Of a stretch of 64,000 nt of DNA, positions 1-64,000 are shown piece by piece. Below the pieces are notes generated by a model that was not told where the DNA came from, did no database searches, and saw only the letters and a program-made list of their open reading frames with translations. Source of the stretch: Jutongia hominis (GTDB lineage: Bacteria; Bacillota; Clostridia; Lachnospirales; Lachnospiraceae); assembly GCF_014384965.1 (NCBI RefSeq), contig NZ_JACRSW010000030.1:1-64000 (forward strand), read 5' to 3'. A program made the translations under genes and the position numbers. Numbering within the stretch: the first letter of the stretch is position 1; each line of letters begins with the position of its first letter.

Positions 1-91
1 CATTTGTTTGTTGTTCATTTTTTGAAGCAGACGCTCCACATCCTGTTAGAAACAACCCCGCTAACAAACATGTCATTAAAATTTTTCTCAT
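1..91 (-). CDS. Lipoprotein, N-terminal fragment (runs off the window)
   Basis: Only the first 30 codons are present. The start ATG at 91-89 is preceded by GGAAAGG at 101-107, with 9 bases between its AGG and the ATG; an in-frame ATG at 97-95 lies too close to that site. The peptide begins MRKILMTCLLAGLFLTGCGA, a short basic start, a hydrophobic stretch and a lipobox LTGC, so the mature protein should be a lipid-anchored extracytoplasmic lipoprotein starting at Cys17. A TATAAT-like box lies at 113-118. Nothing can be said about function. Confidence 0.7.
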   Translation of the reverse strand, partial: MRKILMTCLLAGLFLTGCGASASKNEQQTN

Positions 92-173
92 GATCATTTT
101 CCTTTCCATCATTATATAATTTTTTTGTCAATAAAGTAAGCATATGTTAATTGTCTATTCTCATATTGCTATA

Positions 174-1265
174 TTATTTAAATATATTTATAAATGTTGT
201 TGTACCAACTGCCACTTCTGAATTGTAATAAGCCACACCTTTTTTGCGGTCATAATAATACCTTAGAATTTTAACCCAATCATATCCGTTCTCCTTTGCT
301 AATTTTTGTGCACCTGTTTGTGATAAAACACCTCCATTTTTTACAGCATAAGAATTATATGACTTACTATGAACATGAAAACCTGGGAAAACTCTATCCT
401 TTGAATCCAACCAAATTACATTCCATACAGCATCTACAGCATCATTACAGATTGGAATATTTTCTTTCTTTGTATTGTAAACCTGATCTGCTTCTGTAGC
501 CTTTACGTCGTATCCTTGACCTGCATATTTATGCTTTTTAACACGAACAATACCATAATTTTTTATTGCAACAGCACATGCTTTTAATGCTTCGAAATTC
601 CATGAAGAATAACCAACCTCGCATCTTTCTACAACCTTAACGTATTTATTGAAATCAACCTTATGAATTTGATTATTATAATACACCCGTATTGTATCAG
701 GATTTTTATTAACATTCGCTACTGGTGTATCATATGAAACAGTAGCAATTGCTGATGCTTCCTTAGAATCGTCTTCTTCAAAGTTCCAGCATCCCACTAT
801 TTTATTACTTGAATCAAACAAAAAATAACATACATTATCACCTGCCACAAAACAATCTTTTCCTGTATAAACTTTCATTTCAACAGTTACTTTATAAATA
901 CTAGTCACTCGACTTTCATATGTGTCTAATTCAAATTTTTTAGTATCACTTTCTCTACATATAGATTTCACCTTTGCTGATTTTATATCAAATATACCAA
1001 CATGATTTTTCCGATTTTCCAAATTTTCATATATACAATTTGTTTCTTCATAATAACTTTGACAAAACAAATTATATAAACCAGAATAATCTTTTGTATT
1101 AATACAATTATAGTACTCTCTAATATATTGATCACAACTCTTAGCAAATGCAAACTTCACATTAATTAAATTAGACAACATTACACCCATAGCTAATAAA
1201 ACAATAAATACTTTTTTCATTAACACCTTAATACTTATGCCTTTTAATTCAACCATTCTTACCAT
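174..1265 (-). CDS. Secreted SpoIID/LytB-domain protein
   Basis: The 363-aa product has a hydrophobic signal segment (about residues 18-41). The N-terminal half (about 45-180) resembles small secreted ligand-binding or NTF2-like domains but is not recognised. The C-terminal half (about 195-345) matches the SpoIID/LytB fold: a V-x-F-x-x-Y-V segment, EALKACAVAIKNY, a D-Q-V-Y turn, and a late G-G-V-L-S-Q-x-G-A followed by I-L-R-Y-Y-Y. In the family this domain cuts or activates cutting of peptidoglycan glycan strands. The usual catalytic Glu region reads RCEVGYSSW, so Glu appears kept. The annotated ATG has a good site (AGGTG, 7 bases upstream). A second ATG at codon 16 (1220) gives a more typical signal peptide and has AGGTG 3 bases upstream. 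It stands alone on the minus strand, downstream of the carrier-protein gene, and not beside sporulation genes. Confidence 0.7.
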   Translation of the reverse strand: MVRMVELKGISIKVLMKKVFIVLLAMGVMLSNLINVKFAFAKSCDQYIREYYNCINTKDYSGLYNLFCQSYYEETNCIYENLENRKNHVGIFDIKSAKVKSICRESDTKKFELDTYESRVTSIYKVTVEMKVYTGKDCFVAGDNVCYFLFDSSNKIVGCWNFEEDDSKEASAIATVSYDTPVANVNKNPDTIRVYYNNQIHKVDFNKYVKVVERCEVGYSSWNFEALKACAVAIKNYGIVRVKKHKYAGQGYDVKATEADQVYNTKKENIPICNDAVDAVWNVIWLDSKDRVFPGFHVHSKSYNSYAVKNGGVLSQTGAQKLAKENGYDWVKILRYYYDRKKGVAYYNSEVAVGTTTFINIFK

Positions 1266-1447
1266 AAATTAACACCTTTTCCTTTCAATTTGAAATTTTT
1301 AACCCAATATTAATAATCAGTACTCTTTCTTCTTTTTCCTACTATCCTCCTCTTATCATTTGCATATTTCCCCCTCTCTTTTTGGTATTTACTTCATCCA
1401 TCTAAACGTTAAAAACACATATTCTAATGAGTATTTTAACTTACTTT

Positions 1448-1705
1448 CTACTCATGAATCTCCATCAGCTCAGCAATTCCATCGCACAACATGGAACATT
1501 CATTGAATTTTTCTTCAAAATCTTCCAGATCCATAAAATCTACTCCGAAAACACGCTCTATTTCTGACAACATATCCATTACATTCAATGAATCAAAATT
1601 ACAATCTTCGATCAGCTTAGTATCCTGTTCTATTGCAATCGTATCATCCCCTGTAATCTCCCATATTATCTGCTGAAGTTTTCTCCATATTTCCTTTTTA
1701 TCCAT
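1448..1705 (-). CDS. Acyl/peptidyl carrier protein
   Basis: This 85-aa acidic protein has the four-helix carrier-protein layout. The phosphopantetheine attachment motif F-D-S-L is at residues 37-40, with Ser39 as the expected modification site, followed by the recognition-helix pattern NVMDMLSEIERVFGVDF. Family knowledge: a phosphopantetheinyl transferase arms the Ser and an adenylating enzyme loads a carboxylic acid as thioester. The next gene upstream in the same direction encodes a stand-alone PaaK-like adenylating enzyme (gap about 94 bp), so the two probably work as a loading pair. No fatty-acid synthesis genes lie nearby, so this is unlikely to be the housekeeping AcpP. Confidence 0.85.
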   Translation of the reverse strand: MDKKEIWRKLQQIIWEITGDDTIAIEQDTKLIEDCNFDSLNVMDMLSEIERVFGVDFMDLEDFEEKFNECSMLCDGIAELMEIHE

Positions 1706-1799
1706 AATGTAAACTGCTCCTCTTTATTTCTTTTGTATATTTTTCTCATAAATAACTCATCTGACCAGTGCAATAAAAATGAAACCTATTATAAATAGT

Positions 1800-3008
1800 T
1801 TATTGTACTATATCATTGATAAAAAATTTTAACTTTCCTGTTTGCAAATCAGGTAATATATAATCATAAAATTGAAAATAAAATTTGCTACCTGATAGAC
1901 TGGTTTCTGCTGCATAATGACAAAAACAATCCTGAACAACTTCTTTTTCCATATTCGTTGCAAGATATACCGCAAATACTTTTTCCTCTTTTTGTTCTAC
2001 CCGGTATTGATATATCCGTCCATCAAGACTCCATTCCATTGCCTGAAATATTCTTTTGAAAATATCTGCTGATACCCATTCATCATTGATTTTTACCAGA
2101 TCGTTCTGTCTTGCGGCAAAAAGTTCTAATACCTTTCCTTTATAGGAACATTTACAGCCTTCTTTGCATATCTTCCCAATGTCACCGGTATTATACTTTA
2201 CAAATGGCATGACTTTGTTATTTTTCCCGGTAACAATGATATTTCCATAATCAGAATCTTCCTTTATCATTCCCTGATTAATAATGTCCACATGTACATT
2301 TTGATCCATGATATGCAACTTACCATGGGGACATTGGTATGCGATCGTTCCTACTTCATTACATCCATACTGACTTGCTACAACCGCATTAAATGCGACA
2401 CTAATAAAATTCTTTTGCTCTTTCGTAAACATCTCTCCTGATAATTCAATGTATTGAACAGATGTGATCGTTTCTAATCCTTCTTCCAGCATATATCTTG
2501 CCAATACCATTGCAACACTTGGCTGTAACAGTAACCATACCGGTTGAAATTCTTTCATCTTATCATATATAAATTGTAAATTTTCCGGCTCCAGAATCCC
2601 TTTTGAAAAACCTAATGAATTTTTAAAATATTCGTATGGTTCATCCCCTTTGCAATCTCGAAATGTATAAAAATAGCAAAGTCTTGCTGTTGAATCAATT
2701 CCATAAAACTTTTTTCTGTATAACCATAAAGATAATAATGCTCTGATCTGCTCTTTATGCGTCGTGTAGACTTCCATACATTCTCCGGTTGAACCGGATG
2801 TATAATCTGTTATAATGTCATCTCTGCCGAACTTAGCATAATACTCTGCCGAAACCGCCTGAATTCCGGCATGAACAAGTTCCTTCTTCGAAACAATTGG
2901 CAATTCATCCCATGTCCATTCATTTCCTTCTTCCATAATATCTTTCCATTTTTCTTTATAAAACTCCGTATTTTCATATGCATATGTTGCTATTTCTTCT
3001 TTTTCCAT
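1800..3008 (-). CDS. Stand-alone adenylate-forming enzyme, phenylacetate-CoA ligase (PaaK/CapK) family
   Basis: The 402-aa product has the AMP-binding core motifs: YTSGSTGE at 69-76 (P-loop), SQYGCNEVGT at 212-221, YNTGD at 272-276, RQNDLVKI at 300-307 and a C-terminal TGK whose Lys392 fits the catalytic A10 lysine. A cysteine set (C226 in CPHG, then C281, C285 and C287) is typical of the PaaK/CapK branch and may bind zinc. Such enzymes activate a carboxylate as acyl-AMP and pass it to CoA or a carrier protein. The neighbouring carrier protein is the likely acceptor. Length is slightly short for PaaK (about 430). The substrate cannot be read from the sequence. Confidence 0.8.
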   Translation of the reverse strand: MEKEEIATYAYENTEFYKEKWKDIMEEGNEWTWDELPIVSKKELVHAGIQAVSAEYYAKFGRDDIITDYTSGSTGECMEVYTTHKEQIRALLSLWLYRKKFYGIDSTARLCYFYTFRDCKGDEPYEYFKNSLGFSKGILEPENLQFIYDKMKEFQPVWLLLQPSVAMVLARYMLEEGLETITSVQYIELSGEMFTKEQKNFISVAFNAVVASQYGCNEVGTIAYQCPHGKLHIMDQNVHVDIINQGMIKEDSDYGNIIVTGKNNKVMPFVKYNTGDIGKICKEGCKCSYKGKVLELFAARQNDLVKINDEWVSADIFKRIFQAMEWSLDGRIYQYRVEQKEEKVFAVYLATNMEKEVVQDCFCHYAAETSLSGSKFYFQFYDYILPDLQTGKLKFFINDIVQ

Positions 3009-3063
3009 GCTTCTTCTCCCCTATTTTCTATCACCTTTTACAAAATAAAACGTTTTTATCCTA

Positions 3064-3100
3064 CCAGCCAAAAGCTAATTTTCTAAGGTCTTTTGGCTGG
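3064..3100 (-). terminator. Perfect 11-bp stem hairpin, possible terminator or attenuator
   Basis: CCAGCCAAAAG at 3064-3074 pairs perfectly with CTTTTGGCTGG at 3090-3100 across a 15-nt loop. It lies between the membrane-protein gene and the adenylating-enzyme gene, both leftward. Downstream on the minus strand there is no clean T run (TAGGATAAAAACGTTTT), so attenuation or processing is as likely as full termination. Confidence 0.5.
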
Positions 3101-3167
3101 CATTGTGTTTTATTGCAAAATAACCTCCTATATTCTGCGTCTTTTCACGACAAGAAACGTAGAATTA

Positions 3168-3932
3168 TCAGTCATTCGCAGTATCATATCTTTCTTTTGC
3201 TTTTACCCACGGAGTCTCAGTATCATCCGCAGTATCTAGCGTACATAACAAACTAACAAAACAACTTGCTTTTCCCATTAATAGTTCTGAATTATCAACT
3301 ATGTTTGCATTTTCCGATGTTTTTTTTATGATCATTTGTCTTTGTTTCTTTGTAAAATGATCATATGATTTAGGACTCAACAGCATATCTGCATCCAGAC
3401 ACTGCCTGTATAAACAGTATTCCACTTTTTCTTCTTTCTCGTTCTTATTCTGTGGCATTTCCGAATTGATATAATCTTGATAGCACACATTCCATACATC
3501 TTTTCGATGGATCAATGCCTCCATACCATTAAATGCCTTAAATTTACCATCTTCCCATGTCTGATATGGTTTTTCAAACTGATTATAAAATGCTATTGCT
3601 AATGGATGTCTTGCACAGGCATCTAACAACTGCTCTGTTGTCATAGCTTTGATCAACTCTTCCGGTATCTGCGTTTCTTTTCCTGTCTGTTCATCCCAAG
3701 ACATCTTATCCCATTCTCCGGTCTTTTTCTTTTCGGATATTTTAAAATAAAACTCACCATTTTTATCAAACCAGTCCGGGTACTTTTGTACCAGTTCTTT
3801 GTGCTCCTTGGCAAATGTTCCCCATAAGCTTTCACTTCCCTGCACCTGTTGGTATATAAGCACACCTGCACCTACTCCAACTAATAAAACGGCTACACAT
3901 ATAGCCAGAATACATTTTTTGGCCTTTCGCAT
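3168..3932 (-). CDS. Membrane-anchored extracytoplasmic protein of unknown function
   Basis: The start is taken at 3932, because GGAGAAGCTTAT precedes that ATG; the longer reading frame from 4001 lacks such a site. The 254-aa product begins MRKAKKCILAICVAVLLVGV, a single membrane anchor or uncleaved signal (residues 7-28), followed by a hydrophilic domain. Residues 91-155 (starting EELIKAMTTEQLLDACARHP and ending with a W-N-V-C-Y-Q-D-Y run) resemble a segment I associate with secreted Firmicutes proteins of unknown function; no domain name is claimed. It sits between the LytTR regulator and the adenylating enzyme in a leftward series beside agr, so quorum control is possible but inferred only from position. 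Confidence 0.6.
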   Translation of the reverse strand: MRKAKKCILAICVAVLLVGVGAGVLIYQQVQGSESLWGTFAKEHKELVQKYPDWFDKNGEFYFKISEKKKTGEWDKMSWDEQTGKETQIPEELIKAMTTEQLLDACARHPLAIAFYNQFEKPYQTWEDGKFKAFNGMEALIHRKDVWNVCYQDYINSEMPQNKNEKEEKVEYCLYRQCLDADMLLSPKSYDHFTKKQRQMIIKKTSENANIVDNSELLMGKASCFVSLLCTLDTADDTETPWVKAKERYDTAND

Positions 3933-4173
3933 ATAAGCTTCTCCTTTCTTGATCGTACTTTGTTGTTTTCCATATAATATCTTCTTTTTTCTTAGCTTCA
4001 TATAACCCCTGTTTCTTTATTTCAACCTCTGCATATCACCCCCCGCTTTTATAAATATTATTTTATAGTTTTATAAATTAAAATCTCATTTTCACCATAC
4101 ACATTTTATAGATGTAATTCAACATTCTGGCAGAATTAACGATTTTTTGGCAGAAATAGCATCTTTTTTACTT

Positions 4174-4509
4174 TTATTTACATATTTTGTGGTTATATTC
4201 CGTATATTTTTGCTGTACTACATTATACTTTGCCTGTGAAACAGAAAGAATATTTCCTGTAGTCAGATTTACCCCATATCTTCTGATTGCTTTAACATAC
4301 GTTGCATTTACCAGATAACTTTTATGTATCCGCCATATATCCGATACTGTAATCTGTTTTTCTAAACCATCCAATGTGATACGCAAAGAATATTTCTGTA
4401 GTGCATCATTCTCTAACACCCATATACCGACATAATGCAATTCACTCTCTGCATAGACAAAATTATCCTTGGTCAGGTTCACATCCCCTTCTCTACATAT
4501 CAATTTCAT
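4174..4509 (-). CDS. Stand-alone LytTR DNA-binding protein
   Basis: The 111-aa protein is essentially one LytTR domain: FVYAESELHYV near residues 17-27, the IWRIHKSYLVNATYV core near 58-72, then VNLTTGNILSVSQAKY. There is no receiver domain and no membrane segment, so it is not a two-component regulator by itself. LytTR domains bind pairs of 9-bp direct repeats about two helical turns apart. Candidate sites of that spacing occur three times in the adjacent agr promoters. It is encoded downstream of agrD on the same strand, 202 bp away. It may compete with or complement the AgrA-like response regulator encoded about 3 kb away. Confidence 0.85.
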   Translation of the reverse strand: MKLICREGDVNLTKDNFVYAESELHYVGIWVLENDALQKYSLRITLDGLEKQITVSDIWRIHKSYLVNATYVKAIRRYGVNLTTGNILSVSQAKYNVVQQKYTEYNHKICK

Positions 4510-4620
4510 CTTTTTGCACCTTCTCTTTTTATAACGTTATAATTCAAAAACCCGTCTCTTCTTGACAAAGTCTATATTCTTCCCTGTAAATATGACATTT
4601 TAAATCATTGTCTTAATATA

Positions 4621-4654
4621 CCAACTCAAAACTTCTCCCCAAATCTTGAGTTGG
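4621..4654 (-). terminator. 9-bp stem hairpin downstream of agrD
   Basis: CCAACTCAA at 4621-4629 pairs perfectly with TTGAGTTGG at 4646-4654 across a 16-nt loop. It lies between agrD and the LytTR gene. On the minus strand it is followed by TATATTAAG and not by a T run, so it may be a weak terminator, an mRNA-stabilising hairpin or an attenuator. Confidence 0.4.
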
Positions 4655-4711
4655 AACCCATTTATTATTCTCATTCTTTCATTCTCTTGTTTTCATAGAA
4701 AACGCTGCATA

Positions 4712-4870
4712 TTAATTCTTTTCTTTTTTCACTTTTGTATCCATCATACTTTTCAGTTTCTCTGGAACATCCGGTTCATATGCAAAACCTAAACATGCTG
4801 CATTAGCTTTCTTTTTTGCAATATATGAAATTGCTTTTAAAGCTACAGAAGTCTTTTTTTCTGATACCAT
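4712..4870 (-). CDS. agrD: AgrD-like cyclic (thio)lactone autoinducer prepeptide
   Basis: The start is set at 4870, where GGAGG precedes ATG by 8 bases; the longer frame from 4924 has no such site. The 52-aa product has the AgrD plan: an amphipathic Lys-rich leader (KKTSVALKAISYIAKKKANA), a core ACLGFA with the only cysteine, then an acidic tail YEPDVPEKLK. By family rules AgrB cuts after the core and joins its C-terminal carboxyl to the Cys thiol, so the signal is probably a five-residue ring CLGFA with a short exocyclic N-terminus. This ring boundary is inference. Unlike the classical agrBDCA order, agrD here is on the opposite strand from agrB, separated by a 274-bp intergenic region with repeats. 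Confidence 0.85.
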   Translation of the reverse strand: MVSEKKTSVALKAISYIAKKKANAACLGFAYEPDVPEKLKSMMDTKVKKEKN

Positions 4871-4903
4871 ACCAGTCTCCTCCTTTCTTTGTGTAATACC
4901 TTC

Positions 4904-4931
4904 AATATAATATATACATTGCAATTTTCAA
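4904..4931 (-). promoter_or_regulatory. Predicted promoter of agrD
   Basis: On the minus strand TTGAAA (4931-4926) and TATATT (4909-4904) are separated by 16 bp, 34 bp before the agrD start codon. The nearest 34-bp repeat (4940-4973) ends 8 bp upstream of the -35, in the opposite orientation to that seen at the two rightward promoters. Confidence 0.55.
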
Positions 4932-4939
4932 TCCCTTAT

Positions 4940-4973
4940 GGCACGAACAGCAATCTAAACAACGCAAACAACA
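4940..4973 (+). promoter_or_regulatory. LytTR-type operator repeat R1 (agrD side)
   Basis: First of three 34-bp repeats beginning GGCA and ending CAAACAACA. It matches R2 at 29 of 34 positions and R3 at 27 of 34 by hand alignment. The AACAGC near its left and AACAAC near its right are 21 nt apart, two helical turns, as expected for a LytTR dimer site. Confidence 0.65.
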
Positions 4974-5038
4974 TTTGAATATCCTTTTTAATACAAGTTT
5001 GTCTTAAAAAAGATAACTCAAGGCAAACATATATTTTC

Positions 5039-5072
5039 GGCATAAACAGCACTTTAAACAACACAAACAACA
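5039..5072 (+). promoter_or_regulatory. LytTR-type operator repeat R2 (agrB promoter)
   Basis: Second 34-bp repeat, 99 bp from R1 in the same orientation. It ends 10 bp upstream of the predicted -35 of agrB, a position suited to an activator that touches RNA polymerase. Confidence 0.65.
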
Positions 5073-5082
5073 ATCCGGCTTC

Positions 5083-5111
5083 TTGAAAATAGTCCTTTTC
5101 ACTGCTAACAT
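5083..5111 (+). promoter_or_regulatory. Predicted promoter of agrB
   Basis: TTGAAA (5083-5088) and TAACAT (5106-5111) with a 17-bp spacer. The -10 is poor (4 of 6), which fits an activator-dependent promoter. R2 lies 10 bp upstream. The agrB site AAAGGAAA follows, just before ATG 5145. Confidence 0.5.
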
Positions 5112-5144
5112 TAAGGTATAACTATCTACCAGAAAGGAAACATT

Positions 5145-5735
5145 ATGTTACACGAGATTGCATCAAAAATCACAGAACAACTGGTCAAAAATAATACAGA
5201 CGACCAAAATATGATTGATATTTACATATATGGAACAGAATGTATTTTAAATTCATCTATAACAATTTTTTTCATTATTATCGCTTCTTTTTTCATGCAT
5301 CAGTTTCCACAAATCTTAATCTGGCTTGGCGCATTTGTATTGCTTAGAAATCATTTCGGTGGCTATCATGCTCCAAATCATTTTCTATGTATTACTATAT
5401 CCTCTTTACTTGGGATTACCGCTATGCTTTTTCATCATTTTCCCATTTATTCGGATCCTCTGTTTGTTCTTATTTTATATATTATTTCCGTTTTATATAC
5501 AGTATTTCTTGTTCCTGTAAACAACCCTAAAAAGCATCTGTCTGATCACCGCAAACATATCGAAAAATTGAAAAGTATCATAATACTTCTTATAGAATTT
5601 ACCATTTGTTTTTTTCTTGCAACGTCCTGGACATCTTATATAACAATATCAACATTAGACACAATTCTGCTTTCCTTTATAAGTATTTTGTCAGATCATA
5701 CTCACTCATTTTCTCAATCCACAAGGCACGAGTAG
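5145..5735 (+). CDS. agrB: AgrB-like autoinducer-processing membrane protease
   Basis: The 196-aa product has the AgrB family layout: a short cytoplasmic start, several membrane segments (about 38-70, 83-130 and 143-190) and the catalytic motif RNHFGGYHA. His75 is followed seven residues later by Cys82, the same spacing as the His/Cys pair of staphylococcal AgrB. The enzyme cuts AgrD C-terminally and cyclises the core peptide at the membrane. Start chosen at 5145 with AAAGGAAA upstream. It is transcribed away from its presumed substrate gene agrD. A third operator repeat overlaps its stop codon. Confidence 0.9.
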   Translation: MLHEIASKITEQLVKNNTDDQNMIDIYIYGTECILNSSITIFFIIIASFFMHQFPQILIWLGAFVLLRNHFGGYHAPNHFLCITISSLLGITAMLFHHFPIYSDPLFVLILYIISVLYTVFLVPVNNPKKHLSDHRKHIEKLKSIIILLIEFTICFFLATSWTSYITISTLDTILLSFISILSDHTHSFSQSTRHE

Positions 5736-5759
5736 CATTCTAAACGTCCCAAACGACAT
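5726..5759 (+). promoter_or_regulatory. LytTR-type operator repeat R3 (kinase promoter)
   Basis: Third 34-bp repeat, overlapping the end of agrB. It ends 10 bp upstream of the predicted -35 of the kinase gene, exactly the same distance as R2 from the agrB -35. Confidence 0.6.
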
Positions 5760-5769
5760 ACGACACTTC

Positions 5770-5798
5770 TTGCTTCTGTTATTTTGAAATGATACTAT
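5770..5798 (+). promoter_or_regulatory. Predicted promoter of the kinase - response regulator pair
   Basis: TTGCTT (5770-5775) and TACTAT (5793-5798) with a 17-bp spacer, 37 bp before the start codon. Geometry relative to R3 copies that of the agrB promoter relative to R2. Confidence 0.5.
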
Positions 5799-5835
5799 GG
5801 ATTAGGATGAGATTTTTATACATGGAGGATTTGAA

Positions 5836-7221
5836 ATGCTTTATCTGTTTTTACAGCTCTGGGAAATTATGATCAATGGGATAGAAGCTTTTTTATACTA
5901 TCTGCTGGTCAAAAAGAAAATGAAAGCAAAAGAAATGCCATACCGCTCGCAGAAAATAACATTATTTTTATGCTGTCAGGTGGCATTATTATATGTGTTT
6001 AATCATTTTGGTGTCTCAACTTTAATAACGATCGGTTTTTTTGATATTGTGCGTTTTCTTTTTACAATTTATTTCTTTTATGCACCGTTATTTCCATGTT
6101 TGTTTTGGATCATTATCTACACGATACTTTGTATGCTTGCTGATATGATGACCATTTTGCTTCCTACTGTTTTAGCAAATGTAAATGTGAATACGATATT
6201 ACTGGGCGGAGCTTTTCGTATACCGATCACTTTTACCTATATCAGTCTGCTGTCGCTCTTTATCTTTTTGATAATACTGCTGACGGATAAGCAATTATTT
6301 TTCACTCTGCGTCAAAAAATTGCTTTCTCTTTTCTGTCTTTGACAAGTATGATCGTTGCACAATATATTTTTGCAATCACTTTAAAAACAACGACAAAAA
6401 CAGTTACCCGCGAAATAGCAAACAGCCTTGGAATCATCTGCTTCCTCTTTGTGATTCTTTTTGTATCGCTTTTAGTCTTTGTTTATCAGCTTGGTGTGGC
6501 AAAGCAAAAAAACATAACCTATCTGGAAGAGAAAGCACAGTTTGAATTAGAGCAGGCACAGTTTAATAACATTTTAGAAATGACACATGATCTGCGCACA
6601 TTAAAGCACGATATGAATCTGTATCTTGATACGATTGAAATTCTCGCTTCTCAAAACAAAAACGATAAGCTGTTAGAATACATTGCCGATTACCGCAAAC
6701 ACATTGATAACATTCATCATTTTTTAAGCACCGGAAATACGGCTATTGATTGCATTGTTTCAACAAAGCTTTCTGCCGCTAAGCAAAAAGGGATTCAGGT
6801 TTCTTATTCTATCTTATTGCCTCAGAAAATCCCTCTTGATGATATCAGCCTGTGTTCTCTGATCGGAAATCTTTTTAATAATGCGATCGAAGCATGCGAA
6901 AAGATCTCCCCGGACAAAAAAGACCGGTGCTGGATCAATTTCACGATACAGCCTTATCAAAACATGTTTGGCATTTACATGGAAAATGGCAGTAACGGAG
7001 AGTATCTGTTTGACAAAAATGGTATGCTGCTCTCAACAAAATCCGATACAGCCAAAAAACGCCTGTCTCATGGAATCGGACTAAAAAGAATACAGGAACT
7101 TGCAGAACAGGCAGACGGCCTGATTGATATTAATCCGGGCAAGGAGGATTTTAAGCTGCATATTATGATTCCTTTGCTTGAGAAAGATCCTGACAAGGAT
7201 CCTGACGGATCAACAAACTGA
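5836..7221 (+). CDS. AgrC-like GHKL sensor histidine kinase
   Basis: The 461-aa product has a six-pass-like membrane sensor (about residues 1-220) and a cytoplasmic GHKL kinase. Phospho-acceptor region HDLRTLKHDMNLYL (His258 in KHDMN, as in AgrC-type kinases), N-box SLIGNLFNNAIEAC (341-354) and G-box SHGIGLKRIQ (411-420) are all intact. By family it senses the cyclic peptide made by AgrB from AgrD and phosphorylates the response regulator encoded 27 bp downstream. The start is preceded by GGAGG at 5822-5826 (ATG 5836). Confidence 0.88.
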   Translation: MLYLFLQLWEIMINGIEAFLYYLLVKKKMKAKEMPYRSQKITLFLCCQVALLYVFNHFGVSTLITIGFFDIVRFLFTIYFFYAPLFPCLFWIIIYTILCMLADMMTILLPTVLANVNVNTILLGGAFRIPITFTYISLLSLFIFLIILLTDKQLFFTLRQKIAFSFLSLTSMIVAQYIFAITLKTTTKTVTREIANSLGIICFLFVILFVSLLVFVYQLGVAKQKNITYLEEKAQFELEQAQFNNILEMTHDLRTLKHDMNLYLDTIEILASQNKNDKLLEYIADYRKHIDNIHHFLSTGNTAIDCIVSTKLSAAKQKGIQVSYSILLPQKIPLDDISLCSLIGNLFNNAIEACEKISPDKKDRCWINFTIQPYQNMFGIYMENGSNGEYLFDKNGMLLSTKSDTAKKRLSHGIGLKRIQELAEQADGLIDINPGKEDFKLHIMIPLLEKDPDKDPDGSTN

Positions 7222-7248
7222 TGATATGAAACAGGGGAGGTATTTATC

Positions 7249-7974
7249 ATGATTTTTGAAATTGCTATCGTAGAAGATCAGGCAACTGCCAGTGAAACGC
7301 TGACCGATCACCTTGACACATGGGCAAAAGAACGCGGGCATCAGATTTCCTGCCACGTATATTCTTCCGGAGAGAAACTTTTTGCTACAGAAGACATAAT
7401 AAAAAAAGCCGATATCTTTTTTCTCGATATCAGGCTTTCTTTGGAAGATGATCCTGCTATTATGAACGGTATTCAGATCGCACAGAATTTACGTAATAAA
7501 GGCTTTGACGGAGAGATCATTTTTCTGACTGCTTTTACGGAATATGTCTTTCAGGGGTATGAAGTCCGTGCGTTCCATTATCTTTTAAAACCGGTCTCTT
7601 TTGAACCTCTGATGCGCTGTATGGATGCACTGACAAAGGATCATTCCAATCAATGTTATATCTTTAATGACTATAAGACCACTTTGCAGATCCCATATAA
7701 CGAGATCATCTGCTTTACGAGTCTTAAACACTCTGTAGATATTCTGACAACAAAAGACATATTCAAACAGAGATCTACTCTGAATACCATTGCCGGTTAT
7801 CTCCCCGACTGCTTTATCCGCTGTCACCGTTCTAATATTGTAAATATGAAGCACATCTATAAGATTGAAGGCACTACCATCTCGCTTTCGAATCACCTGA
7901 CGCTGCAGATCGGACGATCCTACTTAAATGATGTTCGAAAAGCCTTTATGGCATTTGCGGTACGAATGCGCTAA
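7249..7974 (+). CDS. AgrA-like LytTR response regulator
   Basis: The 241-aa protein has a receiver domain (1-125) with acidic pocket E9/D10, phospho-acceptor Asp60 in IFFLDIRL, the T/F switch region FLTAFTEY and the conserved Lys in LLKPVS. A LytTR domain follows (about 135-240), with ECHR-like DCFIRCHRSNIVNMKHI. It probably binds the three 34-bp repeats at the agr promoters and gives the usual positive loop. It ends 28 bp from the convergent ABC exporter genes. Confidence 0.9.
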   Translation: MIFEIAIVEDQATASETLTDHLDTWAKERGHQISCHVYSSGEKLFATEDIIKKADIFFLDIRLSLEDDPAIMNGIQIAQNLRNKGFDGEIIFLTAFTEYVFQGYEVRAFHYLLKPVSFEPLMRCMDALTKDHSNQCYIFNDYKTTLQIPYNEIICFTSLKHSVDILTTKDIFKQRSTLNTIAGYLPDCFIRCHRSNIVNMKHIYKIEGTTISLSNHLTLQIGRSYLNDVRKAFMAFAVRMR

Positions 7975-8002
7975 TACTGCTATTTCTTTTCTGAACCGGC
8001 TT

Positions 8003-9787
8003 TTACACACTCTTATACTGTGCTTCATACAATTCATAATATTTTCCATGCTTTTGCAAAAGTTCTTCATGCGTTCCGGCTTCCGCGATACCGCCATCGC
8101 TGATATACATGATACAGTCTGCATTCTGTATGGTTGACAGACGATGTGCAATGATAAAAGAAGTTCTTCCTTTTAAAAGGTGGTTTAGGCCTTCCTGCAA
8201 AACGATCTCTGTCTCTGTATCAATGCTTGAGGTTGCTTCATCTAAGATCAGGATTGCCGGATCTGCTAAAAGTGCTCTTGCAAAAGAGATTAACTGTCTT
8301 TGTCCTACGGACAGACGGCTTCCTCTTTCATTCACCTGTGTCTGGTAACCGTCCTCCATTTGCATGATAAAATCATGTGCGCATACTGTCTTAGCAGCAC
8401 GGATCACTTCTTCATCCGTTGCTGTCTTATTTCCATATCGGATATTATCCATGATCGTTCCACCAAAGATGAAACTGTCCTGCATCATAACACCCATCTG
8501 TTTACGCAGGGAACGAAGAGTCACTTTCGAAATGTCCACACCGTCGATCAGGATTCTTCCGCTATCCACATTGTAGAACCGGCTGATCAGATTGACGATC
8601 GTGCTTTTTCCCGCTCCGGTCGGACCTACGAATGCAATGGTTTTGCCCGGCTCAACGCTGAAATTAACATCCTTTAAGATTTCTACTCCTTTTTCATAAC
8701 TGAATGTCACATGTTCAAATTCGAGTTTACCCTGAATGGCAGGCATTTCGATTGCATCTTTGGCATCCTTTACTTCTACCGGCTCATCAATGGTTTCAAA
8801 AATCCTTTCTAAATAGGAAACTGCTGTGACCACGCTGTTATAAAAGCTTGCGATCGTATTGATCGGTGCCCAGAAACGGCTGATATACGCTGTAAATGCG
8901 ATCAGCACACCAATACTGACACCTGATACATTGCCATCTATTATATAATGAACACCCAGCACGTAGACAAAGGCTGTTGTGATCGTTGAGATCAGGTCGA
9001 CCATTGGCCCCATTGCGAAGCCATAATACGATGCATGCATCCAGGAATCTCTATAGTTCTGACTCAGATCATTAAAGATCTCTGTATTTTTATCTTCCCG
9101 GACAAATGCCTGTGTCACACGAATACCATTGATACTTTCCGAGATATATGCGTTCAGATTCGATTGTTTGTTGCTCTGTATCTGCCATGCCCGACGCTGT
9201 CCTCTTTTGATCAGCACAATGAACAGAAACAAAAACGGCAGTCCGCACAGACAGATCAATGTTAATCGGACATTCATATAAAACATAAAGCCAATAATAA
9301 AAAGTAAGTTAAACAGATCGGTGATCGTTTGTAAAATACCATTGGATAAAATATCACTCAGGTTATTTACATAATTGACTACACGCACCTGAATCTTTCC
9401 ATGTGGCCGCTCATCATAATAACTAAACGGAAGTTCTTGCAGCTTTTCAAAGATATCTTCTCTTAATTGATGTATCACATCCTGTCCTACATGCATGGTC
9501 AGTGTGATCTTTAAGCGAATGCAAACAACAAGATAGATACAGATCACTGCTGTCAAAAGCACGATTCCTACAATCCCTGTTATATTTTTATCCGGAATAT
9601 ATACATCCATTTCAAGCTGTAAAAACTTTGGCAGAAATGTTGATAAAAATGCAGATGACAGCATCAAAAATAAAGCAAGAAGCATCTTTGTCTTATGTGG
9701 TGCCACATATTTTGCCAGCCGCTTTACCTGATTGATATCAAACTTTTCTTCTAAGACTTCATCCATATCATAACGGTTTCTAGCCAT
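8003..9787 (-). CDS. ABC exporter half-transporter, catalytic-site subunit
   Basis: The 594-aa product has a six-helix exporter domain (about 30-325) fused to an ATPase. Walker A GPTGAGKS (388-395), Walker B ending LILDEATS with catalytic Glu517, and switch His548 (IIAHRLS) are canonical. Its signature is altered to LSVGQ (492-496). In heterodimeric exporters this pattern, paired with the next subunit, gives one working and one degenerate ATP site. It is the second gene of the pair, 67 bp after its partner. Substrate unknown; drug, lipid or peptide are all possible. The AIP itself needs no ABC exporter, so proximity to agr need not mean function there. Confidence 0.88.
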   Translation of the reverse strand: MARNRYDMDEVLEEKFDINQVKRLAKYVAPHKTKMLLALFLMLSSAFLSTFLPKFLQLEMDVYIPDKNITGIVGIVLLTAVICIYLVVCIRLKITLTMHVGQDVIHQLREDIFEKLQELPFSYYDERPHGKIQVRVVNYVNNLSDILSNGILQTITDLFNLLFIIGFMFYMNVRLTLICLCGLPFLFLFIVLIKRGQRRAWQIQSNKQSNLNAYISESINGIRVTQAFVREDKNTEIFNDLSQNYRDSWMHASYYGFAMGPMVDLISTITTAFVYVLGVHYIIDGNVSGVSIGVLIAFTAYISRFWAPINTIASFYNSVVTAVSYLERIFETIDEPVEVKDAKDAIEMPAIQGKLEFEHVTFSYEKGVEILKDVNFSVEPGKTIAFVGPTGAGKSTIVNLISRFYNVDSGRILIDGVDISKVTLRSLRKQMGVMMQDSFIFGGTIMDNIRYGNKTATDEEVIRAAKTVCAHDFIMQMEDGYQTQVNERGSRLSVGQRQLISFARALLADPAILILDEATSSIDTETEIVLQEGLNHLLKGRTSFIIAHRLSTIQNADCIMYISDGGIAEAGTHEELLQKHGKYYELYEAQYKSV

Positions 9788-9854
9788 TTATCTATACCAT
9801 CCTTTCCTATACAGACTCCTTTCAGAGACTGTATATCTCTTTTTCATTTCCTGC

Positions 9855-11597
9855 TTACTCTCTGACCGCATCGGCTGCTTCCGGGAACTGGTGTTTATAT
9901 ACGGTAGCGTAATAACCATTCTTCTTAAGAAGCTCTTTATGCGTACCATGCTCAATGATCTTTCCCTGATCCAGTACCAGAATCTGATCCGCATTCATGA
10001 TCGAAGAAATACGGTATGCAATAATAAAGATCGTGCAGGCATGGTCGATGTTCTCAAGCTGCTTCTGGATATAACTTTCTGTCTCCATATCCACTGCGGA
10101 GGTGGTATCATCCAATACCAGAATTGCCGGTTCTTTCAGTAATGCTCTTGCCAGTGAAATACGCTGCTTTTGTCCTCCTGACAGTCCGACACCTCTTTCA
10201 CCTACGATCGTATCATATCCTTCCGGAAGATTCTGAATAAAATGATTGGCATCCGCCATACGGGCAACTTCTTTGACTTTTTCAAAGCTGATATCCGGCT
10301 TGCCATAAGCAATATTTCCTTCGATCGTATCAGAGAAAAGGAAAACATCCTGCATCGCCATACCGATGTTGTCGCGCAGATCATGCATATCATAATCTTT
10401 TACATTGACACCATCGACTAAGACTTCTCCCTCTGTTGCATCAAAGAAACGGCACATCAGATTGACTATTGTTGATTTGCCTGCTCCTGTTGTCCCAATA
10501 ATGCCGACCGTTTCACCTTTTTTTACATCAAAGTTGATGTTTTGAAGAATATCTTCATCATCGGCACGGTATGATACATTTTTGAAGGTCACATTTCCTT
10601 CTAATTTTTTATGCTTCACAGGCTTTTTCGGACGTTTGATATCCGGTTCCGCACTGTAAGTATCATAGATTTTTTCTACAGATGTAGTAAATCTCTGCAC
10701 ATCATTGATCCACCATCCTGCCATACGCAGAGGAACTGTCAGCATCCAGAGATATCCGTTTACTGCGACAAGATCACCGAGTGTCATCTGCCCTTTTACT
10801 ACCATGATACCGCCAACAAGCATTAAGATGATCGTTAAAACATAGGATAAAAACTCAAATACCGGCACATATCTTCTCCAGATCTTTGCAGCTCCTAATT
10901 CTGCTTCTCTGTATATGTCATTTTGCACATTGAATTTTTCCTTTTCATAATCTTCTTTTGCAAATGCTTTCACCACGCGGTTTCCGCTGATATTTTCCTG
11001 TACAAATGTGTTCAGACCGGAAAATGCATCACGGCATTTCTTAAATGCAGGATGTACACTTTTTGCCTGCAAATATGTTGTAAGTGCTGCCAGCGGCAAT
11101 ACGATCACCATGCAAAGTGCCATCGGAACATTGATTGTAAAAATCATGACCAATGCCAGCACAAAATATAATATGTTTTCATAAATCGTATAAATGACAT
11201 ATGCCACAAAATGACGGATTGCATCCATATCACCGGTCTGTCGTCCCATCAGATCTCCGGTCCTATTCTTATTATAGAAAGCAAAATCTTCCATCAAAAG
11301 CTTGCGGTAAACCTTATCACGCATCGCATAAAGAACTCCCTGTGAGCTGGTTTCAAAAAGCACCTGTGAACTAAACCGGCATACCCCCTTTACGACTACA
11401 AGCCCGACAAGGATCCCGACAAGCGGAATCAGATATTCTGTCTTTCCTCCTTTGATCACGGTATCTACTATAATCTTGGAGATATAGGGACTCGCCAGTG
11501 CCGCTGCTGCTAAGATCGTAACTAAAACCATACCAAAGAACATACGCAGGCGGTATTTTTTCAAGAAAGCATAAAACCATTTCATCGCTGTCATCAT
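9855..11597 (-). CDS. ABC exporter half-transporter, degenerate-site subunit
   Basis: The 580-aa product has the same exporter plan, with Walker A GTTGAGKS (368-375) and a perfect LSGGQ (472-476). The catalytic Glu after Walker B is Asp497 (LVLDDTTS) and the switch His is Tyr528 (IIAYRIS). It therefore supplies the good signature to its partner's good Walker site, and its own Walker site should hydrolyse ATP poorly. Start at 11597 has GAGGAGAGAAG before ATG. First gene of a two-gene leftward operon; its upstream region is one arm of a long palindromic element. Confidence 0.88.
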   Translation of the reverse strand: MMTAMKWFYAFLKKYRLRMFFGMVLVTILAAAALASPYISKIIVDTVIKGGKTEYLIPLVGILVGLVVVKGVCRFSSQVLFETSSQGVLYAMRDKVYRKLLMEDFAFYNKNRTGDLMGRQTGDMDAIRHFVAYVIYTIYENILYFVLALVMIFTINVPMALCMVIVLPLAALTTYLQAKSVHPAFKKCRDAFSGLNTFVQENISGNRVVKAFAKEDYEKEKFNVQNDIYREAELGAAKIWRRYVPVFEFLSYVLTIILMLVGGIMVVKGQMTLGDLVAVNGYLWMLTVPLRMAGWWINDVQRFTTSVEKIYDTYSAEPDIKRPKKPVKHKKLEGNVTFKNVSYRADDEDILQNINFDVKKGETVGIIGTTGAGKSTIVNLMCRFFDATEGEVLVDGVNVKDYDMHDLRDNIGMAMQDVFLFSDTIEGNIAYGKPDISFEKVKEVARMADANHFIQNLPEGYDTIVGERGVGLSGGQKQRISLARALLKEPAILVLDDTTSAVDMETESYIQKQLENIDHACTIFIIAYRISSIMNADQILVLDQGKIIEHGTHKELLKKNGYYATVYKHQFPEAADAVRE

Positions 11598-11635
11598 CTT
11601 CTCTCCTCTCGCTTTTTCCTATCGTATATGCATAT

Positions 11636-12159
11636 GCCATTTACCAAACAACATCCAAATCTTATACCCGATCTCACAACACAATGTATGTCTTATGTAA
11701 TGTCTGTGTCTGGCAGTTTTATTTTGTTTTTGTCTTTTCAGGCACTGTTTCGTCTGTCAAGAATATCTAAGATTTTTTGCTTTTTTGCTCTTATTATGGG
11801 CGCTCTCATCTGATATAGGGGCAAGGCCGGTCTGATGTACATTGCTGTTTGGGAATCTCAAAGACCGTCGCCACTTGCACTGCAAAAAAGTATTTGCTTT
11901 TTGCAGTGCTACGTGTGCGCTACGTGGCTTTGCGAAGCGGAAGCGTGTCCCAAACAACAATGCTACTCAGACTGAGTCGCCCCTATAGTTATGACCCGCG
12001 CCCAATAAGCAAAAAAGCTTAAAAATCAGATATTCTAAACAGCCGTCGTGTCTCTGAAAAGACAAAACTCAAAATAAAACTGCAACACTTAGATATCATA
12101 TGGGACATACATTGTGTTGTGAGAATTTGCCGTTCTTGTGATGTTGTTTCGTAAATGGC
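11636..12159 (+). repeat. Long palindromic element, copy 1 (core 11798-12003)
   Basis: A 524-bp quasi-palindrome fills the divergent region between the ABC exporter and the AraC regulator. The core starts GGGCGCTCTC and ends GCGCCC. Inside it TATAGGGGC (11814-11822) pairs with GCCCCTATA (11979-11987), and CTGCAAAAA (from 11880) pairs with TTTTTGCAG (11898-11906). Outside it AGAATATCT pairs with AGATATTCT, and the arms continue to match out to GCCATTTAC (11636) against GTAAATGGC (12151-12159), including a 20-bp block CTCACAACACAATGTATGTC and its complement. Arms are 162 and 156 nt. Open frames inside it are by-products of the repeat. Three other copies are in this window. Confidence 0.9.
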
Positions 12160-12427
12160 TGTTCTTTTTATCTTTTGCAAGTATACATATTAATTCCAAG
12201 AGATAATATAATAGTATGATACAAAAATAGAACAAATCTATTTTCTTTTCTCTTTTGCTTGATTCTTTTTTCTTGACTTCTTTTTTCCCTTTTGGCAATA
12301 TAGACTTATATCACACAGAAAAAGCAGTCTGTTTTACGTTTGATGATAACAAAATAGTATTAATTTTTGACAAAATAATTTTATTACATTTCTATTTTTT
12401 ATCAATTATCAATCAAGGAGAGAAAGT

Positions 12428-13468
12428 ATGAGGAATCTATTTGAATATACGGACGGGTTGAACCACCCGATGGAAGCTTTTTTTCATATCACTAATGATC
12501 ATAATTTTCCAATCCTTCCGCATTGGCACTATTTCATTGAGATCATTTATCTGACCAAAGGACATATCGAAGCAACTTGTGATCAGGCAGTTTATGTGCT
12601 GCATCCCGGAGATATGATCATTTTCTGCCCGCAAAAGATCCATTCCGTGGATGTCCTGAGTGATCCTGCTCTTCCGTCCGGCTATTATAAAGAAAAATCG
12701 ACTGATGAATGCCGGCTCTATGATCAGGCTTCAAAAGCTCTGACAAATCCGAAGCATAATGCGATCTATCCGATCCTGTGTGACCAGACGATCGCACAAA
12801 CACCACAAACGGATATTCATTATGAGGTCCTAAAGTTTGACCTTAACTTTTTGCAGACCGGTAATCAGTTCAAAACCAGTTTTTCGAGAACACTTCTCTA
12901 CGCATTTGAACAGGATCCGGCTAATATTTTCTTTTGTAAAGACCGAATGACCGGTTTTGATGCCGGTGATCTGATAGCTTCTTGTATTCATGAAATGCGT
13001 AAACACCAATATGGTTACGATGTCATGGCAAGTTCTTATACTACTGCCCTGTTGACTAATATCATGCGGCTCTGGAAAAAGAACGGGATCGACTGGAACC
13101 ATCACAAGACACAAAACGCTTCGGGAAGTCAGGCTTTTGACGAGATCACGCAATATATTGACAGCCATTATAATGAACCCCTGCAGGTTCAAGATCTTGC
13201 AAACCGCTGCAATATGAGTTATTCCTATTTTGCTAAACTGTTTCGCCAGACATATAACCAGTCCTGCAAAGAATACATTGAATTTATCCGGATCAGTAAA
13301 GTAATGGATCTGTTATATTTTACCGATTATGATCTGACTTATATCAGTCAGGAAACCGGATTTGCAGATTGCAGCCATCTGATCCGCACATTTCGAAAAA
13401 GAAAGGGGATCACTCCGAAACAATGGAGGAAACAGAACACACAAGCATCAAAGTACATTAATTTGTAA
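12428..13468 (+). CDS. AraC-family transcriptional regulator with cupin sensor
   Basis: The 346-aa protein has an N-terminal cupin-type ligand domain (PHWHYFIEIIYLTKGHIE near 35-55, then LHPGDMIIFCPQKIHSV) and a C-terminal pair of helix-turn-helices (about 240-340, with DLANRCNMSYSYFAKLFRQ and ISQETGFADCSHLIRTFRK). The family usually senses sugars and controls neighbouring carbohydrate genes, but no such genes adjoin it here. ATG 12428 is preceded by AAGGAGAGAAAGT. A TTGACA at 12367-12372 with TTCTAT 17 bp later is a weak promoter candidate. Confidence 0.88.
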   Translation: MRNLFEYTDGLNHPMEAFFHITNDHNFPILPHWHYFIEIIYLTKGHIEATCDQAVYVLHPGDMIIFCPQKIHSVDVLSDPALPSGYYKEKSTDECRLYDQASKALTNPKHNAIYPILCDQTIAQTPQTDIHYEVLKFDLNFLQTGNQFKTSFSRTLLYAFEQDPANIFFCKDRMTGFDAGDLIASCIHEMRKHQYGYDVMASSYTTALLTNIMRLWKKNGIDWNHHKTQNASGSQAFDEITQYIDSHYNEPLQVQDLANRCNMSYSYFAKLFRQTYNQSCKEYIEFIRISKVMDLLYFTDYDLTYISQETGFADCSHLIRTFRKRKGITPKQWRKQNTQASKYINL

Positions 13469-13636
13469 AGATCAGTGGAGCAAAATCCTATTAAGGAAAT
13501 AGTCCTTCGGAAGCATTCGGAACTTTTGACACCATGATGTTATCATGCAATTTGCTAAAAACAACCGCTAGCTTTTCAGCAAAAATGTCAATATTTTTTT
13601 CTAATGAAACTGTGTATATTAAAAGAACAACTTGCA

Positions 13637-14189
13637 AAGAAACTATGTGATCTTTATCTGTAATTACGATCCGTTTGGAAAAGGAAGATGTTTTTACCGT
13701 TTTGAAAATGTCTGCGTTGACGATCCATCCCTGAAACTGAAGGACGATTCCGTTAAGATCATGATCAATCCTTACGGAAATGACACGAAGCAATTCGGAA
13801 AAGGATTTGCCGCATTGATGGATTTTCTAAAAAACGGTCAGATATCCGATACCTATACAGAATCGCTGAAGGATGAGATCACAGAGGTCAAAGTGAGTGA
13901 AGAGTGGAGGCGAAGATATATGAAACTACTGATAAGAGATCAGGAAAACATTGAACTTGGCAAAGAAGTTGGAAAAGAACTGGGTGAATTATCAACCTGC
14001 GTCCGACAGGTAAAAACTAATATGGAACAATTTTCTGCCAGCCAACTGGCTTCCCTGCTCGGATTTGACCAATTGACCATTGAAGAAATATCAGAAAGCA
14101 TAAAGGCTCATCCTGACTGGAGCAATGAAAAGATTGCAACAGAACTGTTGGAAGAACGTAATAAACATAATAATACGGATGAATCGTGA
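13637..14189 (+). pseudogene. Truncated duplicate of the Rpn-family gene (3' part only)
   Basis: About 550 bp that is nearly identical to 15060-15628 of the intact gene downstream. Differences are a handful of substitutions, a 24-bp deletion in the repetitive GKEIGEKLGKEVGKELG coding stretch, and one extra codon near the end. Sequence corresponding to roughly the first 115 residues is missing, including the D-x(n)-E-x-Q nuclease residues. The frame is still open but starts only at a TTG without a clear ribosome site. The low divergence points to a recent duplication. Confidence 0.8.
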
Positions 14190-14301
14190 ATGTTGCTCCC
14201 ATACATCGATCCGCTCTTTTATATTATGCTTGCTGCTTCAAGCACATAAATCCGCTCTTTTATATCATAAACGTTGCTTCAGGCACATAAACCCGCTCTT
14301 T
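14190..14301 (+). repeat. 41-bp tandem repeats after the truncated Rpn copy
   Basis: CCGCTCTTTT occurs at 14211, 14252 and 14293, a 41-bp period, with units of the form GCTTC(A/C)AGCACATAAATCCGC. The same repeat family follows the intact gene at 15629-15781, so the repeats were part of the duplicated block. The rest of the stretch up to 14527 shows nothing recognisable. Confidence 0.75.
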
Positions 14302-14527
14302 TGAAATTTTCGTTTTCCTAAAGCGTATTATTCTATGAAATATTCTTTGGAAGTGTAAGAAATATACCTTACACTAAAAAGCAACTCCTTCTATATTTTT
14401 ATCTAATTTTTCAAAATCAATACACTTCAAAACACAGTTATTACTTTTTAAATCCAACAAAATAACCTCAGGAAGAATCTTAATTTTATACTAAAATCCG
14501 GTTGAAACGCAGCTGCTTGCTGTATAT

Positions 14528-14580
14528 AATAAAAGCAGAAACACACCATTTTTTGTGTAAAAATCTGTTTTGCTTTTATT
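14528..14580. other. Strong hairpin upstream of the Rpn gene
   Basis: AATAAAAGCA (14528-14537) pairs with TGCTTTTATT (14571-14580). The stem continues with AAACA against TGTTT across a bulged G. The A/T-rich flanks could act as a bidirectional terminator between the truncated and intact copies. Confidence 0.45.
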
Positions 14581-14713
14581 TATTGGAGCGGTATTCCTTT
14601 CGTTTGATTGAAAAGAGCAATCGATTATCGCTGACAGAGCATCACGCCTAAATCATGTTTCTCGAATATATAAAAGTAAGATTTTTCTGCCAACACAAGA
14701 AATGGAGAAACAT

Positions 14714-15628
14714 ATGACAAGAAAGTACAAAAGACTCGAAGAACTGGAAATATGGGATGATTTTATGTTTGGAGCTGTGATGAGCAACAAAGAACTTTGC
14801 AAACATCTGCTTGAGATCATTCTCCAAAAGAAAATCAAGGACATCCGATATACAGAACTTCAAAAAACAATTGATCTGCAATACGATGCAAAAAGCATTC
14901 GGCTGGATGTATATGTAGAGGATGATCTGGACTCTGTCTATAATATCGAGATCCAGACAACCGATGAAAAAAATCTTCCTAAAAGATCGCGGTTTTATCA
15001 GGGAATGATCGATCTGAACATTCTAAACAAAGGGGAATCCTATAACAAGCTAAAGAAAAGCTATGTGATCTTTATCTGTAATTACGATCCGTTTAGAAAA
15101 GGAAGATGTTTTTACCGTTTTGAAAATGTCTGCGTTGACGATCCATCCCTGAAACTGAAGGACGATTCCGTTAAGATCATGATCAATCCTTACGGAAATG
15201 ACACAAAGCAATTCGGAAAAGGATTTGCCGCATTGATGGATTTTCTAAAAAACGGTCAGATATCCGATACCTATACAGAATCGCTGAAGGACGAGATCAC
15301 AGAGGTCAAAGTGAGTGAAGAGTGGAGGCGAAGATATATGAAACTACTGATAAGAGATCAAGAAAACATTGAACTTGGCAAGGAGATTGGTGAAAAACTT
15401 GGCAAAGAAGTTGGAAAAGAACTGGGTGAATTATCAACCTGCGTCCGACAGGTAAGAACTAATATGGAACAATTTTCTGCCAGCCAACTGGCTTCCCTGC
15501 TCGGATTTGACCAATTGACCATTGAAGAAATATTAGAAAGCATAAAGGCTCATCCTGACTGGAGCAATGAAAAGATTGCAACAGAACTGTTGGAAGAACG
15601 TAATAAGCATAATACGGATGAATCGTGA
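14714..15628 (+). CDS. Rpn-family PD-(D/E)XK nuclease / putative transposase
   Basis: The start is set at 14714, where GGAG lies 6 bases upstream; a slightly longer frame starts at 14702. The 304-aa protein opens LEIWDDFMFGAVMSN, typical of the family. It carries the nuclease residues Asp65 (IRLDVYVED) and Glu79-x-Gln81 (YNIEIQ), then YVIFICNYDPF and a long hydrophilic tail with the Gly-Lys-rich repeat GKEIGEKLGKEVGKELG. Rpn proteins are RecA-independent recombination-promoting nucleases, common in many copies in gut Firmicutes. The C-terminal repeat length differs by 8 residues from the truncated copy, a hint of length variation. Confidence 0.82.
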   Translation: MTRKYKRLEELEIWDDFMFGAVMSNKELCKHLLEIILQKKIKDIRYTELQKTIDLQYDAKSIRLDVYVEDDLDSVYNIEIQTTDEKNLPKRSRFYQGMIDLNILNKGESYNKLKKSYVIFICNYDPFRKGRCFYRFENVCVDDPSLKLKDDSVKIMINPYGNDTKQFGKGFAALMDFLKNGQISDTYTESLKDEITEVKVSEEWRRRYMKLLIRDQENIELGKEIGEKLGKEVGKELGELSTCVRQVRTNMEQFSASQLASLLGFDQLTIEEILESIKAHPDWSNEKIATELLEERNKHNTDES

Positions 15629-15781
15629 ATGCTGTTTCAAACATATAAATCTACTCTTTGATATTATGAATGCTGCTTCGAGCACATAAATCTACTCTTT
15701 TATATCGTGAATGCTGTTTCAAATATATAAATCTGCTCTTTGATATCATACATGCTGCTTCAAACACATAATTTGCTCTTA
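15629..15781 (+). repeat. 41-bp tandem repeats after the intact Rpn gene
   Basis: CT(A/G)CTCTTT recurs at 15651, 15692 and 15733, and a variant at 15773, giving periods of 41, 41 and 40 bp. Units contain GCTTC(A/G)A(A/G)CACATAAAT. Four degenerate units are seen against three after the truncated copy. Confidence 0.75.
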
Positions 15782-16116
15782 CAATTTTCTCTTTTTATTT
15801 CATAGAACTATTTATCCGTTCATTCGCTAAAGAAAAGCAAATCCCTATGAACTTTATTTTGAATTCATTTCATAAACAAATCTTAAAGTCACACAGTAAG
15901 TCTATGATTTTAGGACAAGATGTGGTATATTTACTTTTATGTGTATGAATAAATCATACCTTGATTTTACAGTTGAAAACGCTATCATGGTATTCATTGA
16001 AGTAAAATGTCATTGTATATCAAAAATCCTTCTCGAAATTTTTCATTCAAAAGATTCCGAGAGTACACCACTATACGAGCAGTTTTCTATTCCACAAAAA
16101 GAAAGGTGGCTTTTTG
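15782..16116. other. Intergenic leader of the DUF5662 gene
   Basis: No convincing gene. A short open frame (15939-16133) overlaps the next gene's start and has no ribosome site. The segment 16063-16101 (…TACGAGCAG…CTATTCCA…) closely resembles the last 40 bp of the 93-bp tandem units at 16731-17102, so the downstream array shares sequence with this leader. Confidence 0.6.
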
Positions 16117-16677
16117 ATGAGTCTTTGGTATAACTTTTGGGGACATTTACGAACGATCCTGCATCATAAGAATCTGGTTCGTCATTATTGTTTTCGTGCC
16201 GGACTTTATAAGCAGGGAATCATGCATGACTGGTCAAAATATTCTCCGGTCGAATTTATCAATAGTGTCCGCAATTTCCAAGGCGGCAAAAAAAGCCCAA
16301 ACTTTGGTGAAAAAGCAACGAAGGGATATTCTTCTTCCTGGCTTCATCACAAAGGACGTAATCGTCACCATTTTGAATACTGGATCGACTTCACTTTAAA
16401 TCCCGATGAGGGCTTGCAAGGAATGCCAATGCCGACCAGATATGTGTTGGAAATGTTTTGCGACCGCATCGCAGCAAGCAAAAACTACAATCGTAAGAAT
16501 TATGACGATTCTTTTCCTCTTGCTTATTATGAAAAGAACAAATCCCATTATATCCTGCACAAGGATACAAAAGAACTTTTGGAACGTCTTTTGCATATGC
16601 TTGCCGATGAAGGCGAAGACAAGACATTTGCTTATATCCGCAAAAATATAGATTGGAAACATTCTCCAAAATGGTAA
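16117..16677 (+). CDS. DUF5662 family protein
   Basis: The ATG at 16117 follows AAAGGTGG by 7 bases; a TTG one codon earlier is less likely. The 186-aa protein matches the DUF5662 pattern: an N-terminal helix NFWGHLRTILHHKNLV, GIMHDWSKYSPVEF, WLHHKGRNRHHFEYW, then MPTRYVLEMFCDRIAASKNY. The spaced His/Asp residues (HD, HH, HH) resemble a small HD-type metal-binding helical fold, so hydrolase activity is possible, but the function is unknown. It is cytoplasmic by composition. Confidence 0.8.
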   Translation: MSLWYNFWGHLRTILHHKNLVRHYCFRAGLYKQGIMHDWSKYSPVEFINSVRNFQGGKKSPNFGEKATKGYSSSWLHHKGRNRHHFEYWIDFTLNPDEGLQGMPMPTRYVLEMFCDRIAASKNYNRKNYDDSFPLAYYEKNKSHYILHKDTKELLERLLHMLADEGEDKTFAYIRKNIDWKHSPKW

Positions 16678-16730
16678 TCGTGCAATCACCTTAGATAAAA
16701 TATTTTAAATTATCAACAGACCAGAAAATA

Positions 16731-17102
16731 AAAAAGTGCAAAGCCAGCGCTTTGCACTCCAAGAATTGCTAAAGCAATTCTTGTTGGTGTACCACCACTG
16801 TACGAGCAGTTTCCTATTCCATAAAAAAGTGCAAAGCCAGCGCTTTGCACTCCAAGAATTGCTAAAGCAATTCTTGTTGGTGTACCACCACTGTACGAGC
16901 AGTTTCCTATTCCATAAAAAAGTGCAAAGCCAGCGCTTTGCACTCCAAGAATTGCTAAAGCAATTCTTGTTGGTGTACCACCACTGTACGAGCAGTTTCC
17001 TATTCCATAAAAAAGTGCAAAGCCGGCGCTTTGCACTCCAAGAATTGCTAAAGCAATTCTTGCTGGTGTACCGCTACCATACGAGCAGTTTCCTATTCCA
17101 TG
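16731..17102 (+). repeat. Four tandem 93-bp units, each with two hairpins
   Basis: Units start at 16731, 16824, 16917 and 17010, exactly 93 bp apart, and are nearly identical (the last has several changes). Each contains AGTGCAAAGC-CAGC-GCTTTGCACT (10-bp perfect stem) and AAGAATTGC-TAAA-GCAATTCTT (9-bp perfect stem), followed by TACGAGCAGTTTCCTATTCC. Because 93 is a multiple of 3, long frames stay open on both strands, but neither has a ribosome site, so they are not called as genes. It lies between the DUF5662 and PAP2-like genes. Confidence 0.9.
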
Positions 17103-17177
17103 AAGCAGATGTATCAGAAAAGCCGGTACATCCATTTTTGAAGCTTTAATAAAACAGATACAGAGAGGATACATTTT

Positions 17178-17819
17178 ATGTTATTGAATTTTTTAAAAAA
17201 GAACAAACATGCTCTTTTTGCATTATATATCCCGGTTTACATGCATTTTTTTACATGGCTGGAAGCAAGAAATGATGTATCTTTTCAACCGATCCATTGT
17301 TTTATTGATGATATCATTCCCTTTAATGAACTTTTTGTAATTCCGTATGTTTTGTGGTTCTTATATGTGTTAGTTGTCATTGTATATCTTTATTTTCAAA
17401 AAGATCACTTAGAAGACTATTATCATTGTGTGATCACTTTGATCACAGGAATGACAACCTGCCTGTTGATCTATTACTTTTTTCCAAATGAACAAAATCT
17501 TCGCCCGGAAGCTTTTGCACATCCAAATATCCTGACAGATATTGTACAATTTATTTATGATAGTGATACGCATACAAATGTCTTTCCAAGCATTCATGTC
17601 TTTAACGCTGTAGCGATCCATGTAGCCTTGGTCACAAGTCCACGGATTAAAAAGATCAAATGGCTGCGACCGGCTTCATTGCTGCTTTGCTCTTTGATCT
17701 GTCTGTCTACAATGTTCTTAAAGCAACATTCTTTCTTAGACGTGATCGCAGCTTTGCTTTTGTATCTGCTGTATGCAACCTTGATCTATAAAGTAATCCC
17801 GCAGTGGAAAAAGGAATGA
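17178..17819 (+). CDS. PAP2-superfamily membrane protein
   Basis: The 213-aa integral membrane protein has about six membrane segments. PAP2-like motifs are N-L-R-P near residue 111, FPSIHVFNAVAIHVAL (near 136-151) with the motif-2 PSIH, and KQHSFLDVIAALLLY near 184-198 with the motif-3 His and Asp. Such enzymes remove phosphate from lipid phosphates or transfer phospho-head groups at the outer membrane face, e.g. undecaprenyl or phosphatidate substrates. GAGAGGATACATTTT precedes ATG 17178. The first motif Lys is not obvious, so activity is likely but not certain. Confidence 0.75.
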   Translation: MLLNFLKKNKHALFALYIPVYMHFFTWLEARNDVSFQPIHCFIDDIIPFNELFVIPYVLWFLYVLVVIVYLYFQKDHLEDYYHCVITLITGMTTCLLIYYFFPNEQNLRPEAFAHPNILTDIVQFIYDSDTHTNVFPSIHVFNAVAIHVALVTSPRIKKIKWLRPASLLLCSLICLSTMFLKQHSFLDVIAALLLYLLYATLIYKVIPQWKKE

Positions 17820-17864
17820 ATGCAAGTAGTTTGTTCTCTTATGGCATACTTTCTTTTTTCAGTT

Positions 17865-19661
17865 TTATGCAAATGGTTCGCACTCTTTTTGCAACCACTC
17901 TTTTTCTTCTTCATTCAGATATGGGCTGATCTTTTCGTATACCTCCCGGTGATATGCATTCAAGCGTGCAATCTCTTTTTGGTTCATTTGTGATATGTCA
18001 ATCGCTGCACGGTCAAAAGGAACATACGTCAATGGCTCGAATCCCATAAACTGACCAAATTCATTTTTTTCTTTCTTTACACAAAGGATCAGATTTTCCA
18101 GACGGATTCCAAACTTTCCTTCCAGATAGATTCCCGGTTCATCCGATGTGATCATACCTGCTTCCAGTACCGGATTTTTGCCGGGGCCTGAAAGGATTCT
18201 ATAGCGGAATGCATTATTACCTTCATGTACATTTAAAAGATAACCAACACCATGTCCGGTGCCATGATTGTAATCACAACCCATTTCCCACAAAGGCTCG
18301 CGCGCTGCATAATCCAGAGCCACACCGGAACAGCCATATAAGAACGTCGCATTGCAAAGATTTAGGTTACCTCGAAGAACGGCTGTATAATATTTCTGCT
18401 GTTCTTTCGTCGGCTTACCAAGCAGAATCGTTCTTGTAATATCTGTCGTTCCTTCCATATACTGACCACCGGTATCAAGCAAAAGAAAATTCTGCTCTTT
18501 TAAAACCGCATTGGTTTCTTTCGTTGCAGAATAATGTACGATCGCACCATGTGCTCCGTAGCCTGCGATCGGATCAAAGCTTGGTCCAAGGTAATGCTTT
18601 CCTCCCATTCGAAATGCCTCAAGCTTTTGTGCCGCTGAAATCTCAGTAATCGTTTCTTTTCCGATATTTTTCTTTAGCCAGTAAATAAAACGGGTAACAG
18701 CAACTCCATCTTTGATATGTGCATCTTTTTCATTAGCAATCTCTGTCTCATTTTTAATGGACTTCCAATACGTAACCGGACTTGCCATATCCACAATTCT
18801 TGTGTTTTTCGGGAAGTTTTCCACAATTTCATGGTTTATTGTGCGTTTATCTGCGAATATCTTGTCTCCTTGTGGAAAACTCTTCGCATAATCATAAACC
18901 GCATCATACTCACGCAAAATAATACCATCTGCTTCTAATTGCTGCTTTTGCTCCTGATCGAAAATGTTATTTCCCGCAAAAAGAAAACATTGTTCTTTTT
19001 CAACGACCAAATATGATAAAACAACCGGATTACATGGAATATCATTTCCTCTGATATTTAAAAGCCACGCAATGTCATCAAGCGAATTCAGGATAAAATG
19101 TGATCCGTTCCATTTCTCCATAAATTTGCGTACTTTTTGCAATTTACTCTGACGGCTTTCGCCTGCATAATCTTCTGATAATATCCATGCTTTTTGATGG
19201 AGCAGTTCCGGTCTGTCTTTCCAGACAAGATTTGCAATATCTGGTGAAGTGACCAATCCTGCACTCTTGCGGCTAAGCATTCTTACTATGCCTTCTGCCC
19301 ATGCCTGTGACACCAGTCGTCCGTCACATCCCAGTTTTCCGCCTTCCGGCATTTTTTCATAAATGAAATCATTAAGCTTTATCACACCTTCCTGACCGGA
19401 ACGATATAATGTGATGCCACTGCCTTCTAACTGCTTTTTAGCCTGTAAAAAGTATCTGCCATCTGTCCACAGTCCTGCTTCCTGCTGTGTGATCACTAAT
19501 TCACCTGCAGATCCATCAAAGCCGGATAAAAACTCTCTGACTTTAAAATAATCACTGATATATTCCGATCCATGAAAATCATTTGTCGGTACATAATACA
19601 GATCCATTTGTTCCTTTTCCATCTGCTTTCTGAACTCTGCTAAACGTCCGCGAATATCCAT
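17865..19661 (-). CDS. Xaa-Pro aminopeptidase P (M24B), long form
   Basis: The start is taken at the ATG at 19661, with AGGAG 9 bases upstream; the in-frame ATG at 19670 touches that site. The product of about 598 aa has two creatinase N-terminal-type domains and a pita-bread catalytic domain. Metal ligands are visible: LLLDTGGQYMEGTTDITRT (two Asp), HGTGHGVGYLLNVHEG (His), SDEPGIYLEGKFGIRLEN (two Glu). The extra C-terminal segment ends EEKEWLQKECEPFA, as in the three-domain eukaryote-like form. It releases N-terminal residues before proline in the cytoplasm. It is convergent with the PAP2 gene. Confidence 0.93.
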   Translation of the reverse strand: MDIRGRLAEFRKQMEKEQMDLYYVPTNDFHGSEYISDYFKVREFLSGFDGSAGELVITQQEAGLWTDGRYFLQAKKQLEGSGITLYRSGQEGVIKLNDFIYEKMPEGGKLGCDGRLVSQAWAEGIVRMLSRKSAGLVTSPDIANLVWKDRPELLHQKAWILSEDYAGESRQSKLQKVRKFMEKWNGSHFILNSLDDIAWLLNIRGNDIPCNPVVLSYLVVEKEQCFLFAGNNIFDQEQKQQLEADGIILREYDAVYDYAKSFPQGDKIFADKRTINHEIVENFPKNTRIVDMASPVTYWKSIKNETEIANEKDAHIKDGVAVTRFIYWLKKNIGKETITEISAAQKLEAFRMGGKHYLGPSFDPIAGYGAHGAIVHYSATKETNAVLKEQNFLLLDTGGQYMEGTTDITRTILLGKPTKEQQKYYTAVLRGNLNLCNATFLYGCSGVALDYAAREPLWEMGCDYNHGTGHGVGYLLNVHEGNNAFRYRILSGPGKNPVLEAGMITSDEPGIYLEGKFGIRLENLILCVKKEKNEFGQFMGFEPLTYVPFDRAAIDISQMNQKEIARLNAYHREVYEKISPYLNEEEKEWLQKECEPFA

Positions 19662-19765
19662 TCCTGTCATCTCCTATACTATTTGCCATTCTTTTCATTT
19701 TTATCTTAATAAGGATCTTTTCTTCTTTGTTACCATTCCTATAGTGTTCTGATCACATCAGCTTC

Positions 19766-20638
19766 TCAGGCTTTTCTCATAGCTGATAAAATATCACTTA
19801 ACCGGGCAAATTCCTCTAACGATAAACGTTCTCCGCGAATCGTCGGTGCCAGTCCCATCTGCTCTAATGCTTCTTTTGCCTGCTCTTTCGTAACAGGCAG
19901 ACTCGCATCATTTCCAAGACCATTTTGCAATGTCTTTCTGCGCTGGTTAAATGATGCGCGAATAACACGAAACATAAATTTTTCATCCTGCACCTGTATC
20001 GGATTCTGCTTATGACAGGTCAGTCGGATCACAGCACTTCCTACATTTGGCCTTGGCATAAAGCAGTTTGGCGGTACATTCGCAACAATCTCTGCCTTTG
20101 CATAATATTGTACTGCTAACGAAAGTGCACCGTAATCCTTTGATCCGGGATCTGACTGCATACGGTCAGCCACCTCTTTTTGCACCATAACGGTAATGCT
20201 TTCTAAAGGTACATGGCTTTCAAACAGCCCCATAATGATCGGTGTAGTAATATAATATGGCAGATTTGCGACAACTTTAATCGGTTTACCATCATTATAT
20301 TCCTGTGCTGTTTTTGCAATGTCTAACTTCAAAATGTCCTGATTGACCACCGTAACATTATCATATGCCGACAATGTATCCTGTAAGATCGGGATTAAAT
20401 TATCATCAATCTCTACCGCCATGACCTGACGTGCATTTTCACAAAGATACTGCGTCATTGTTCCGATTCCCGGTCCGATCTCCAGCACAAAATCGTCTTT
20501 TGTAATTCCTGCCGACTCAATGATCTTTTCAAGTACATGTGTATCGATCAGAAAATTCTGACCAAACTTTTTTTGAAAACGAAAATTATATTTCTGTAAT
20601 ATTTCAATCGTATTTTGCGGAATTCCTAATGTTGCCAT
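19766..20638 (-). CDS. rsmA: 16S rRNA adenine dimethyltransferase KsgA
   Basis: The ATG at 20638 has AAAGG about 12 bases upstream, and the longer frame's ATG at 20647 lies directly against that site. The 290-aa protein has FGQNFLID, the SAM motif VLEIGPGIGTMTQYL, NLPYYITTPIIM (catalytic NLPY) and the C-terminal RNA-binding domain. It dimethylates two adjacent adenines near the 3' end of 16S rRNA during small-subunit assembly; loss gives kasugamycin resistance. It follows tatD on the same strand, a common Firmicutes pairing, but rnmV that often sits between them is absent. Confidence 0.95.
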   Translation of the reverse strand: MATLGIPQNTIEILQKYNFRFQKKFGQNFLIDTHVLEKIIESAGITKDDFVLEIGPGIGTMTQYLCENARQVMAVEIDDNLIPILQDTLSAYDNVTVVNQDILKLDIAKTAQEYNDGKPIKVVANLPYYITTPIIMGLFESHVPLESITVMVQKEVADRMQSDPGSKDYGALSLAVQYYAKAEIVANVPPNCFMPRPNVGSAVIRLTCHKQNPIQVQDEKFMFRVIRASFNQRRKTLQNGLGNDASLPVTKEQAKEALEQMGLAPTIRGERLSLEEFARLSDILSAMRKA

Positions 20639-20956
20639 CTGCCACATCCTTTCTGTCTTTTGCAGACCTGTTATCTTATCCTATCAGCTTTCTTCTGTGT
20701 TACATTTTACTATCTTACTCGAAGACGTTTTGCTTTTCATAACTTTACTGTGCTTTGCCTATCGCGTTATCACCTCTGTTAAGCAGCAATTGCTTTATCT
20801 ATGAATTTACTGTTCCTATTCTCCAAAGCTGCTTTTCTTCATTCTTCTTATAACGTTATCCAGCGGTTGCTTTTTCTATATTCTTCTTATAGCGTTCTCA
20901 CTTCTGTTACCCAGCAGCTACTTTTTCTATCATGCTATGACTCCTATTCTCCCTGT
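20639..20956. repeat. Intergenic region with degenerate repeats between ksgA and tatD
   Basis: About 318 bp without a gene. It holds degenerate repeated phrases such as CTTTTTCTAT, TTCTTATA(A/G)CG and CAGC(A/G)G(C/T)T in pyrimidine-rich sequence, consistent with decayed tandem units. The 5S-rRNA maturase gene rnmV, often found here in Firmicutes, is not present. Confidence 0.5.
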
Positions 20957-21721
20957 CTAAATGCGATACATCTCTTTTGCATTTTTCGTTGTCACGTCAA
21001 TAACTTCTTTAGCCGTCATTCCTTTTAACTGCGCAATCTCCTGTGCGACATACTTTAAATAATGGGAAGCATTTCTCTTTCCCCTGTTTGGCTCCGGTGT
21101 CAGATACGGTGCATCCGTTTCAAGAACAATACGCTCGATCGGGGTACATTTTACGACCTCTTTTAATTTCTTACCGTTCTTAAAAGTAACGACACCGCCA
21201 ATTCCAAGATAAAATCCCATATCCAGATAAACCTGTGCCATTTCTTTTCCATAAGAAAAACAATGGATCACACCGCCTATCTGCTCGCCATGCTCTTCCT
21301 TTATGATATCTAGCGTATCCTGTGCTGCATCCCTGCTGTGGATCACAACCGGAAGTCCTGTCTTTCTGGCAACCTCAAGCTGCTTACGAAACCATATCTT
21401 TTGTATATCACGCTTCGGATCTTCATAGTAATAATCTAACCCAATCTCTCCGATTGCTACAACTTTCTCTCTTTTTGCAAGTTCGCAAAGCCAGTCCATA
21501 TCCTGATTGGTCAGTTCTTCCACCCCTTCGGGATGCACACCGACAGCCGCATAAATAAAGTCATATTGTTCACTCAAAGCAACTGCTTTTTTGGTAGATG
21601 CGATCGTTGCACCAACATCTGTAACCAGACCGACACCATCCTGCCGTATCAACTTCAATATATCCTCTCTATCTTCCTCATAAGCCTCATCATCATAATG
21701 TGCATGCGTATCAAAAATCAC
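20957..21721 (-). CDS. tatD: TatD family metal-dependent DNase / deoxyribonuclease
   Basis: A GTG at 21721 preceded by GGAGG (21734-21730) with 8-base spacing gives a product starting (M)IFDTHAHYDD, the usual TatD start; the longer frame from 21748 adds nine residues and lacks such a site. The 255-aa TIM-barrel enzyme shows the metal ligands DTHAHYDD, GEIGLDYYYE (Glu), VVIHSRDA (His), IHCFSY (His) and ETDAPYLTPEP (Asp). TatD proteins are 3'-5' exonucleases linked to DNA repair and quality control. A palindromic element abuts its ribosome-binding site. Confidence 0.93.
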   Translation of the reverse strand: MIFDTHAHYDDEAYEEDREDILKLIRQDGVGLVTDVGATIASTKKAVALSEQYDFIYAAVGVHPEGVEELTNQDMDWLCELAKREKVVAIGEIGLDYYYEDPKRDIQKIWFRKQLEVARKTGLPVVIHSRDAAQDTLDIIKEEHGEQIGGVIHCFSYGKEMAQVYLDMGFYLGIGGVVTFKNGKKLKEVVKCTPIERIVLETDAPYLTPEPNRGKRNASHYLKYVAQEIAQLKGMTAKEVIDVTTKNAKEMYRI

Positions 21722-21740
21722 GTCTTCTTCCTCCATTTCT

Positions 21741-22450
21741 TTTTGCATCTTCCAACAAACACAGCTTTTTCCTTCTGCATGGCACTATGCTCACAAGGCC
21801 TCATACCGTGCCAGCCTGCTATCCTTTATGCCATATTTTGATAACTTTCTGCTTTTTATATGTCAGCCTGTTATCTCTATGCCATATTTTGATAAGATCT
21901 GTTTTTTATTGTGTCAGCCTATGATCTCCATGTCATATTTTGATAGAGTTCTGTTTTTTATTGTGTCAGCTAGTAAGACATCAAGCTATATTTTGATATT
22001 TTTCTAATTTTCAGGTACTGTATCACCCTGTAAGGATATCTATGAATTTTTGCTTTTTTGCCCTATTGTGGGGCGCTCTCATCTGATATAGGGGCAAGGC
22101 CAGTCCTGATGTACATTGCTGTTAGGGCTCTCTAAGCCCGTCGCCACTTGCGCTTCAAAAAATGATCTGCTTTTTTGAAGTGCTATGTGTGCGCTACGTG
22201 GCTTTGCGAAGCGAAAGCGTGCCCTGCACAGCAATGCTACTCAGGCTGAGTCGCCCCTATAGTTATGAACCGCGCCCACATGCAAAAAAGCATAAAAATT
22301 CTGATATCCTAACAGGCTGGCGTATCTCTAAAAATTAGAAAAATATCAAAACACAGCAGTCATGCTTATGCGGCTGACACATCCCATACATTATCAGGCA
22401 TAGTGCCGTGCAGAAGGACAGAATGCTGTATAGGTTGGAAGATGCAAAAA
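21741..22450 (+). repeat. Long palindromic element, copy 2 (core 22071-22277)
   Basis: A 710-bp quasi-palindrome between the permease and tatD. The core is homologous to copy 1, but the inner stem reads CTTCAAAAAA (22153) against TTTTTTGAAG (22171-22180), a compensatory change relative to CTGC/GCAG in copies 1 and 4. Flanking AGGATATCT pairs with GATATCCT. Further out TTTTGATATTTTTC is matched on the other side, then CCTTCTGCA(T/C)GGCACTATGC, and finally TTTTGCATCTTCCAAC (21741) against its complement ending at 22450. The left arm is longer (330 against 173 nt) because of a tandem array inside it. Confidence 0.88.
21809..22015 (+). repeat. 52-bp tandem repeats inside the left arm of palindrome copy 2
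   Basis: Four units start at 21809, 21861, 21912 and 21964. Each begins TG(C/T)CAGC and contains ATATTTTGATA and CTGTTTTTTAT-like stretches. The last unit runs into the arm that pairs with the right side of the palindrome, so the extra units appear to be later expansion of an arm segment. Confidence 0.8.
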
Positions 22451-22507
22451 ATTCAGGAGACACCCGTGATTTTTGATACTAAAATCGTATGGGGTATCCC
22501 CTGAATT
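22450..22507 (-). terminator. Intrinsic terminator of the NhaD-like permease gene
   Basis: AATTCAGGAGACACCC pairs with GGGGTATCCCCTGAATT, with a second stem GATTTT/AAAATC in the loop. Read leftward, downstream of the permease stop, it is followed directly by a run of six T. It adjoins the right end of palindrome copy 2. Confidence 0.7.
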
Positions 22508-22557
22508 ATCATAACATTTTTATTGCGATATGTCTTGTGCTTTTTGAAGATATGATC

Positions 22558-24000
22558 TTATAGGAAGAAGACCAGCATGTCGATCAAAAAGACAGGTATT
22601 AAACAGGTTAATGACCATCCCAGATAACTAAAGAATGATGGCATTTTGATTCCGTTTTCCTCTGCGATCGAACGAACCATGAAGTTTGGTGCATTTCCGA
22701 TATATGTGATCGCACCCATAAATACCGCACCGCATGAGATCGCCATTAAGATGATCTCCGGAATATATCCTACAACCGTCTTGATTCCTTCATGGAAACC
22801 TAAAGAAGCTGCTGTGGTAAAGAATACCAGATACGTTGGTGTGTTATCAAGGAAGCTTGATAATGCACCTGTGATCCAGAAGAACTGCCATGGCTTTTCA
22901 ATACCAAGAGAAGCACCCTGTGCCTTTAATATCAAAAGAGCAGGAATCATAGTAATGAAAATACCAATGAAAAGGATCGCAACTTCCTGAATCGCTCCCC
23001 ATGTAAAGTTATTTGCTTCACGCACTTCATTCTTCGTTGTCTTATAAGAACCAAATGCTGCCAACAGAATAATGACCACTTCAAAGATCGCAGAAAATTC
23101 TAACTTAGCAGCGCCAAAAATATGAATGCTGCGACTAAAGAACGGAACTGTCTTAGGCAGAACGCCACTCAGTACAACCGCACCTACAATCATTACAAGG
23201 AAAATAATGTTGTGAGCACCTGACAGTTTCAAAGGTTTCTTATCTTCACTCTGATCCGGTGCTGCACCATCAGCAAGATCTTTCTTATACGCTCTTGTAT
23301 CAAGAATAAAGAACAAAGTTAAAAGCAATACAACATTTAGAAGCATAACAGGAAGTAAATGCATGCTCCAGAAGAAATCAACGCCTCTGGTAAATCCCAT
23401 TAACAATGGCGGATCACCCACCGGTGTCAGACAACCGCCGATATTTGATACCAAAAAGATAAAGAATACGACTATCTGTACTTTACGATGACGCCATTTG
23501 TTAGCACGGATCAACGGACGGATCATAACCATGCTTGCACCGGTTGTACCGATCCAGCTTGAAAGCAACGTACCTATCAGTAAAAGCAATACATTTAACT
23601 TCGGTTTACCAACCAGATCGCCTTCCAGACAGATATTTCCTGCTACACAGAAAAGACCAAATAATAAAACAATAAATGTGATATAATCACCAAATACAGT
23701 CTCTAATACTTCACTAAACGCTTCGTGTGCTCCTGCATAGAAGATAAAAGGAATCACAAAGGCAAGTGACCACAAAATAACAGCATACTGCTTATTTTTA
23801 TCCCACCATCTTTCAATAACCAGCGGGCATACAGCAATACATAACAGCAAACCTGCAAACGGAATACAAAAAGCTAATGGTAATGTGCTTCCTATATTCT
23901 GCTCTGCTCCCTTTTCAGCCGCAAATGCAACGGTTGGATTTAACACAAATGCGCCCAGGAGCAATCCGATAGCCCATAAAAGTTTCTTACAACTCTTCAT
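22558..24000 (-). CDS. NhaD/ArsB-type permease (sodium:proton antiporter or citrate-transporter-like)
   Basis: The start is placed at 24000, where AGGAGG precedes ATG; the longer frame from 24063 has an Arg/Lys-rich extension without a site. The 480-aa product has a signal-like first segment and about 11-12 membrane helices. It includes SWIGTTGASMVMIRPLI and SNIGGCLTPVGDPPLLMGF, a pair of re-entrant G-x-P-type motifs seen in the ion-transporter superfamily, and FLDNTPTYLVFF near the second repeat. The family exchanges Na+ for H+ or carries organic anions; which applies here cannot be told from the sequence. Monocistronic, with its own terminator. Confidence 0.82.
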   Translation of the reverse strand: MKSCKKLLWAIGLLLGAFVLNPTVAFAAEKGAEQNIGSTLPLAFCIPFAGLLLCIAVCPLVIERWWDKNKQYAVILWSLAFVIPFIFYAGAHEAFSEVLETVFGDYITFIVLLFGLFCVAGNICLEGDLVGKPKLNVLLLLIGTLLSSWIGTTGASMVMIRPLIRANKWRHRKVQIVVFFIFLVSNIGGCLTPVGDPPLLMGFTRGVDFFWSMHLLPVMLLNVVLLLTLFFILDTRAYKKDLADGAAPDQSEDKKPLKLSGAHNIIFLVMIVGAVVLSGVLPKTVPFFSRSIHIFGAAKLEFSAIFEVVIILLAAFGSYKTTKNEVREANNFTWGAIQEVAILFIGIFITMIPALLILKAQGASLGIEKPWQFFWITGALSSFLDNTPTYLVFFTTAASLGFHEGIKTVVGYIPEIILMAISCGAVFMGAITYIGNAPNFMVRSIAEENGIKMPSFFSYLGWSLTCLIPVFLIDMLVFFL

Positions 24001-24427
24001 AATATAACGCCTCCTATGTCTCTTTTTCCCGGTGTACCTTCGGTGGCGGCTCAAAACAGTCAATCAAATCCATTACTGCACGAGTGCGTCATCGTTTTTT
24101 CGTATACTATCTCTCGCTATAGCATATTTCGCGTCTGCTTTATCGGACTACATATAAAGCAAAAAATCACTTGAAAAAGTACTTTTCCCCAAGTGCCGAA
24201 CGTATCTTATCACACTTCTTATTAAAATACAAGTCATAAAATCAATTTGAAGTGCATAAAAACCGGAAAATTTTACAACATTTTCAGCATACTTTCAGAT
24301 ATTTTTACAATATTTCTGACTTACTTTCAGGCTTTTTTTGCAACAATTCTATAAAATCTATAAATTAAATCCAGCAAATAAATCGAAAAAAGAAAAAACA
24401 TACAAAATTTTCCTTTATGAACAGTAA
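24001..24427. other. Intergenic region between the permease and gerA-like genes
   Basis: About 430 bp, A/T-rich. It contains the leader of the permease and, at 24169-24201, a short inverted repeat (CACTTGAAAAAGTACTTTTCCCCAAGTG, in two arms CACTTG/CAAGTG). No riboswitch or gene was recognised. Confidence 0.4.
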
Positions 24428-25912
24428 CTATTTTTGACCGGTTTTTGTCTTTTTTTCGACATAAGGCAGAGACACACGAAAAAATCGTCGCAAAAGTTGC
24501 TGCCCATCAAACGGGAACAGCGGAAAGAGATATCCTCTGCCATTCAAAACAGGATTTAAAAACAAGGCAGCGACAATCAGTAAACTTCCAACGATAAAAC
24601 CACCCAGTCCAAAAGCTGCCGTTAAGATCAGACATAACATTCTGAAAAACTTGATCGCATAACCCAATTCCATATTCGCCTGTGTATAATTCGCAACTGC
24701 GACAAATGCCATATATAGCATGATCTCCGAATTAAACCAGCCGGAATTTACCGTATAATCGCCAAAAACGATACCGGCAACGATACTAAGCGGCGTTGTC
24801 AGCATATTAGGCGTATTGATCGATGCCATCTTCAAACCATCGATCGCAAATTCCAATATCAGAAACTGGATCACCGGTGGTACATTTACTTCATCTTCGA
24901 TCAAAATAAAATCAAATACCTGTGGTACCCATTCAGGATGTTCGATCAGAAGCAGAAACAATGGTGTAATATAAATTGCAACTATACTCGTTATAATACG
25001 TGTCAGACGCAGATATGTGCCGGTGATCGGCGGAAAATAATAATCGTTTGCATCCTCAAGTATGCTAAATAAAGAAGTCGGAATAATCATCGCAGCCGGC
25101 GAATTATCCACCATGATCACAATACTGCCTTCTAACAGACAGGCCGCTGTGGCGTCCGGTCGCTCTGTATATTTAAACTTCGGAAATGGATTATACCAGC
25201 TTCTCGGAAAAAGCACTTCAGCCAGGCTTTCTTTGTTCATCGACAGGGAATCCACATTAATTTTTTGGATCTTTTGTATCACATTTTGTAAAGCCTGCGG
25301 CTTAACGCGATCCTTCATATAGATCACGGCAACATCCGTCTTCGAACTTCGCCCGACATTTTCCATCTGAAAGATCAGATTGGTATCCCGGATCCTTCGT
25401 CGTATCAGACCGGCATTCGGGATCAACGCTTCGATAAAACCATCTCTTGAACCACGAAGCACCTTGTCCTTTTCCGGTTCGTCTACATTTCTGCCCGGAT
25501 ATTCTCTCAGATCAAATGCAAGAACCTGCTGATATCCCTCAATAAAAAAGCAAGTCAAACCCGCTAAGACATATTTCACAAAATCCTTTTGCGTCTCAAT
25601 CGTTGTAATATCAGCAAAAGGTGCAAATTTTCTAACAAAATCATCATATTTCTCCGGCACGTCTTCCGCTTTTATTGAACTGAAAAACTCTAACATCTTC
25701 TCAATGACCGAGCTTTTCAAAAAGCCGTCAATAGAATATAATACTGCCCTTTTATTCCCGATCACCAGCTCTTTATGCAAAATATCAAAATTTACATCCA
25801 AATGCAGTAGTTCTTCAACTGCTTTCTTGCGTTGGTCATAATTCCCTCTAAAAACATCCGTCTTCTTTTGCTCCATCTGTATTGATTCTTTTCCTGTCAT
25901 ATCTTTTTCCAT
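24428..25912 (-). CDS. Spore germination protein, GerA (A-subunit) family
   Basis: The 494-aa product has the two-part GerAA plan: a hydrophilic N-terminal domain (about 1-250, with LRGSRDGFIEALIPNAGLIRRRIRD near 158-182, a family signature) and a C-terminal membrane domain (about 290-475, with PPITGTYLRLTRI and P-W-x-P-Q-V-type turns). GerA-type receptors sit in the spore inner membrane and respond to nutrients. The B and C subunits normally encoded next to it are missing here, so it may be an orphan subunit working with partners encoded elsewhere. Monocistronic on the minus strand. It shows that the organism's lineage is spore-forming. Confidence 0.92.
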   Translation of the reverse strand: MEKDMTGKESIQMEQKKTDVFRGNYDQRKKAVEELLHLDVNFDILHKELVIGNKRAVLYSIDGFLKSSVIEKMLEFFSSIKAEDVPEKYDDFVRKFAPFADITTIETQKDFVKYVLAGLTCFFIEGYQQVLAFDLREYPGRNVDEPEKDKVLRGSRDGFIEALIPNAGLIRRRIRDTNLIFQMENVGRSSKTDVAVIYMKDRVKPQALQNVIQKIQKINVDSLSMNKESLAEVLFPRSWYNPFPKFKYTERPDATAACLLEGSIVIMVDNSPAAMIIPTSLFSILEDANDYYFPPITGTYLRLTRIITSIVAIYITPLFLLLIEHPEWVPQVFDFILIEDEVNVPPVIQFLILEFAIDGLKMASINTPNMLTTPLSIVAGIVFGDYTVNSGWFNSEIMLYMAFVAVANYTQANMELGYAIKFFRMLCLILTAAFGLGGFIVGSLLIVAALFLNPVLNGRGYLFPLFPFDGQQLLRRFFRVSLPYVEKKTKTGQK

Positions 25913-26342
25913 AGCATCAAAAGCTCCTCATTTTCCAATGCAACAACTCGTCATTTTCTTCGCTACAAAGTATTAACCAAAAAAGCTTGTTCTATCCCTT
26001 TAAAGTGCAAAAAAAACGAAATGCGTAAAACTTTTCTTTTCCCAAATAACAAAAATAAATGCATCTTCCTAATTCACAAAAAACTATTTTCACACATAAC
26101 ATTTTCTCCTATAATATAATTATTATTTTGTTGTATTTTCAAAGAAAAAGATATTGTACTTTCATAATCTTTTGAACGAAATTTTTCGAGATGGATTTTT
26201 AAACGATATAATCTTCAAGCACAAAGTGCGACAAGCGTGCAACGCTTGGATTTTAGAGTTATTATATCGGAAATCCAGCCGAAAAGATTCGTTTTGAGAA
26301 GATACCGAAAGTACATGAAACAACACTACGGAGGAACATATT
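25913..26342. other. Divergent intergenic region with a hairpin element
   Basis: About 430 bp separating the leftward GerA gene from the rightward nuclease-like gene. The left half is A/T-rich and plain. The right half holds the inverted repeat listed separately. ATG 26343 is preceded by GGAGGAACATATT. Confidence 0.5.
26167..26302. repeat. Imperfect inverted repeat of about 135 bp
   Basis: The left arm 26167-26212 (…GAACGAAATTTTTCG…GATATAAT) pairs with the right arm 26261-26302 (ATTATATCGGAAATCC…GAAAAGATTCG). An inner stem is formed by CAAGC against GCTTG, with AAGCGTGCAACGCTT in the loop. It is unrelated in sequence to the four large palindromes but similar in form. Confidence 0.6.
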
Positions 26343-27095
26343 ATGAGTGTGAGTGCATACGATGAGAAACTTTTTGATGCAGCCTGCGAAGATATCATAG
26401 AAAAAGAACATGCCAAAAACGGTATTGGCACGTTACAGGAAAAAACAATGCATGCTGTACTCAAGCGTTTTTATGAACCGGATCACACTCATCAGGAAAT
26501 ACGGATCAATGGATATGTTGCGGACATTTTCCGCGATAATGAAATCATTGAAATACAGACCGGAAGTTTTAATGCAATGCGAAAAAAATTAGATACGTTT
26601 CTGGAAGAATATCCGGTAACAATCGTGTATCCGATCATTCATACCAAATGGCTGTACTGGATCAATGAAAATACCGGAGAGATCAGTAAGAAAAGAAAAT
26701 CCCCAAAAACAGGAAGACCTTTTGATGCATTTTACGAATTGTACAAGATCAAATCCTATCTGACAAATTCAAATCTACAGATTTGTCTAACGTTTGTCGA
26801 TGCAAAGGAATATCGTCTGCTTAATGGCTGGAGTTCTGATAAAAAGAAAGGTTCGACACGTTATGACCGCATCCCGGTCCGTCTTGTCGACGAGATCCTC
26901 TTAGCAAGGAAGGAGGATTACCTATGCCTGATCCCGGAAGGACTGCCGGAAGTTTTCACGGCAAAAGAGTTTGCCAAGAAAGCTAAGATCAAACTTCGCT
27001 ATGCCCAGATAGGAATCAACATCCTAAGAGAAATCGGTGTAATTAAAAAAAACGGCACAAAGGGACGTGCCTACCTATACAGCATTACAAAATAA
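26343..27095 (+). CDS. PD-(D/E)XK nuclease-like protein with C-terminal winged helix
   Basis: The 250-aa protein has residues fitting a PD-(D/E)XK nuclease core: Glu33 (LQEKTMHAVLKRF), Asp61 (GYVADIF) and Glu70-x-Gln72 (IIEIQTGSF), the E-x-Q variant also seen in Rpn-like and Holliday-resolvase-like proteins. The C-terminal 50 residues (FTAKEFAKKAKIKLRYAQIG…LREIGVIKK) look like a winged-helix DNA-binding unit. It probably acts on DNA, but no known system gene lies beside it. Sequence-based function is uncertain; a conserved hypothetical family is likely. Confidence 0.65.
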   Translation: MSVSAYDEKLFDAACEDIIEKEHAKNGIGTLQEKTMHAVLKRFYEPDHTHQEIRINGYVADIFRDNEIIEIQTGSFNAMRKKLDTFLEEYPVTIVYPIIHTKWLYWINENTGEISKKRKSPKTGRPFDAFYELYKIKSYLTNSNLQICLTFVDAKEYRLLNGWSSDKKKGSTRYDRIPVRLVDEILLARKEDYLCLIPEGLPEVFTAKEFAKKAKIKLRYAQIGINILREIGVIKKNGTKGRAYLYSITK

Positions 27096-27155
27096 AAGTG
27101 ATAACAACACAAACACAGGCAGTACCGATGTACTGCCTGAATATAAATATTACCG

Positions 27156-28388
27156 TTATTCTTTTTCTTCCGGTTCTGCCTTTCTTTTGCGGAACCATTC
27201 AAAAGGTTTTGCAAAAAAACTTGCCACTTTATATCGCTTTGTATTCATGATCTCATAATTTTTATCTTTCAGTTCCTGAATACGTGCATTCAACTTCTCA
27301 ATTCTGCGATCCTTCGATTCAATCTTCTCTGTCTTGGCAGCAAGCTTGGCATTCAGCTCTTTTTTCTGTGCATTTGCCTTCTCGACGTTCAAGCGACGCA
27401 CCATACTTTTCTGGACCAGAAAATCTCCCGGCGCCCACTCAAGCATATTATGCATATCCGTGTACATCCAACTGTCAAAGAAAAAATCTTCCGTGCATTT
27501 TGTCAGACCAAATTCCTCAAAGCCCTCTTTTACAAGTTTTTCATATAATATCTGATACGATGCAAAATTTGTCTGAATGTTTAATGCATGATAAAAACCA
27601 CTGATCGCTCTGTTTAAAAAACTTCTCCTGACCAACTCATAATCCGGCTGCTTTTCTAACAATTCCTTTGTCTTGCAATAGGAATCATACGCACAAAAAA
27701 CAGTATCAGACGCTTTCCCCGATAAACTCTGCTCATTATTGACACGATAGGAGATCAATACATCCGTCACATAAGAAATGCGTTTTGCAAAGTAAAATGC
27801 ACTCAATGTAAAGAATGTATCATTCGCCTGACGGATCTCCTGAAATTCCAAATGATTTTCTATAATAAAGCTTCGTAGAAACATCTTATTCCATGGTACA
27901 TTAGTTGCCAGATTAAAAATATGATCCGGAATATCAGTCTTTTGAAAGACTTCTTTTTCCGGCAGGTAATCCAAACGCAGATAAGCATCGGATGAGAAAT
28001 ATTTTCCTGTCTGGTTATCATATCTTCTGGCAGCACAAATACAGATGTCTGCCTGTGTCTTTTCTGCCTGTAGATACATGGTTTCTAATGCATTCTCCAA
28101 AAAGAGGTCATCCGAATCCCAAAAAACAACATACTTGCCTTTTGCATATTGCATTCCATGATTTCTGGCTGCTCCGGCATTTTTATTTTCCTGCTCTACT
28201 AACTGAATACGTTCATCTTTTTTCTGATATTCTTTTACAATCTCACGGGAATTGTCTTTTGAACCATCATCCACACAAATAATCTGTATATCCCGTAATG
28301 TCTGGTTCGTTACATCATCTAATGTCCGGGATAAATATTCTGCCGCATTATATACCGGCATAATCACCGACACCTTAATATCTTTCAT
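27156..28388 (-). CDS. Family 2 glycosyltransferase with C-terminal coiled coil
   Basis: Start set at 28388 (GGAGG 5 bases upstream). The 410-aa product has a GT-A domain (KVSVIMPVYNAAEYL, IICVDDGSKDNS, GAARNHGMQYAKG, FWDSDDLF as the DxD-type metal site). Near residue 350 a Lys/Glu/Asn coiled coil follows, with a basic tail (NTKRYKVASFFAKPFEWFRK). It transfers a sugar from a nucleotide donor in the cytoplasm, probably to a lipid-linked surface glycan. Last gene of the leftward polysaccharide cluster. Sugar specificity unknown. Confidence 0.88.
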   Translation of the reverse strand: MKDIKVSVIMPVYNAAEYLSRTLDDVTNQTLRDIQIICVDDGSKDNSREIVKEYQKKDERIQLVEQENKNAGAARNHGMQYAKGKYVVFWDSDDLFLENALETMYLQAEKTQADICICAARRYDNQTGKYFSSDAYLRLDYLPEKEVFQKTDIPDHIFNLATNVPWNKMFLRSFIIENHLEFQEIRQANDTFFTLSAFYFAKRISYVTDVLISYRVNNEQSLSGKASDTVFCAYDSYCKTKELLEKQPDYELVRRSFLNRAISGFYHALNIQTNFASYQILYEKLVKEGFEEFGLTKCTEDFFFDSWMYTDMHNMLEWAPGDFLVQKSMVRRLNVEKANAQKKELNAKLAAKTEKIESKDRRIEKLNARIQELKDKNYEIMNTKRYKVASFFAKPFEWFRKRKAEPEEKE

Positions 28389-28547
28389 CTTTTCCTCCAT
28401 GCTATTATGCACTACCCCTGATACAATAAAAAAACAATTGCTTCCTCATTGTACTTGTGCCCTCTTATTCTGTTAAACTTTATATTGCTATTATATTTTC
28501 TGATCTTTAAAATTCATATTGCACTCTTCTAAAATACAGCTTCCTGA

Positions 28548-29531
28548 TCACTTTGCATCAGGATATACTTCCTGAAATGACTGATTCATGATCTTTTCAA
28601 ACTTTGCAAATTCTTTTTTATTATAAAAATACTCTTTTGGCTTGTTTGCAATCCCTAATGCCGCAAACCATTCTTTTTTCAACTTATCAAAAAGAACCTC
28701 TTTCTTTGCACCTGTCAGAGTATCCAGATTCCATAAGCTAAAATGAAGCCCATAATTAATATAGTCCTGCTCAAGCTCCTTGTAAAGTCCAAATTTCACC
28801 AGATTATCTTTCAGAGCTGTTAAAGCATTGTAAAAACACTGCCATGATTTCTCTCTGGTATTTGATAAAGAATTCGGATTATTTCTTCTCTGGTGGGCAA
28901 GCGGTTCATCTAAGATCGTAATTCTTTTTGCCAATACGATCGCTGAAAAAACAAACAGCAAGTCATTTGAGGTGCGCTGCTCTTGAAATTGTAATTCATG
29001 TTCTAATACAAATTCTCTTTTGAAAAGCTTGTCCCATGCCCAGCCTACAAATACTTTAAACACATTATCCGTAAAGGTTCTATGTGTCATCGGACGATAC
29101 GGAGGCAATGCTTTTTCACGTAATGTCCAGCTTACTTTTACGATCTTATCTAAGTCTTCCCTGTATTGATCGGAACGAAAGACGATCAGATCTGCATCTT
29201 CCTTTTTTGCCTGTGCATAAGACTTCTCAAGCATATCCAATGAAAAGAAATCATCGGAATCCAAAAAAGAAAGATATTCACCGGTTGCGATTGAAAGTCC
29301 GTTGTTACGGGCTGCTCCGGCTCCGGCATTCTGCTGACAGATCACTTTTACTCTGTCATCTTCTTTTTCATATTCTTTCAAGATTGAAAGAGATGCATCT
29401 GTTGAACCATCATCTACACAAATGATCTCAATATCTTTCAATGTCTGATTCACAATACTGTCCATACATTGTTTTAAATATTTCTCTACATTATAAACCG
29501 GCAGGATCACCGATACTTTTGGATGATTCAT
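28548..29531 (-). CDS. Family 2 glycosyltransferase
   Basis: Start at 29531 (AGGTG 4 bases upstream). The 327-aa enzyme shows KVSVILPVYNVEKYL, IICVDDGSTDASL, GAGAARNNGLSIATG and FLDSDDFF. It is a paralogue of the flanking GT2 enzymes but lacks their coiled-coil tail. Expected to add one sugar to the growing surface glycan in the cytoplasm. Confidence 0.88.
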   Translation of the reverse strand: MNHPKVSVILPVYNVEKYLKQCMDSIVNQTLKDIEIICVDDGSTDASLSILKEYEKEDDRVKVICQQNAGAGAARNNGLSIATGEYLSFLDSDDFFSLDMLEKSYAQAKKEDADLIVFRSDQYREDLDKIVKVSWTLREKALPPYRPMTHRTFTDNVFKVFVGWAWDKLFKREFVLEHELQFQEQRTSNDLLFVFSAIVLAKRITILDEPLAHQRRNNPNSLSNTREKSWQCFYNALTALKDNLVKFGLYKELEQDYINYGLHFSLWNLDTLTGAKKEVLFDKLKKEWFAALGIANKPKEYFYNKKEFAKFEKIMNQSFQEVYPDAK

Positions 29532-29611
29532 ATGACACCTCATTTCTTATTTTACAATCTATAACCCTGATCTTCTACTGGGATTTCTCCCGGTCTGTTA
29601 TCTGAAAAATC

Positions 29612-30757
29612 TTACTTTGACCCTTTGATCCATTCCTTAAGCTTGCGTGGAATGAACAAAAGAATGCGTCCGATACGGTATGATTTTGAACTTTTGATCA
29701 TCGCAAGTTCATTCGAAAGTTTCTGGTTCTTTCTTTCTAACTGCATGATCTTCTTGTTGAGTTTTCTTTCGGTTACGCTGGCAACAACCCATACTTTATA
29801 AAATGTATCCGGTTCTGCTGCCACTACCTGGATCTTCTTCCATGCTGCTACCGAAAATACAGACGGATCTAATTCTTTCTTCTCTAAGCCGCGCTTAAAT
29901 TCTGCACTGAATCGTTCCACAAACTCATGACGATATTCCATCCCGATACGACGGATCGTACCGATATAGTTATTGTATTTCTTATACCAGTACATTCCCT
30001 TAAAGCGTTCCCAAAGCTCAGGATGTTCCATAAGAATATCACGGATATGATCGTATTCGATATTCATGCAATATACTTTTTCTCTGTTATGAACCGATGA
30101 GTTCGGATTATCTCTACGATTCATATAATATGGCTTGTCTACGATCATTGCTCTTGTCGCAAAGATAAATGTCTGGAACCAGAATCCGTTATCCTGGAAA
30201 GAAGCTCCCGGTGTCTCATTGTGACGGATATGATGCTTCTCGATAAATTCTTTTTTGTAAATACCGCTCCAGGTATTCATAATATAGCGGATTGCTTCTG
30301 TATCCTCGCTCGGGTTAAAAACTTTATTATAATCTTCCGGATTTTTAGACAAACGGTTATAAACCATGTTCATATCATCTTCATCCGTTCTTTTGAAACG
30401 ATAAAAATCTGCTTTTACAAAATCGAGATCGTTATCCTTAGCGATCTGATACAATGATTCATACATATCAAGCTTAACAAAATCATCCGGCTCAACGATA
30501 CCGATATATTCACCGGTTGCTTTCTCAAGACCGATATTCATGGCGATACCATAACCACCATTCTCTTTGTCTACTAATACGATCCTGTCATCTTTTTGCG
30601 CATAGCTTTTTAAAATTTCCAAAGAACCATCTGTAGAACCATCGTTGATACAGATGATCTCTATATCCTTCAATGTCTGATGTATCACACTTTCCATACA
30701 TTCTACCAGATACATCTCTACATTATATGTCGGGATAATTATTGATACTTTAGCCAT
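29612..30757 (-). CDS. Family 2 glycosyltransferase with C-terminal basic tail
   Basis: The start is at 30757 with AAGGAG upstream; the longer frame would overlap the end of glf. The 381-aa enzyme carries KVSIIIPTYNVEMYL, IICINDGSTDGSL and GIVEPDDFVKLDMYE. A coiled coil ends in IKSSKSYRIGRILLFIPRKL, a tail very like that of the GT8 enzyme in this cluster. It follows glf by 34 bp, so a galactofuranosyltransferase role is possible but unproven. Confidence 0.88.
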   Translation of the reverse strand: MAKVSIIIPTYNVEMYLVECMESVIHQTLKDIEIICINDGSTDGSLEILKSYAQKDDRIVLVDKENGGYGIAMNIGLEKATGEYIGIVEPDDFVKLDMYESLYQIAKDNDLDFVKADFYRFKRTDEDDMNMVYNRLSKNPEDYNKVFNPSEDTEAIRYIMNTWSGIYKKEFIEKHHIRHNETPGASFQDNGFWFQTFIFATRAMIVDKPYYMNRRDNPNSSVHNREKVYCMNIEYDHIRDILMEHPELWERFKGMYWYKKYNNYIGTIRRIGMEYRHEFVERFSAEFKRGLEKKELDPSVFSVAAWKKIQVVAAEPDTFYKVWVVASVTERKLNKKIMQLERKNQKLSNELAMIKSSKSYRIGRILLFIPRKLKEWIKGSK

Positions 30758-30791
30758 TTTCCACTCCTTCACCAAATGCTGTTCTTTTTGT

Positions 30792-31895
30792 TTACTCTGC
30801 TTTTTGTGCTGCTGCAGCCTGTAATGCAGCCTCAATTACTTTATCCATATCATAATAACGATATTCGCCAAGACGACCTCCAAAGATCACATTTTCCTCT
30901 TTTGCCGCCAGCTCACGATATCCGTTTGCTAACTCTTCATTCTTTTTATCATTGACCGGATAATATGGTTCGTCACCAAGCTTCCATTCGCTCGGATACT
31001 CTTTCGAGATCACCGTTGTCGGCTGTGTGCCAAACTCAAAATGCTTATGCTCGATAATACGTGTATAAGGCACTTCTCTTTCTGTATAATTAACAACGGC
31101 ATTTCCCTGATAATTGTCTGTATCCAGTCTTTCATGCTCAAAGCGTACAGAACGGTATTCCAAAACACCAAGCTTATAATCAAAATATTTATCCAACATT
31201 CCGGTATAAACCACTTTATCGGCAATATCCGGATTGGTTTTGCGATATTCAAAATAATCGGTATTTAATAAAACATCACAACCCTCTAACATCTTCTCAA
31301 CGATCGGTGTATAACCGCCGATCGGAATCCCCTGAAAACGATCATTGAAATAATTGTTATCATAGACAAAGCGAAGCGGCAGACGCTTGATGATAAAGCT
31401 TGGAAGATCTTTGCAATCTCTTCCCCACTGCTTTTCTGTATAGCCTTTGATCAGCTTTTGGTAAACATCCTGACCAACCAAAGACAAAGCCTGCTCTTCC
31501 AAATTCTGGGGCTCCTTGATATCCAGTTCTTTGATCTGCTTTGCAATGATATCTTTTGCTTCCTGTGGTGTCTTGATCCCCCACATCTTACTGAACGTAT
31601 TCATATTAAACGGAAGATTGTAAAGCTCATCCTTATATGATGCGACCGGAGAATTAATATAATTATTAAACTCCGCAAATGTGTTGATATAGTCCCATAC
31701 TTTTTTATTCGACGTATGGAAAATATGTGCACCATACTTATGAACATGAATATCATCTACTGTTTCACAATATATATTACCGGCAATATGGTCTCTCTTT
31801 TCTACTACGAGACATTTCTTACCTTCCTTTGTCATCTCATGTGCAAATACTGCGCCAAATAGTCCGGCGCCAACAATCAGATAATCGTAATGCAT
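30792..31895 (-). CDS. glf: UDP-galactopyranose mutase
   Basis: The 367-aa flavoprotein begins MHYDYLIVGAGLFGAVFAHE (FAD-binding Rossmann motif). It shows the family landmarks HIAGNIYCE, KYGAHIFHTSNKKVW, GYTEKQWGRDCKDLP, a late Y-T-R-I-I-E-H-K-H-F and GRLGEYRYYDMDKVI. It converts UDP-galactopyranose to UDP-galactofuranose with reduced FAD. This tells us that the surface polymer made here probably contains galactofuranose. Confidence 0.96.
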   Translation of the reverse strand: MHYDYLIVGAGLFGAVFAHEMTKEGKKCLVVEKRDHIAGNIYCETVDDIHVHKYGAHIFHTSNKKVWDYINTFAEFNNYINSPVASYKDELYNLPFNMNTFSKMWGIKTPQEAKDIIAKQIKELDIKEPQNLEEQALSLVGQDVYQKLIKGYTEKQWGRDCKDLPSFIIKRLPLRFVYDNNYFNDRFQGIPIGGYTPIVEKMLEGCDVLLNTDYFEYRKTNPDIADKVVYTGMLDKYFDYKLGVLEYRSVRFEHERLDTDNYQGNAVVNYTEREVPYTRIIEHKHFEFGTQPTTVISKEYPSEWKLGDEPYYPVNDKKNEELANGYRELAAKEENVIFGGRLGEYRYYDMDKVIEAALQAAAAQKAE

Positions 31896-32023
31896 TCTTT
31901 ACCTCCCCTTCGCATTCTTCCTATAACAAACGCTGTATGCGTTCTGCATCAAACAATAAATACTCTAGGCAATTATAATATTATACCATACACTCTGCTT
32001 CTTTTCAAATTTTGAAACATTTT

Positions 32024-32986
32024 CTAATGTGTGTCCTCTTCTTTTTCTGCCTTGTCATCATTTAAGACATTATGCACAATGTAGATCGGTCTGTCCTTGA
32101 TCTCGGCAAACAGAATCGAAATATATTCTCCGATAATGCCGATGATGATCAATGTGATCGCAAACATAAAGCAAAGTGCCACAATGATCGTAGAATATCC
32201 TCCCGGCGCACCATAGACAAACTTGTTGACGATCGTATAGATCATTAAGATCACTCCGCACAATGCGACAAAGATGCCGGAATAAATACCAAGCTTTAAC
32301 GGCAGATCCGAAAAGCTGCATAATGCATTGATCGAAAAATGCATCAACTTACGGATACTGTACTTGCTTTCTCCTGCTTCCCTGTCTCTTGCTTCAAATT
32401 CCAAAGTAGTCTTCTTAAATCCGACACTCTGTACATATCCGCGCAGATAACGTACTTTCTCTCTATAGTCTTGCCGAAGAACTTCGGCTACATTCTTACT
32501 GATCGCAAAAAAATCAGAAGAATTATTCTCAAACTTAACCGGTGACATCATATTCAGCACACGATAAAATGCTGCGGATGTGATCTTTTTGATCACCCCT
32601 GCACCTTCATTCTTTGTACGGATCATGGAGATCACTTCATAACCTTCTTCAAATTTCTCAATGATTGCCGGAATGCTTTCCGGTGGATGCTGCAGATCGG
32701 CATCCATACAAACGATCCCATCTCCACCTGCATGATCGATCCCTGCGATCATAGCTGCTTCATGACCAAAGTTTCTTGCAAAATTCACTACTTTTACTTT
32801 TTCATTTGCCTGTGCAAATTCCGTTAAGATTTCCATGCTTTTATCCTGACTTCCGTCATTGACAAAAACGATCTCATAATCCCATGCACATTTCTCTAAA
32901 ATTTCGGAAGTCACCTGATAAAAATGCCGTAAAGATAATTCTTCATTATAAACGGATACAACCGCAGAAATCTTCTTATCTTTCAT
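32024..32986 (-). CDS. GtrB-like polyprenyl-phosphate glycosyltransferase
   Basis: The 320-aa product has a GT2 domain (ISAVVSVYNEELSLRHF, IVFVNDGSQDKSMEIL, VCMDADLQHPPESIP) and two C-terminal membrane helices (about 232-300), the DPMS/GtrB plan. It should move a sugar from a UDP donor to undecaprenyl phosphate on the inner face. Its start overlaps the stop of the GtrA-like gene by one base (TAATG), so the two are translationally coupled. Together with YfhO upstream, a full lipid-linked sugar side-branching route is encoded. Confidence 0.92.
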   Translation of the reverse strand: MKDKKISAVVSVYNEELSLRHFYQVTSEILEKCAWDYEIVFVNDGSQDKSMEILTEFAQANEKVKVVNFARNFGHEAAMIAGIDHAGGDGIVCMDADLQHPPESIPAIIEKFEEGYEVISMIRTKNEGAGVIKKITSAAFYRVLNMMSPVKFENNSSDFFAISKNVAEVLRQDYREKVRYLRGYVQSVGFKKTTLEFEARDREAGESKYSIRKLMHFSINALCSFSDLPLKLGIYSGIFVALCGVILMIYTIVNKFVYGAPGGYSTIIVALCFMFAITLIIIGIIGEYISILFAEIKDRPIYIVHNVLNDDKAEKEEDTH

Positions 32987-33426
32987 TATTCTTTGTCCTC
33001 CTTATTGCCTGTAAAGACGAGAAACTTACTGATAAAGTAATTTCCGATCACCACAAGCACCTGTGTCTCTAATTTTCCTATCATTTTATCCTGACCGATC
33101 ACGCTGACAGCAAGCCAGACACCACCGACCTCTATAACCAGTGTCGCAATACGGGCACCGATGAATTTGCCCATTTCATACAAAAGTTCTTTGAAAGAAT
33201 TTGTCTTTGAATGAAACACAAACAGTTTATTAGTCACATAAGCAAACAGGATAGACAACACGATAGAGATCACATTGCTGATCGTAATTCCCAGATCACT
33301 GTTCCCTAATGATGTTCCATATGTCAAAACGGAAAAAACGACCAGATTTACTAATGTCGTACATCCACCGATAAACAAATACATAAATGCTTCGCTGCAT
33401 ATGATTTTTTTGATTTTTTGCCACAT
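32986..33426 (-). CDS. GtrA-like membrane protein
   Basis: This 146-aa protein has four membrane helices and the GtrA pattern YLFIGGCTTLVNLVVFSVL near its start and SFKELLYEMGKFIGARI in the middle. GtrA-family proteins are thought to flip undecaprenyl-phosphate sugars across the membrane. Coupled to the GtrB-like gene by a one-base overlap. Confidence 0.9.
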   Translation of the reverse strand: MWQKIKKIICSEAFMYLFIGGCTTLVNLVVFSVLTYGTSLGNSDLGITISNVISIVLSILFAYVTNKLFVFHSKTNSFKELLYEMGKFIGARIATLVIEVGGVWLAVSVIGQDKMIGKLETQVLVVIGNYFISKFLVFTGNKEDKE

Positions 33427-33473
33427 TCTCTTTTTCCTGCTCTTTCTTTTTTATCTGTACTGCTTCTTTATCA

Positions 33474-33610
33474 GAATCATTTTGTCCGGAAGACACTTCT
33501 TTTTCAGTATCTCTCCTCAGTAGATATTTCCTTTTTACAGGATCATTCTACCCGGAAGATGTTTCCTTTTCGTAGGATCATTCTATCTAGGAAATGTTTC
33601 CTTTTCGTAA
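33474..33610. repeat. About 35-bp imperfect tandem repeats between yfhO-like and gtrA-like genes
   Basis: GATCATTCTA(C/T)C occurs at 33541 and 33576 (35 bp apart) and a diverged form at 33474. Units contain (C/T)GGAA(G/A)ATGTTTCCTTTTCGT. It lies within the operon, so transcripts would carry it. Confidence 0.65.
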
Positions 33611-33625
33611 AGAAGCAGATATTTT

Positions 33626-36202
33626 CTAATTTTGTATTTCTTTGGTCTCTTCTTTTGCAAGATAAAAACGTTTCTTTGCTATATACTGCCAGCCAAAGAA
33701 TACAAGCAGACTGACGATCGTGATCGCAATTCCTTTTTTCTGTCCGGCAAGCCGGTAATGCATCGTGATCGTACTCTTACCCTTTGGCACATGAAATGCC
33801 ATCATGCCATTGACAACGGACTTTGTCTTTACACTCTTGCCATTGACACGGACGGTCCAATCGGGATCATACGGTACCGTTGTCATGCAAAGCCTTCTTT
33901 TATCAGAAGAAATCGTCGCCTTGACATTGCCGTCCGAGAACTCTTTTAGATTCCATGCACTATCCTGAAATGTTGCGATCATTTTTTCGAATACCGGCAT
34001 ATTCAATGTCTTGACAAGCACATGATGATCTGTCTTGCTGTCATGATCGTCCCGCAGTTCGATCGTCACCGTCTGTCCTTTCTTATAATCTCCAAGATAG
34101 ACTAAGTTACGATAGAAACGATTAAAATAGATCTGGCGGTACTCTCCGTCGATATACATTTTCTTATCAGGATGGCTGCAATCCATATACATATAAAATG
34201 GTCCGTCTGCTGTTGCTTTTGCGGTCCATACAAGCGATGTCTTTGTCTTTTTCATTGTAATCTGTGCATCCTGATACAACGTAACATCTTTTCCCATCAA
34301 AAGCTTGGCAGTCTTTCGGTGATTTTCAAAAACATTCGTCTTTGGTGTAAAATCTCTGGCTTTTTCCGATACCAGAAAACCAAGAGACAACGCATACGGA
34401 TTGTCATATGCATAATAATTCTTGGAATCTGTTTTTTTGCTTCGATAGGTCGAAGTCGAAAGTTTCTTGTCCGTCAATGTATAACGTACACCAAAAAGAG
34501 AATCCGAAAAAAGGATCGGCTCATTGTAAGTAAGCTCGGTCGGTGCAACCGCACCCTTGGTATATCCCATGCGTCTGCCAAGATCGGCAAGCTCGGTATT
34601 AAAAGTAGAGCTGTAATGCGTAATACCATGATAACCCAGAGACATACCTTCTGATGTCGGCGGAATGCCTCCCTCTCTCCAAAGTGTTAATTTGCTAAAT
34701 GTTTTTTCAAGTCTGTCACCTTTTTCAAGCTGTAAACTGTCGATCATATTACTTGTTTCTTTATAATAGTTCGAAACAGTCTTTGCGGATATCACATATG
34801 TTCCCAGCTGTTCTTTCATATTAAAGAAAAGCTCTCCTGAAAGTCCTGCAAAGACAAGAAGCAGACAGGCATAACGAGCCCAGACTTTCTTCGTATGCAA
34901 AAAGCCGTAATAGCAGATGCCATAAATGGCAAGAAGTAACACGATAGCTATAAGAGCAGTCTTTTTCGCTGATTGCCATTCCAGTACAAGCGTACCGGCG
35001 ATCAGGATCAGAACGGCAAGGCAAAAAGCGTATTTCTCACTGATCCCTTTTCTTTCTTTGCTGTCATTTTCATTCTGACCTATATATTCCAGACACTGTC
35101 CTGCGATCATGACGAAAAGGAAGCTTAGCAGGAACGAATAGCGGAAGAAATACGATCCGACGATTCTGACGCAGGATAACAGCACATCTGTCGTTGTCAG
35201 GCAGAAGCAGCCAATCCCTACCGCTAAGAAAAGCAGATGACCGATCCGTATACGCTTTGGAACCGCCTTATGGAGCAGTAACACCAGACACAGTACCAGT
35301 ACAACCCCCCCGGTATAGATAACCGGATTACTGCTGACATTTGTCTCGGAATAAATATAAAGTGTCGATAATACGGCTTTTAAACTTGTCCGTACTGCCG
35401 GAGCAAGCTGTTCTAAACTAAAGTTACTCTTTCCTTTCATCTGTGCAAGGATTGCCGGCAAAAAGAGCATTGCGCTTGTACCAAGACCGAGAAACATCGT
35501 AACTCCATAGGACAGGAAAGACCCCAGCTTTTCCTTCCATGCTCTCTTTTGCATTCCGAGTTCAAAAAGGAACATGATCACAGAGAATGCACATACCATG
35601 TACCCGGTATACCAGTTAAAAAGGATTGTTCCGGCTGCAGAGAACAAAAGAAGTGTCGGTTTCTTCTGATATAAAAGCTTATATACACCTAATGCAACAA
35701 GCGGAAGCATGATCACTCCATCCAAGAACATCATATTGCTTGCATAAGCAACGACATATTCCATCAAAGCATAGGATGTACTAAGCAACAGATAACTGAC
35801 CTTTTTCTTTTGAAAACGGATGCTCAGATACAGATACGACGTCAGTCCGCTCAATGCGATCTTTAATAAAAGTGCCAAAGTCACAAATTCTGTCAGATGA
35901 GACAGATCAAAGAAATAAACAAGCAGGTTGACCGGACTTGCCAGATAATACGCATACAGTGCGATCGTTGCACCGCCTAACGATTTTGAAAACGAATAGG
36001 CAATGCTGCTATTACCATGCATGACACTATGAAGCCATCCAAAATAATCAATATACTGGATTTCCAAATCCCATTTGATCCACGCTCTGTCTCCAAACGG
36101 TGTAATTCCCATACAGATACAGGCTGTCGTTGCGATCAGCAATGGCAAAAGAAATGCCACCGGATATAGGATCCGTCTTTTTTTGTTTGTCTCACTTATC
36201 AT
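33626..36202 (-). CDS. YfhO-family membrane glycosyltransferase
   Basis: The 858-aa protein has about 13 membrane helices (residues 1-450) and a large C-terminal extracytoplasmic domain with a final membrane helix, as in YfhO/BacA-type GT-C enzymes. Landmarks are GDRAWIKWDLEIQYIDYFGW in the first outer loop (with catalytic-type Asp), SFSKSLGGATIALYAYYLASP and DGVIMLPLVALG. The family uses undecaprenyl-phosphate sugars to decorate teichoic acids or other wall glycans on the outer surface. The neighbouring GtrA/GtrB-like pair would provide that donor. Confidence 0.9.
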   Translation of the reverse strand: MISETNKKRRILYPVAFLLPLLIATTACICMGITPFGDRAWIKWDLEIQYIDYFGWLHSVMHGNSSIAYSFSKSLGGATIALYAYYLASPVNLLVYFFDLSHLTEFVTLALLLKIALSGLTSYLYLSIRFQKKKVSYLLLSTSYALMEYVVAYASNMMFLDGVIMLPLVALGVYKLLYQKKPTLLLFSAAGTILFNWYTGYMVCAFSVIMFLFELGMQKRAWKEKLGSFLSYGVTMFLGLGTSAMLFLPAILAQMKGKSNFSLEQLAPAVRTSLKAVLSTLYIYSETNVSSNPVIYTGGVVLVLCLVLLLHKAVPKRIRIGHLLFLAVGIGCFCLTTTDVLLSCVRIVGSYFFRYSFLLSFLFVMIAGQCLEYIGQNENDSKERKGISEKYAFCLAVLILIAGTLVLEWQSAKKTALIAIVLLLAIYGICYYGFLHTKKVWARYACLLLVFAGLSGELFFNMKEQLGTYVISAKTVSNYYKETSNMIDSLQLEKGDRLEKTFSKLTLWREGGIPPTSEGMSLGYHGITHYSSTFNTELADLGRRMGYTKGAVAPTELTYNEPILFSDSLFGVRYTLTDKKLSTSTYRSKKTDSKNYYAYDNPYALSLGFLVSEKARDFTPKTNVFENHRKTAKLLMGKDVTLYQDAQITMKKTKTSLVWTAKATADGPFYMYMDCSHPDKKMYIDGEYRQIYFNRFYRNLVYLGDYKKGQTVTIELRDDHDSKTDHHVLVKTLNMPVFEKMIATFQDSAWNLKEFSDGNVKATISSDKRRLCMTTVPYDPDWTVRVNGKSVKTKSVVNGMMAFHVPKGKSTITMHYRLAGQKKGIAITIVSLLVFFGWQYIAKKRFYLAKEETKEIQN

Positions 36203-36257
36203 CCTGCTTATTCCTCACGTAATCTGATTACTTCTTTCTGATTATTTTTGATCTTAA

Positions 36258-37505
36258 TTATCTTTTCAAAAGACTTTTCAGCTTTCTTGGAAGCCAGGTA
36301 AGCGCACGGCTGATCTTATAAGATCTGGAATTTTTAATCTGCGCGATCTCATGCGTCAATGCCTGATTTCTCTTCTTGAGCGAATCAATACTTTCTCTCT
36401 TTTTGACTACATTTTCTTTCAAACCGTTAATACGCTCGTTCTTCTCCGCAATACGCTGTTTCAAACCATTAATGCGTTCATTTTTTTCAATACGAAGTGC
36501 TGCTTTTTCATCACGCACTTTGTTATATTTATTCTCAATTTTTCTTCTCTCATTCAGCACTTTCTCGCGAAAAGCTTCATTTTCTTTCTGCTTTGTCTCA
36601 CTGATGCGACGCTGGTGCTTCTGGATCTCTAAATAAAAATCTTCAAAAAAGTGTACGAACTCACCGGAAGCCATAACTTCTTCCCACCACTTTTCTGCCA
36701 TGTCACCAACCATGTCATCCCATGGTTTCCATCGATCCGCAAAATGGATAATGTACGGATCTTTCCCAGCTTCTTCAAACTCTTCTCTTGAAAAGCAGAC
36801 GGATACTCTCTGATCGGTATCATAATTTTCGGGATGACTGACATAGTATTTATTCATCACATTATATTTCAATGGAAGTATCTTGATCTTACCATAACAT
36901 GCCACATTCAAAATGTCCTGATCCTGACTGGAGTAATCGCGTTCCATCAGCTTTTCAAACTGCTCTTCCATGTGATCTTCCCGCAGTTTCTTCAAATTCA
37001 TCAAAAGCACTCCGGCATTGATATATTGGTCAAAAACCGGCATCTCAAGACGATCCATGTTACGCTGTTTCTTTTCCGGCGGATAATAATACCCTGCTGC
37101 TTTGACACCGGCAATGTAATACTCTTCCATATCCTGTTCATATAATTCTGTCAGATCGTTCTGTACCACAATATCGACATCCAGATACAGGCATTTGTCT
37201 ATATCCGGCAAAAGTCCCGGCAGTTTCAAACGATAATATGTCGCCTGTGTAATATGTTTAATATGCATATTTACATCTTCGAAAGCATCCTGCATATCAA
37301 TATATCTGACAAGCATATCTGCTTCTTTGGCGTGTCGGTCGATCACATCTTTATATTTCTGCGGAAAATCATGAGACACCAGCAGTATAAACTCATAACG
37401 GGTGTCCTCCTTTGCATGGCGTATCATCGAAAGTACTGAAAAGATCATCGGATATCCATAATTTGCATCTGCTGAAAAAACAACAGGAATCGTATTCTTT
37501 GTCAT
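36258..37505 (-). CDS. Family 8 glycosyltransferase with C-terminal coiled coil
   Basis: The 415-aa product has a GT8 domain (IPVVFSADANYGYPM, ATYYRLKLPGLLPDIDKCLY, Asp109-x-Asp111 metal site in YLDVDIVVQND, AGVLLMNLKKLRE). A long charged coiled coil (about 285-385) follows, with heptad-like K/E-N-E-R-I-N-G-L repeats, and then the tail IKNSRSYKISRALTWLPRKL. Related enzymes add glucose or galactose to glycans. First gene of the leftward polysaccharide operon; its promoter is at 37561-37590. Confidence 0.9.
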   Translation of the reverse strand: MTKNTIPVVFSADANYGYPMIFSVLSMIRHAKEDTRYEFILLVSHDFPQKYKDVIDRHAKEADMLVRYIDMQDAFEDVNMHIKHITQATYYRLKLPGLLPDIDKCLYLDVDIVVQNDLTELYEQDMEEYYIAGVKAAGYYYPPEKKQRNMDRLEMPVFDQYINAGVLLMNLKKLREDHMEEQFEKLMERDYSSQDQDILNVACYGKIKILPLKYNVMNKYYVSHPENYDTDQRVSVCFSREEFEEAGKDPYIIHFADRWKPWDDMVGDMAEKWWEEVMASGEFVHFFEDFYLEIQKHQRRISETKQKENEAFREKVLNERRKIENKYNKVRDEKAALRIEKNERINGLKQRIAEKNERINGLKENVVKKRESIDSLKKRNQALTHEIAQIKNSRSYKISRALTWLPRKLKSLLKR

Positions 37506-37560
37506 TTCTTAATCCATTCCCTCTCTTCTATTTTTCATGGTTACAAAGTCACTCCATTGT

Positions 37561-37590
37561 ATTATACACCATCTACCGCATACTTGACAA
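37561..37590 (-). promoter_or_regulatory. Predicted promoter of the polysaccharide operon
   Basis: On the minus strand TTGTCA (37590-37585) and a perfect TATAAT (37566-37561) with an 18-bp spacer, 56 bp before the GT8 start codon. Its -35 shares five bases with the -35 of the divergent ugd promoter. Confidence 0.65.
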
Positions 37591-37612
37591 TCCTTACCGC
37601 TATGCTTACAAT
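37584..37612 (+). promoter_or_regulatory. Predicted promoter of the UDP-sugar dehydrogenase gene
   Basis: A perfect TTGACA (37584-37589) and TACAAT (37607-37612) with a 17-bp spacer, 65 bp before the start codon. The -35 hexamers of the two divergent promoters overlap almost fully, so polymerase cannot occupy both at once. Confidence 0.7.
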
Positions 37613-37677
37613 GATATATTATGTATAGGTAATGATATTCAGGTATATTATGCCTGATGCAGAAATGGAGAATCAAT

Positions 37678-38925
37678 ATGACAAAAAAAGCTTCATATAC
37701 AATCGCCGTGGCAGGAACCGGCTATGTCGGACTTTCAAATGCGATCTTATTGTCGCAGCACAATAAAGTTTATGCGGTAGATATTGTGCCGGAAAAAGTT
37801 GATATGATCAACCAAAAGAAATCGCCGATCGTTGATGCTGAGATTGAAGAGTATCTTGCTGATCGCGATCTTAATCTGACTGCTACTTTAGACAGTAAAG
37901 CAGCCTATGAAAAAGCAGACTTCGTAATTATCAGCACACCGACTAATTACGATCCTAAATTAAATTTCTTTGATACATCCAGCGTAGAAAATGTAATTGA
38001 ACTGGTAATGAAATATAACCCGGAGGCGATCATGGTCATTAAATCTACCGTTCCGGTAGGATATACCAAATCCGTCCGTGAGAAATATCATTGTAATAAT
38101 ATTATCTTTTCACCGGAATTCCTGCGAGAGGGAAGGGCATTATATGATAATCTCTACCCATCCCGCATCATTGTCGGTGCACCGCAGGAAGATGATTCCT
38201 TAAAAGAAGCGGCAAAGACTTTTGCAAGCCTTCTGGCTGCCGGTGCGATCAAAGAAAACATTGATATTCTCTTTACCGAGACAACAGAAGCCGAAGCAGT
38301 TAAACTTTTTGCTAACACGTATCTTGCACTTCGTGTCAGTTTCTTTAATGAATTAGACAGCTATGCCGAAGTACACAATTTAAATACACGTCAGATCATT
38401 GATGGTGTCTGTCTTGATCCGCGTATCGGCACACATTACAACAATCCGTCTTTCGGTTATGGCGGTTACTGTCTCCCAAAAGATACGAAGCAGTTACTCG
38501 CTAATTACAAAGATGTTCCTGAAAATCTGATCGGAGCGATCGTAAATTCAAACTCTACCCGTAAAGATTTTGTTACGGAACGTATCTTAGAAAAAGCCGG
38601 TTATTTTGTTGGCAATGCCGGAAGAGATGGCACACCGGGCAAGCAGGTAACGATCGGTGTATATCGTCTGACGATGAAAGCCAATTCCGATAATTTCCGT
38701 CAGTCTTCAATCCAGGGTGTTATGAAACGTCTGAAGGCAAAGGGTGCTGAAGTGATCATTTACGAACCGACTTTAGATGCTGATACTTTCTTTAACAGCG
38801 TTGTTGAAAAATCTCTTACCGCTTTCAAGGAGAAATGTGATGTGATCATCGCAAACCGCTACGCAGAAGAACTTGCCGATGTCGAAGACAAGATCTACAC
38901 AAGAGATTTATACCGAAGAGACTGA
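37678..38925 (+). CDS. ugd: UDP-glucose 6-dehydrogenase-type nucleotide-sugar dehydrogenase
   Basis: The start is set at 37678, where GGAG lies 7 bases upstream. The 415-aa protein has the NAD motif [15 protein letters not shown], the central [16 protein letters not shown], and the catalytic Cys265 in [15 protein letters not shown]. It oxidises UDP-glucose to UDP-glucuronate (or a close relative) in the cytoplasm, giving an acidic sugar donor. It is divergent from the polysaccharide operon, which suggests joint use. Its end overlaps the convergent AraC gene by 18 bp. Confidence 0.93.
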
Positions 38926-39702
38926 TCTTCTGTACTCGGTCGGTGTCATTTGCAAATGTTTCTTAAATTGTTTCATAAAATAGTACGCATTACGATAACC
39001 GCATTTGATGGCAATATCATGTACCGACAATGTGGTTGTCGATAATAGTCTCTTTGCACAGTCCATACGGCTTTGTACCATGTCCTGTGTAATACTGACA
39101 CCAAAAAGTTTCTTATAAAGATGTTGCAGTCCGGAGCGGCTGAAACCGGCACGCTGTGCTAATTCATCCACCGTACATATCTGCTCCGGCTGTGCATATA
39201 TTTCCATTCGGATCCGTGTTAATTTATGATTTTTCTTTAAAAAAGACTGTGGCATTACATATACTTTTGTCTGGATCGACCTGCTGATCGTATCAAAAAG
39301 GATCTCAAGATAATTTTTTTCAATTTCTTCCCGGTAAATTCCAACCGAATAATGTTCTAAGCTCATGCGATGCATCAAAGAAGAAAGTTCTGCTGTCTGT
39401 CCGAGATGTAACAACGTATTGGTTGGGATCTTTCTTTCCAGCAGATATGCTTTGTCTGTCTCTTCCGTCTCGGCAAAGAACCAGTCATCTGTATACACTT
39501 TGTCTTTTGCACAGTATTTGCAAGGTGTTCCCGGTTCTAAAAGCAGGATCGTTCCCGGCTCAGCCTGCATCTTTTCCTTGCCGATCACAAACTTTGCTGT
39601 CGTCTTAATGATCAAAAAAAGCCAGCATTCCAAGCCATCTTCAAAGTCCATCACAAAACGCTCATCATGTGAATGATCATAACCAATCGAACCTATTTTC
39701 AT
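38908..39702 (-). CDS. AraC-family transcriptional regulator
   Basis: The start is placed at the ATG at 39702, with GGAG 7 bases upstream; a Met two codons earlier is too close. The 264-aa product has an N-terminal cupin-like sensing half ([20 protein letters not shown]) and two C-terminal helix-turn-helices ([20 protein letters not shown] and [19 protein letters not shown], ending MTPTEYRR). It lies upstream of palindrome copy 3 and the GH43 gene, but all are leftward, so it may regulate glycosidase genes locally. This is inference. Confidence 0.9.
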
Positions 39703-39732
39703 AACCATTCTCCTTTCTCTTTCTTCAAATAC

Positions 39733-40321
39733 GCCACCCATATTCCATCCCTTGGGATCACCTGTGCTGTTAGAACCTTTTTTCTGAATTTTCCCGGCTT
39801 AAGGAGAAACGCTTGCGTCATCTTCTTAGTCTGCGTATCGTATTTCCGGTTTGTTATTGTCTTTTGGGGAGACACGACGGTCGGTTAGGATATCTGATTT
39901 TTTAAGCTTTTTTTGCAGGTGGGCGCGGGTCATAACTATAGGGGCGACTCAGCCTGAGTAGCATTGCTGTGTAGGGCACGCTTCCGCTTCGCAAAGCCAC
40001 GTAGCGCACACATAGCGTTGCAAAAAGCGTAACACTCTTTTTGCAGCGCAAGTGGCGACGGGCTTAGAGAGCCCAAACAGCAATGTACATCAGGACTGGC
40101 CTTGCCCCTATATCAGATGAGAGCGCCCACGATCAGAGCAAAAAAAGCAAAAAAATCCTAGATATCCTTACCGGGCGATACAGTGCCCCCAAAAGCCAAA
40201 ACAACCGGAAATACGAATGCAATACCCCAAAAAAGAGGACGCAATCAATTTTCTTATATCAAAAAATTCAGAAAAAAGTTCTAAGAAGACAGGTATTGTG
40301 TGGATGCTATGTATGGGTGGC
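39733..40321 (-). repeat. Long palindromic element, copy 3 (core 39921-40138, reversed)
   Basis: A 589-bp quasi-palindrome that fills the gap between the GH43 and AraC genes. Its core is homologous to the others on the opposite strand. Flanks pair as AGGATATCT with its complement, like copy 2. The copy-specific arms match as CGTATTTCCGGTT, then TTGCGTC, TTAGAAC…TTTTTTCTGAATTTT and finally GCCACCCATA at 39733 against TATGGGTGGC ending at 40321. Arms are 188 and 183 nt. Confidence 0.88.
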
Positions 40322-40353
40322 AGAGTTGACAGGGCAGATGGGAGAATGGTTCT

Positions 40354-41709
40354 TTAGAGCATGAATGTGAATGAGTGCATTGCAAAGAGTTCACGTCCTG
40401 CAAAAAAGGTTGCCTCCCAGCCATCTTTTGGATAGGATGTCTGAACCGTAAAGTAAATCGCATGTCTTCCGGTTGGTCTTTCGACAACTGTAGTATACAC
40501 ACCATCTTCTTTGCCGATCAAACAGGTTCCGATTTCTTTTCCATCTTCGCTGTCAAGATGAATATGAATTTCGCTGTCACATCCTCTTCCGTCTGTTTTA
40601 ATTGCAAATTCCATTGTTTTGCTTGCAAGATCTTCTCCAAAGTCAAAGTATTTATATCCGATCACGCTGCCGTCTAAGATGTGTGTCACAACACGTTCCA
40701 ATACATTTTTTTCTGTAATAAACGGTCCGTTTTTCAAGACACAGGCATATTCTGCCTGCGTGATCTCAAAAGGATATAACGCTTTTGAAAATCCCAAAGA
40801 AGTCATTTCCACAGTGGAAAAGTTTCCTTCATCATCTATGGTGATCGGTTCTACACATCCTCTTCTTGAAAAGATCGTACCGTTTGTCATCTTATGATAG
40901 AAGATATACCACTGGTCATGGATCTGTACGACAGAACCATGGTCATTGCCACCCGGATAATCTATTTCATTGTCAATGATGTATCCCTTATAGCAGAAAG
41001 GTCCAAGCGGTTTATCTGAAACGGCATAAGCAAGTCTGCTGCCCTGCTTTGGTGAATAGATCAGATAATATTTCCCATTGATCTTTCGTGGGGAACACGC
41101 TTCAAAAAAGAGAGACTTCTCATCCGCAAAGCCATGCTCTGCATCCGGTTCAATCGGAATAACATCCTGCACATAGGTGTCCGGTAAGATCTCATACATA
41201 TTCTGCGGATTGACTTCTGCTGCAAAAGAACGTTGAAAGCCGCAATAAATGTACACTCTTCCATCATCATCCACTAACACACCCGGATCGATAAACTGTC
41301 CGTCTACACAGACTTCTTCCGGCATATCATATCGGTATTGCGATACCAGATGAAACGGTCCTTCCGGCTTCTCACTGACTGCTACACAGCCTTTTGCTCC
41401 GGCAATATATGCATACAGATAATATTTTCCATCCTTTTCTACAACATCCGGTGCATACAATTCATTTTCTTCGCCTGCCCAGTCTGCATCTGCCAAATGA
41501 TCCCGGTCATCCTTTGTATGAAAGATGTCTCCGTGACAGGTCCAATGCTCCAGATCATCAGTTGATGCGCTCCAGCATTTTAAAACATGATCACAAAATC
41601 TGGTAGAACCGGCTTTATCATGTGAACCATACACATAGATCCGGTCTCCAAATACTCTTGGTTCTCCGTCCGGGATATATTCCCAGACCGGTAAATATGG
41701 GTTTGCCAT
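40354..41709 (-). CDS. GH43 family glycosidase, cytoplasmic
   Basis: The 451-aa protein has no signal peptide. The five-bladed propeller landmarks are visible: VFGDRIYVYGSHD, ELYAPDVVEKDGKYYLYAY, FIDPGVLVDDDGRVYIYCGF (Asp), FFEACSPRKINGKYYLIYSP (general-acid Glu) and NDHGSVVQIHDQWYIFYHK. A C-terminal CBM6-like beta domain follows (about 330-451). Likely an arabinofuranosidase or beta-xylosidase acting on imported oligosaccharides. AAAGGAGGACAAAA precedes the start. Divergent from a secreted GH43 enzyme, so the pair may act in sequence. Confidence 0.88.
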   Translation of the reverse strand: MANPYLPVWEYIPDGEPRVFGDRIYVYGSHDKAGSTRFCDHVLKCWSASTDDLEHWTCHGDIFHTKDDRDHLADADWAGEENELYAPDVVEKDGKYYLYAYIAGAKGCVAVSEKPEGPFHLVSQYRYDMPEEVCVDGQFIDPGVLVDDDGRVYIYCGFQRSFAAEVNPQNMYEILPDTYVQDVIPIEPDAEHGFADEKSLFFEACSPRKINGKYYLIYSPKQGSRLAYAVSDKPLGPFCYKGYIIDNEIDYPGGNDHGSVVQIHDQWYIFYHKMTNGTIFSRRGCVEPITIDDEGNFSTVEMTSLGFSKALYPFEITQAEYACVLKNGPFITEKNVLERVVTHILDGSVIGYKYFDFGEDLASKTMEFAIKTDGRGCDSEIHIHLDSEDGKEIGTCLIGKEDGVYTTVVERPTGRHAIYFTVQTSYPKDGWEATFFAGRELFAMHSFTFML

Positions 41710-41953
41710 TTTTGTCCTCCTTTTTCCGATAAACTTTTCACGCTTTTTCTACATTTTTATACAGTATCCGTGTATTTTTTTCTATCAGTCTGACTGCTTC
41801 CAAATACATTTTTCCATATAGCCACTATTTTTCCTGTTTTCATATATCCTTCGTCTTTTTTGCCTATCTCCACTCTAACATCTTTTTGCACAATAATACA
41901 TACACTTTTCGGACAGAAGCACAATTTAACACATCTTTTAACACATTATTACA

Positions 41954-41982
41954 TTGTCAGTCGGATAACCGCTTTATAAAAT
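41954..41982 (+). promoter_or_regulatory. Predicted promoter of the secreted GH43 gene
   Basis: TTGTCA (41954-41959) and TAAAAT (41977-41982) with a 17-bp spacer, about 100 bp before the start codon. Confidence 0.5.
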
Positions 41983-41994
41983 AAAGATAGCAAA

Positions 41995-42025
41995 GCCGGA
42001 TGTTGTCCTAATGCAAAAATCCGGC
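41995..42025 (+). promoter_or_regulatory. 5' leader hairpin of the secreted GH43 gene
   Basis: GCCGGAT (41995-42001) pairs perfectly with ATCCGGC (42019-42025) just after the predicted transcription start. The preceding GATAGCAAA resembles part of a c-di-GMP-I riboswitch, but the rest of that fold is not there, so only a leader hairpin is claimed. Confidence 0.4.
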
Positions 42026-42083
42026 AAAAAGGTAAATTATATTGATGCGTGCTTTGATAAAAAAGCACAGAAAGGAAAAGCAT

Positions 42084-44084
42084 ATGAGAAAAAAATGTAT
42101 TACAGGTTTATTGCTCATTTCTCTATGTACAGGACTTGTGATCCCGGCACATGGAAATGCAGCACAAAAGAAATGGAAACTCAATGTTACCAAGAAAACA
42201 CTGACCGTTAAAAAAAGCACAACATTAAAAGTCAAAGGCTTTAAAAAGACAGCAAAAAGCAAGATCCGCTGGAAATCCACAAAACCAAAGATTGCATCAG
42301 TCAACCAGAAAGGTGTTGTCAAAGCAAAAGCCAAAGGCAAAGCAAAGATTCGTGCTACGATCCTGATCAAAGGAAAGAAAAAAGCAACTTTGACTTGTAA
42401 TATCAAAGTAAAGAAAGCAGCCAAAACTTCTGTAGCAAAAACAAGTACACCAAAAAGCAGTACAAATCCTGTCGTCTCTGCACTGCCATCCGTGGCTCCA
42501 ACAACAGTAACACCGACAACTGCTCCAACAGCAAGCAGTATACCAACACCAACGAAGATCCCTGCTCCGACAAGAACTCCTCGCCCGACGGATTTCCTGT
42601 CAAACTCGCAGCTTCCTAACTTACAGCCGGATACTTACGAAACCTATGCACAGACGATCAAAGCAGATGGTGAAAACAATCCGATCACAACAAACGGCTA
42701 TGTTGCCGATCCGACGGCAATCTCCTACAACGGCAGAATGTATGTCTATCTGACAAACGACCAGCAAAATTATGAACTCGGACTTCGTAAGGGTAACAAT
42801 GATTATAAGAACATTATGTCAATTCGTGTCATTTCCACTGCTGATATGGTAAACTGGCAGGATCATGGTGTCATCAACCTGACCGGCAAAGATGGTATTT
42901 GCAACAAATATGCCGGAGAGGGCAGCCACTCATGGGCGCCTAGCGTTGTATGGCGTAACGAAAACGGCAAGGATCGTTTCTATCTTTACTATACAAACAA
43001 TGGAGCAAACATTAACGTTGTTGTGGCGGATTCTCCAACCGGTCCTTTCCGTGACGAAATCGGAAAGCCATTGATCGAGGGCTGGAACACCAAAAATAAC
43101 AAAAAAGAAGCATTAGATCCGGGTGTTTTCATTGATGATGACGGCACAGGTTATCTTGCATATGGTTTTACAAACCGTGGTGCAGGTATCATTCAGCTTG
43201 GTGATGATCTGATGTCTACAGTCGGTTCCACGATTGACTTAAATGCACCTGCTTTCTTTGAAGACAGTGAGTTAAATAAGATCGGTGATACCTATTATTA
43301 TTCTTACTGCACAGACTGGAATACCGACAACCGTACCGGAGACTATGCCACACTGGGACAATGCCATATCGCATATATGACTTCAAAATCTCCAATGGGA
43401 CCATACACCTATGCCGGTGATATCTTTGATAATGCCGGTGATGCTTTTGGAACGATATCAAACAACCATCACCATATGATCGAATTCAAAGGTCAATGGT
43501 ATATGTTATATCATACGCTGGAAGCCTCTAACCGCAACGGAAACTTTGACCGTAACGGCAACAATGCAGGACACCGCTGTTTGCAAGTCAACAGCTTTTC
43601 GATCAATGAAGACGGCAGTATCGGTAAGATCAATCAGGATATGAAGGGTGTCTCTCAGATCCAGTCTTTTGATCCATATGAACTGACAGAGGGTACGGTA
43701 TATTCTGACTGTGCCGGTGCAATCACAAGTCATATGCGTGAAAATAAAACCTATGTCGAAGATTCTTACTTTGAACCGGTTACAGATGTCAGCTACCAAT
43801 ATAGCTGGAGTAAAATCTCTGCTGCCGACTTTGGCGATGGCTCGGATCAGATGACATTAGAAGCCAACTTTGAATGTGATACAACGGAGACAAAAGAAGT
43901 CACTTTTAAAGTTTTATTAGATACCCGTGACGGCCAGACGGTGCTTTCTACAAAGCTTACACCGGATGCAACCGGAAACGTTTCCTTAAAGCTTCCGGTT
44001 GACAAGATCACAGGTGTACACGATATCTACTTTGCTTTTGATGGTCATGTAAAGAAATTTGCTAACTGGAAATTTACGAAATAA
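42084..44084 (+). CDS. Secreted GH43 glycosidase with N-terminal Big_2 domain
   Basis: Start at 42084, with AAAGGAAAAGC upstream. The 666-aa product has a signal peptide (MRKKCITGLLLISLCTGLVI), a Lys-rich Big_2-type Ig domain (about 28-110), a Pro/Thr-rich linker (about 115-180) and a GH43 catalytic domain. Key residues are Asp in NGYVADPTAISYNGRMYVY, Asp in LDPGVFIDDDGTGYLAYG and Glu in PAFFEDSELNKIGDTYYYSY. A C-terminal CBM6-like domain completes it (about 540-666). It likely trims arabinose or xylose side chains from plant polysaccharides outside the cell and may bind the cell surface by the Ig domain. Confidence 0.9.
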   Translation: MRKKCITGLLLISLCTGLVIPAHGNAAQKKWKLNVTKKTLTVKKSTTLKVKGFKKTAKSKIRWKSTKPKIASVNQKGVVKAKAKGKAKIRATILIKGKKKATLTCNIKVKKAAKTSVAKTSTPKSSTNPVVSALPSVAPTTVTPTTAPTASSIPTPTKIPAPTRTPRPTDFLSNSQLPNLQPDTYETYAQTIKADGENNPITTNGYVADPTAISYNGRMYVYLTNDQQNYELGLRKGNNDYKNIMSIRVISTADMVNWQDHGVINLTGKDGICNKYAGEGSHSWAPSVVWRNENGKDRFYLYYTNNGANINVVVADSPTGPFRDEIGKPLIEGWNTKNNKKEALDPGVFIDDDGTGYLAYGFTNRGAGIIQLGDDLMSTVGSTIDLNAPAFFEDSELNKIGDTYYYSYCTDWNTDNRTGDYATLGQCHIAYMTSKSPMGPYTYAGDIFDNAGDAFGTISNNHHHMIEFKGQWYMLYHTLEASNRNGNFDRNGNNAGHRCLQVNSFSINEDGSIGKINQDMKGVSQIQSFDPYELTEGTVYSDCAGAITSHMRENKTYVEDSYFEPVTDVSYQYSWSKISAADFGDGSDQMTLEANFECDTTETKEVTFKVLLDTRDGQTVLSTKLTPDATGNVSLKLPVDKITGVHDIYFAFDGHVKKFANWKFTK

Positions 44085-44104
44085 TATTTTCTGATAGAAA
44101 AATG

Positions 44105-44148
44105 GAAGCCAGCAAGTTTGCTAATGCAATTCTTGTTGGCTTCTTTTT
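44105..44148 (+). terminator. Intrinsic terminator of the secreted GH43 gene
   Basis: GAAGCCAGCAAG and CTTGTTGGCTTC form a long stem with an inner TTGC/GCAA pairing, followed directly by TTTTT. It lies 20 bp after the stop codon. Confidence 0.85.
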
Positions 44149-44241
44149 CGTTATAATGATTTTGTTATTTTATAACATAACATTTTGCAATGCAGTCAAT
44201 ACCCAAAATCGGCTGAAATCTGACTTCACTCCATTTACCAT

Positions 44242-45306
44242 TTATTTTTCAAAAATTTTATCATATGGTTCATGATCAAGAGAAATGCCCTGATATGAAA
44301 TCCCTTTCATGTCCCATTTTTCTGCCACATCTGTTGATATAATCTGCTTTGCTTGTGAATTATAAAGCATTCTGCCCTGTGCGCCACTCAAAATAGAATA
44401 TGTTCCATCATTATTCTTTTGCGCAAAAATCAAATATTCCTGCTCTTTTTCTAACAAAGGAGCATCTTCTATTTCATAATAATGCCCATTGTAAATTCCA
44501 CCTGTCATTATAATTTCTTTTTCCTGAGCTATCTTACATCCCTTAACCACCCTCTTGACCACTACAGTCGTTTTCGTGATTGGAATCTTATCTATTCTGT
44601 CATATACTTTTTCTTTTACCTGAACTACACCAATCAGATCACTCGCTACTTTTAATTGCTTGATCGTTGTATAATTTTTATGCCAACTTGCATGCATTAC
44701 AGCTTTAGGCAATCTCTTTTCTTCCGGCAGTGAACTTTGCACCTTTTGTTTCCATGTATTCCAAGATATATTTTTTACATTTACCGCACAAAAATCTTTT
44801 ATGTTTTTGTCTATGTAATTCATAGACGATACTGTTTTTGTATGAGTATCATACCAGAACCTTCCTTGTGTTGCCGTTAATGTGATATATGTATTTTTTT
44901 TGACTAATTGCAAAAACATAACATATTCTTCTCTTTGATTCATCAAGGGATCTTCCTTTATCTCCCATATCTTATTTTGTTCTCTTCGTCCAGTCATCTG
45001 AATCAATATTATATCATTTTTCTCACAACCATATAAAGCATTTTGAACTTTTGCCCGGTATTGTATTGTATTACTTTTTCCTTGCACTTTTTTACCATCA
45101 TCTAACATTCTAACATGTGCAATTAAATCACTGCCCTTCACCAACTCATCCATAGATGTATAATTTTGTTCCCAGCTGGCAGTCAGATAACCAATCTTTT
45201 TTTCTTTCTTTTCTTCCTTTCCCCTCTGATTCAGTGCAAAAAAGGTACTGCCTAGCAGAATAACTGCTATCACTCCTATTGCAAAAAATAACTTTCTTTT
45301 GTTCAT
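44242..45306 (-). CDS. Membrane-anchored protein with a duplicated domain, partner of the zinc protease
   Basis: The ATG at 45306 is preceded by AGGAGG; a TTG seven codons upstream is an alternative. The 354-aa product has one N-terminal membrane helix. Then come two copies of a domain of about 150 residues: ASWEQNYTSMDELVKGSDLI … TATQGRFWY and ASWHKNYTTIKQLKVASDLI … SGAQGRMLY. I do not recognise the family. It follows the secreted metalloprotease gene with only about 23 bp between stop and start, so they form an operon. It could be a partner, substrate-binding protein or inhibitor of that protease; this is inference. Confidence 0.6.
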   Translation of the reverse strand: MNKRKLFFAIGVIAVILLGSTFFALNQRGKEEKKEKKIGYLTASWEQNYTSMDELVKGSDLIAHVRMLDDGKKVQGKSNTIQYRAKVQNALYGCEKNDIILIQMTGRREQNKIWEIKEDPLMNQREEYVMFLQLVKKNTYITLTATQGRFWYDTHTKTVSSMNYIDKNIKDFCAVNVKNISWNTWKQKVQSSLPEEKRLPKAVMHASWHKNYTTIKQLKVASDLIGVVQVKEKVYDRIDKIPITKTTVVVKRVVKGCKIAQEKEIIMTGGIYNGHYYEIEDAPLLEKEQEYLIFAQKNNDGTYSILSGAQGRMLYNSQAKQIISTDVAEKWDMKGISYQGISLDHEPYDKIFEK

Positions 45307-45329
45307 TTTTATCTGCTTCCTCCTCAAAT

Positions 45330-45872
45330 CTAATATATTTTGTTCACACCCGATATATCATCTTTTTGTGGTGTTGTAAGTTTATATGTACCATAACGGC
45401 TCTTTGTTCCCCATGTTGATCCATTCATTATATTTTTTGTCTTACTTGTATCTGCCAATCCAAAAACATGACCAAACTCATGTATTACCACGGATTTTAA
45501 TGCCCCGTCGGAAGACCATGTTTGCTTTTTACATTTATTTAAAAAAACATTTTGACTTTTAAACTCCAAACTCCCGGTTTTATATTCAGGACATGTTAAT
45601 CCATCCCATGTATCGTTGATATTTCTTTCACCACAAACGACCTTATTCCCGCTACTTATTTTTGCATCAATAGATTTCTTTTTCCACTCATTTATTCCTT
45701 CTACATACATTTGTTTTGCCCGATATGATATATAATTTTCGTATCTCCATTCTATTTTTCCTTTGTTCCACCAAGCACCTGTTAATGAATATGCTTTTGC
45801 AGAATTCGCCACCCCGCAAAAAGATATTATTCCCACTATCATTGATACCATTACTACCTTACTAATTTTCAT
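45330..45872 (-). CDS. Secreted matrixin-like zinc metalloprotease
   Basis: The 180-aa product begins with a signal peptide (MKISKVVMVSMIVGIISFCG, cleavage probably after AKA at 25-27). The catalytic motif is HEFGHVFGLAD (His131, Glu132, His135 and Asp141 in HExxHxxGxxD). The downstream Met149 (NIMNGS) fits the metzincin Met-turn. Small size and Asp as third ligand place it with M10A/M12-like secreted bacterial matrixins. It lacks a pro-domain, so activity may be held in check otherwise, perhaps by the next gene's product. Confidence 0.85.
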   Translation of the reverse strand: MKISKVVMVSMIVGIISFCGVANSAKAYSLTGAWWNKGKIEWRYENYISYRAKQMYVEGINEWKKKSIDAKISSGNKVVCGERNINDTWDGLTCPEYKTGSLEFKSQNVFLNKCKKQTWSSDGALKSVVIHEFGHVFGLADTSKTKNIMNGSTWGTKSRYGTYKLTTPQKDDISGVNKIY

Positions 45873-45986
45873 ATTTTCCTCCTTTGTTTTTATTTATATT
45901 ATATATTTTGTTTATATTTTTTTCAATATCTTTATTATTTAATCATTTACATTGTGTTTGCTTTCAAATATTTTCAAAACCAAATA

Positions 45987-46095
45987 AAACCTCCAAACTG
46001 ATGTAAAATATATTTCATATACTCCCTTTAGACAAACAAAATCATAAAACATATTGCCCAAACGAGAGTATACGACTACTCAGTTTAGAGGTTTT
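45987..46095. repeat. 109-bp inverted repeat upstream of the protease gene
   Basis: AAAACCTCCAAACTGA (45987-46002) pairs with TCAGTTTAGAGGTTTT (46080-46095), 15 of 16 bases. Inside, ATACTCCC is matched by GAGAGTAT. It lies between the 981-aa surface protein gene and the protease gene, both leftward, and may act as terminator or be a remnant of a mobile element. Confidence 0.6.
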
Positions 46096-46169
46096 TATAA
46101 TAAAAAATAATTTATTCAAAAAGTATCACATATTTTGCAAAACAGACAATAGCACAAACAGACTAAAAT

Positions 46170-49115
46170 CTATTTTACGACTTTTACTTTACTCCATTTA
46201 CCATATACTTTTTTACCCATTGAATCTTTTGCAAAGGCACGTATACGGATGTAATTTTTCTTTCCTTTTTTGATTGTGATCTTCTTTGATGTCACCTTTG
46301 CTTTCGCAGTTGTCTTCTTAGCTTTCTTAAACTTCTTGTTTGTACCGCAGGCAATTTCATATCCGGCTATTCTCTTGCACTTCTTCCAGGTAAGCTTGCA
46401 TTTCTTCTTGCCGGATTTCTTTGCCTTTTTCAATGACACTTTACTTACTGTTACTTTCTTCCATTTTGCATAAACTGTGATATTCTGTGTCAGGTTAGAA
46501 AGCTTTGTTACGGCATTCTTAAACTTAGCATCACGATACCAGCCGGCAAACAGATATCTTGCTCTCTTAGCCTTTTGCAATGTGAGCGCTGCACTTCCTT
46601 CGGTATAGGTTGTCGGATTCGATGCATTGATACCACCATTGAGTTTATAGGTGATCGTATACGTCTTTTTCGCATTGCCGGTACTTGGCGTAACTCCTGT
46701 CTTATTGTCTGTTGTATTAGTTCCTGTAGAAGGATTCTGGATCCCCGGATCTTTCGTGCCGATGTTTCCATTATCACCGGGATCTTTTGTCGTATTGTCA
46801 GGATAAGCCTTTTCTTCGATCTTACCATCAGAAGATACGGTTCCGGCATCATATAATGTCGCTTTAGAAAGATCTACCGTGATCACCGGTCGGATTCCAT
46901 AAAGCTTTTCTTTGTATTCTTCAGAAATAGTTCCCGTTGTATCTACATAATTTGCACTGTCTACTGAATAGCCCTTATCACGCATCCACCAGTTGACAAC
47001 AGTTCCTGCCGCTCCTAGCAATGGGTATTTCTTTTCCAGATACGCAGTTGCTATCGCTTTACAAGTTGGTGAAACATCGGCATCTTCTTGAATCAGACCA
47101 TATAATTCATTAACAAAATCGGATTCTGCAAGCAGATACACACGATCTGTTGTCGAAATTGCAGATCCGGTTGCTGCTTCACAGTCTTCATCGCCCTCTT
47201 GTTTTACCGTTGTATCTGTTTCAACAATTGCTTCTTTTTCCCGCTCTGAGAAAAGTTCCTGATACATTGTTGTATTCAGCCATTCACGAAGTGTCGCGTC
47301 TGACCAGCCATTTGATGTACCATCTTCATCGTATTTTTGAGCATCCAGAACGGCATCTGCAATCAGAACCGCTGTATTCTTTGTATCATCCTTATCCAGA
47401 ACACGCCATTTAACAGGAGTTTTTGCCGTGGAAGATGTCTGATAGTAGTTACCAAACCAGACACAATCCCATGTAGATACCTTATAGACTGTTTCCGATC
47501 CGGTATAATCATCATTTACTAATGTAGGGGATTTGATCTTGCTGATATCTGCTGTTCCGCTTCCATAAGGAATCTCATTGATCTCTTCGTTTTCACAGAT
47601 TTCACCGGCATTCTGCCATACATTGATCTTAGAAGCATCCAAATGAAGCACCGGACGAACTGCAATGCCTGTTGCTTCCGGATATGCCGACGTCACCTGG
47701 AAAGAATTTCCTTCAATACAATTGATATAATTCTTATACCCCTCGACATATTCAATATCACTGCTTTCATCATATCCTGTTTCACATACATCACGCAGCC
47801 AGTAACTTCCTTCCACATATGTATCTTTTTCAACATCAAGCTTTTTACTGCTATATACTGTCGCTGCCGCTGTGCAATATTCTTCATCACCGGCTGCAAC
47901 TGTCTCTTCGGAAGCCAGCGTTGCTTCTGCCTTCGAAGGAATTGCTATTTTATCTTTGATCGAAGCATCACTGTCACAATATGACGTATCAACGATTGCC
48001 GCTTTCTGAGTGTCATTAAATGCTTCGTTGATAAATGTATCATTTAACCATGTGCGAAGTGTCGAATCACTCCAATCCGTTGTCTCCGTCGTACCATATG
48101 GCAACACATCCAGAAGTTTATCTGCCATCAGATACAGATCATTACCGTCTTTTTTCAGTACACGCCATTTGATCGGATCTTTTGTCTGTCCCTTTTCATC
48201 ACTTTGATAATAATTTCCAAACCAGACACAGCTCCAGAGATTGACTTTTACATTTTCGTCATCTATATCGGAACCTCCCCAATCCGGATCGAATGTCTGC
48301 GTAAAAGAAGATGTAACGGTATAACAATCTGTCTTGCTCAGATCCAGATGAAGCACCGGACGGACACCGCAAAGATTATCATCCTCCATGCCCTCGCTTG
48401 TATCTGTCATTAAAATATCATAATCATTGCTAAGTGCTCCGGATTCATCTACATAGCACACAGTATTACGATTCTCTCCATTGGTTCGTAAAAGCCACTG
48501 TGCTCCGATATCGGTGCTGTCATCCGCCGGATCGTCCGTATCATCTATATTAGATGCTTCCAGATATGTATTTGTATATGCCAGACGGCTTTCATGATCT
48601 AAAATGTTATTGCTAAATCCATATGATTTTAATTGCATTTCCTGATACGACGGAAGATATACATAATCATTTGTCATTTCATAATCCGTCTGTGTCAGAT
48701 CAAAGTTATTATTTTGTATCTCCGTCTGAATGACTGCCGCTCTTTCTTCTTCCGTAAATGCATAATTGAAAAAATCATCATTGAGCCAGCTTCTAAGAGA
48801 ACTGTCTGCCCATGTAACTGCCTTTGCTTCGTCATTGTAATTCTTCATGGCAAGAATTTCATCCGAAATCAAAAACGCATCATTTCCACTGACATTCAAT
48901 ACACGCCATGTAATTGGTACATCCTTTTCCTGTACCTCAGAATAATAGCTGCCAAAGACAACACGATCCCATGTCGTCTCGGTCTTACTTACTACCGGAT
49001 TTTTCAGTTCACTGCTGTCAGCCGCCTTTGCCATACCACTTGGCACAGCAAATGTCGTAAGCATCGACAATGCGACCAAACCACTGATCACTTTCTTCAC
49101 TCTTCCTAATAACAT
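46170..49115 (-). CDS. Secreted surface protein with three DUF6273-type domains and Flg_new repeat
   Basis: The 981-aa product has a signal peptide (about 1-32). Three related domains of about 210 residues follow (about 45-260, 290-500, 545-760). Each opens W-D-x-V-x-F-G-x-Y-Y and has ITWRVL or IKWRVL, SSLRSWLND and RPVLHLDLS-like lines, the DUF6273 pattern. Then come a Gly/Asn/Thr-rich linker, a Flg_new (InlB B-repeat) domain (about 819-890, YTITYKLNGG … FAGWYRDAKF), and a Lys-rich fibronectin-like end. No LPXTG or membrane tail is seen, so attachment is probably by the basic C-terminus. It is likely an adhesin or matrix protein. GGAGATTAGGAG precedes the ATG. Confidence 0.85.
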   Translation of the reverse strand: MLLGRVKKVISGLVALSMLTTFAVPSGMAKAADSSELKNPVVSKTETTWDRVVFGSYYSEVQEKDVPITWRVLNVSGNDAFLISDEILAMKNYNDEAKAVTWADSSLRSWLNDDFFNYAFTEEERAAVIQTEIQNNNFDLTQTDYEMTNDYVYLPSYQEMQLKSYGFSNNILDHESRLAYTNTYLEASNIDDTDDPADDSTDIGAQWLLRTNGENRNTVCYVDESGALSNDYDILMTDTSEGMEDDNLCGVRPVLHLDLSKTDCYTVTSSFTQTFDPDWGGSDIDDENVKVNLWSCVWFGNYYQSDEKGQTKDPIKWRVLKKDGNDLYLMADKLLDVLPYGTTETTDWSDSTLRTWLNDTFINEAFNDTQKAAIVDTSYCDSDASIKDKIAIPSKAEATLASEETVAAGDEEYCTAAATVYSSKKLDVEKDTYVEGSYWLRDVCETGYDESSDIEYVEGYKNYINCIEGNSFQVTSAYPEATGIAVRPVLHLDASKINVWQNAGEICENEEINEIPYGSGTADISKIKSPTLVNDDYTGSETVYKVSTWDCVWFGNYYQTSSTAKTPVKWRVLDKDDTKNTAVLIADAVLDAQKYDEDGTSNGWSDATLREWLNTTMYQELFSEREKEAIVETDTTVKQEGDEDCEAATGSAISTTDRVYLLAESDFVNELYGLIQEDADVSPTCKAIATAYLEKKYPLLGAAGTVVNWWMRDKGYSVDSANYVDTTGTISEEYKEKLYGIRPVITVDLSKATLYDAGTVSSDGKIEEKAYPDNTTKDPGDNGNIGTKDPGIQNPSTGTNTTDNKTGVTPSTGNAKKTYTITYKLNGGINASNPTTYTEGSAALTLQKAKRARYLFAGWYRDAKFKNAVTKLSNLTQNITVYAKWKKVTVSKVSLKKAKKSGKKKCKLTWKKCKRIAGYEIACGTNKKFKKAKKTTAKAKVTSKKITIKKGKKNYIRIRAFAKDSMGKKVYGKWSKVKVVK

Positions 49116-49147
49116 CTCCTAATCTCCTCCTTTTCATCATCCCTAAA

Positions 49148-49674
49148 CCATTTGCAACCCACACCCTCTCACCCTTCTTTGATGCATTCCCTGCAAAATA
49201 CATGTCATGTTAAAGTAATATGCTTTCGTAATTCTATTTCTTTTGACTTTTGGAGCACTGTTTTGCCCGGTAAGAATATCTAAGATTTTTGACTTTTTTG
49301 CCATGATTATGGGCGCTCTCATCTGATATAGGGGCAGGGCCAGTCCTGATGTACATTGCTGTTTGGGAATCTCAAAGGCCGTCGCCACTTGCGCTGCAAA
49401 AATGTTTGCTTTTTTGCAGTGCTATGTGTGCGCTACGTGGCTTTGCGAAGCGGGAGCGTGTCCCAAACAACAATGCTACTCAGGCTGAGTCGCCCCTATA
49501 GTTATGACCCGCGCCCAATCAGCAAAAAAGTCTTAAAAATCAGATATTCTAACCGGTCAGCGTGTCTTACCAAAAGGCAAAAAGAAATAGCATTTACGAA
49601 AAGAAAGCTTTTGTACATGACATGTGCTTTGCAGGGAATGCATGACACAACGTAAAATGTTGGGTTGTAAATGG
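49148..49674 (+). repeat. Long palindromic element, copy 4 (core 49311-49516)
   Basis: A 527-bp quasi-palindrome between the lipoprotein gene and the 981-aa protein gene. The core is nearly identical to copy 1. Outside, AGAATATCT pairs with AGATATTCT. TTGACTTTTTTG pairs with CAAAAAAGTC, where copy 1 has GC-type pairs at the same place. The arms continue through TATTTCTTTT(T)G and ATGCATTCCCTGCAAA to CCATTTGCAACCCA (49148) against TGGGTTGTAAATGG (49661-49674). Arms are 163 and 158 nt. Confidence 0.9.
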
Positions 49675-49682
49675 CTTATTTA

Positions 49683-50720
49683 TTACGATTTTTTATTATA
49701 GCGAAATCCTATGTATAGTTGGATCTGGTTTGTTGTGTTGTAGATCAGCCCCTTTCCATGTTCAAAGGTATAGGAATCTCCTACTGCACTTCCGGTTGTT
49801 AAGGTGATTTTATCATCTGCTGTTACACCATTTCCGAAAAGGCTTGCAATCTGCTGTTTTGTCAAAGTAAAACCGCTGATCTCATGCCATACCGCGTCGT
49901 CAGTATCTTCATCCGAGACCACATACGTTGCCACCATATATTGGTAGACACGATAGTTCAGTTCTTTGCTTTTTCCCTGATAAGTAATCGTGCAGGTATG
50001 CTTCCCAAGGGAGGCTGTGCTTAGCCCATCCATCTCATATTCATCTCGGGAAAGCGTTTTAGTGCTGCCATCTTCGTAAACGGCTTTTACAGTAAGAACT
50101 GATAAGTCTACGGTTTCGCCTTTGTTATAGTCATTTCGCAATTCGCCATCCACCTGTATTTCTGCTAATTTTTTTGGTTTTGGTGTCGCTGTTGGCTTTG
50201 GCGTGGAAGTCTGCGTTGGCTTCGGTTCTTCTGTCGGCGTCTGCGTCGCAGTCGATGGCTGCGCAGTCTGATCAGCTGTACGGTTTGTCTCTGGCTTTTT
50301 CTCCGTAGCAGCTTTCTTTGTCTTTGTGTCAGCAGAATCTTTTTTACTGGAAGTGCTGCTGTTCCTTTTCGACTTTTGCTCTTTCTGTGAGACTCTCTTT
50401 TCGTCAGAAGTCTGATTGTTAATTCGATCCGCCATATCAGTCTCCTGTACCGCAGGAGCATTTTCTTCTTTCAGCGTCTCATCGCTTTTGCGATCTGTCT
50501 TTTCCTGCGTTGTATCTTTTTTAGCAGATAATTTTGTCATTGCAAAGGCATCTTCAAACTTTTTTTGTGTTTTTAATGCCGGATAGTTCTTCCCTGACTC
50601 TTTAGTCATTAAATAGGAGGTCGGGTGATATGTAATCTTCTTTTTCTGACAACCGCTGAGCATAATTGCTATCGATCCGATCATAAAAAAATATAATATA
50701 CTTTTTCGTTTCTTTCTCAA
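49683..50720 (-). CDS. Lipoprotein with Ser/Thr/Lys-rich linker and Ig-like (Big_3) domain
   Basis: The 345-aa product begins MRKKRKSILYFFMIGSIAIM and has the lipobox MLSGC (lipidated Cys24). Residues about 60-190 are low-complexity Lys/Thr/Ser/Pro (including TPTEEPKPTQTSTPKPTATP). Residues about 193-265 form a Big_3-type Ig domain (GETVDLSVLTVKAVYEDGS, LGKHTCTITYQG). A short C-terminal domain follows. Last gene of the MoxR-DUF58-transglutaminase operon, 18 bp downstream of its neighbour. Confidence 0.8.
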   Translation of the reverse strand: MRKKRKSILYFFMIGSIAIMLSGCQKKKITYHPTSYLMTKESGKNYPALKTQKKFEDAFAMTKLSAKKDTTQEKTDRKSDETLKEENAPAVQETDMADRINNQTSDEKRVSQKEQKSKRNSSTSSKKDSADTKTKKAATEKKPETNRTADQTAQPSTATQTPTEEPKPTQTSTPKPTATPKPKKLAEIQVDGELRNDYNKGETVDLSVLTVKAVYEDGSTKTLSRDEYEMDGLSTASLGKHTCTITYQGKSKELNYRVYQYMVATYVVSDEDTDDAVWHEISGFTLTKQQIASLFGNGVTADDKITLTTGSAVGDSYTFEHGKGLIYNTTNQIQLYIGFRYNKKS

Positions 50721-50738
50721 ACCGGCACCCTCCCTTCT

Positions 50739-53291
50739 TTAAATACCATACCAGATTACAAGAACTGCCTTTTTGAAACGACTTGCGTTCCGAAAAATCT
50801 GCTTTCTGATATGTTCTACGTAGATTTCCATAGAGTGTTTTTCTTCTGCTTTTGCTTCTTCTTCCGAGAAAGCTCTTCGCTCTAGAATTGTAAGAACCTG
50901 CTCAATATTGCATTCCTTTTTCCAAATATCGGACGATATATTTTTTCCTGCTTTTGCAAAATCGCTTGAAGAAGCTTTTTTCTGAAAATTCCGTTGAATA
51001 TATTTATCTGTCTTAGCAAAACCATTCTTAGATTTTTCATCTTGATGCTCTTTCCAATCATTTTCACGTTGCTGTGACAAATCATTTTCACGTTGCTGTG
51101 ACAAATCATTTGACGGGCTCTTTTGAGTATGATCATCAGATAGACGCTCATACTTTTGCATCTGATCGATAAAGGCATCACTTCTTTGTATCATTTCATG
51201 CATTCCATCTGCTTTTAACCAATAGGACAATTCTTTTGCAAGATAGCCGATCTGATCCGGCAGTGTTCCCTGCTGCCTTCCTTTCTTCCTCTGATATCGG
51301 CAGATACTCCGATGTAAAAGCAAAAATACAATTAATAGCACAATCATACCAAGCATAATGCCAACGTATCTCTGAATCGGTATTGTATGTTTCTCAGAAA
51401 GTTTTTTCGGCGGCATCTTAACATTCATTTGCAATTCTTCTGTTTTAACCTGATCCACACGCTGTTTTCTGTGTGCCTTCTCGCCTTCTCCATAATATTT
51501 CGGAGAGACCTCAACCGGTATCCATCCAAGTCCATCCTGATAGATCTCAACCCATGCATGAGCTTCGTCTGCATAGATATTACGGATAGTCTGCGCGGAC
51601 TTTCCGCTGTTTTTTTCGTGCAAAGTTCCGTCTGTCTCTTCATCTGTCTGTGTATCGGCAGCCGTACTGTTCATACTCTCCGGTAAAGACACATATCCTT
51701 CCACATATCTTGCCGGGACTCCCAGATACCGAAACAAAAGCGTTCCGGCTGACGCATAAGAAGCACTTCCCCCGGCTCTTTGTTTCTGCAAAAAAGCAAG
51801 GATTGGATCAGCATAGTTCTGATCAGTAAAATCATCGGCTGTCTCTTCATTTCCATCTGTCAGATCTAATAAATACTGGCGGATCATCGTTGCTTTTTCC
51901 TGCACAGACATTGTTTGTACATTCTTTTTGATCTGTTGTGTAAAAAAGTGTTGAAATTCTTTTGGAATGGTAAGATATTCTTCTTTTACAAATTCTCTGT
52001 AAGTCCATTCACTTTCCAGATAATCAGATATTTCTTTTTGGGATTGTCTGGCTTCTAACTGTGCCAAAGTCTGAATCGTCAGATAATCCATATCTTTCAT
52101 TTCGATCATCCGGTATGTCGTGTCTTTTTTGACAGCGTACCATTCATTTTGCAATGTACTGTCATGACCCTTGTTTAGCATACTTCCGGCATTTGTCATG
52201 CCAAAATACGGCTGATATTGATATTTTCTGCTTGCCTGTACATTCTTAACACGAACCTTTTTCGTACCCTGCTCTCTATAAGAAGTTGCCGACAATGCTT
52301 TAAATTCCTGCGTCCAGACACTCCAATTCCGGTTCGCAAGCCAGCGGAAACGTTCTTTGTGTTTCTTTGTATATACTGAATCATCCGGTGCTTTCCATTG
52401 TCGATCCTGATAATTACTGCCGACAAAACCTTTCAGATAAAATACGCTGTCACTGTCTGTCTCTACTGTAAGACGCAGCTCTTTTGAATCGATCGCTTTT
52501 CTCTTTCCTGTAAAATCGCCTTCGTAAAGATCGGCTGTACCAAACGCTTTTGTTTCTATCTTGTTCTTTTCTGCCCTTTTCCACTGCACAAACTGATCCT
52601 CATAAACAATTCCTGTTCCGGTAGCAATCCCCGTCAACAATATACACAATGTCAAAAGCCCGATTGTGCATTTCTCTTTTTGGTCAGAAAGAACATAACC
52701 ATAACGAAATGCATCATGCAGACAATACAAAAATACTATCCACAATCCGATCGCACACATTATCACAAAATGCTTTCCAAAGAAAAATGCGACCAGATAA
52801 AACGGAAGCATACCGATAACCATGCCCAGTACGTTCCGACGATCCAGAAAATATTGTATGATCCATAAGGAAAGCAGTAACAGACTGCTTGCAAAAAAGA
52901 TAGTTCCAACTGCCACAAACCGGTCACTGACAGCATATTCTTCTGCAAGATTTCCTGTTCGTTTGCTATACCATTGCAAAATGCCATTTATTGTCTGTAA
53001 TGCACCATTCCACCAAAAGACACCACCAAACAAAGAAAGCAGGCAGATCCCGGCACTTCCTATCAAAAAGGGATGATGTACTTTCCTTTTTAAAAAATAC
53101 CAAAGAAATGATATGACAACGCAACAGCATACAAGCACGAGACCCTGATAGATCGTAATATTCTTATGACAAACGAATTCGCAAAACAGAATTCCCGCAA
53201 GTAAAGAAAACGCAAAGAGAATAAGCACATTTGTCCCGATCATTCCGATATGTGCTGTTGCCTTTTTCTCTTCATACGAATATGCTTTCAT
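50739..53291 (-). CDS. Membrane transglutaminase-like protein (TgpA type) lacking the catalytic Cys
   Basis: The 850-aa protein has about seven N-terminal membrane helices, an extracytoplasmic transglutaminase-core domain (about 450-600), one more helix and a cytoplasmic tail. In the core, the position of the catalytic Cys is Ser509 (AGGSASYASAG, checked at the codon level). The His is kept (EAHAWVE) and the Asp position reads IPVEVSP. The tail carries an in-frame 8-residue tandem repeat NDLSQQRE encoded by 24-bp repeats at about 51055-51110. The family, with MoxR and DUF58 partners, is tied to envelope protein processing or assembly. A non-cysteine core suggests binding or a changed chemistry. 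Confidence 0.85.
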   Translation of the reverse strand: MKAYSYEEKKATAHIGMIGTNVLILFAFSLLAGILFCEFVCHKNITIYQGLVLVCCCVVISFLWYFLKRKVHHPFLIGSAGICLLSLFGGVFWWNGALQTINGILQWYSKRTGNLAEEYAVSDRFVAVGTIFFASSLLLLSLWIIQYFLDRRNVLGMVIGMLPFYLVAFFFGKHFVIMCAIGLWIVFLYCLHDAFRYGYVLSDQKEKCTIGLLTLCILLTGIATGTGIVYEDQFVQWKRAEKNKIETKAFGTADLYEGDFTGKRKAIDSKELRLTVETDSDSVFYLKGFVGSNYQDRQWKAPDDSVYTKKHKERFRWLANRNWSVWTQEFKALSATSYREQGTKKVRVKNVQASRKYQYQPYFGMTNAGSMLNKGHDSTLQNEWYAVKKDTTYRMIEMKDMDYLTIQTLAQLEARQSQKEISDYLESEWTYREFVKEEYLTIPKEFQHFFTQQIKKNVQTMSVQEKATMIRQYLLDLTDGNEETADDFTDQNYADPILAFLQKQRAGGSASYASAGTLLFRYLGVPARYVEGYVSLPESMNSTAADTQTDEETDGTLHEKNSGKSAQTIRNIYADEAHAWVEIYQDGLGWIPVEVSPKYYGEGEKAHRKQRVDQVKTEELQMNVKMPPKKLSEKHTIPIQRYVGIMLGMIVLLIVFLLLHRSICRYQRKKGRQQGTLPDQIGYLAKELSYWLKADGMHEMIQRSDAFIDQMQKYERLSDDHTQKSPSNDLSQQRENDLSQQRENDWKEHQDEKSKNGFAKTDKYIQRNFQKKASSSDFAKAGKNISSDIWKKECNIEQVLTILERRAFSEEEAKAEEKHSMEIYVEHIRKQIFRNASRFKKAVLVIWYGI

Positions 53292-53363
53292 ATACTGCTC
53301 CTATTCCGATCCTGCTGATCTGGTTTCTATACTTATACACTTAGCATTAAACTGCAATAACAG

Positions 53364-54419
53364 CTACTTTGAAAGAAGTGCATATAACGCTCCTGTCGCT
53401 TCTTCGAGACTTTGTGTAACCGGTGCGTATTTTTTTATATCTACTACGCAAAATCCCTCCTGCATCGGAAGCATTCTTTGCTGTTCTTTGGTAAGATCCT
53501 CTGTCACATAGATTACTCTTGCATATTTTGCACCGACTTCTTTATGACTTCGTAAATACTGTAACGAATCATACCAGTCTTTTGCATCTGTTGGACTATT
53601 TTTCATTAACAAACTGACTGCTTTGAGATAATGTGCGAAATCAACGATCTCATAACAGATAAAATGTCTGCTTGCATAGTCAAACCAGCCGATATTATAA
53701 ACTACTTTCTGCTGCATATATGCCTGACAGATTGATACCAAGACCTCATAGAACCGTTTACGTTCTTCTTTTGACTGACTGTGTGGCACATCAAAAGTGA
53801 TCAATACAAAGTTATCTGTAGGGGTATCAAATTCTCGCACGATCCATTCGTCGTATTTGGCAGAAAGCTTCCAGTTGATATTTTTACGGCTGTCCCCTCT
53901 GACATAATTGCGATATTGCAAAATCTCGCTTAAGTTGTTGCCTTTCCGATGCAAAAAGAAACGTTCCTTCTCATAATTTTCTTTCCATACCTGTGCAAGC
54001 CGGTCAAGCCGGATCGTCTGTGGCATGATCGTCGTGAAATATTCTTTCTTTTCTAATGCAATCTGAAAGAAAGATAAATGAAAAAAATCTTTTGCTATAA
54101 TTTTAGGTACAGTAATACATACGGTTCCCGGATATTCCATATCGAGAGGAATGGCAAACCGTTTGTTACTATGTGCTGCAACCAGCCCGGTATAACCTAT
54201 CTTCTTTGTTTCTTCAAAGACACGATTTTCTATCTGTAAAACTGCTTTCACCTGAAAAAGCGGTATCCTTCCGGTATTCTGTATCTCTATTTCTATAACA
54301 GGGTGTTCTGCCATGGTATATTCCGTCGCATGTACCGCTACTGTAACATGATGTCTCAGCATTTGGTGTGCCACTATACACAAAAGAACAACAAACCCTG
54401 CCAAAATCACAAGCCACAT
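53364..54419 (-). CDS. DUF58 domain protein
   Basis: The start is taken at the ATG at 54419, with GGAGG 10 bases upstream; a GTG eight codons earlier lies before that site. The 352-aa product has one or two N-terminal membrane helices, a beta-rich middle and the DUF58 signature YRNYVRGDSRKNINWKLSAK, followed by a von Willebrand A-like fold. DUF58 proteins nearly always pair with MoxR ATPases and transglutaminase-like proteins, as here. Confidence 0.9.
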   Translation of the reverse strand: MWLVILAGFVVLLCIVAHQMLRHHVTVAVHATEYTMAEHPVIEIEIQNTGRIPLFQVKAVLQIENRVFEETKKIGYTGLVAAHSNKRFAIPLDMEYPGTVCITVPKIIAKDFFHLSFFQIALEKKEYFTTIMPQTIRLDRLAQVWKENYEKERFFLHRKGNNLSEILQYRNYVRGDSRKNINWKLSAKYDEWIVREFDTPTDNFVLITFDVPHSQSKEERKRFYEVLVSICQAYMQQKVVYNIGWFDYASRHFICYEIVDFAHYLKAVSLLMKNSPTDAKDWYDSLQYLRSHKEVGAKYARVIYVTEDLTKEQQRMLPMQEGFCVVDIKKYAPVTQSLEEATGALYALLSK

Positions 54420-54614
54420 GCCGATTCTCCCTCCTTCTGTCACTCACGCTCTGCCAATCTATATCGTTTAATGAAAAAACATCCGTTCCTATTCACATCC
54501 ATAATCGGTATCTATATATACTTGTACCGGATAATGATAGCTGTCTTATTCATGATTGCATACCGGTCAACTGCGTTTCACTATACTTATATCAGATAAC
54601 AATATATGTTCATC

Positions 54615-55550
54615 CTATTGAAACAGAGAAGGTGGTGTAACCTGTTCTAAGATCCTCTGTAAAATGTGCTGTTCACTGTTTTCTTCAAGCTTTGCTCTTG
54701 CATTGCATATAATACGATGGGCACACACATCAATAAAAATTTCTTCGACATCTTTTGGTATCACATAATTGCGTTCATGAAATGCTGCATTTGCCATTGC
54801 CATTCTTTTGACCGCAATCGCTCCACGCGTGCTGACACCACGCTCAATCTCATCATGACTGCGGGTTGCTTCACATAACCGGCATATGTACTCTAAAATC
54901 TGATCTTTTACAACAACCTTTGCAATCTGTTCCTTGATCCGGTACAGATCTTCTTTTGTCGCAATCTGATGAATCTGTTGCATGGCATCTTCATCCGAAT
55001 TTTCACGCAGGATCGTCACTTCATCCTCAAATGCCGGATATCCCATGGACAAACGAACCATAAAACGGTCGCATTGTGAATCAGGAAGTGGTTGTGTTCC
55101 CCCGCTTGTGATCGGATTCTGTGTTGCGATCACAATAAAAGGATCAGGAAGTGCCATCGTATTGCCATCTACGGTCACAGTCTTTTCTTCCATCGCTTCT
55201 AACAAAGCAGACTGTGTCTTAGAAGAGGTTCGGTTGATCTCATCCCCTAAAAGCAGGTTGCACTGTACGACACCCGGCACATATTGAAATTCCTCTTTTT
55301 GCTTATTATAAAAAGAATAGCCGATAATGTCGCTCGGCATTGTATCCGGTGTGAACTGCTGACGGTTATAATCCAGTTCCATGGCTTTTGCAATCGCTTT
55401 TGCCAAAGTAGTCTTTCCAGAACCCGGATGATCCTCCAAAAGTACATGACCGGATGCACAAATAGCCATTAAAACCTTCTGGATCACATCCTTTTTTCCT
55501 TTGATGACTTTCCCAATCTCCTGCTCGATTGCTTCTAATTTTTCATACAT
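54615..55550 (-). CDS. MoxR family AAA+ ATPase
   Basis: Start at 55550, where AAGGAGAAGGAAAAATT precedes ATG. The 311-aa protein shows Walker A GHVLLEDHPGSGKTTLAKAI, Walker B NLLLGDEINRTSSKTQSALL, sensor 1 IATQNP and the C-terminal lid with STRGAIAVKRMA. MoxR ATPases act as chaperone-like motors that mature metal- or VWA-domain proteins. It heads the leftward operon with DUF58, transglutaminase-like and lipoprotein genes. Confidence 0.94.
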   Translation of the reverse strand: MYEKLEAIEQEIGKVIKGKKDVIQKVLMAICASGHVLLEDHPGSGKTTLAKAIAKAMELDYNRQQFTPDTMPSDIIGYSFYNKQKEEFQYVPGVVQCNLLLGDEINRTSSKTQSALLEAMEEKTVTVDGNTMALPDPFIVIATQNPITSGGTQPLPDSQCDRFMVRLSMGYPAFEDEVTILRENSDEDAMQQIHQIATKEDLYRIKEQIAKVVVKDQILEYICRLCEATRSHDEIERGVSTRGAIAVKRMAMANAAFHERNYVIPKDVEEIFIDVCAHRIICNARAKLEENSEQHILQRILEQVTPPSLFQ

Positions 55551-55821
55551 AATTTTTCCTTCTCCTTGTTTTATCATCGTAATAAACGCAAAGTTTTCCT
55601 TTTGCGGCAGTCTGATGTTTTCTTATAAAGTTTCATTTACAATGTCACTTAAAAATATACTGCCTGTTTTTCATAAAAATAACATACTATGAATGTAAAA
55701 ACATTTGATGTTTTCATCTTATAAGTTATATTTTATAAAATTGTGTCAGTTTTCTTTTACACTCATTTTTTATAAATCTACCCATAACATTATTAGTTTT
55801 CTCTTTGTCTGTCTCAACGAG

Positions 55822-56187
55822 CTACGCATCAAAACCATACATATTCATTACACAGCGAATTCCATATTCTATTTCTTCCCGCGAAAAATCGGACTGTTCT
55901 ATAAATGTATCTTCTTTTTCATTCATATAAGAATATACTGCTGCCGCAAGCTGTAAATCCAGCAGATCTTTCTTCTCTGCACGTTCCCAAAGGATATTCT
56001 CTGCTTTTTCAAACTTTCCTTCATCTACCATTTGGGTAAGCTTCCGGTACAAAGAATCCTGCGCGGAATTTTCAATAAATTTGGGTTGCTTATATTTTTC
56101 TCCAAAAGCACCACCCGCAATTGCCATTGCTACACGTACAGCTCCACGTATTGTACGTTTCAACCCATGTTTGTTTTCATATTCCAT
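55822..56187 (-). CDS. DUF6483 family protein
   Basis: The ATG at 56187 follows GGGGAGACAAA. The 121-aa cytoplasmic protein is helical: a basic start (HGLKRTIRGAVRVAMAIAGG) then acidic helices (LYRKLTQMVDEGKFEKAENIL, YSYMNEKEDTFIEQSDFSRE). The pattern fits DUF6483, found in Lachnospiraceae; function unknown. TPR-like helical pairing is possible. Confidence 0.65.
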   Translation of the reverse strand: MEYENKHGLKRTIRGAVRVAMAIAGGAFGEKYKQPKFIENSAQDSLYRKLTQMVDEGKFEKAENILWERAEKKDLLDLQLAAAVYSYMNEKEDTFIEQSDFSREEIEYGIRCVMNMYGFDA

Positions 56188-56230
56188 TTTGTCTCCCCTT
56201 ACCAATCTATATTATACAAAATCGCAAACA

Positions 56231-56262
56231 CCCTCATTCTGATCAAGCGATCAAAATGAGGG
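56231..56262 (-). terminator. Terminator hairpin downstream of pckA
   Basis: CCCTCATTCTGATC pairs with GATCAAAATGAGGG (13 of 14 bases, 4-nt loop) between pckA and the DUF6483 gene. On the minus strand it is followed by TGTTTGCGATTTTG, a partial T run. Confidence 0.65.
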
Positions 56263-56365
56263 TATCTGCTTTTATAATACTCTATATTATATTTTCAAGA
56301 AAAATGCGATTACACTTTCTTTTTTCTCTGTAGGATACGATTGTACCTTAGAGTTTTTGTTAAAA

Positions 56366-57970
56366 TTAAGCCTTAGGACCTGCTGCTACTAATGCCTTAC
56401 CAGCTTCATTTCCTTCATACTTAGCAAAGTTCTTAACGAATCTCTGTGCAAGATCTACTGCCTTTGTCTCCCATTCAGAAGCATCTGCATAAGTATCACG
56501 AGGATCAAGGATTGCAGGATCAACACCCGGAAGTGATGTAGGAACTTCGAAATCAAAGTGTGGAATCTTCTTTGTATCTGCTTTGTTGATTGAACCATCA
56601 AGGATAGCATCGATGATACCACGAGTATCTTTAATAGAGATACGCTTACCTGTTCCGTTCCATCCTGTATTTACGAGGTATGCCTTAGCACCACTCTTCT
56701 CCATCTTCTTAACTAATTCTTCAGCATATTTTGTAGGATGTAACTCTAAGAATGCCTGTCCGAAGCAAGCTGAGAATGTAGGAGTCGGCTCTGTGATTCC
56801 ACGCTCTGTACCTGCAAGCTTTGCTGTAAATCCTGATAAGAAGTAGTACTTTGTCTGCTCTGGTGTCAAAATAGATACCGGAGGAAGAACTCCGAATGCA
56901 TCTGCTGATAAGAAGATAACGTTCTTAGCTGCAGGAGCAGACGATACAGGACGTACAATGTTCTTGATATGATCAATTGGGTAAGATACACGAGTATTCT
57001 CTGTAACTGTCTTATCAGCAAAGTCGATAACACCCTTATCATCAATAGTAACGTTCTCTAAAAGAGCATCTCTTCTGATCGCATTGTAGATATCAGGCTC
57101 AGATTCTTTATCAAGGTTGATAACCTTAGCGTAGCAGCCACCCTCGAAATTAAATATGCCATTATCATCCCAGCCATGCTCATCATCACCGATAAGGAGA
57201 CGCTTAGGATCTGTAGATAATGTTGTCTTACCTGTACCTGAAAGACCGAAGAAGATTGCTGTATTCTTTCCATCCATATCAGCGTTTGCTGAACAATGCA
57301 TAGATGCAATACCCTTTAATGGGAGGTAGTAGTTCATCATAGAGAACATACCTTTCTTCATCTCTCCGCCATACCATGTGTTTACGATAACCTGCTCACG
57401 GCTTGTAATGTTGAACATTACTGCTGTCTCTGAGTTAAGACCTAACTCTTTGTAGTTTGTAACTTTTGCTTTTGAAGCATTGTAAACTACGAAATCCGGT
57501 TTGAAGTTCTTAAGTTCCTCAGCAGATGGCTTGATGAACATATTTGTAACAAAATGAGCCTGCCATGCAACTTCAACGATGAAACGAACTGCCATTCTTG
57601 TGTCTTCGTTAGCGCCACAGAAAGCATCTACTACATAAAGTTTCTTGTTAGAAAGTTCTTTCTTAGCAAGTTCTTTTACTGCTTCCCAAGCTTCCTGGCT
57701 TGCCGGATGGTTGTCGTTTGGATACTCATCTGATGTCCACCATACTGTATCTTTTGAGTTCTCATCCATAACGATAAACTTATCTTTAGGTGAACGACCT
57801 GTGTAGATACCTGTCATAACGTTGACAGCGCCAAGTTCACTTTCCTGTCCTTTTTCATATCCTTCGAGGTCTGCCTTCATCTCTTCTTTGTATAACTCAT
57901 CATAAGAAGGGTTGTGAACGATCTCTGTTGCTCCTGTAATACCATACTGACTTAAATCTACTGTTGCCAT
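56366..57970 (-). CDS. pckA: Phosphoenolpyruvate carboxykinase (ATP)
   Basis: The ATG at 57970 gives the usual start [20 protein letters not shown]; an ATG two codons earlier lies too close to the GAGG site. The 534-aa enzyme has the P-loop [38 protein letters not shown] (metal site) and [13 protein letters not shown]. It interconverts oxaloacetate + ATP and PEP + CO2 + ADP. In anaerobes it often runs toward oxaloacetate, making ATP during succinate or propionate formation. Alone in its transcript with a 3' hairpin. Its codon use is visibly biased (near-uniform AAG-rich, C-ending choices), suggesting high expression. Confidence 0.97.
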
Positions 57971-58239
57971 TTGCATTCAACCTCACTTTTCTTAGTATTT
58001 TTTGTCACTTAGTAACTGGTATATTGTGCATACCGGTTCAAAATTCTTCGTATCTCTCTGCTTTCCGATAAAGGATTATCCGAAAGTATCGGGGATACAA
58101 TCATTTCACCTGTAACACAATTTGGATTTATCATCTCACAACTGCTTTAAAAAGTCAATCTATTTTCGCCGAAAATATAAAATTTGTATCTGCCATTCCC
58201 ATGCATTTTTACCCTTTTAACGGTTTGCTATGACCTCGA

Positions 58240-61200
58240 TCAATCTTCATCATCAATAGAAGCATTCCAATCATCCTGTGTCAAATTTTTGATCTTAACC
58301 CGGATTACTTTTTCAAAACCATTCGATGCGGTAAGCTTGTATGCTTTGTCGTATCCTTCATCCGGTGTAACCTCAGTAACCACGGTATCACTATCGCTAT
58401 CGGACAGAGTAATCTTAATATCACTAAGTACACTGCTGTCTAATTTATTGATACAAATCCTGCTACTGGTATTTTCATACACATTCTTTTCATTGTTATC
58501 TACCGTGTAGGAAACATCATACAAAAACATCTTATTTATCTGCTGATAATATTCTTCTACGGCATCCTGGATTTCATTCAACACCTCTATATCATAGCTG
58601 TCCGCCTGCTGTCTCCATGCTGTCACTTTCGCATCCACTTCATCTGCACCATTTGCCATACCATTTGCAATATTCTCAATGTTAAACAACCGTTCACGAA
58701 TGTTCTCTTTTATCTCCAGTACTTTAACTTCTTCATCTGATAATCCGACATTAGAAGGCTCCGTATGATATGTCACTTCATTAACATTTGTAAGTGCTTT
58801 TGTACGGCTGTCATAGTCACATACATGCCATAATGTTCCTTCTTTGTTTGGCATATAATATGTTGCCATCTTAAAACTTCCGGAATACACTTCTACTTTA
58901 ACATTTGATGCTGCAAGCTGTGAACTGTCATTTGAGTCACAATTCGTATAATCATGTACATAGAAAGAATACACTCCAGGATATTCCTTGTAGATCGTAG
59001 TAGTCTCCGGACCTTCATAATCGGTATCATCCAGATCAAGATCTGCTACTTCTTCCTCACCATTCCATGCTGCCTGGTCACTATAGTATGTATGGAAATG
59101 ATTTCCTGTGGCATTTACCGGACCGATCAAATGAGAATCCGCATCGGCAACAGCACCCGACTCTTCATCACCCCATGTCAGGATAAAACGTACCTGACCG
59201 GTATGGATCGCTGTGCTGACACCAACGCCCTGATTCTTTGTGATCGTATCAGGACGGATCAACACATTAAATGAAGTAGACAGATAACGGTCTGCGGTAT
59301 CCTCTAATGTACGCTTATCAAGCACCTGAACGGTATAATAACCTACCGGAAGATCTTCAAACAGATACTCTCCATCTGCATTTGTCTTTGTTTCTTTGAT
59401 CGCATCATTGATCAGGTTGTTTTTACCCTTGCGGATACGCATGGTAAGACCTTCTACTTTGTCACCTGTCTTACTGTCTGTCACGGCACCGGATACACCA
59501 CCTTCTTTTCCTTCCCAGGAAGCCGGCAGCATATTGATCAGTTCATTTGTATAAATAGAACCATATACACTTGTGATCACAATATTTTGTGTCACATCCA
59601 TATAACCATCTTTTTTCACTACTAAAATGTAGTTACCTGTCTTGATCGTATCAATACTGTACTGACCATTTGCATCTGTTGTCAGATGTGTTGCATTCGT
59701 ATCGTTTACAATATTAGGAATATCATAATCTGCTGTATATGGCACAATGTAGATATCTGCATCTTGTAACACTACATTTTCTTCATCCTGTACATCTCCA
59801 TGGAATGCTACATCTACTGCATTCTCGTCAACACCCAGATTGTCACTGATCACGGTAACTACTTCACCTGTGTCAGATACCGTAACAGGGATCAGTCCAA
59901 GACCAACAATTTTTGGAATATTGATTGCTGTATCGACCGATACCGTTGTATTTTCTGCACCCGGACAGATCTTTAAAAAGAACTTGATGATCGCATCGAT
60001 CTGCATATTCTGGTTTGTCACAAGATTTACGTTAGAATTTACAACAGTCGGAACAATGTCTTTTGCACTACCGTTGACGGTAACATCACCTTCTGATGCA
60101 ATTTCAAGACTCTGGATCGTTCCATTGTTTTCTACCTGTGTAGAAGAAGCTGTCTTTGCAATTTTTACTGTTGCATTTGCATCTTTACTGATCACAATAT
60201 GAGAAGTTGCTGCTTCTACATTTAATGTATTGCCGCTTGCATATTCTTTAAATGTATTTTTCGCAATGTTCTTGATCGTAACGCTTGCAAATGTACCATG
60301 GTTTATAACTTCACCATTTGGCATATCCACGATCAGATTTGTGCCTGCATAGCTTCCCTGCGGAATGGTAAGCTGCTTCTTTTCGGTTGTTTCCAGATAA
60401 AGATACTCTACATTGGCTTTTAACGCCGTAGCAATCTGCTCATCTGTGCTGACACGTGCTACTGATGCGACCGTGACTGTACACTTTGCCGACTTATTGC
60501 CGGATACCGTTGTTGCAACGATGTCTGCTGTACCTTTATTTACCGCAGTGACAAGACCATTTGCATCAACAGTTGCTGTCTGTGCATTTGTTGTAAACCA
60601 TGTTACATTTTTATTGGTTGCGTTTGCCGGTGCGACAACGGCTTTTACCTGATAGGTATCTGCAACGTTCATAATATGAGCTGCTTTGGCAATCGAAATG
60701 CCGGTTACATCCACATTCTTTGCTGTCTTTGCTTTAACCGTAACATTCACTTTTGCCTTTTTGTTACTACCATCTGTACTTGCTATTGTGATCACTGCTT
60801 TACCCTGCTTCTTTGCCTTGATCACACCTTTTGAGGATACGGCAGCAATCTTCTTGTTTGAAGTTGTGTATTGCAACTTCTTTACAGAAGCTTTCTTTGG
60901 AAGCACTTTTGCTTTGATCGCTTTACTGCTTCCTACCGTAAGCGTTACTTTCTTTGCTGCTGTCACACTCTTGACCGGTGTACCAACGATCACTTTACAG
61001 ATTGCTTTCTTTCCTTTTACCTTTGCGGTGATCGTAGCTTTTCCGGTTTTTCTGGCTGTAACAACACCTATGTTTGTAACAGTTGCAACCTTCTTGTTAC
61101 TGCTCTTCCATGTTACAGTACCTTTTACTTTCTTAGGACTGTACTTTACTGACAGCTTTACTCTGCTGTGTTTGCTGATCACACAGATCTTCTTTGACAG

Positions 61201-61317
61201 CGTAATCTTTTTTAACTTTGTTGCCGCTTGTGCTGTCTGTCCCTGAACGGGAACTGCTGTGATCACCATAGCTGTTGCCAATGTTGCTGCCATGACCGCT
61301 TTCCATCTTTTTTTCAT
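58240..61317 (-). CDS. Large secreted protein with Big_2 domains, carboxypeptidase-regulatory-like domains and a YfaP-like domain
   Basis: The ATG at 61317 has AAGGAAG 6 bases upstream; the ATG at 61323 lies against it. The 1,025-aa product has a signal peptide (about 1-32) and three Lys-rich Big_2 Ig domains (about 34-290). A beta-helix-like segment follows (about 300-440, VEAATSHIVISKDANATVKI), then two carboxypeptidase-D-regulatory-like domains (YSIDTIKTGNYILVVKKDGY and YLFEDLPVGYYTVQVLDKR). A YfaP-like domain carries VRFILTWGDEESGAVADADS followed by HLIGP. The C-terminal part is a helical stretch plus a beta domain. No sorting motif was seen. It is probably an extracellular structural or binding protein. 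Confidence 0.85.
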   Translation of the reverse strand: MKKRWKAVMAATLATAMVITAVPVQGQTAQAATKLKKITLSKKICVISKHSRVKLSVKYSPKKVKGTVTWKSSNKKVATVTNIGVVTARKTGKATITAKVKGKKAICKVIVGTPVKSVTAAKKVTLTVGSSKAIKAKVLPKKASVKKLQYTTSNKKIAAVSSKGVIKAKKQGKAVITIASTDGSNKKAKVNVTVKAKTAKNVDVTGISIAKAAHIMNVADTYQVKAVVAPANATNKNVTWFTTNAQTATVDANGLVTAVNKGTADIVATTVSGNKSAKCTVTVASVARVSTDEQIATALKANVEYLYLETTEKKQLTIPQGSYAGTNLIVDMPNGEVINHGTFASVTIKNIAKNTFKEYASGNTLNVEAATSHIVISKDANATVKIAKTASSTQVENNGTIQSLEIASEGDVTVNGSAKDIVPTVVNSNVNLVTNQNMQIDAIIKFFLKICPGAENTTVSVDTAINIPKIVGLGLIPVTVSDTGEVVTVISDNLGVDENAVDVAFHGDVQDEENVVLQDADIYIVPYTADYDIPNIVNDTNATHLTTDANGQYSIDTIKTGNYILVVKKDGYMDVTQNIVITSVYGSIYTNELINMLPASWEGKEGGVSGAVTDSKTGDKVEGLTMRIRKGKNNLINDAIKETKTNADGEYLFEDLPVGYYTVQVLDKRTLEDTADRYLSTSFNVLIRPDTITKNQGVGVSTAIHTGQVRFILTWGDEESGAVADADSHLIGPVNATGNHFHTYYSDQAAWNGEEEVADLDLDDTDYEGPETTTIYKEYPGVYSFYVHDYTNCDSNDSSQLAASNVKVEVYSGSFKMATYYMPNKEGTLWHVCDYDSRTKALTNVNEVTYHTEPSNVGLSDEEVKVLEIKENIRERLFNIENIANGMANGADEVDAKVTAWRQQADSYDIEVLNEIQDAVEEYYQQINKMFLYDVSYTVDNNEKNVYENTSSRICINKLDSSVLSDIKITLSDSDSDTVVTEVTPDEGYDKAYKLTASNGFEKVIRVKIKNLTQDDWNASIDDED

Positions 61318-61493
61318 TTGCATCTTCCTTTCTTTGTCGCATTACTGTGTCTGATATTTTTTCCACCAAGACACGTACCCTTTTTGTATGTTGAAATGCG
61401 AAAATTTTGCATTCACTCAAAACAATACAGCTCTATAAAATAGTATAAAATATCCTCTTTACAGTTGCAAATTTAATTTTAACATTTTATGCG

Positions 61494-63365
61494 TTATTTT
61501 TGACGTAACTGCATCTCTATCCAGCCTTGCATCCGATCCTTTGCTACCGTAAACGGAACCGGACCGAGCGACAGGAAGAACTTATGAAAGTCTTTTAGAA
61601 CGAATTTCCTGCCCAGTTGCTTTTTTGCATCATTCAAAAGGTCATCTATTTCCAAATACCCTATTGTATATGGCATATAACTTGCCGGCTCTGCCAAAAG
61701 TGACTGATAGATTGCCATCATATTGCTTTTGCTAAATCCAAAATCCGTCAGATACCGTTGCAATTTCTTCTGATCCCATCCTTTATAATGAATACCGATA
61801 TCAGCTTTTGCATACAGACAAAGCGTGATCAATGTGTTTTCTTTTAAAAGCTTAGCGACATCTTTTTTCAACCCTGCAAGATCATAACCGTATAACTCTG
61901 CATATGTTCCCCATCCCTCGGTATATCCTGCCACATTGATCATACTGCGAAGCGGTGACGGATTTTGCGATTGAAAATAGCACGTCTGGTACAAATGTCC
62001 CGGATATCCTTCATGACCAATCGTTGTAAATGCTTTTGACAGATCATATCTTTTATTTCGGTTAATATAGATTACATTATTTTTGTAATCATCGATTGCC
62101 GGAGTCAGATAGAATGCCGGACTCATGCTTTCTTCCAAAGACGCATCCACGTATTTTAATTCATATCCGATCGACTCATCCAGTGCAGGAAAGTCTTTTT
62201 GAATCGCTTTTTTTAGATGTTCCATTGCTGTCTGTGGCGTGTTGTATGTATATTCCGCTTTTTGTGCCTGATAATAAACATCCGGTGTATCAGAGATCAC
62301 TTTTGCAATTTTTTTCTTCAATTCTTCAATCTTATTGTCTAAGATATGCTCTATTTCTTTGATGGAACGGTCTGATCCGGTCTTGGCTTTGACCAGATAA
62401 CTGTAGTATTCTTTTCCCTTTTCAAGATAACAGAGTCCTTTTTGGTTCTTGCTGCTGCCTATTAGTTCTTTTAACCCTTCTGCGAGATTCTTATATGCCG
62501 GTATTACCGCATTCAGAACCAACTCTTTATTCTTTTGCTCATAGGTACTCTTCTCGGTATCTGTCATATCGGCAACGCTTAAAAGTTTACCCGCAAAGAT
62601 TGTGATCAGATAATTCTCCTCTGTTTTGCTCACAAAATCATTGCATTGGTCGATGATCGCCTGTGCGGTTGTCTCCGACATAAAGATCCCTTTTTTCGCT
62701 TTCATCTGTTCAAAAGACAGAATTTCCTTAAAATATGCCGGAACAAGATTTAATAACTCCAAATAGGTATCCACATCGTTTTTCGAACGCAGGCTGTATT
62801 CCGCAAAATAAACCGGAAGCTGCGTCTGTATACCGGTTGTCGGCCCTAAGCATTCTGTATATTCCAGGAAATCTGCCGCTTCTAAATTCTGTTTTGATAA
62901 AAGATATATCGTATCATAGATCAGCTTTTGCTCTTTGGTCAGCTTTTCATAATCATAGGTTTCGAGTGTTGCAACGCGGTTTTCCGATATAACGAGACTG
63001 TTTTTCATTTCTTTTAGGGAATATTCACCAAGCGTTGGTTTCTCCTGTGTAATCCCATAATTTTCTTTTGTCTTTAATGTATAATTTAACGTAAAAGAAT
63101 CCGAAGTCACTTCGTCCCGAAAGATCTGCTGTATCAGTGCATCAAAATCGCTTTGTGTCTTTTTTACACTACGGTTGTCCTGCACTTTCGGATGATCGAG
63201 CAAATGATAAGAAACCGGCAAAATGCCTTGTCTGATACAGACTGCACCAAGAACCGCAACAAGACAGATCAGAAAAGCAGCCAGCCTGCCACGATGCCCG
63301 AAAAATCCTTTTTTCCGATCCTGCATAAAGTATTTTTTGTAATCCTGTCTGCTTTGCTCTTTCAT
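61494..63365 (-). CDS. DUF885 family metallopeptidase-like protein, membrane-anchored
   Basis: The ATG at 63365 follows AGGAGGCATTTC. The 623-aa product has one N-terminal membrane helix (about 27-46) and a long helical domain. The signature HEGYPGH (His451, Glu452, His457) sits in KAFTTIGHEGYPGHLYQTC, followed by GYTEGWGTYAELYGYD with a second conserved Glu. This is the DUF885 arrangement of a thermolysin-like zinc site. Likely an extracytoplasmic peptidase whose substrate is unknown. Confidence 0.88.
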   Translation of the reverse strand: MKEQSRQDYKKYFMQDRKKGFFGHRGRLAAFLICLVAVLGAVCIRQGILPVSYHLLDHPKVQDNRSVKKTQSDFDALIQQIFRDEVTSDSFTLNYTLKTKENYGITQEKPTLGEYSLKEMKNSLVISENRVATLETYDYEKLTKEQKLIYDTIYLLSKQNLEAADFLEYTECLGPTTGIQTQLPVYFAEYSLRSKNDVDTYLELLNLVPAYFKEILSFEQMKAKKGIFMSETTAQAIIDQCNDFVSKTEENYLITIFAGKLLSVADMTDTEKSTYEQKNKELVLNAVIPAYKNLAEGLKELIGSSKNQKGLCYLEKGKEYYSYLVKAKTGSDRSIKEIEHILDNKIEELKKKIAKVISDTPDVYYQAQKAEYTYNTPQTAMEHLKKAIQKDFPALDESIGYELKYVDASLEESMSPAFYLTPAIDDYKNNVIYINRNKRYDLSKAFTTIGHEGYPGHLYQTCYFQSQNPSPLRSMINVAGYTEGWGTYAELYGYDLAGLKKDVAKLLKENTLITLCLYAKADIGIHYKGWDQKKLQRYLTDFGFSKSNMMAIYQSLLAEPASYMPYTIGYLEIDDLLNDAKKQLGRKFVLKDFHKFFLSLGPVPFTVAKDRMQGWIEMQLRQK

Positions 63366-63506
63366 GAAATGCCTCCTGCCCTGACCGGTCACACCCGCTC
63401 TTTTATACCCTTCTATATGTATATGCACAAGCATTTCGTTTCATTCCTGATTCTATCATCAAGAAAGTTTCTTTTCATGCCCTGCTTCATCTGCAAGACA
63501 ATTTTA

Positions 63507-63660
63507 CTTCATTCCCGGTTACATCTTCAAGATAGTTTTACTTCATTCCCGGTTACATCTTCAAGTCAATTTTGCTTCATTCCCGATTACATCTTCAAGA
63601 TAGTTTTGCTTCATTCCCGGTTACATCTTCAAGATAATTCCGTTTCATTCCTGATTTATT
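63507..63660. repeat. 34-bp tandem repeats between the BMP-protein gene and the DUF885 gene
   Basis: (C/T)TTCATTCCCGGTTACATCTT-type units begin at 63507, 63541, 63575, 63609 and 63643, exactly 34 bp apart, with AAGATAGTTTT-like spacers that are also conserved. A diverged unit precedes them at about 63465-63500. There are no unique spacers, so this is not a CRISPR array. Confidence 0.85.
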
Positions 63661-63678
63661 CGTCATGAGAATTTCATT

Positions 63679-64000
63679 TTATTTAATTTGTATTACATCT
63701 TTCAGCACATAATGAAAAGTCGGTGCAGAACTGTCCTTATTTTCCTGATAACCTTTATTCAGATCAATAGTATCTTTTGCATCATATGGATTGATTCCTA
63801 TATAATCCCCCTGAAAAACGGCAAGTTTGCCGGTTTTTAATTGTTTGATCGCATCTTCCATCCGTTCCTGCGTGCCTTTCGCCACTGCGATTTCATTTAA
63901 TTCAAGCATTGCCACCCAGTTACGTTCAAAGCCTGCTCCGGCATCGTTTCCATTTATGTTGGCATTGACAACATCTTCGATTTTCTTATCTGATAAAACT
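63679..64000 (-). CDS. BMP-family ABC substrate-binding lipoprotein, C-terminal part
   Basis: The frame is open from the window edge to the stop at 63679, giving 106 residues without a start. It reads VLSDKKIEDVVNANINGNDA, later WVAMLELNEIAVAKG and KLAVFQGDYIGINPYDAKDT, ending HYVLKDVIQIK. The C-terminal GDYIGINPYDAKDTIDL pattern fits BMP/PnrA-type nucleoside-binding proteins. The start and the transport genes lie outside the window. Confidence 0.75.
   Translation of the reverse strand, partial: VLSDKKIEDVVNANINGNDAGAGFERNWVAMLELNEIAVAKGTQERMEDAIKQLKTGKLAVFQGDYIGINPYDAKDTIDLNKGYQENKDSSAPTFHYVLKDVIQIK

What the first reader, a model, noticed from the sequence alone, without database searches (positions are those of the whole stretch)
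11636..12159. Four-copy family of long intergenic palindromes with a conserved 206-218 bp core
Copies at 11636-12159, 21741-22450, 39733-40321 and 49148-49674 share a core running from GGGCGCTCTC to GCGCCC, containing TATAGGGGC/GCCCCTATA and GCCAC/GTGGC stems. They occupy nearly the whole of four unrelated intergenic regions, in both orientations relative to flanking genes. Orientation is independent of gene direction, so simple terminators or leaders are unlikely. Possible identities: a structured non-coding RNA family, a hairpin-type non-autonomous mobile element, or a chromosome-structure element. I cannot match it to a named RNA or repeat family.
Basis: seen in the sequence. Interest (0 to 1): 0.85.

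Follow-up and report, generated by a model that had tools for sequence, protein, structure and literature searches.

The report
Repeat hairpins with locus-specific arms
This bacterial DNA carries several copies of a long hairpin whose centre is nearly the same each time but whose outer arms differ from site to site and still match each other, as if the hairpin had turned the DNA beside it into mirror copies.

Summary
Four palindromes (c1 11636-12159, c2 21708-22479, c3 39704-40350, c4 49144-49678) share a 206-208 bp core plus about 70 nt each side and cover 63-99% of their gaps. Folding z-scores are -17 to -23. Rfam has no match. Copies exist outside the window: spurious ORFs through the core match 32 and 18 protein clusters.

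Beyond about 80 nt from the core, arms are unrelated between copies yet complementary within a copy (c1, c3, c4; c2). In c2 the far side holds an inverted copy of the start of the neighbouring tatD gene; c3 shows a weaker case. G-U and A-C mismatches are balanced, so RNA-level selection is not supported.

Best reading: a transposon-like DNA foldback repeat whose flanks became inverted copies by foldback copying (template switching), up to gene borders. Dispersal and mechanism are inferred; no target duplication, empty site or mobilising enzyme was shown. It resembles MITE, RPE and REP-type repeats but has copy-specific arms: a new variant of a known kind.

The parts
11636..12159 (+). copy c1, palindrome; core 11798-12003; alignable part about 11728-12073
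21708..22479 (+). copy c2, palindrome including the start of tatD and its inverted copy; core 22071-22277; alignable part about 22001-22347
39704..40350 (-). copy c3, palindrome, core in the opposite orientation; core 39921-40128; alignable part about 39851-40198
49144..49678 (+). copy c4, palindrome; core 49311-49516; alignable part about 49241-49586
21708..21722 (-). start of tatD (C + GTG ATT TTT GAT AC), gene side, taken as the original
   Evidence: IFDTH at the start of 115 of the 120 listed tatD clusters (counted by hand)
22465..22479 (+). identical inverted copy of the tatD start on the far side of c2
   Evidence: 1 of 2000 shuffles reaches the score
39703..39718 (-). ribosome-binding region next to the ATG (39700-39702) of the AraC-type gene
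40336..40351 (+). weaker inverted match to 39703-39718 on the far side of c3
   Evidence: 38 of 2000 shuffles reach the score
21824..21976 (+). three 51-nt tandem units in the left arm of c2 (75% and 65% like the first), without counterpart in the right arm
   Evidence: D11

Best explanation
A multicopy DNA foldback element. A conserved, bulged hairpin of about 345 bp (206-208 bp core plus about 70 nt on each side) has been dispersed to intergenic sites, much like a non-autonomous transposon. At each site the unique DNA next to it has become part of the palindrome: when the hairpin folds in single-stranded DNA during replication, the growing strand can switch template, copy the opposite arm outward past its end, and return. 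That leaves an inverted copy of one flank on the other side and keeps the two arms alike. Repeated events lengthen the palindrome until coding sequence stops it. Shown: the conserved centre, arms that are complementary within but unrelated between copies, the inverted tatD start in c2, copies in other assemblies. Inferred: dispersal by transposition, template switching as the copying step, and the stop at genes.
For: Between-copy identity of the arms from 81 to 180 nt out equals shuffled controls (z -0.6 to 2.1 left, -0.4 to 0.8 right), while within-copy identity reaches z 6.5 and local arm-arm alignments z 16.8, 14.3 and 17.8 for c1, c3, c4; c2 pairs along its length in the fold. Cores are 90-96% identical, the next 70 nt 64-80%. 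The far side of c2 carries the start of tatD inverted (1 of 2000 shuffles), and the gene side is the conserved coding start. c3 shows a weaker inverted match over its gene's ribosome-binding region (38 of 2000). c3 and c4 stop 2-4 nt short of the neighbouring stop codons. Paired positions change together: 19 of 126 pairs changed on both sides, shuffle mean 7.1, 0 of 500. In the 70-nt arms clean double changes (48 pairwise comparisons) exceed one-sided changes to G-U (9), with 31 one-sided changes that break the pair. G-U and A-C are balanced (22:17 outside the core; 14:12 in the core). Peptides P0016 and P0040, from opposite sides of the core, share a 28-residue outer tail with one difference. 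P0047 runs into a SEC-C motif and a SecA-like end. Template switching that makes and mends hairpins is described in PMC8794818 (abstract and passages).
Against: No empty site, no target duplication and no mobilising enzyme was shown, so mobility rests on dispersal alone. c1 and c4 share an outer stretch at the same distance from the core (c1L-c4R z 6.5; c1R-c4R z 3.8), and c1, c3 and c4 arms have similar lengths, as a fixed element end would give. The same covariation could come from selection for pairing. The P0016/P0040 pair could also reflect an inverted core at one locus, and P0040 comes from a 535-nt contig that may be misassembled. Four copies are few.
Confidence: 0.5

Rival explanations
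1. An ordinary non-autonomous transposon (MITE-like). The whole palindrome, ends included, is the element and moves in trans; the arms were once shared, have diverged, and stay complementary through conversion between the arms.
For: c1 and c4 share ATGTTG..GTAAATGGC at the same distance from the core. From the core-side TIR to the outer end the arms of c1, c3 and c4 measure roughly 108-135 nt (my reading). The family is multicopy at unrelated sites.
Against: The outer arms of the other pairs are at the shuffle level while the cores are 90-96% identical, which asks for very uneven change along one element. No target duplication at either set of ends. It does not explain a gene start inside the c2 palindrome.
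Confidence: 0.2
2. A structured RNA family: the core is transcribed and works as an RNA, with a long stem held by compensatory change.
For: Strong folding, covariation in the alignable part, bulges of the core alike in all four copies, and at the c4 locus 0 of 49 core residues against 6 of 45 arm residues changed in P0004 (hand count, variable loop left out; Fisher p 0.010).
Against: G-U and A-C mismatches are balanced; the core bias (13:1) appears on the reverse strand too (12:2). No Rfam match (only weak ones for c4, E 0.2 to 8). Promoter-like sites are at chance level and terminator-like sites absent in the two copies scanned, c1 and c4. RNA function does not explain arms made of gene starts.
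Confidence: 0.15
3. A protein-binding or chromosome-structure site: the core is kept because a DNA-binding protein recognises it, folded or not.
For: The core is far more conserved than its surroundings, and GTGTGCGCTACGTGGCTTTGCGAAGCG is invariant in the four copies. Pairing is equally good on both strands.
Against: Does not explain arms that are complementary within but unrelated between copies. Four copies are too few to test placement relative to genes or replication.
Confidence: 0.1

Closest known systems
REP elements and BIMEs (PMC3733652, abstract and outline seen)
   Same: multicopy, intergenic, palindromic, species-restricted in many families
   Different: REPs are 20-40 bp with GTAG or CGTC tags by that abstract; here 524-772 bp with locus-specific arms
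MITEs and other non-autonomous foldback transposons (recalled)
   Same: non-coding, imperfect terminal inverted repeats, dispersed at unrelated sites
   Different: no target duplication found; outer arms differ between copies
Rickettsia palindromic elements (recalled; PMC3767692 seen in a search listing only)
   Same: dispersed palindromic repeats without a known enzyme
   Different: recalled as about 100-150 bp and often inside genes; the copies here are longer and intergenic in the window
Palindromic repeats of Volvox organelles (PMC2670323, abstract and section 6) and hairpin elements of sponge mitochondria (PMC2800124, abstract and section 23)
   Same: hairpin repeats thought to be selfish that fill intergenic DNA
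   Different: organelles; the Volvox units average 50 nt and their sequence is shared between copies
Template-switch mutations at hairpins (PMC8794818, abstract and passages)
   Same: the copying step proposed here for arm identity and extension
   Different: described there for stems of RNA genes, not for hundreds of bases around a dispersed repeat

Membership tests
REP/BIME | unit of 20-40 bp with a GTAG or CGTC tag | tested here: not met
   length 524-772 bp; tags were not examined separately
REP/BIME | RAYT transposase in the genome | not testable with these tools
   no genome held; no Y1 transposase family among Pfam matches of 43 of the 87 listed ORFs of the window
MITE / non-autonomous DNA transposon | terminal inverted repeats shared between copies | tested here: inconclusive
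   imperfect inverted ends of the alignable part are shared; outermost ends are shared by c1 and c4 only
MITE / non-autonomous DNA transposon | target-site duplication | tested here: not met
   longest direct word at the ends 5 nt or less; 12% of random spacings give 6 or more; exact ends are uncertain
MITE / non-autonomous DNA transposon | empty sites in related strains | not testable with these tools
   no DNA of relatives could be reached
structured non-coding RNA | match to a curated RNA family | tested here: not met
   no match at gathering score for the whole window; below it only E 0.2 to 8 for c4, the one copy so searched
structured non-coding RNA | compensatory changes in the stem | tested here: met
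   19 of 126 pairs, 0 of 500 shuffles reach it; template switching would give the same
structured non-coding RNA | excess of G-U over A-C on the transcribed strand | tested here: not met
   22:17 outside the core, 14:12 in the core on a strand-neutral pair list
small protein gene | reading frame kept between copies | tested here: not met
   frames shift in the loop between the four window copies
intrinsic terminator | GC-rich stem followed by a T run | tested here: not met
   0 terminator-like sites in the c1 and c4 regions; c2 and c3 not scanned

The most novel reading that the evidence does not exclude
A self-extending palindrome: a conserved DNA hairpin that, once in place, drives foldback copying which turns the unique DNA around it into an inverted repeat, locus by locus, until coding sequence stops it. 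It would impose a shape rather than a sequence on its surroundings, and would set copies of promoters and gene starts on the far side of the gap.
Probability: 0.38. Interest if true: 0.82.

Novelty: new variant of a known kind. Interest (0 to 1): 0.62.

Why it matters
Palindromes of this size are expected to be cut or deleted in bacteria (recalled), yet four lie in 64 kb and the core recurs in other public assemblies. If the arms are built by copying the flanks, the family is a natural series of template-switch events in one lineage, and could be used to measure how palindromes form, spread and stop. It would also be a route by which gene starts and regulatory sequence are duplicated in inverse orientation between genes.

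Tried and rejected
Coding reading: ORFs through the core recur in the protein collection, but the frame shifts in the loop between the window copies, so I treat these peptides as spurious gene calls and use them only as tracers of the DNA.

RNA reading from a wobble bias: one search gave 13 G-U to 1 A-C in the core. The same count on the reverse strand gave 12 to 2, and a strand-neutral pair list 14 to 12: the bias came from the folding program, and I dropped it.

Spread in genomes: one IUPAC pattern over genome contigs gave 2 stretches, in an Acidobacteriota and a Gemmatimonadetes contig; by eye neither resembles the element, and I count them as chance. Relatives with a changed motif would be missed. 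Viral contigs: 0 for two exact patterns, 17 stretches for peptide patterns of which none was confirmed. Plasmids and phages: no match, tried with the c4 core region only.

Organism: tatD gave 16 clusters at 97-99% identity, then mostly 74-89%, then about 70% and below (120 of 7594 listed). Of the 82-89% clusters I read three in full (P0067, P0068, P0073); by eye they look like chimeras of this protein with another. No species name came out; one element peptide is named as from a Clostridiaceae bacterium MAG (P0037).

Target-site duplications: none at palindrome ends or at the ends of the alignable part.

Literature: ten searches (one search failed) listed no title that I recognised as this family. 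Read: PMC8794818 (abstract and passages), PMC2670323 (abstract, section 6), PMC2800124 (abstract, section 23), PMC3733652 (abstract and outline). Others were seen only in listings. The library lacks most subscription papers and all preprints.

Full report
What is there. Folded whole, they lie 17 to 23 standard deviations below shuffles. A core 20-mer occurs four times in the window, three on + and one on -. The cores are 206-208 bp and 90-96% identical in pairs (184 of 205 to 195 of 204 ungapped positions); the next 70 nt on each side are 64-80% identical. A scan of the window shows no other foldback as strong; the best outside is a 93-bp tandem array at 16.6-17.2 kb.

Place. The palindromes cover 63% (c1), 91% (c2), 99% (c3) and 94% (c4) of the gap between neighbouring ORFs. 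The c3 alignment runs from next to the start codon of an AraC-type gene to 2-3 nt before the stop codon of a GH43 gene, and c4 ends 4 nt before the stop codon of a gene with a Big_3 domain. All four lie at the 5' end of the gene on their left; with four copies this proves nothing.

Arms. With the inner 80 nt kept and the rest shuffled as control, between-copy identity in the bins from 81 to 180 nt is at the shuffle level (z -0.6 to 2.1 left, -0.4 to 0.8 right), while within-copy identity rises above it (z up to 6.5, and -0.2 in the last of these bins). Local alignments of the outer arms reach z 16.8, 14.3 and 17.8 for c1, c3 and c4. c2 is not in that list: its left arm holds three 51-nt tandem units that the right arm lacks. 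It pairs when aligned near the core (120 of 139 ungapped positions outside the core) and along its length in the fold. Against the reading: c1 and c4 share an outer stretch, ATGTTG..GTAAATGGC, at the same distance from the core (z 6.5 for c1L-c4R, 3.8 for c1R-c4R), as a fixed element end would. A third cross-copy match, c2R-c3L, is a 12-nt A-rich word (z 2.7).

An inverted gene start. On the left it is the start of tatD, GTG ATT TTT GAT AC. The residues IFDTH stand near the start of 115 of the 120 listed tatD clusters (counted by hand), so the gene side is taken as the original and the far side as the copy. The match is reached by 1 of 2000 shuffles. c3 has a weaker one over the ribosome-binding region of its gene (38 of 2000); c1 and c4 have none (926 and 113 of 2000). 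Mismatched flanks of different copies score at most 9, against 15 for c2 and 12 for c3.

DNA or RNA. In the alignable part 19 of 126 pairs changed on both sides, against a shuffle mean of 7.1 (0 of 500) and at most 3 in slid controls. Eighteen of these 19 pairs lie outside the core by my count of the helices. With four sequences this shows that the arms change together, not why. Selection on RNA should leave G-U more often than A-C. Outside the core the counts, added by hand in core orientation, are 22 and 17 (p 0.52). In the core a first count of 13 to 1 proved to come from the folding program: the reverse strand gives 12 to 2, and the neutral list 14 to 12. In the 70-nt arms there are 48 clean double changes, 9 one-sided changes to G-U and 31 one-sided changes that break the pair. 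This fits copying of one DNA arm from the other better than slow compensation through G-U. The bulges of the core look alike in all four copies, so something keeps its asymmetry.

Outside the window. No genome is held. With ORFs that happen to cross the core as tracers, 32 of 85 candidate clusters (right side) and 18 of 19 (left side) carry element sequence; source tags are ena for 38, jgi for 11 and ncbi for 1. Of 30 right-hand tails 23 were long enough to compare and form 9 groups; of 18 left-hand tails 15 form 8 groups (a loose threshold, which lumps the alignable part). By eye P0004 and P0010 match the c4 arm and P0033, P0042 and P0008 the c3 arms, so these loci exist in other assemblies. 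P0016 and P0040, from opposite sides of the core, share a 28-residue tail with one difference; P0012 and P0036 may be another such pair (score 65). P0040 comes from a 535-nt contig and may be misassembled, and an inverted core at one locus would look the same. P0047 runs into a SEC-C motif and aligns with the end of SecA; P0050 runs into gene-like sequence with no family above its cut-off. So gene sequence can lie close to the alignable part.

Conservation in place. Between window c4 and P0004 the core differs in 0 of 49 residues, with the variable loop left out, and the arm in 6 of 45 (hand count; Fisher p 0.010). Between window c3 and P0033 it is 0 of 15 and 3 of 78 (hand count), which tells nothing. 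The core may be kept in place, or the arms may change faster.

How it most likely works. The conserved hairpin is dispersed like a non-autonomous foldback element; how is not known, since no target duplication, empty site or enzyme is in evidence. A gene of the PDDEXK_2 nuclease/transposase family lies at 14702-15628, with nothing to connect it. Pfam was run on 43 of the 87 listed ORFs. Once in place, the hairpin offers a foldback template during replication. Copying past the end of an arm would place an inverted copy of one flank on the other side. This accounts for locus-specific arms, the inverted tatD start, double changes without wobble, and palindromes that end at genes. The copying step is described for hairpins of RNA genes (PMC8794818); arms of more than 100 nt at each of four sites would be new to my knowledge.

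Standing. The copies are not REP elements by size. MITE membership is not shown: no target duplication, and outer ends shared by two copies only. No Rfam family matches. That it behaves like a foldback repeat is better supported than any family name. Ten literature searches (listed in Tried and rejected) showed no description of it in the held library.

Noticed in passing
16635-17192: Tandem array of 93-nt units (5 copies reported) in which each unit holds short inverted repeats such as GTGCAAAGC..GCTTTGCAC; the strongest foldback outside the four palindromes.
   Followed up: partly
13626-15782: Near-identical duplicated stretches (97% and 99%) around a PDDEXK_2-family gene (14702-15628), with 41-nt spaced repeats at 14209-14342 and 15608-15782.
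   Followed up: no
63406-63677: Tandem array of 34-nt units next to the start of a DUF885 gene.
   Followed up: no
20957-21721: tatD most likely starts at GTG 21719-21721 on the - strand; the listed ORF to 21748 is an over-extended call. Three relatives at 85-89% identity that I read look like chimeras by eye.
   Followed up: partly
49683-50720 and 40354-41709: The stop codons of these two genes lie 2-4 nt from the ends of c4 and c3, so any terminator of theirs would have to lie in the palindrome; none was recognised in c4, c3 was not scanned.
   Followed up: partly
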